A DNA stretch of 64,000 nt from Tubulanus polymorphus (lineage: Eukaryota; Nemertea; Palaeonemertea; Tubulaniformes; Tubulanidae). A program made the position numbers and the translations under genes. The notes below the pieces were generated by a model, which was given only the letters and a program-made list of their open reading frames with translations, did no database searches and was not told the DNA's origin. Of this stretch, positions 1 to 64,000 are shown piece by piece (the first letter of the stretch is position 1; every line of letters starts with the position of its first letter). The stretch covers positions 15,192,155 through 15,256,154 of the forward strand of contig NC_134033.1 in assembly GCF_964204645.1 (NCBI RefSeq), written 5' to 3'.

Positions 1-2712
1 ATCTAATTCGACCGATGAAGGGACTGCTACGCTTAATAACCAATCAATGAATTCGATTAAGATCGCGTGATCCGACCAATCAGTGGCTGCGAATGAGGGT
101 CACGTGATCTCTGACCGGCGTGCTGATTTTGATTAGTTGTCACTCGGGGATTGAATTGTAAATAACTCCACCATAGATAACTTTGATAATCATGAACGAT
201 AATGGTTTCGTGCCGGTGTAATATAGACACTGTGTGACAGATATAACTATTATTTCATTCTGTTATCATCAGTCGCGGAAATAATTAAATGAATTTCAGC
301 TTGTCAGATCAATCATTCTAATTCGCATTCGCTGTGATTTAAACAACTGCCGCTGGTGGCTTTCAGTTACAAATCTCGTATTACGGTAACAGCGATGATG
401 AGTGTCATTCAACCGACTGTTGAATATTACCAGGCCCCGGTTTAGATTTCACCCGGTTTATGTAAGGGCTAAAAGATCTATAACATTTGAGGCTGATTTT
501 TTACGTGGGTCCTCGGTCCAGTTTGACAGTCGTGACGAAATTGGTCTTTGTTACGGCGCGATACTAACAATATAGGGTCCTGTATCCTGAGAGGATATGG
601 TACATTCTAGAATTAGATAAACAGGGTGTACAAATTAACCTGAAAATCAGGGAAAGTCGGGGAATTTTCTTTTCTTTAAAAAAAGTCAGGAAATCGGAAA
701 ATTGTTCAGATCAGATCACTGGTACAATCAAACAGTTTTCATCTATGTCTTACGTTTTTGACTGCGTGACAAATTGATTAAGCGGACTAAGTCAGGGAGA
801 ACAACGTTCATGTCAGCGAATAGTCAGAGAAAATGCAAGTCAAATAAAAGTGACCACTCGGGCTTGACGCCCTGGTTATAACTCTATCAGTCGTTACGCT
901 CATTGAATATTCATGAAAATGCGTCTGTGAAATTCTACTTACTGTCCAGCGCTCACTCGACATGCTCTCAAGTTCTCACCCCCTCCCCCCCCCGAGGGTA
1001 TCTTTTATAAGTACCTAATTGATTTAGTAGCTGGCGGAGTTTTCTTTAAAAAAAAAGACCGCGATCATTTTATCGAGACGTCGACCGATGAAACGTGATA
1101 TTTCGGTTAAATCGTCGGATTTTCGCGGGAATTTTTTTTCCCGCTCCGTCGACAAATGAGGGTAATATATCTGATCGAGTTTCAGCCCCGGTTCTGGAGA
1201 TTGAAAATGAATTTAGAGAATTCTCGCATTCGAGAGAAATTCTTGAGATCTTTATCGATTTTTTTCCCCGTCTGTTGAAATGTTCATAATTACGTTGTTA
1301 TCTGTCGTCGATGGCAACCATTTGCCGTGCCCGCGTAATGTTATCATTTCGAGCAGACGCCTTGAGGGACGACGCGGGTTTTATGGTTACGTAATCGAAA
1401 AGTGTCGATTTAACTCCTCGCCGGTGACTAGATCGCCGTGGAAACTAACTGTTGACATTGTTGCGCATGTTGTGACAAGAATCGAATTCAAATTTCAAAC
1501 TCGATGAATTCAGATTTTTCAACTGAATTATTCATTTATACCTAAGCGCATTCTCAAAAATATGCATAATTCTGAATGTTATCCCTGGGGATAAAACCAA
1601 CATTACTAAACCTGGACTCAGCTGTTTATAGATTGGGTTTCAAAGTAATATTTAACCTTGTCCTGTGGGAATGAATCTTTTCCTTAGGGATAAATCCTTA
1701 ATTTGGGCCTGGTATTAGGTTTATAGACTGGATATCAGTTATCTGAGTGGATAAATCTTTAAACTGGGTCTGGTTTTATAGACTGGATATCAAAGCTATC
1801 CTCGGGTCCGAATCCTTATCCTGACCTGGTTTTATAGACTGGATAGCAAAGCTATCCTTAGGTCTGAATCCTTATCCTGGTTTTAGTAGACTGGGTATCA
1901 AAGCTATCCTTATGGATAAGTCTTTACCCCAGACCCAATTGACTGGGTATGAAAGTTATCCTTACGGATAAATCCTTAACCTTGCCCTGGTATTATTTCG
2001 TTGTAACTGATCGTGGTTATGAACCCATCGATTGAGGTTGTGTTTGTTCTAATTTCGACCAGATTTTCTCAAGACGCTCTCTCTATACGACAGAAATTGT
2101 CTCACGCGATTTTCTTACGCGCGGAAATGAAATCAGTCGAGTGTGACAAATTCTTTTTTACGAGAAATTCATTTCATCAAACCTCGGAATTTATTCTCGC
2201 AAAAAAGTTCAACGAGCTCGGTGTTGATATTAGACCCTCTGGGAACGGTCTGTTTTTGTGTCAGTTCAGGAATTGTTTCAAGACGTGTGTCTTTACCCTT
2301 TACGAAGCAAAACAGAGGAAATTCACCTTTTCCCAAATAACCCCAATAAGGGCAATTTTAGTTTAGATGTTTTCAATGGCTTTGGAAAAGTTTTTATTTT
2401 TTGTAAAGGGGACAGTGTTAAGTTCAATGGCTTTAATTAAAGAAATAATGAACATTTATGAAGACAGACTAAGAGAATAGTGACGTTTAGACTCAATTCT
2501 AAACTTACGAAACTTTTCAGTTTTGAAAATGGCTAGAATTGAGTCAGATCATGGCTTATCTCTAAGTTTTCTCTACAGAAAACAATTCAGGGATTTGGGT
2601 TTTTTGGTGGCTTTTATCTTGAAAATTTGTACAGTATTTGTATGTACCTCCTGCCCCCCTGTATCCTATAATTACCGAATCTTACAACTGATTTCTATTA
2701 ATCTCATTTCAG
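1..2712. other. Upstream flank / first visible intron of the exchanger
   Basis: No exon with recognisable homology. It holds the diverged tandem array at 1579-1995 and short T- and A-rich runs. Several short open frames (for example 2013-2366) show no family resemblance and no splice-phase continuity with 2713. Confidence 0.5.
1579..1995. repeat. Diverged tandem array related to the GGTTTCATAGACTG element
   Basis: About seven units built around tatagactggatatcaaag, ctatcc and ggataaatcct. The same string forms the end of complete elements at 21024-21185, 30752-30909 and 55990-56147, so the array looks like an expansion of one element end. Confidence 0.7.
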
Positions 2713-34069
<31,357 letters not shown>

Positions 34070-34784
34070 AATCGTTAGAATTTAGTTTGGTTATAGCAAG
34101 CGCTGATCCAACAGTGGACAAGTAGAACAAACACTGTTAAACAGTGACTGTTCTACTTGGAAATGCTGTAGATTGCATCAAACTAATCCAAGAATTTTCG
34201 AAGGCAATACCTTGATTGGTATCTTGTCCTTGTATATGCCTTTTCAAACTTTTTACTGCCTTAATGCCGTATAGCTGTATATGAAATCTTATAAACCTCT
34301 CTTGCATAATTGGTAGGGCGAAGAAAAGGTTTACTACCTTAGAAATCAAACCCATCCATGATTTTTCAAAGGTGACGCCTTAGTTGCAAAGATGCCTCCA
34401 AATATGCCTTTTCAATGATTAAAAATGTCCTTGAAATGTGTCAAATAGGCCTCTGAATTAGTAGTTAATTGATTAAACCAATTTAGAAATGATAAGTTAT
34501 TTTGAATTCCTAGAAACTTAACCGGGTTATTTACCTAGAATTGAAATTATATTAGTTATTTTGGGTTATTTTCCTAGAAACCACTGACGAGTCTGAGCTT
34601 TGATACGGAACTAAAGAACAAACGTGGAATCGACTCCACAGGGAATCTGACTCTCTGAACAACCGTGCAACAGGTTCCAGATATTCATAATCATAAAATA
34701 CTTAACTCAAAATATATTTAAAAAAGAAATAATCAAACTAACAATTAGATTTGAAATAGAATTAATTGTGGCCAGTTTTTCTCT

Positions 34785-35228
34785 GAACTCTTGAGTGGAG
34801 GGTTGATGTACACTTTACTCTTGAGAGGGGAAGGGTAAACTTAACTCTTGAGAGGGGCTTGATGTACACTGGACTCTTGAGAGGGGAAGGGTAAACTTAA
34901 CTCTTGAGAGGGGCTTGATGTACACTGTACTCTTGGGAGGGGAGGTTTAGACTTGACTCTGAGAGGGGGGGTTGATGTACTCTGGACTCTTTAGAGGGGA
35001 GGTTTAGACTTAACTCTTGAGAGGGGCTTGATGTACACTGTACTCTTGGGAGGGGAGGTTTAGACTTGACTCTGAGAGGGGGGGTTTATGTACACTGTAC
35101 TCTTGGGAGGGGAGGTTTAGACTTGACTCTGAGAGGGGGCTTGATGTACACTGTACTCTTGGGAGGGGAGGTTTAGACTTGACTCTGAGAGGGGGGGGGG
35201 GTTGATGTACACTAAACTCTGGGAGGGG
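34785..35228 (+). repeat. G-rich tandem array, about 55-base unit
   Basis: About eight units with tgatgtacactgtactcttg + ggaggggaggtttagacttg + actctgagaggggg. Two unit variants alternate. Confidence 0.9.
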
Positions 35229-35532
35229 ATGGTGTTACCCAATTACTCGAACTGCTTTTTGTACAAATGCATATAGACATTGTCGAAAATAATCCATTTT
35301 TTACTATTAACTATAACAAAGAATAATATCCTATTGGCTAGTTAAAAACTTTGAGATTTCTTTGAGATTTTTGTACAGAATAGCGAATTTTAAAAAATAT
35401 CATTTATAGATATTTAGATATCGAATGATTAATCATTATTTGTAACTAATAGGAAATATTTCGAATCCAACAACGATAAACAAAATCCAACTCCGGTCAC
35501 TTAAGAATTTGTTTTGACAACTTGTTTAAAGA

Positions 35533-35668
35533 CCAGGGGCCGGTTCCGTAGTCAAGACTTAAGTTCAAAAGTGGTCTTAAATCTTAAGATTTGTCTTAAG
35601 CTGTTAGATTAGCTATAGAACTAAGATAGTCTGAGACTGGTCTGAAGACTGGTCTGGAGACTGGCCCC
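35533..35668. repeat. Palindromic ggggccggttccgtagtc element
   Basis: Left caggggccggttccgtagtc; right gtctggagactggccccag; core taagctgttagattagctat. Confidence 0.7.
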
Positions 35669-36289
35669 AGTTCCAAAGTGGAGACTTAAGTCCAAGGATG
35701 TAACCAGTCCCCATCGGCTAATTTCATAGAACAGCTCTATTTGTTATGATAACATGATGCTATTGGAACTTTAATGAAATGGCCTCCTATTTGTTATTAC
35801 GTTGCGGTAGTAATCAACGTAATTCAGCGTACCGTCCATGTGGGTTACTGTGACAACAATCTCACTGTTACTTCTCTATTATCGTCATTACTTCTTCGTC
35901 ATGTGGTTCCAAGTCTCAACTTTGCGTAACGTAAAAAGCTTCTGAATCGATTTAAAATAATCGGAATCGATGAATAAATTAAATCGATTCAGTCTTTTCT
36001 AATGTGACGCTGTTGTAAAAATATTCATCGAATTTTCTCACAAAGTTCAGTGTGAATGAATAAATCACAAAAGACGCTTATAAATGTTGTAAAAGCTATA
36101 AGAATGAAGTCGACCCTTCTCTTACTCAGTACAACAACTAACAACATGCTTCTTGGTGTAGAAATATTCAGTTTCTGGTCTGATGAAATTGCATCGATTT
36201 CCAAAATTCTTACCCCTGAGATATTTGATAAGCTCAATGCTGCGGTATTTACCAAAAGAACCTCCCTAATCAAATATCTGTGCTATCAG

Positions 36290-36560
36290 TTTGAGACAGA
36301 GTCTACTGTTATGCTCTTGGTAGAATTTTACTGTATTTCATAAACTCTTACTCATTATTTGACACCAACTCCGGGTAGAATTTTACCAATCTCAACTTTA
36401 CTGCAGTAAGAAACCGAGTCTACTGTATTTCACCATGGACGTATAAACTAGTTTAAACTCTAATCTAGTTTATACGTCCATGATTTCACAAACTCTTACT
36501 CGGTATTTGACACCAACTCGGGGTAGAATTTTACCTATCTTCTGAGTAAGACAGAGTCTA
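36290..36560 (-). repeat. Reverse copies of the 16.5-kb dispersed repeat, with a perfect-arm hairpin
   Basis: Two units with aaactcttactcattatttg + acaccaactccgggtagaat. Between them, 36434-36482 is a short palindrome: tggacgtataaactag ... ctagtttatacgtcca. Confidence 0.75.
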
Positions 36561-36755
36561 CTTTGCAGCAAAATTACATATAGCTTTTATTGTTTGCAGT
36601 TTTTGTTTTTCAATCACGATTCAAATGATATATATCATATACATATACATATATACTGTATACTATTTTTATGATTAGATTCAGCGCTATCTATCGTTTT
36701 ATTTTAAGAACTGCTCAACTGATAGTAACTTATTTCTAGAAACATGCATCTATAT

Positions 36756-37400
36756 ACAGTAGACAGAATAAAGACTCCGCTCAAGTCCGATCGACCATTG
36801 AACGTTTGTTGAAATGATATTGTGACTGGCAGGTTATGCACCTGATGTTGCAGGGCAAAAAAAAGATAAATAATTAATTTACTAAAAGATAACTAATTGA
36901 TTTATTCTAAACCCTGTTAACACGGCTAATCTACGAATCTTAAACCATAGGCATCCCCAAGGGGGGTGCGGGGGGTAGCGGATGCACCCCCTTTTCGAGA
37001 TCTAGCTAACTTCTCAAGTTACTATGTAAGCAATGTTCAAGATTTTTCTTGCCAATTTGACTAGACTTTTAACTCTAAATGATTCAGTTAGAGCCTGGAA
37101 AAATGTCTCTAGCTAAAGCCTCCAATTTTTTTGGGGAGGCCCACCAAACACCCAACATTGTGGATAGGCCTACTCTACTGGATTGATGCTTATTCGAACC
37201 CCTATGTAAATTCCTGGGGATGTAAACAGAATCGTATTAATGAGGTTCAACTATAAAAGGTCATAGCTCACTTTTATTTGATGTCTAGTTTGATGCAAGT
37301 GAACAATACATTGTATATCATGTAGCTCCGATTATCATTTTCAAAGCAAACAAATTTTCACGGTCCCAAAAGGTCCGACTTGAGCTGAGTCTACTGTGTT
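36756..37400. mobile_element. Possible non-autonomous pogo/Tigger-like element
   Basis: Left end acagtagacagaataaagac + tccgctcaagtccga. The right end, reversed, is cacagtagactcagctcaag + tcgga. The inverted ends are imperfect and the internal 600 bases have no long frame. Assignment to pogo is from remembered terminal style. Confidence 0.5.
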
Positions 37401-38086
37401 TACCTACGGTTGAGGGATTTTCCAAACCTGCAGGCGAAATGGTCCCTTTACCCACTGCCGTTGACCAGATTAGTTTCCCGGGTATCTATTCTAAGCTATG
37501 CTTCAAATACCACCGTATAACAGTTATGCCTAACATACATGTTTAGCTCTAATGCTGCCAAATTTGTTGGTAATATTTGAAAAACATGTATTTGAAAATA
37601 TTTCCGAATTCATCACCACCTTTGCAAATGTTAGAATCGATCCAGATTAGAAAACTGGCAAAAAACCTGTGGTGTTTTTTAAGCCCAGAACTTTAAAGAA
37701 CTTTTCGATTCATTGAGCATGAATTTGGTCGAAGCAATTTTAGAATGTATTAATATGTAATCTCCCGCGCCCGTGGGTGGACCATGCGGGTCCCCGGGAA
37801 CTTGGAATCCTATACAGTAACCACCGAGTTGAATCGTCTTGTTACCGCTATTTAATGGATAACGATGAATTGTGTAAAAACAAATCTGCTGATACTGAAA
37901 CTGAATTCTTCTGATTGTCTGATTTTACCAGGTGATTGTCTACAGAACCACCTGATCGAATTCCAAAAAATATCAAAACAACGCAAACCCACCGTAAATG
38001 AAAGAAAAAAAAAATATTTATCCGATAATAGAAATATACAACTTCATCGTTATCTTATGTGTATCATTTATATTCTTGTAAAATGA

Positions 38087-38155
38087 ATATATTATTATTA
38101 TCATTAATATTATTATTAATATTATTAATATTATTATTATTATTATTATTATTTA
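38087..38155. repeat. (TTA)n microsatellite
   Basis: Interrupted ATT/TTA repeats over about 70 bases. Confidence 0.9.
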
Positions 38156-38314
38156 CATATAAATATTGTTTACACATACAATGTAAATATATCGTTTCTA
38201 TTATAAATCAAGAAGAAAGAAAAAAAATGATTCGGCAACAAAATGATTTTTATTCCGTTTGTGTTCGTGTGTTTTTTTTTTCAAATCTAATTCCCTGGGT
38301 TGAGTTTCATAGAA

Positions 38315-38712
38315 TGAGGGGGCAAAATGACTGGTCTTAAGTTGTTAGATTGGTTATAGAACCAAAATTAGTTTAGACTGGTCTAAGTTGTTAGATTGGT
38401 CATGGAACCAAAATGAGCTTAGACTGGTCTAAGTTGTTAGATTGGTCATGGAACCAAAATGAGCTTAGACTGGTCTAAGTTGTTAGATTGGTTATGGAAC
38501 CAAAATGAGCTTAGACTGGTGTAAAGTTGTTAGATTGGCTATAGAACCAAAATGAGCTTAGACTGGTCTTAAGTTGTTAGATTGGTTATGGAACCAAATG
38601 AGCTTAGACTGGTCACAAGGTGTTAGATTGGTTATAGAACCAAATTGTGCTTAGACTGGTCTTAAGGTGTAAGATTGGTTGTAGAACCAAAATTAGCTTA
38701 GACTGGTCTTAG
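38315..38712. repeat. Tandem array of eight to nine about 47-base units
   Basis: aagttgttagattggttatg + gaaccaaaatgagcttagac + tggtct. The same family as 10880-11172 and the reverse of 61683-62310. Confidence 0.95.
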
Positions 38713-39865
38713 ATTATGGCCATAGTTCCACTTTTGTGATTGATTCAGAGTTGAATCATTGAAAATGAACTGATTTGAACTCACAACTGTAGCAACTCGG
38801 CCCCTGCCTCCTATGAAACCAGGCCCTACTGTTTTTCACTGCTGCTGCGCTGGTGTTATACATAATTATTCCACGTGTTTGTCTCGTTATACTGAATAAG
38901 CTTTGCTAATTGTATTTTCACTGTTGTGTCGCCACGGCTCAATTTGTTCGTCGTTCTCAAAGGAAAAAAAAACAATTTTAACCAAATTTTCCTCTAACTA
39001 TTCAATCTCTCAAGTACAGTTTATTCAGTTGTAGAAACGTGGCTTTTGAGGTTGTGGTGCTTTTTTCGGTGATGTAGCTTTTGACCGACGATTGATTCCT
39101 CAAGTCGCCCCTAAAATTGCTTACCCTTCAACTCCGCTGGATCAAGGCGATGGAAATACCTGCTACTGGTGATATTTACCTGCCCCCAAAGCCTACAATC
39201 AAGTCCCCTGCCTGGTGACTGGTTTAACCCTTAAATTCGAGAGAGGACACAATGTAAATTCTGTATCATTCGGGAAAGGATCCAAATCGCTTAAATGACC
39301 GAGAAATAGAATAGGGATATCCCAATATCAACTGTTACAACTCGTCACCGCTTCATGGGTTCATAGATACCGTGCCAATTCTGACATTGCTTGGGCTTTT
39401 ATATTGCCGGAAGGCTTTTTAAAAGGATCCAAATCGCTTAAATTTAGCGCGTCACTCGATCGGTTCCCATCAAAATACTAATACAATTTACAATACTTTA
39501 GAAATGTAGCGAACTTTACAATACTAATACCAGACCAATTAAAAGAGGTCTTGGTGCTTGACGCAGAGACTTGCTGTCATACAAAACAACAAAAGCTAAT
39601 CCAGGGGAGTTCTGAGACTTGTACAAGTCAACGTGCCCTTTTTAATTTCGTCAACAACACAATCAGGGAATTTACAAGTTTCGAAGTCTGTCATGTAAAT
39701 CACGTATTGTGTTTGACAACCAATACGGCGGAATCATGTATAGAATAGCAGCTACAAAACCTATGTAGATGTGCAGCATTTGAAAGCCAGTCTTACGTCT
39801 GGTCGCTGCATCGACCTCAGGTCACTGAACACACAAAATTCTTAATAGCGTCAGTCACTACAGTT

Positions 39866-39945
39866 CAGTGGTCTAGTGGTTAGCACTCAGGCCGTGAATA
39901 CCAGTCGGCCCGTGTTCGAATCTTGGTGGAGCCACGCTAGTTTTC
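39866..39945 (+). repeat. tRNA-like SINE head
   Basis: Box-A-like tggtctagtggttagcactc and box-B-like gtgttcgaatcttgg at tRNA spacing. The T-arm pairing has mismatches and the acceptor stem is absent, so a functional tRNA is unlikely. Confidence 0.6.
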
Positions 39946-40609
39946 TTTGGATGACCTGCTATTGAGAATGAAATCTTTTGTTTTGCCTGGAAGATGCCTA
40001 TTCAGCGGAATAATTCAATTTTCTAGATAATGAACTGGACTCGATTAAACGTTTCATTTGGCAACGGGTCTCAGCCTGAATTGATATGTCGAAATTAGCA
40101 AACTATAGATCAGTTATCAACCCCTGTCCTTCCCTCTCCACCCTGTAGTAGGCTGTTGCGGGGGCGGCTCTAAGAAAATACAAAGAAGGGATCGAAAAGT
40201 AAAAGAAAGGCACTCGTCGTGTTAGACGTCTTAGAAGATGCAGATTCTGAAAAGATGGGTGTCAAATTCGCAGGTATTTCGCGATTGGTGTCTTTTCAAA
40301 CCTCAATGAGGAGGCAGCTGGGTTCAGACCCCCGACAGATCCCCATAGATCCGCCCCTGCTGGCCAACGATCCAATAGAATAATTTTCGATGGTTAATTG
40401 ATGTTTTTAATTATAGGTACCGGTAAGAACCCTGTAGACAGTGACGTACAGATAACTCGCTTATAGATATTATACTAAAACTCCAAGAGGTATAGAACAA
40501 TCAGTAGAATGAAATGCACGTTTCTATAATTCAATGAGGTTTGGCATCATCAGTTGAGACATCTTAAAACATACCCCCTGCAGGGGCAAGTAACCCCGGG
40601 TTAAAGTAA

Positions 40610-40760
40610 GCTGGATCCACAGTTCCAAAGTTGTGATTTAACCTTGAAAATGTAACTGAGTTTAACTCTAGTTAAAGTTGAATCAGTTGATACAAGTAAC
40701 TCCAGATTTCAGTTGGCTGGGTCCAATTTTGATCCAACTGTGGAACTGGATCCAGAGTTT
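40610..40760. repeat. ccacagttccaaagttgtga palindromic element
   Basis: Left tggatccacagttccaaagt; right caactgtggaactggatcca; matches the family best seen at 45337-45446. Confidence 0.7.
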
Positions 40761-40912
40761 GGAATTGTTACGTTGATAATTGCCCCCTTGGGAGCAGAAG
40801 GTAAAGTGATTTTAACTGTAAGATTGGAATGTTTGAATTCTTTAAGAGAAGTTTTTGGAAATCGAAGTTTATCTTTCTATTTCATTATAACTCGGAACTA
40901 TCTTGTTTACAG

Positions 40913-41300
40913 GAGGAACCGCTGTGGCACCGCTGAATTACGACAATACTGAAATGAATGAAACAAAATTCTCCAATTGTTCAGAACGGCGTCAAAACGA
41001 ACGTACTCCCGATATGTCTAAAATCACCAGGGAAGCCCTTATTTGAAATCAGCGACCATCAGAGAGACAGGGACTCGTTTAAAATCACTCACGACGGCCG
41101 ATCTCCACCCGAAATCAATGGAGATAGGCCTACATCTTCGTTGCAACTGAGCCTGTTAAGGACTACAAGCAACTATACAGAAAGATACAGATACATGGAT
41201 GAAAAAGCGACTAGACGATGATCCCCTGACTGAGGCATCGACCTTATTCAAAGTCAATCCTGAATTGAAACAGATTTATCAAACAGCAGAAATAAATGTA
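40913..41300 (+). other. Candidate terminal exon of an unknown transcript
   Basis: A good acceptor (cttgtttacag) at 40912 is followed by repeat-free sequence with coding-like composition. AATAAA lies at 41291. Two frames are open in different parts: one from the acceptor reads PLNYDNTEMNETKFSN to a TGA near 41047; the other, from ATG 40958, runs 87 codons (SDHQRDRDSFKITHDGRSPP) to 41221. Neither is recognised. It could be an alternative 3' exon of the exchanger, a separate small gene or noncoding RNA. Confidence 0.3.
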
Positions 41301-41415
41301 TGAAAAAAAACTCAGATTGTGTATACACGATATTGTAATTAGATTTTAATGTATAGATGTGCAAGAAAAGCTTGAAAAGCTTAATATGTAATGATATGTA
41401 TAAACACTAGTATAT

Positions 41416-41637
41416 TAGGCTAAACAAAAATGATACCTTGTTTCTCCGCAGCGGCCGGGTCATTTTTGTACAATATGATAAAATTTATAAACAGTTCATT
41501 TCTATAGCGGCCGGGTCTGTTATGGTAAAATTGATCACGATTTTAAAAAAAGTAATGTATAGGGTAGATAGGCGGCCGGCCGGGTCAACATTTAAGCTCA
41601 GCAGAGCGGAGAAACAAGGTATCAATTTTTTTAGCCT
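41416..41637. repeat. MITE with ttgataccttgtttctc termini and GGCCGGCC core
   Basis: Left aggctaaacaaaaatgatac + cttgtttctc; right gagaaacaaggtatcaattt + ttttagcctt. Internal gcggccgggtc is repeated, and gcggccggccgggtc stands near the right end. A second copy in reverse orientation is at 60529-60743. Confidence 0.88.
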
Positions 41638-42689
41638 TATCTTAGATATTAAGATGTTTTCCAAAGTAATGAACAGAGTTCTCCAGTTTTCCAAACGAAG
41701 GTCTCGATGCATAGAATCAACAGAAACGTTCTACTTCATTGTTTCATTAGTAGTATGATGTGAACTTACTAATCAATCGTATTTATTTTGCGAAATGTAA
41801 CAAATGTATTAAGGAAGTAAATTCAATATTGATATGCAGCTAATTATAAATAAATTCATATAATTTACGGGATACTAATAACTAATAAGTGCTAATGGTA
41901 AGTGAATAATCCGTTTAACTAGAAACTAATTCTTCTATGTTCACAATACTTTTTGATTTTTTTTTTACATATATACTGCGATAATAAACTCGTTCTATTG
42001 TAATAATTCATGCAAATTAATTTCTAATTTATGCGCATATGATCTGCGGTAAATGACGTGTCATACTAAGTCGAGGATAGCGGTGTCTCGGGTTCGAACC
42101 TAATGATTATTGATTCTGATTCCCAGTGATCCAAGTGCTAAATATAGGATGTCCAGGGGTATCCCGGGTTCGAACTGATCTGAGTGGATCTGAGTTCTAT
42201 CAGACGAGACACAAGAAACTGTTTCAAAGCCAACAATTGAAAGGTAAATAGGGAACGAAACCGGCTTGCAGTAATCCTCGGGGCTACAGCATATCAGGAA
42301 ATGGGACGGGGGGGGGGGGGCTGGACCAGAAACCGAGCAAACAGAGTTTTACGGGAATTAAAGTACATTCGTAGATGCTCATGACTTCAGAGTTGTCGCT
42401 TTACGATAATATACCGGTACGCTCTAATCATCAGTGACAAGACGAAATTTGACAAGAGCTGCGAAGAAAAAACCAACAACGAGAAAAGGGGCTTGGATGA
42501 ACATACAGAGTCTCACGGTAATTCAAGTGCATTTATAGATGTCAACTGAGCCATCTGAGCAAACGGAGAGACCCAATTAGCAAAAAGCCAATGATCAAAG
42601 CCTCTAGGCGATAATAAACATATAAACAGCCTGCGTAGAACCTGATTAAGGACGAATCATATATCTGTATTCATCAGCACTCCAGGCAT

Positions 42690-42800
42690 CCTCCCCCGGC
42701 AGGGATTCGAACCTGATGGCATCGAGATTGCCACGGCACGAAACCCTGCCATAATCGACCGTGTGCGCAGATACATGCGCAGTTCAGATGATGTGATTTT
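42690..42800 (-). repeat. tRNA-derived SINE copy, reverse
   Basis: ggcagggattcgaacctgat + ggcatcgagattgccacggc, the reverse complement of the 42955-43040 copy including the box B. The flank carries catgcgcagttcagatgatg. Confidence 0.6.
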
Positions 42801-42949
42801 TAGCCAATCAGAAATCCCGTTTTATTTTCGCCCGGGTTTCCCATTTATAGTTCTTCCTTGAAATTTGCCTCAACGATTATACAACGAGCAATCTGATTGG
42901 TGCCGCCAGTTTTCGTTCGGAAAGCTGCGCATGTACCTGCGCACCCGGT

Positions 42950-43040
42950 CTACTGATGCAGGGGTTCGTGCCGTGGCTGAGTGTAGCGATGCCATCAGGT
43001 TCGAGTCCCTGCACAGGGAGGATGCACTCCAGGGTATATG
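42950..43040 (+). repeat. tRNA-derived SINE copy, forward
   Basis: gttcgtgccgtggctgagtg + tagcgatgccatcaggttcg + agtccctgc. It forms an inverted pair with 42690-42800. A third relative is at 57255-57312 and a separate ggttcgaacctgg box B at about 43142. Confidence 0.6.
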
Positions 43041-43383
43041 CGCAACTGACTGGTTGCCTGGACGAATGGCGGACTGGTTTATTATTCGAAATGGTGATTG
43101 TGGCTACCGTAGAGATGGTGGAGAGGTAGTAGGGGTTTCCTGGGTTCGAACCTGGTCTATTCATAGTGATTCAATGCAGATGCTGAATAGGAAAAGCAGG
43201 TGTCCAGTCCTGTCTATCGATAACGACTCAAACCGAAACCAAAACTAAAATTTGGAGCTTATCATAAAATCTTTTATTCATCTCAATCGATTTGACTTTA
43301 CACTAAATATACACATATAAAACAAAGACTTCTATTTATTTACAGCTTAAAATTCAAATAAACATGTGGCGACCTCTATTGTG

Positions 43384-43465
43384 TTATCCTCTTATACTAT
43401 GCCATACTTTCATTAGTTTTTGTCTGTTGTGCCAAATTAACTCATGACCATACGATACGTACCAG
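43384..43465 (-). CDS. PARL exon 9, terminal
   Basis: Encodes [26 protein letters not shown] and a TAA stop. The WYV-YGHELIW match to vertebrate PARL is almost exact. Confidence 0.95.
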
Positions 43466-46400
43466 CTGCAGTAAAAAAAAAACAAGCATATTTATATATA
43501 CAGTAAACCTCGACTTACTCAGAGATGGCCAACTAGGACCAAGAGTGGGATTCGTTGAATGGGGTGGACCTGAAAATTGGAATGGGCACATACCGGGTAA
43601 TTCGAAAAGGGCAGATTTGGCAATGCAAGGGGTATATATATATATAAGGCCGATATATTATTCATAGAAAATAGAGGGATTCATAGAAACTTTGCAACAA
43701 ACACAGGCTTTTCTGGCGCTTATCAGGGCTCATTTGGATTTACTTTTAGTCTTTGCAAAAATGTTTCTTTCAGACTTTTTGGAAGGCACATTCGAATTTT
43801 GAATAAATACGCCCTGGCAGAGTTTATACTAACTCTTGACAAAAAACGAGATAATTTTTTCCGACGCATTTTCATACTTTTCACATTTAGAAATCTACCC
43901 GCGTACTTACATTCCAAATAACATTCCTCCCAAATGAGCGGCATGATCCAGTAACCTCCAGCCCAGAAATAATCCAAGCGCGTCGAACGTTAAGAGACCA
44001 ATCATTGCCTGAAATGATATACATGAAATCTTTTGAAGATAACTCACGCAGTCTGGTCTAAATTTCACTCAAAATTTGTCAAATTCCAAGTTTTAAATTT
44101 TCTAGATTTTTCTGAATCCCAGAGTGCACCAGGTTTTCCAGGTCAGTGGCGCCACCCTGTGTAGGAATACGTATTAAACTTACGCTGTGAGCCGAGAACG
44201 AATGAGGTAAAATATCACCGATAAACGCGACACTGAGCTGAGCATCGGGATAATTCATACAAACCGCTCCCAATACTGCCATTATAGCACCCGACTACAA
44301 ACAAACAAAGAGAAAAATATCAACAGATCAGTCAAACAGGTATCGATCTACTGCAAGTACGACCATCTCAGACATTTGACTCTTTTTCTACACTTTACAT
44401 GTGTTCAATGTTTCACCTGAGACATCTTTAATTGAAAATGAACTACAAACATCGAAAATGAACTACAGGCATTAGACTTTTTATAGGCATACTTTCAAAA
44501 ACTGATCGTCCACACTTCACATGTGTTCAGCACTTCACCTGAGACATTTCTTATTGAAAATGAACTACAAACACCGGACATTAGACATTTTATAGGTGAA
44601 CTGATCATTCAGACTTAATATTTCAATGGAAAATGTCCAGATTGTAGAGTCATTGTCTGAGGGGGTGCAAAGCTTCATCAGGCTGCAGATTGATATCAAT
44701 GCACATTTCTGGTAAGGATTTTAGTTTTGATTGAAACTTACAGCACCGAGTGAAGGAACTAAAGAAGGACGGACTGTTTTAGCTAAATAACTCATTAGTG
44801 ATGATACAACACCTGAAAATAGATTTTAGAAATATTCACACTTTTATTACAAAATCTTACACAATATTATGAAATGATCCAATGAAATGGAAATGGTCAT
44901 CATTTATAACAGGGTTCTTACAGATCAGGTCATCTAAAATTCCCTGACTAAATTGTAAGATATCCTCAGCATGTTTCTGTTCTGGGATCGGTTTCTAATC
45001 AAGAGGTTCCTTGTGCCACTCGTCACCAGCAACAACAACATGAAACCAAAAATTCAAATTCTCTGATTAGATTATAAGATATCCTCAGTGAGGGCTTTTT
45101 CTTATCAAGAGGTATCTTGTGTCACTCGTCACCAGCAAAAACAAGACACCAAAAATTCAAACTCCCAGATTTTCAAGAAATCAGTCACAATTTTCCCTGC
45201 ATCCAGTTTAAAAAAAGTTAATTTTTTCTTTCATTTATTCGATCTTAGATATACTCAGATTTCAGTGATTGTTTTAGTTATACTTAATTCTAAGGTTAAA
45301 TCCGGAATTCCCGATTTTGCCGATCTGTAAGAACTTGGATCCAGTTCCACAGTTGTGAGTCAAAAGTTAACTCTGAGTTAGAATTAGTTCATTTTCAATG
45401 CGTTAACTCGAGTCAAATCTTAACTCACAACTGTGGAACTGGGTCCCGGTACTTTACGACCGGCCACTGAATATGTGATACTTACCGCCGGTGAGATAGA
45501 ATCCTAGAAACTGCTCTTTACCGAGATAATGAGTAACTACACTAGAGAACGACCACAGAACGTACATGTTGGCCGCGAGGTGGAAAAATGAATAATGACT
45601 GAACGTAGATAACAACATCGACCAACAACGACTCCCTGAAATATAGTCAAATATAGTGAATTAGGTATAAACTAACTCCCTGAAATTAAGTCAAATATAT
45701 TGAATTAGCTTTAAATTGACTCCCCAAAATTAAGTCAAATATATTGAATTAGGTATAAATTGTTTGAGTCAAATATAGTGAATTAGGTATAAACTAACTC
45801 CCTGAAATTAAGTCAAATATATTGAATTAGCTTTAAATTGACTCCCCAAAATTAAGTCAAATATATTGAATTAGGTATAAATTGTTTGAGTCAAATATAG
45901 TGAATTAGGTATAAACTAACTCCCTGAAATTAAGTCAAATATATTGAATTAACTTTAAATTGACTCCCCAAAATAAAGTCAAATATATTGAATTAGCTCT
46001 AAATTGACTCCCCAAAATTAAGTCAAATATATTGAATTAGGTATAAATTGTTTGAGTCAAATATAGTGAATTAGGTATAAACTAACTCCCTGAAATTAAG
46101 TCAAATATATTGAATTAGCTTTAAATTGACTCCCCAAAATTAAGTCAAATATATTGAATTAGGTATAAATTGTTTGAGTCAAATATAGTGAATTAGGTAT
46201 AAACTAACTCCCTGAAATTAAGTCAAATATATTGAATTAACTTTAAATTGACTCCCCAAAATAAAGTCAAATATATTGAATTAGCTCTAAATTGACTCCC
46301 CAAAATTAAGTCAAATATATTGAATTAGGTATAATTTGACTACTGGATATACAGTCTTACTCTTGTCATGTAGAATCCCTAAACTACGAATGGAAAATTC

Positions 46401-48588
46401 AGATGATATGTATTTTTCGATGTTACCTTTCGCTGGATTTGAAGTGAAGAATTTCATCATAATGGGTTGAATGCGTGGAAGTCTCCACAATAGAAAGACG
46501 CCGGCATTTAAACCTATGATCGTCGATACTACTTTAACACCGGGACTCATCTGATTCCAGTGCATGTTTATCTACAATACATAGAAAACAAGGATATCGA
46601 TTCAAACTTAAAATCTAGATAAGTCTTCAAGTTAGAGTTAGTCAGTTAATTATTCAGATCATCTTCAAATAGTCAACTACAAGAGCCATTCTAACTGACA
46701 CAACTGTGGAAATGGATCCAGTCAAGTTAAGCCCACACAACTGTGGAACTAGATCTACAGTGAAATTAAATCCACATAGATTTACTAGTTGAACTGGGTC
46801 AAGAGTGGAATTAAACCCACACAACTTTTGAACTGGGTCCGGAATCTACCTCAACACGTAGCCAGATGCTCAAAAGTTAGTTAAAGATAACCGGTTGATT
46901 GTTACAATAGAATTACAATTGTCACTATATCAACTATCCACCGACGACTGGCAAAATCTAACCAAATTTTGAGCAAGGTGCCCCAGAACTATGGAACTGG
47001 AACCCAAACAACTGTGGAACTAGATCTAGAGTCAAATCAAACCAACACAACTGTGGTACTAGGTCCAGAGTCAAATCGAACCCCACGCAACTGTGGTACT
47101 GGGCCCAGAGTCAAATCAAACGCGCACAACTCTGGAACTGAGTTCAGTCACATAAATTAAAACCACACAATGTGGAACTGAGTTTTGAGCAACGTGCCCC
47201 AGAACTATATGGAACTGTGACCATATTTTCAAACTCGTCGATTATGCCCGTGTTTTATGAAGTATTTACCTGTTGTCTGATAGAACCAGCTTTACCGAAC
47301 GGATGATGAAACGCTCTGTGCATCAAACGTCTCGAATCTTGTCGTAAATTCTCGTATTGCCAGATCATACAACCTCCAAAACTGCACGCTCCAACCTGGG
47401 CAAAAAAAAAAGAAGAAAACATCGTAATTGCTTTACGATCTCGAAAGGGCGCTAGGTACAGTTACCAGGGGAACACTACAACAATACGATGAGACGTCAA
47501 CATTTTAACGGTGGCTGGTTGACAAAGGTGATTTTCTAGAAAAATCGCTGAAGAAAATTGATTTACCGCTATTCTCGTAAGCGGTAAGCATTTATAAATC
47601 GGATGGGCTTTAAACAAACTTGTGGTTAGTGAAAATATCCGATCGCGAAACTAAACCACAGACAGGTTACTGACTCTAGGGGTAACAGTATTTTTTTCGC
47701 GAGATGTTCACTTACCGCGACTGTGAACCCGAACGGTTTCAGTAGATTACGATAAGTTAATTCCCCGTTAGGTTTTATTTCCTGTTCGGGAGCAAGACGA
47801 GATTTCTGAGTGATGCTTCGACGTTTTAACGTTCTTACCACCGTGTTGTTGCTCGGCGACAGCACATTGTTGCCGGCCGATGACGACGGCGGTCGAAGGA
47901 AATTGCGATAAAATCCACATCTGTCGAAAAAAAACAGGAATAAAGTTAACAAAATCTCAGCGATTTTACGAAAAGCGGAAAAACTATGTAATCAGCGGAA
48001 TTCAGACTTTTTAGAAAGGAGTTTCAATTTCATCGGGTTGCAGTTATAAAAGTGGCTGGTTCGATCTAAATCACCGAATACTTGGCGGCCACATTTTTTT
48101 GTGTCAGGAGTAGCAATATACACTTGGCAGTAAGGACAAGGTTCTTATTAAAATTTCAATATGGACAATAAAATTAATTGGATTTGTATTGATTTAAATG
48201 TTTCGTCAGTCATCTTTTAACGAAATTGAACAGAAATTCAAGCGTAATTCGGCGAAAAGCTCTATTTTATTCAAATTCATGTTTTAATCGGGTTGTTTAA
48301 CGCTCACCTGGCCGTGAAAGCGCAGTTTTTAGCGAGTTGTAACGCGAGAAGAGTCATTTCTGAGAACGGGGACCGGCAAGTGCTGCCCCCAATCCAATAT
48401 GGCCGCCTCCATGGATACTTTTTGAACATTTTCGAAAATCCGCGCATCGTCGATAAAATCGAATAACATGACCCTGAACGATTCAACGACACCGAATTTA
48501 CTCGTCTACAAATTGTGTTCGCGGATTCTTGGTGTAAATAACGGTAACTAGTTACTGAATCCATCTTAAATTCGCTTCTTTTCTCCAT
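43384..48588 (-). CDS. PARL: PARL, mitochondrial rhomboid protease
   Basis: Intramembrane serine protease of the inner mitochondrial membrane; the family cleaves PINK1 and PGAM5. Nine exons on the minus strand: 48588-48308, 47920-47716, 47395-47270, 46571-46427, 45635-45486, 44812-44742, 44294-44184, 44008-43911, 43465-43384. Phases chain throughout. The catalytic Ser is in GASGAIM and the catalytic His in DHAAHLGG. Further marks are [19 protein letters not shown] and [13 protein letters not shown]. Starting at 48588 gives 422 residues; a start at the in-frame Met at 48357 gives 345, closer to the roughly 380 of vertebrates. The basic N-terminus suits a mitochondrial presequence. It is divergent from TUBGCP3. 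Confidence 0.95.
43495..43600 (+). repeat. Pogo-like terminus fragment
   Basis: cagtaaacctcgacttactc + agagatggccaactagga, nearly the same as the left end of the element at 60159-60462. Confidence 0.55.
43911..44008 (-). CDS. PARL exon 8 with catalytic His
   Basis: Encodes [20 protein letters not shown] and [12 protein letters not shown]. The second His of HAAH is the rhomboid catalytic base. Confidence 0.95.
44184..44294 (-). CDS. PARL exon 7 with catalytic Ser
   Basis: The first codon is the catalytic Ser of GASGAIM; it continues [19 protein letters not shown] and [13 protein letters not shown]. The acceptor is tttgtttgtag. Confidence 0.94.
44385..44640 (-). repeat. Tandem units, cttcacatgtgttcag family
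   Basis: Reverse-orientation relatives of 11745-12010: actgatcgtccacacttcac + atgtgttcagcacttcacct. Lies in PARL intron 6. Confidence 0.8.
44742..44812 (-). CDS. PARL exon 6
   Basis: Encodes [20 protein letters not shown] then LGA. It ends just before the catalytic Ser codon, so the active-site motif GASGA spans the junction. Confidence 0.92.
44925..45135 (-). repeat. Dispersed repeat, ttataagatatcctcagtg
   Basis: Two approximate units (aagatatcctcagcatgttt; aagatatcctcagtgagggc) with tatcaagaggttccttgtgc + cactcgtcaccagc. The same units recur at 62780-63060. Confidence 0.75.
45337..45446. repeat. Complete palindromic ggatccagttccacag element
   Basis: Left ggatccagttccacagttgt + gagt; right actcacaactgtggaactgg + gtcc; the centre gttcattttcaatg is shared by other family members. 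About 110 bases. Related copies or ends are at 12700-12830, 18745-18775, 27855-27945, 38725-38800 and 40610-40760. Confidence 0.88.
45486..45635 (-). CDS. PARL exon 5
   Basis: Encodes [40 protein letters not shown]. It holds the rhomboid H--AN-- helix. A tandem array copied from this exon's acceptor junction abuts it on the intron side. Confidence 0.96.
45636..46335 (-). repeat. Higher-order tandem array copied from the PARL exon 5 acceptor junction
   Basis: About sixteen units of 34-44 bases in the intron before exon 45635. On the minus strand a unit reads ctaattcaatatatttgact + taatttcagggagttag; the real junction reads cactatatttgactatattt + cag|GGAGTCG. Three unit types recur in an ordered pattern (ending in ccctg, in cccca, and a truncated tttgag type), giving a higher-order repeat of about 122-166 bases. 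Confidence 0.93.
46427..46571 (-). CDS. PARL exon 4
   Basis: Encodes [40 protein letters not shown]. The LWR-P--Q--M---FTSNPA block is diagnostic of PARL. Confidence 0.95.
46680..47215. repeat. Array of ccagttccacag element ends with an inserted MITE
   Basis: Units of cacacaactgtggaactgg + tcagagtcaaatcaaac, about 50 bases. Interrupted at 46858-46985 by a relative of the ggccagttgctcaaaag MITE. Confidence 0.7.
47270..47395 (-). CDS. PARL exon 3
   Basis: Encodes [20 protein letters not shown] then [15 protein letters not shown]. It forms the first membrane segment (G--FG---IWQYE-L in vertebrate PARL). Confidence 0.92.
47716..47920 (-). CDS. PARL exon 2
   Basis: Completes an Arg codon, then [16 protein letters not shown], a basic linker, and [23 protein letters not shown] and the LLKP-FTV block match vertebrate PARL. 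This is the matrix-side N-terminal region. Confidence 0.9.
48308..48588 (-). CDS. PARL exon 1, start uncertain
   Basis: Open from Met at 48588 through [16 protein letters not shown] and [16 protein letters not shown] to donor gtgagc. Basic and hydrophobic residues without acidic clusters suit a presequence. Mets at 48588 and 48357 are both possible starts; the sequence gives no decisive choice. Confidence 0.7.
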
Positions 48589-49051
48589 TTCCCTGTGTAA
48601 CTAGATCAAATGTAAATCAAATTTTATTCACCTTCATTTCTGCTGTTCTGTTAAAAATTAAACGCACTATAGTTTGATGGATCCTAGACTTACCTCTTAA
48701 AGACTTAGAGGCATTTTCCCTCAAGTCGATCGGCCATTTTGGCATTTGAAGAACTAGTTCCGAACTCAAGTTCCATTGAGTTACGGGGCCAATATTTGGC
48801 GTCAAGGGCGACGGAATGAGAGAGAGCGAGTTAAATTGAATGGAGGAGTTTTTAACTAAACTCCTCGACAGATCCAGATGTTATCTTCCACCAATTGGTT
48901 CCACTCTAATGTGATGGCACGTCTGACAACGAAGACCCTAAACTGATATTCGTGTCACTGACTTCACGACTAATTTCTCTGAAAAACCCGAAGTTCGCCC
49001 CCCTTGAATTACCAGCCGTTATAAATTGACATCGTTTTTTCTCCGTTGTAG
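48589..49051. promoter_or_regulatory. Divergent PARL / TUBGCP3 intergenic promoter region
   Basis: Less than about 460 bases separate the PARL start region from the first recognisable TUBGCP3 coding exon, and the genes run head to head. The unseen TUBGCP3 first exon must start in or near here. One open candidate begins at ATG 48840 (MEEFLTKLLDRSR), but no good donor of the required phase follows it. No TATA box stands out. A bidirectional promoter is inferred from the arrangement only. Confidence 0.45.
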
Positions 49052-49100
49052 AAGATGCGCTGACTCCACATTTTCAATTTGCGTTAAGAATTCTTGGCAG
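49052..49100 (+). CDS. TUBGCP3 exon, first visible
   Basis: Encodes [15 protein letters not shown], matching the QFQYAVRVIG block near residue 30 of GCP3. It enters one base into a codon (N+AA), so a preceding exon with a short N-terminus is required. Confidence 0.85.
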
Positions 49101-52100
49101 GTAAGAATTGATGAATTGATCATCTGTGTCCCGCTCTGAGCATCAGCTAAATTTCAATGCTGAATAAACTATCGCTCATAAATGAAAACAAAAACAACTT
49201 TAGTAAAAATTGTTATTTATTTCTGAATGCAAATTCCTCACTGAACAAATTGATGGATAATATTTCGAGATCAACCGATTATTAACGAAATTACGGACCA
49301 AAACGTCGCACGGAGAGCACGTGTGACAGACAGTAGAGTGAAAGTACGATGTCGACTCTGTTTGAATAAAACTCTGTGATTATTTCAGTAATTTCTGCAC
49401 GTCTCTCGACGCTCAGGACGCGTTTCAAGTATCGGAGAAAATCAAAAGAAAATGTAAGGGTTTAAAAAAATTTTTCGCTTGGTGCGGGCGTCCAAAATCG
49501 AAAACCCCTACCTACGCTCTTTTTAAAGGGATCTAGAGTTGCAAATAGTCAAATCTATTTCCAGTCTTGTTGATGAATATCATTGAGAGAAACCCACGAT
49601 ATCAATTGAAACAGTCAACTATGATTGTTTTTTTTCTATGTTTTGAGTGATAGAAAAACCAAAAACAATTGTTTAGATTGATATGTTATATATACCACGA
49701 TATCAATTTAAACAAGTATAATTATTTCTTTTCTTACGTTTCGGGTGGAATCCTTCCACTCATCAGAGTTTATTTGAAAATGTTGTTTTAATTCATATTG
49801 TAGCTTTCTCTTAATCAGAGTTGTTTCATTTTAACCCCCGCCCCCTCAGTTTTATGTGATTCTTTCCCTCCTGCTCTAAATTTTCCATAAAATTAAGCTC
49901 GTTTTTTGTAGTGGTCCGAAAAGGGAGGAGCAAAGATGCGGCTATTTTTTCGGAATTGAACCGGAAACTCGAATCTCTCGTAAGTCGAAAATTTTACTTC
50001 AAGAATTTTTTTCAAAAAATTGTCGGGTTTTCTTTTAAGATCTCATTAATTCATTACGATTATCTTTTCTGAAAAAAATGTTTCCTATGTCTGTCGGTTA
50101 ATTACTTTTAACATCAATACACCGTGATGCGGTGTACTAGCAAATACCATCACCGATCTATACACCGCATTGCAGTGTAGACGCGCTGAAAGGGTTAAAT
50201 CATGAGAAAGTTATGTTTCCTATTTTGTAGGATATTCTGCGCAACAGAGCCGGAGTTTTGTATTTGTTAATGTCACTTTGCGATGACAAATCAGCCGATA
50301 ACAAGGTTTAAATTCGATTCTTCAATTCTTCATTCTTCAATTTAAGAAAACCGCAGAAATCGAGGTTTTTTTTAAATTTCTGATATTTTATTATTTTTCA
50401 GTCGTCTGCTAGTTTCTCGTCGACGCTTCCGTCGTTTATTCTGCCGCAGACGCCGTTTCTTCCCGTGACCTCGACCCCGTTCAACCCTGCTCAGATCGCG
50501 GCGACCCCTCGGCTACCCGTATCGGCGACTCCGGGGGCGATGCCTCCTCAGACCCCGGGCGTCGGTTTCGTCACCTCGTCGACTCTGACTAAAAGCAGCG
50601 GATTCAGTAGTTTACATCAAACTGATCCGACTCCAGCCTCATTTCATCCCAGGTAAATTTCAAATGACAAAACCTGGATCCAGTTCCACAATACAGTTCC
50701 ACAGTTCAGGACCCAGTTCCACAGATCTGGTTTTGTAGTTTGATAGTTCTTGATCCAGTTCCACACTTCTTCACTTCCACAGATCAGGACCCAGTTCCAC
50801 AGTTGTAGATCCAGTTCCACACTTCTTCACTTCCACAGATCAGGATCCAGTTCCACAGTTGTAGATCCAGTTCCACAGTTTTAGATCCGGTTACACTGTT
50901 CTTGATACAGAGTTCCACAGTTGGTGAACAAGTTCCAAATTTGGCAACTTGAACTTAACCAACATATCTGAAGAACTGGATCCTGTGTTCAATTTCGTGT
51001 TCAAACTCTAAAAAACATATAATTTACCTTTTGTTGCAGCTCAAATCTCGGTGGAGCCGGTTACCATAGCGACGGAGCTACTAACTACGGCAGCGTTCAG
51101 AGATATCTACCCACGCCCTCTATTGGCGATACAATACATAACGATCGTCGCGGCAGTTCAAGTAGTTCAACGTCGAGTCGCAGTGTACGTCAGATCAGGG
51201 ATAACAGTGAGTACCATCATGTAGTGATTACATCTCCAGTGGTTTTAAACTAATTCTCCACATCTGCTATTCTACAACCCAGTTCGAATTTCATTATTCG
51301 GGGTCTCTAGACTCCTTGATTCGTTGAAAACTCTTTCTAAACAAAAAATATTTTTCAATATTCAAATATTTTTCTTGAATATCCTTGAATTTGAGCAAAA
51401 GTCCTTGAAAACTCCTTGAAATTAGAGAAATTGGCAATTAGAAAATTTTTAGGTTTTTGGCTAGTTATTATACACACAGATTCAATCCACCGAAATAAAT
51501 GGTTTACCGAGATAAACAGTAATGATTTAGGAGTCAACAGTAATTGGGATATGAAAGTGATGCAGGCACTTCTCTAAATTGAAAATTTTCTCTTTGGAAA
51601 TCTGCAATGACTGATCTGTAGGGACCCTGTTATTGTAAATAAACTAATTTTCACTACATTAACCATATTGTAGTGCCATCTGGTGTGCGCCGCCAGTATC
51701 TCAGTACCGCCAGTAACTCTAATTTGGTTTTGATTGTATATTTGTAGCGTCGATGGAGTTACCGCAGAATTTGTTACTCAGAGACATCATCTTCATTTTA
51801 CAAGGAATCGAAGGACAATACATTAAAATCGATCTGGCAAAAGACGGCTACAAAATCGAATCTAAAGTGAGCGCAATAATTACTCTACTTTTATGCGAAA
51901 GTTTGCCGGGATATAGCATAGCAAGGCTTTGCGGTAGATTTGTGGTTCATTTTCAATTTAAAATGCCTCAGGCGAAGTCACGAACACATGTGAAGTTTGG
52001 AGGATCAGTTTCTGAAAGTGTACTGAAAAAATGTCTGGTGTTTGTAGTTCATTTTCAATTGAAAATGTCTCAGGTGAAGCACTGAACACATGTGAAGTGT

Positions 52101-55100
52101 GGACGATCATCTTTTGAAAGTGAGCTGATAAATGTCTAATGTCAGGTCTTTGTTGTTCATTTTCAATTGAAAATGTCTCAGGCAAAGTCCTGAACACATG
52201 TGAAGTGTGAATGATCAGAAATTTGATATAATGGAGATAAAGTAAATGAAATGTCTTCATATAAGGTCTTAATCTCTCTTGAGACACAGCCCCCACTGAG
52301 GATATATCTCATGATTTAATCAGGGAACAATTTTTTTGTCAAAAGTATCAGGGAATCTTAAATGATTGTTATTATTTCAGGTTGGAATCCCGAAATCGCT
52401 GCGAGTTTCGATGTTAAAACTCGTCGAATGCGGTTGGCTCCACGATAAAGTGCGTAAATACACCGACTCTCGCGTCGCTGAGAAAACATTCGGACTCGTC
52501 GGGCAGAGTTTCTGCGCCGCGTTACAACAAGAGTTAACCGAGTATTATAATCTGATCGCTGTATTCGACGCTCAGGTAGAATAGAATATTCAATTCCATT
52601 GCGGAATAGAAATAGTGGATTGATAAGAATATTGAACAGAATGATCCAAGTTCCATCTGGAATTAAATCCTTAATCTGGAAAGTTGGGAAAACTGCAGGA
52701 ATTTTGAAATAGTAATTATATCTGGTTTGTGAATATTTGACAATTTTATCTATTTAATTTCTGGGAAAAATTTGGGAAATTCATTTTACACTTGATTATT
52801 CAGTATTTACTAATGGCAACTTAAGCAATATTTCTTGAAAATCACTGTAAATAATTAGTCACCATTAAAATGGTAAAATAGAAAATTCAATTCAAAGGCC
52901 ATTGTGGAATATTAGAATATACTGAACAGAATGATCCAGGTTCCATCTGGAATTTAATCTTGAAAATGGGGAAAACTGCAGGAATTTTGAAAAAGTTAAA
53001 TTCCCCGGTTTGGGATTAATTGACAATTTGATACAGGTTCTTTTAATCCAGGAAATTCATTTTACCACTTAACACAGGTTATATACTAATGGCAACCTTT
53101 CTCCTGCAAATATTGATGTTTCTTGATGGTATCTGTTCATTTCCATTTAGCAAAATTGAACTAAAATCTGGGAATTTATGTTGGGAATCATGCCTTTCAT
53201 TAAAGGTCCTTCATTATTTGCTTTTTATTTCGAATGTGTTTTATCGTTTTCGTTAAAAAGCTTCAACAAGATCAGGACATCGGAATAGTTCAAGATGGCT
53301 GCCATTTGACGATCAGGCGTTTGAGGATATGGTTACTGGAGCCGTTAGTTCGATTGAAAACGCTCGCCGCACTCGTCGATATCTGTAAAGGAAAGAAAGG
53401 TGGCGCTCTCGCATCGGCGGTCTACTCGTACACGCAGCACGGCGATTACGATATCAGGAATATGATTAAACACACTTTAACGCTGGTCGTGCAGCCGATA
53501 TTCGCGACCTTGACCCGATGGATTTACGATGGTGAACTCGACGATCAGTTTCAAGAGGTAAATGAATGATGTCTGAAAATGACTCGTGGGGGGAAGTCAG
53601 GCTTGGGGGGAAGTCAGGCTTGGGGTTGTGGTTGGAAAGTCCGGGAATTTGTAGAAAATAGTTTGAAATCAGAGAATAATCGGGGAATTTGTAAAAAAAA
53701 GTTAGAAATCAGAGAAAAGTTTCAGAAATTTGTTGAGATCATAGTAAGTGAATTCGAGGGCAGTTTGAGTCACCGCATGAATTGGAGGAGTGTGAAAAGT
53801 TTGAAATAGCCTCTTGCCCGGAAATCAGGCAAAAGTCACAGAATTTTCTTTTCTTTTAAATAGTCAGGGAACTTTGTAAGAACAAGTTGAAAATCAGAGA
53901 AAAGTTGGGGAATTCTGTAAGCAAAAAAAAATTAGAATCAGGGTTAAGTCGGGAACTGATTGTTGAGATCGCTAGATCATGCGTAAAATCTAACAGTTTC
54001 CTTCTATGTCTTACATATTTGTTTGTGTTAATATATTGGATTCTTAGCAGATCAAGTCGGGGAAAACAATGTGCATGTCAGGGAATAGTTAGGGAAAAGG
54101 CGATTTTGCCCTAGGATGATACTGTTGGTTGCGGCTGTTGGTCTGCTGAAGATGTTGATGTTGACAAAGTTTTGTCATTGTTGTTATATTTCAGTTTTTT
54201 GTCGCGTCCGATCCGAGCGTCCGAGAAGATCGATTGTGGCACGATAAATACGGTTTACGTAAATCAATGATTCCAAGTTTTATTCAAATGGAACAAGCGA
54301 GAAAGGTAATGAACACTATTAGAAGAGTACACCTGATGATGGCTAATAGTGTTTAGCCGAAACGTTGCTCAAAATAAATCCTCTTCTATTCAAGAATTTT
54401 TCATCTTTGACTGAATCATTGTCGGATTTCTCTCGTCAAGCTACGATCTTATTTACTGATAATAACCTTCGTGATGATATTTTTTTGCGAGTTTCTATCC
54501 GACCGCTGTATATCGAATATTTTTTCAGATTCTACTGATCGGTAAATCGATCAACTTCCTGCGAGCCGTCTGCCGAGATCGCGAACAGGTGAAAAACCGC
54601 GACGTGGTGAAACGTTCCGAGGCTAAGAACGTCGACGCGATTTTCAATCAGGATCTGAATCACACATTCCAGAACATGGTCGACATGGTTTACAAGGAAA
54701 CCAGTTCTCATCTGTTGACCGTGTTGCACTCGAAATATAAATTCATGGATCATCTGAAAGCGATGAGACGTTATTTACTGCTCGGTCAAGGGGATTTCAT
54801 ACGGCATCTCATGGATTTATTAGAGTAAGTTCCGGTGCGGATCCGGGTACCACTGTCAAGGGTAGCACAACTTATAAAAAGGGCACGATTGATAGAACAC
54901 TATATCCGTGTTGACGCGATGTAGAGAGAATCCCACAATTATAACGAAAAAGTCCGAAAATGTAACTTCGAGATAGTAGTTTATTTCAACATTTTGACTA
55001 TATCCTGAAGATGACTATTAGGATATAGTCGAAACGTTGAAATAAACTTCTATCTCGAAGTTACATTTTCTGACTTTTTCGTTATAATTGTGGGATTCTC

Positions 55101-58100
55101 TCTATATAAAAAGGGCATTTTGAAATTAAAAAGGGAATTTTGAAATTAAAAAGGGCATTTTGAAATTAAAAAGGGTATTTTGCTATATTAACACGTACCG
55201 GTAACCTAAAACTGGATTCAGTTTGATGTGGATTGTTTTTCGTCGCAGGGAAGATTTAGCGAAGCCGGCCGCCAGTTTGTATCTGCACAATTTAACCGGT
55301 ATCCTAGAGACGGCGATCCGAGCGACGAACGCTCAATTCGACGACGGCGACATCCTGAAACGTCTAGACGTCCGTCTGTTGGAGGTTTCCCCCGGCGATA
55401 CCGGCTGGGATGTATTCAGTCTCGACTACCACGTCGACGGTCCTATCAGCACAGTGAGTATTAAACTTAGTCATATCTTCTCCAAATTCGAATTCCTCTC
55501 CAAAAATTGATGAGCAAATGCAATGTTTTTTTTCGGTGCCAGTTTCGTTTCACCAATTTTTATTGTGCATTTATGAAAATGAAATAAGAAAAATATGAAA
55601 TTAAAAGGCCATGCTTGAGAAAGAAAAACTAGTGCGAAAGGATTTCCTTGAGTTGATGATCTACTTCACAATGTTTCGATTTCAGCCGCGATCACACGTA
55701 GATGATTTGGCCCGTGCCTAATAAGAGATCGCGTTCACACCCAAACCACCCACTCGATAAAAAACAACGCTTAAACAAAGCGAAGTGAGTCACTTCCGGG
55801 ACCAGTTGCAATTCAAACACAAAGATTTGGAATTAGGCTCGGGCCTGGTGTGACGCTCATGTGATCACGGCTTTTATCCCTAATAGTCTACTATATGAAT
55901 ACTTATAGAATCAGTACGAAGACCGGAGTGTATTTATATTTTCTAGGTAATTTACCTGGATTGTATTTGTATTTTCTAGGTATTTACCTGGGCCCGGTTT
56001 CATAGACTGATCAAAGTTATCCCTGGGGGTAAATCCTCAATCTGGGTGACAACCACCATAGTAACAATGAGAAACCATGGTTATAACTGACAAATTTCAA
56101 AATGTTCCTAGGGACTATCTTTCTTCCATATCTATGAAACCCAGCCCTGGAGTGTATTTGTATTTTCTAGGTATTCACTCCGGAATGTATTTGTATTTTC
56201 TAGGTATTTACCTGGAGTGTATTTGTATTTTCTAGGTATTTACCTGGAGTGTATTTGTATTTTCTAGGTATTCACTCCGGAATGTATTTGTATTTTCTAG
56301 GTATTCACTCCGGAATGTATTTGTATTTTCTAGGTATTTACCTGGAGTGTATTTGTATTTTCTAGGTATTCACTCCGGAATGTATTTGTATTTTCTAGGT
56401 ATTCACTCCAGAATGTATTTGTATTTTCTAGGTATTCACTCCAGAATGTATGATCATGTATTTGCGTGTGTTCAATTTTCTATGGAGAGCTAAGCGTATG
56501 GAGTATATATTAGCCGGTGTGTGGACCGGTCAAATGTCGAATAGTCGATTTCTGAGATTACTGCCAGGTCAGTATATTAAACCATTGTAGTCCCTGCATC
56601 CAGCAGAGTTACTTTCAGCTAAACTACTTTAAGTTAAGCTAAGTTACGTTCACCCTGTTTATTAGATAGGCTTATCATAAATCTTGAAATAAAACTGGTA
56701 TTAAGAATTGAGCTGCGATGAACAAAGATCAATCTATGCTTAATTTGCTTAAAGAGTTTAAACCATTTTTGTGCACTTTATCCTGGGGTTAAATGTACAA
56801 TCATGACTAGGATTAAAGTCCAGTTTAAAACCAGTTCAGTTCTGCTGCCGATCTGACTAAGATTTAAGACCACTTTTGACTTACCAGCTAGTCACGACTG
56901 TGCAACTGGCCTCTGATTCTTAAGGGTTTAGACCATAGTTGGAGATATATTTACTGTTCTCTCTCTCCCTCTCCCTCTCCCTCTCCCTCTCCCTCTCCCT
57001 CTCCCCCTCCCTCTCCCTCTCCCTCTCCCTCACCCTCACCCTCTCCCTCTCTCTCCTCTCCCTCTCCATGCTTTGAAACTTCATTGTATTAATTTATTTT
57101 TTTGCGTTCTGTTTACAGAAATGGCACCTGTTTTACATCAATGTCACATGATCACTAGTGAAATGGTTCATTTTATTCAACAAGTTCAATATTACATCAA
57201 TTTTGAGGTACGTACAGGAAATCCATGAATCACCTCATGAATCATTCGAACTGGGCACGAGTATCGTCGCGAGTTTTGATGCTATCAGGTTCGAATCCCT
57301 GCCGGGCGAGGATGCCTTGATAACTGATTAATTTGAGATACATTTACTTTCATGTTGGAATCGTATTGGAATTGTAACGTGTATTGTAGGTATTGTAATA
57401 GTAACATGTATTGTAGTTATTGGAATTTTAACATGTTACATGTAACTTAGGTATTGAAATTGTAACATGTATTGTAGGTATTGGAATTATAACATGTATT
57501 GTAGGTATTGGAATGTTCGTGGGATGAACTATTGAAGAACGTAAATGAAGCTGAAGATTTAGATTATATCATCGCGGCTCATCAAGTCTTCCTCGATACG
57601 ATCATCAATCGGTCGCTACTCGACGAGAAATCACGGGTTCGTATTGTTGTAATGTATCGTAGTAACCATTGAAATAACCGACAATATTTTGAAAAATTTC
57701 GTTAGTTCTTCGCTCGAGTTGGATTTTGTCGGACAAATTGAGCATGATATTCGAAAGATATTTCAACAAATATCTAAGTAAAATGGCCACTGACCTGGAA
57801 AAGTCAGGGAATCAGAAAAATCTAGAAAAAATCAGGGATAACTCTGGGAATTGGACAAATTTTACCAAAAACGTTGTTAACTCAGGGAATTTGGATAATG
57901 CTATTGATCACTTGTTTCTTTATCAATACGTGATTCAAAGAAAAATGAAGAATTGTAAAATTTGAATCCTAGAAAGTTCTCCGATGACAGGGAGAACTCA
58001 GGGAATTTGTAAATGGGTGAAAATTGACCACCCTGCTACAGGACTGTGTACTGTATGCTGCTGATTCTAAAATCTTAATTTCGTGTCGTTTCAGACAATA

Positions 58101-59500
58101 CTGACTCAGCTACGAGCGATATTCGATCTGATAATTCAGTTCCAACAAATTCAAGATGAAATGTATTTGTCCGGACAGAATGAACTCGACGCCAGGGAAC
58201 ATTATCAACATACGATGAAAATAAATACTGAACAGGTAACTGTGAGGTGTCATCTTAAAGCAAAAACGAAAGTAATTTTACCGAATCGGTTGAAGTCATT
58301 GAAAATGAGAAGGTTGTCATTAGAAAATACCTTGTTGAAGTCGTCGTGATTGAGAAAATCACCTTAAGTTGCTAATCATAATTTTACTGAGTCAAAATCA
58401 TCGAAAAAATGAGATGGTCCTCATAAGTTACTAGAGTAATCATAATTTTACTGAATGGTTGAATTCTTTGAGAATGAGAAGGTCATCATTAGTAACAACA
58501 GAATTAGATCATAATCATTATTTTACTGAATCACTGAAGTCATAGAGAATGAGAAGGTCATCATTGGTAACAAATCTTAATTTCCATTGAATGTTAAAAT
58601 CATCAAGAATTAGGTCATATTAGAAAATTATCATAATTTTACTGAATCATGGAAGTTATTGACAATGAGAAGATCACATTTAGTTACTAAGCATAATTTT
58701 ACTGAATCATTGAAGTCATTGAGCATGAGGTATGGTAATCATAATTTTACTGAATTGTCGAAGTCATTGAGAATGAGAAGGACTTATAATCATAATTTTA
58801 CTGAATCAATAAAGTCATTGAGAATGGGAAGGACTTATTATCATAATTTCATGGAATTGTTGAGGTGATTAAGAATGAGAATGTTTTTTCTATGTTACGT
58901 CTGCTAGGGCCAGTGGGGTGTAACAGAAGATGAAGAACAGATCGAACAGCAGCGACGTTTAGATTTCATACAAGCGGTAGTTTATTCAACGCGCGCTCGT
59001 CTACGAGTTCTAGGACAAACTTATCAGGTACGCGGGAAGAAACATCGATATTGATACAAATGAATCAAGGATGGTATTTTGCACTAGCTGATCCAACACC
59101 TCTCTTTCCTCCTGGGACCGGTTTTATAGACTGTTATCAACTTTAACCTAGGGCTAATGCAATTCATGATACCAGTCTATAAAACCGGGCCTTGTATATT
59201 ACCTATAAAAAAAAGGATATGTTTTTTGTTTTGTTGTTTCCATTTGGGAAAGTCTAAAAAATCATCCATCTGTCTGAAATACTCAAATTAGGCTTGTGTG
59301 ATTGTGTCTTAAATGTTTTATTTATGTCTGTTTATTTGTAGGACATGGTTCAGCAGTTTTTGTTGATGTTAAACCGTCACAACGACGTTTCGTTGCGATT
59401 CCTCAGTTTCCGTCAGGATTTCAACGAGTATTACAAACAAAAGGAACCGCGTATAAGAACGTCCTTGACCTATTCGCAGTCCGGACGACCGGTCGTGTGA
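49052..59500 (+). CDS. TUBGCP3: Gamma-tubulin complex component 3 (5' exon not found)
   Basis: Core subunit of the gamma-tubulin ring complex, which nucleates microtubules at centrosomes. Eighteen visible exons: 49052-49100, 49389-49453, 49912-49979, 50231-50305, 50402-50652, 51040-51206, 51748-51866, 52381-52575, 53261-53557, 54195-54305, 54529-54824, 55249-55453, 56432-56567, 57119-57207, 57505-57636, 58095-58235, 58908-59027, 59342-59500. They chain in phase to about 890 residues; human GCP3 has 907. Both conserved regions are present: GRIP1 with [47 protein letters not shown] and [21 protein letters not shown]2 with [24 protein letters not shown] and FRQDFNEYY. The Ser/Pro/Thr-rich part at 50402-51206 is the family's disordered linker. 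A possible polyadenylation signal is at 60043. It is divergent from PARL. Confidence 0.96.
49389..49453 (+). CDS. TUBGCP3 exon 2 of those visible
   Basis: Encodes [20 protein letters not shown], corresponding to NF-PT---DEF-VAEKIKK in vertebrates. Confidence 0.88.
49575..49760. repeat. aaacccacgatatcaattg element copies
   Basis: agagaaacccacgatatcaa + ttgaaac, then a reverse partner gtttagattgatatg and a further ccacgatatcaatttaaac. TUBGCP3 intron. Confidence 0.6.
49912..49979 (+). CDS. TUBGCP3 exon 3
   Basis: Encodes [20 protein letters not shown] and SL, matching the DAALFSELHRKL block. Confidence 0.9.
50107..50200. repeat. Partial ctgaaagggttaaa element
   Basis: tacaccgtgatgcggtgtac + tagcaaa, then tatacaccgcattgcagtgt + agacgcgctgaaagggtta. 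Right half of the element complete at 63601-63890. Confidence 0.75.
50231..50305 (+). CDS. TUBGCP3 exon 4
   Basis: Encodes [19 protein letters not shown], matching L-N-W--LYLLLSL. The donor, gtttaa, is non-consensus beyond GT. Confidence 0.85.
50402..50652 (+). CDS. TUBGCP3 exon 5, low-complexity linker
   Basis: Encodes a Ser/Thr/Pro-rich segment ([39 protein letters not shown]) with GC-rich codons unlike the flanking AT-rich introns. The family is poorly conserved here. Repeated S/T-P pairs are potential proline-directed phosphosites (inference). Confidence 0.87.
50672..50990. repeat. Irregular array of gatccagttccacag ends
   Basis: About ten copies of (g/a)atccagttccacagttgt or caggacccagttccacag, none with the paired right end except cttgaacttaaccaacat ... 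gaactggatcc at the close. Confidence 0.75.
51040..51206 (+). CDS. TUBGCP3 exon 6, Ser-rich linker
   Basis: Encodes [20 protein letters not shown], then [20 protein letters not shown]. The end corresponds to the SRNMTRSRR-type basic stretch before GRIP1. Confidence 0.87.
51748..51866 (+). CDS. TUBGCP3 exon 7, start of GRIP1
   Basis: Encodes [19 protein letters not shown] and KDGYKIESK, matching LVRDILYVFQGIDGK-IK. The donor is gtgagc. Confidence 0.94.
51935..52225 (+). repeat. Three tandem units, gaacacatgtgaagtgtgg family
   Basis: ttcattttcaattgaaaatg + tctcaggtgaagcactgaac + acatgtgaagtgtggacgat. TUBGCP3 intron before exon 52381. Confidence 0.85.
52381..52575 (+). CDS. TUBGCP3 exon 8
   Basis: Encodes [19 protein letters not shown] and [37 protein letters not shown] is near invariant in GCP3. 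Confidence 0.96.
52573..53110 (+). repeat. About 290-base direct duplication after the exon 8 donor
   Basis: ctgaacagaatgatcc + aggttccatctggaattaa + ggaaaactgcaggaattttg occurs twice (from about 52575 and from about 52867). The second copy has a gtaaaatagaaaattcaatt start resembling the donor's gtagaatagaatattcaatt. Confidence 0.8.
53261..53557 (+). CDS. TUBGCP3 exon 9
   Basis: Encodes [37 protein letters not shown] and [14 protein letters not shown]. The acceptor is weak (ttaaaaag after a T-rich tract), but the frame and the LQ junction match vertebrates. Confidence 0.94.
54195..54305 (+). CDS. TUBGCP3 exon 10
   Basis: Encodes [20 protein letters not shown] and [17 protein letters not shown], a near-exact family match. 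Confidence 0.96.
54529..54824 (+). CDS. TUBGCP3 exon 11
   Basis: Encodes [17 protein letters not shown], an intermediate variable stretch, then [20 protein letters not shown] and MDLL. Confidence 0.96.
54922..55106. repeat. Near-perfect palindromic element with tagagagaatcccacaat arms
   Basis: Left arm from tagagagaatcccacaatta through taacgaaaaagtccgaaaat and gtaacttcgagatag mirrors the right arm ending ttataattgtgggattctct + cta. Arms are about 80 bases, with a centre of cctgaagatgactattagga. TUBGCP3 intron between exons 54824 and 55249. Confidence 0.93.
55249..55453 (+). CDS. TUBGCP3 exon 12
   Basis: Encodes [20 protein letters not shown] and [20 protein letters not shown], then VDGPIST. 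This is the most conserved GRIP core. Confidence 0.97.
55927..56431 (+). repeat. Tandem array of ten decoy 3' splice sites before TUBGCP3 exon 13
   Basis: Ten units of 31-34 bases, each atgtatttgtattttctag + gtattcactccgga or the variant gtatttacctggag. The eleventh copy is the real acceptor plus exon start (tattttctag|GTATTCACTCCAGAATGTATG). An element of the gggcccggtttcatag family is inserted at 55990-56147 between units 2 and 3. Confidence 0.97.
55990..56147. repeat. MITE-like gggcccggtttcatag element inserted in the array
   Basis: Full relative of 30752-30909, with a short internal deletion near the left end (catagactgatcaaag). Confidence 0.88.
56432..56567 (+). CDS. TUBGCP3 exon 13, behind a decoy-acceptor array
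   Basis: Encodes [20 protein letters not shown] and [20 protein letters not shown], matching the family's [22 protein letters not shown]. Its acceptor junction is the last copy of a tandem array of the same junction. Confidence 0.96.
56790..56920. repeat. Diverged gccagttgcacagtcgtg element
   Basis: tacaatcatgactaggatta at left, gactaagatttaagaccact + tttgac within, and gtcacgactgtgcaactggc at right. Confidence 0.6.
56958..57066 (+). repeat. (CTCTCC)n hexamer tract
   Basis: Almost pure C/T hexamers directly before exon 57119; it extends the pyrimidine tract of that intron. Confidence 0.95.
57119..57207 (+). CDS. TUBGCP3 exon 14
   Basis: Encodes [20 protein letters not shown] then QVQYYINFE, matching [25 protein letters not shown]. 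Confidence 0.96.
57255..57312 (+). repeat. tRNA-derived SINE fragment
   Basis: gtatcgtcgcgagttttgat + gctatcaggttcgaatccct + gccgggcgaggatgcc. Relative of the 42.7-43.0 kb pair. Confidence 0.55.
57363..57504 (+). repeat. Tandem array copied from the TUBGCP3 exon 15 acceptor junction
   Basis: Five units of 27-34 bases: gtattggaattgtaacatgt + attgtag. The sixth copy is the real acceptor and exon start (acatgtattgtag|GTATTGGAATGTTCG). Confidence 0.95.
57505..57636 (+). CDS. TUBGCP3 exon 15, behind a second junction array
   Basis: Encodes [20 protein letters not shown] and [20 protein letters not shown]. The acceptor region is repeated in tandem upstream. Confidence 0.96.
58095..58235 (+). CDS. 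TUBGCP3 exon 16
   Basis: Encodes [35 protein letters not shown] and a hydrophilic end. It matches LLNQLRA-FD-IIE-QN-QD--Y. Confidence 0.93.
58240..58875 (+). repeat. Diverged tandem array, about 58-base unit
   Basis: About ten units of cataattttactgaatcatt + gaagtcattgagaatgagaa + ggtcatcattagtaac. Fills the intron between exons 58235 and 58908; the final unit runs into the pyrimidine tract. Confidence 0.9.
58908..59027 (+). CDS. TUBGCP3 exon 17
   Basis: Encodes [20 protein letters not shown] then [17 protein letters not shown], matching GQWGVTA-EEE. Confidence 0.94.
59113..59196. repeat. Short gggaccggttttatagactg hairpin
   Basis: gggaccggttttatagactg pairs with ccagtctataaaaccgggcc around a short centre. 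A minimal relative of the gggcccggtttcatag family. Confidence 0.8.
59342..59500 (+). CDS. TUBGCP3 exon 18, terminal
   Basis: Encodes [40 protein letters not shown] and ends SGRPVV, TGA. The end aligns with the FRLDFNEHYK-REPRLR-S tail of GCP3. Confidence 0.96.
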
Positions 59501-60158
59501 TGATTTCACCGAATACTCGAGAGACGCCCCCCGGGGTCCCAGAGATGGAAGAAAAGATCAAGCTAAGCTCATGTTGATTTCTATGATTGATTTAACATAC
59601 GAAGGTTTATACTCTAACCGTAAGTCGGCCTTGGTAACTTAAACTAACTATTGGTCTACACATTTGTCGATTTCTGTGACAAAATTATTTTAACGAATTG
59701 AGATTTACTTTTGTTTTATCAGTGTTAGTCCTTCATGAGTTGGAGTTGGTCACTTAAACAAACAAAACTACAGCCTAAGTTCGTTATAACACTGCCATCT
59801 ATTTGTTATAGCGCCATATTTTTCATCAGTCCCTACAGTGGCTTTTTAAAGAACTATTACTGTAACGGTCAACTAGGCCCTCACATTTGAGTTATGAGTT
59901 AGCATTTTTGTATAAATTTGAGATTAGATTTGACCAGTGACGAAAGTAACCCACCGTAAACTAACTGTATTTACCCGTTAGTTGAGTTAGAAAACAATGA
60001 GTTTATGTTGAGCTTCCAGTGCCATGTATTTCATACATACTCGAATAAATAATAATTGTACATTTATAAAACAGGTATCAATTGCAGCTTTGACCCCACA
60101 CCCCTCGAAAAAGTATTGAATGATTAAGGGGTTGAGGCTGTACTTTGATAAGAAATAT

Positions 60159-60462
60159 CAGTAAACCTCGCCTTGCTCACACATGGCCAACTTAGACTTT
60201 TGACTAACTCGGACAAAATTGAGGTCATGTGCAGGAGACTCTGCTCAATTCGGATCTTTTGTGAACGTAAAAATGTTTCACACTTAAGTGATATCCGAGT
60301 TGGATTTGGATTATTTCATAAATAGTGTCAACAAAAAAATAATTCATCAGACATCACAGTTGAACAGATCTGATGATCCTAATGTATTTTCTGATCCTTT
60401 ACTTCGACTTTCTCTTAACATGGATAAAACCCAGTTTGTGGAGAGTTTTGTGAGGTTTACTG
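60159..60462. mobile_element. Non-autonomous element with cagtaaacctcg termini
   Basis: Left cagtaaacctcgccttgctc + acac; right gagttttgtgaggtttactg, the imperfect inverse. The style resembles pogo/Tigger. The interior has only a 62-codon frame with no recognised domain. Confidence 0.6.
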
Positions 60463-60528
60463 TACTTAAGTTCTAATTATCTTTTTGTATTGTATATAAC
60501 GCTATTGTGTAATGAATTTGTACTTAAA

Positions 60529-60743
60529 TTAGGCTAACAAAAAATTGATACCTTGTTTCTCATTTTGCCGAGCTTAAAAGTAGACCCGGCCGGCCGCCTA
60601 TCTACCCTGTACATTACTTTAGAAAAAATGATCAAGATAACAGACCCGGCAGATACAGAAATGAACTGATTACAATTTTTAGGGCAGTTTACAAAAGTGA
60701 CCCGCGCGATTAAGAGAAACAAGGTATCGTTTTATTTTAGCTA
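60529..60743. repeat. Second copy of the ttgataccttgtttctc MITE, reverse
   Basis: Same ends and the same ggccggccgcctatctaccc block as 41416-41637 but opposite in orientation. The end-adjacent base runs differ. Confidence 0.85.
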
Positions 60744-61342
60744 TACTTGTATTCAATGTATTTCTAGCGGGCTAGGATTGTAATTCCCGGAATTCACGAA
60801 TAATTGAAAGTTTAAAATGTTTGCATTTGTTTCGATCTCAGGCAGCTGGTTCTGTATAACTGTAACTAAAGATCAAAATATCGTGTAGTCCAGTGATTAA
60901 AAGTCTTGTATGAAAACATTCATTTCAATTTAACAAATAAAACATATATATTATTACTTATTAGTACATTTACTATATACATTTACATTGAGACATACAG
61001 ACTGTTCCACTGGCCGTCTGGCCCTACATTCCTTCAGACACTCATCGTTGATTACTGTTGATTGTAGCTTATTTTCAATTAAGATGTCCCGGGTAAAGTT
61101 CTGAACACATGTGAAGTGTGGGCGATCAGTTTTTGAAGGTATGCTGATAAAATGTGTAATGTCTGGTGTTTTTAGTTCATTTTCAATTGAAAATGTCTTA
61201 AGTGAAGCACTGAACACATGTGAAGTGTGGACGAATGGTGAATGTCTAAGGGGATGCAGGGTGTAGGCTTTATTAAACAAAATATCCATAACAGTAATCA
61301 GTACGTAGCTGGGTGAATTGTCAGTTCGTTTTTCCATCCCTC

Positions 61343-63391
<2,049 letters not shown>

Positions 63392-63600
63392 CTGCGAAAA
63401 GAAATTCATACGACGAAAAATTATAAGGAAAAAAAAGTATCCTGGATATAAGAAGTTTTCATGGAGTTTCAATTGAGAAAATTTCAAGGAAGCGTCTTTT
63501 TGATATCGCAATTACTGTCGACTCCTTCTAAATCGTTTATCTCAGTAAACCATTAATTCAGTGGTTTTGTAAGCATATTTTTATCCTACACACTACCCTT

Positions 63601-63890
63601 TTTAACCCTTTCAGTGCTGACTATTTAATACCCTATAGTGCTGGAGATAATTTGAAAATCTTTAAAAATTCCTCCCTAAGGTGTTAAATAAAGGGAATAG
63701 TGTGTCTACACCGTGGTGCAGTGTATCGTTAGTTACTAATATTTCACTATGTTTGACAGGTGCTGCCATTTTTCAAGAGAGATAATTACTAATTCCTAAT
63801 TACATCAATACACTGCATTGCGGTGTACTAGCAAAATCCATCACTGATTTATACACCGCACTGCGGTGTAGACGCACTGAAAGGGTTAAA
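63601..63890. repeat. Complete element with tttaaccctttcagtgc termini
   Basis: Left tttaaccctttcagtgctga; right gcactgaaagggttaaa. Internal palindromes around the string acaccgcactgcggtgta and relatives such as acaccgtggtgcagtgta. A partial copy is at 50107-50200 and a diverged one around 18777-18968. Confidence 0.85.
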
Positions 63891-63891
63891 G

Positions 63892-64000
63892 GGGTTTCAG
63901 ACATTTCGCTCAAAATAAAGGAGTCTTGAGCACCTTTAAAAGCATTTTCCGCTTTTTAAGAAGGAATCAAGGAGTCGTAGGGACCCTACGGTAGGGGACC
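63892..64000. other. Window end, intron or flank of the unrecognised gene
   Basis: No feature seen. The upstream exons of the minus-strand gene should lie beyond. Confidence 0.4.

Follow-up and report, generated by a model that had tools for sequence, protein, structure and literature searches.

An intron of the gene for gamma-tubulin complex component 3 (GCP3/TUBGCP3) ends in a tandem array whose unit contains the 3' splice site itself together with the beginning of the following exon, and ten decoy acceptors thereby precede the true acceptor at position 56432 of the window (the whole 64 kb stretch of DNA analysed here, to whose numbering coordinates refer unless a contig is named). Minisatellite-like duplications of intron-exon boundaries have been described as "mirages" in the amphioxus Adh3 gene and in the amphioxus globin genes BflGb6 and BflGb9 (PMC3087553). 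By its architecture, its pattern of turnover and its recurrence at acceptors the GCP3 array is a mirage minisatellite as in amphioxus, and we refer to it as mirage 1. Very probably slippage duplicated the edge of an exon here, in a genome rich in minisatellites, and the result is tolerated rather than selected.

The gene was identified from 240 amino acids translated from four joined exons, which match solved GCP3 chains with E values of 2.7e-104 to 6.3e-103. The true junction behind mirage 1, GPIST|VFTPEC, aligns without gaps to GPIAT|VFTREC (GPIAT|VFTRECMSHYLRVF) of those chains. The exon was numbered 13 in the first-pass annotation; among the 15 GCP3 acceptors listed, 56432 comes tenth, or 11th when an exon near 53.26 kb is counted, and more GCP3 exons may lie 5' of those listed. 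The introns flanking its exon measure 978 nt (5') and 551 nt (3'). Within the searched genome (267.8 Mb in 77 contigs) all four matches of the GCP3 protein are exons of the window's gene, and no paralogue, processed copy or retrocopy with a spliced junction was seen. The genes are animal-like; there was no COX1 match, and a GFP-family search gave none either, nor did its control. No Rfam RNA was found at gathering score within 55400-57300. A run of the hexamer CTCTCC occupies 56958-57067, just 5' of the GCP3 exon at 57119.

The unit of mirage 1 takes in 13 nt from the end of the GCP3 intron and 20 nt from the start of the exon that follows. The array holds 11 CTAG|GTA sites, the ten decoys and the true one, spaced by 32 or 33 nt and only across an inserted MITE by 191 nt (Table 1). 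The first-pass annotation of this DNA had described ten tandem copies of a 3' splice site in front of the exon, a unit made of the intron end with its ctag and the first exon bases (VFTPE), and a MITE within the array; the site positions, the alignment of the junction and the CTG found on both sides of the element bear out all of this. Units fall into two classes, A of 33 nt (TTCACTCCGGAATG; GTATTCACTCCGGAATGTATTTGTATTTTCTAG) and B of 32 nt (TTTACCTGGAGTG; GTATTTACCTGGAGTGTATTTGTATTTTCTAG), whose order from 5' to 3' is B' B (MITE) A B B A A B A A', followed by the exon. Inner A and inner B units are identical, and the leftmost unit carries private changes, which indicates concerted evolution inside the array and divergence at its edges. 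Each edge resembles its neighbours: the exon-nearest unit, A', has CCAGAATG (CCAG) in common with the exon where the other A units read CCGGAATG, and the leftmost partial unit has GGAGTG, the same as the B units.

Table 1. Coordinates of the GCP3 arrays, their exons and boundary arrays at other loci.
Feature	Position	Strand	Description
GCP3 exon upstream of mirage 1	55249..55453	+	ends GPIST; donor ACA|GTGAGT; intron starts at 55454
Mirage 1, whole array	55925..56451	+	leftmost partial unit, ten decoy acceptors, MITE, true acceptor, first 20 nt of exon
Decoys, first bases on exon side	55947, 55980, 56171, 56204, 56236, 56268, 56301, 56334, 56366, 56399	+	
Decoy unit 1 and start of unit 2, left of MITE	55947..55990	+	unit 1 with private changes GTAATTTACC, preceded by TTTATATTTTC
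MITE, 156 bp	55991..56146	+	inverted ends GGCCCGGTTTCATAGA / TCTATGAAACCCAGCC; target duplication CTG (CWG class); dispersed family
Eight decoy units right of MITE	56171..56431	+	56171 A, 56204 B, 56236 B, 56268 A, 56301 A, 56334 B, 56366 A, 56399 A'
True GCP3 exon behind mirage 1	56432..56567	+	136 nt; donor CAG|GTCAGT
Mirage 2	57363..57514	+	TRF 27-bp unit GTATTGGAATTGTAACATGTATTGTAG; last copy reaches 10 nt into the GCP3 exon at 57505
GCP3 exon behind mirage 2	57505..57636	+	junction TGTAG|GTATTGGAATGTTCG, reads VLECSW
Transketolase (L055, 3857-4011)	C3:25370826		25-bp unit TGTATTTTCTAG|TTACCGTGTATTC over acceptor; seven TTTTCTAG sites, 6 decoys
Cytochrome b561 (L056, 4045-4371)	C10:552550		29-bp unit ending GACTATAG|GAATGTT, over acceptor
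IFT140 first coding exon (L088, 207-312)	C4:23417911		32-bp array over acceptor; 2 decoys; start codon inside unit
PG_binding_1 exon (L092)	C9:12093990-12094085		22-bp array over acceptor, TATTTTACAG|ACTTACCTCTCG; five TTTTACAG sites, 4 decoys
L057, 1708-2408	C6:22208		27 TTTTACAG sites, followed by GTTGTTG; precedes 133-aa open frame

Genome-wide, the 21-mer TGTATTTGTATTTTCTAGGTA has ten exact matches and one with a single mismatch, all inside mirage 1, and ten others with two mismatches. The exact and single-mismatch matches, all in the array, and TRF scores of 501-547 exclude a chance origin. When the array was searched against the genome DNA with the MITE left out and the best candidates were scored, we found the array itself, no close copy of the unit elsewhere, and two weak matches of 68 and 69% identity; both of the latter are themselves tandem arrays running into acceptors, those of transketolase and cytochrome b561 (see below). 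A search with the whole region (best 40 of 676 candidates scored) listed 41 matches, all of which, apart from the region's own locus, fall on the MITE part, and the region thus looks repetitive genome-wide only because of the MITE. Cutting out the element and one CTG restores an exact 32-nt B unit, letter for letter. Since the MITE sits inside an otherwise perfect unit, the array was already built when the element arrived. Seven of eight copies of the MITE family examined have an identical CWG on both sides, and the eighth has CTG and CAG; given the 3-bp CWG target duplication and the inverted ends, we take the element to be of the PIF/Harbinger type.

The claim that choice of any decoy ends translation holds in its main part, as a premature stop follows from all ten, 74-588 nt before the exon end. 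The single ten-residue peptide attributed to them does not hold throughout: it is read from only five decoys (56171, 56268, 56301, 56366 and 56399), and the other five read 10 (a different 10-letter peptide), 36, 53, 85 and 39 amino acids before their stops, which thus have mixed reasons. In the 33-nt units the stop is present by construction, because the TAG of the phase-0 acceptor is itself in frame. On the full acceptor matrix every decoy equals the true site at 14.5, and the true acceptor, at 10.9 by leave-one-out in a range of -2.8 to 12.8 for the 15 GCP3 acceptors, is among the gene's better ones. A branch-site-like TTCAC or TTTAC is present in most units 26-27 nt before the next acceptor, and YTNAY occurs 26-27 nt upstream of the true site and of eight of the ten decoys (55947 and 56171 are without it). 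YTNAY is a weak mark, since it is found within 12-50 nt at nine of the 15 listed GCP3 acceptors, the true one included, and the idea that all arrays obey one branch-site rule was given up because the motif is too frequent. The acceptor itself holds nothing that separates the last site from the decoys.

The difference lies in what follows: behind the last site comes the complete exon, whose donor is reached after 136 nt, and exons begun at decoys would span 169-621 nt. The array would be removed as intron if exon definition picks the acceptor nearest the downstream donor, the sole one with a full exon behind it, and the lengths of the exon and of its two flanking introns favour the last acceptor under exon definition. 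This acceptor may be able to stand alone, as most units supply a branch-site-like motif 26-27 nt upstream of the next acceptor. Competing 3' sites separated by at least 20 nt are reported to be defined, as a rule, when they are first recognised and to have their own branch points, and the upstream one is preferred overall, with the preference reduced by long flanking introns (PMC9225289); because long introns, in that account, merely reduce the preference for upstream sites, use of the last site is not assured. In amphioxus, RT-PCR suggested that mirages leave regular splicing undisturbed (PMC3087553). We infer that the last acceptor is mainly used and that errors are passed to NMD, for which transcripts spliced to a decoy would qualify, since their stops lie 74 nt or more ahead of the end of the exon. 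NMD of the mistakes, combined with exon definition, would allow the array to be tolerated without being selected.

A second array of the same build, mirage 2, lies two exons further on in GCP3, within an intron of 297 nt, and is more diverged than mirage 1. Its TAG|GTA decoys at 57390, 57451 and 57478 read VL, VLKL and VLEL, respectively, each followed directly by a stop. In an intron of this length intron definition could favour a decoy. A genome search with mirage 2, with the best candidates scored, matched its own locus only. Neither this array nor the recurrence of such arrays at other genes figured in the first-pass annotation.

Besides mirages 1 and 2 we viewed 22 array loci, of which four have homology-supported exons, five an open frame only and 13 no recognisable exon. 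The loci were partly picked by eye from among the matches listed, so that these counts speak to recurrence and give no rate. At the transketolase locus the junction reads KA(AG|T)YRVFCIIGDGE; the upstream exon ends AAAGCCAG|GTATGT, and the joined reading, KASYRVFCIIGDGE, matches solved transketolases from YRV onward. The cytochrome b561 junction is FLYAD(G|GA)MLVYRVF, with an upstream donor GCGGACG|GTGAGT and a joined reading ADGMLVYRVF. Pattern searches pointed to the IFT140 and PG_binding_1 arrays. In the IFT140 array a decoy start codon reads MAVYFVDIMI and then a stop. The PG_binding_1 exon is a marginal Pfam match (23.3 against a cut-off of 23) with no PDB match at E up to 1, and is MMP-like in our own reading. 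Cases with an open frame only are L057, L085, L087, L096 and L098. No Pfam match above cut-off was obtained for the frames of the first three, and the last two are candidates for the donor side, L098 with a unit containing ...NIGE|GTGAGT and L096 with a 38-nt candidate micro-exon ending CATCAG|GTGAGT. Reverse-strand loci viewed were L064, L065, L071 and L077; L065 (C7:20802633) has a 23-codon open frame in the right orientation behind its last site, which is too short to count and leaves it among the 13 loci without an exon. A general excess of acceptor-like triplets was rejected, since pattern counts (raw matches on both strands) were mostly not above those of the reversed pattern: 149 versus 149 for TTTTNCAG, 198 versus 350 for TTTTNTAG, 30 versus 107 for AGGTAAGT and 33 versus 266 for AGGTGAGT. 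The sole pattern above its control was TTTTCTAG (26 versus 2), with supported exons at just two of its six loci.

How many boundary-spanning duplications might be expected from mutation alone was estimated for 49912-59500 (9588 bases), a region with nine TRF arrays when the pieces of mirage 1 are taken as one (two of the others overlap each other) and with 31 boundaries, namely the 15 donors and 15 acceptors listed plus one unlisted acceptor. The units of the nine arrays sum to 347 nt, and by this rough estimate about 1.12 boundary-spanning duplications are expected without selection, compared to two seen. For the 16 acceptors alone the figures are 0.58 expected and two seen, which leaves room for an acceptor bias. 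A neutral count near one, together with the recurrence at other genes, makes a mutational explanation sufficient, and no function is needed. In such an explanation, before the array expanded, the junction would have been flanked by GGAGTGTAT, at what is the left edge, and by AGAATGTAT, in the exon, at a distance of 33 nt; these short direct repeats could have given rise to the first duplication by slippage or unequal exchange, and the MITE would have inserted after the array had expanded.

The array might instead be functional, with decoys that divert some of the splicing into NMD and with a copy number that sets GCP3 output. Such a poison-acceptor array is favoured by ten decoys that score like one of the better GCP3 acceptors, eight of them with YTNAY at 26-27 nt, by premature stops from every decoy, none of them nearer than 74 nt to the end of the exon, and by the presence of two such arrays in GCP3; but the stop of the 33-nt units is built in, comparable arrays stand before unrelated genes and the neutral count suffices, and we consider this function distinctly unlikely. 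Its more general form, in which acceptor arrays are evolvable rheostats whose decoy copy number sets the NMD-bound share and whose minisatellite mutation tunes gene output, strikes us as about equally unlikely. Recursive splicing, in which decoys act as zero-length exons that each rebuild a donor, had been suggested by the layout of the sites. Recursive sites, or ratchet points, juxtapose AG and GT, and AG|GT is indeed present in all ten decoys, but the donor halves are weak in nine of them. On a donor matrix built from 15 GCP3 donors the five A sites (TAG|GTATTC) score 0.6, a value reached by 42.9% of the + strand GTs of the window, and the four B sites (TAG|GTATTT) score 2.7, with 21.4% as high; the rebuilt donors reach 1.1 and 3.1, and the 15 listed donors range from 0.6 to 10.3 by leave-one-out. 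The most distal decoy, 55947 (TAG|GTAATT), scores 5.5 (5.3% of GTs as high; 5.9 rebuilt), equals an average GCP3 donor and is the only fair candidate for a usable 5' site fused to a 3' site. Unlike ratchet points, moreover, the array lies in a short intron of just 978 nt and advances by steps of only 33 nt, and a step of that size is too short for a spliceable intron. Recursive use of the array is therefore very unlikely.

Two further readings fare worse still. The region is minisatellite-rich (the 64 kb of the window contain 31 arrays that do not overlap and have a period of at least 12), and a dispersed satellite could have landed beside the exon and merely resemble it. The first-pass annotation had allowed for a genome-wide repeat found away from this exon; none was found among the best candidates scored, the 21-mer is exact only here, and part of the unit is coding sequence that runs on into the conserved exon, all of which renders a chance landing extremely improbable. 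It is just as hard to believe that the array or its copy number comes from misassembly. Repeats are prone to this, and one aberrantly assembled mirage is noted in PMC3087553, but distinct unit variants in mixed order, the inserted MITE, whose target duplication is clean, and similar arrays at several genes argue against it.

In the literature searched, the nearest reports are those on mirages in amphioxus, on potato RdRp and on internal tandem repeats of human genes. Mirage 1 resembles the amphioxus arrays (PMC3087553) in having a tandem unit made of intron end and exon start, of a length of the same order (the Adh3 units, as cited there, are 10-72 bp), and in being homogenised inside and diverged at its edges, much as the amphioxus cluster boundaries escape homogenisation. 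The arrays differ from those described there in affecting other genes, in a MITE that interrupts the ten decoy copies and in the occurrence of two arrays in one gene. Amphioxus mirages can affect both acceptor and donor sides; here the acceptor cases include homology-supported exons, and the donor cases are two open-frame candidates. In the Rogers model of intron gain by tandem duplication, as presented for potato RdRp (PMC4974935), a duplication that crosses the boundary likewise copies the AG, the pyrimidine tract and the exon start. The potato case involves one larger duplicate rather than ten small copies, and the GCP3 array has mostly weak donor halves and shows no new intron. Human internal tandem repeats in segmental duplications (PMC2812944) also have minisatellite units of about 30 bp at exon-intron boundaries, where they can change splicing. 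These are variable, lie in recent paralogs and have transcript evidence, whereas the GCP3 array is in a conserved, apparently single-copy gene. The GCP3 array is a real and instructive instance of the boundary-duplication accident already described in amphioxus, and probably not a dedicated machine. Its ten acceptors of equal score, most with the same branch-site-like spacing, constitute a natural competition test of 3' site choice. Several such arrays in one genome would make it possible to measure acceptor choice, the load on NMD and the gain of introns through boundary duplication side by side. Should the host lie outside the cephalochordates, these arrays also widen the range of organisms with mirages, within the literature searched.

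The arrays of the window were also scanned by script for acceptors. Mirage 1 and six others were flagged and mirage 2 was missed, which means that the scan is not sensitive; among the six others no exon was found at 4452-4767, and none that is clear at the five reverse-strand arrays. Arrays of 46-47 bp (GACTGGTCTTAAGTTGTTAGATTGGTTATAGAACCAAAATGAGCTTA) at 10890-11169, 38329-38711 and, reversed, 61675-62312 represent a dispersed tandem repeat.
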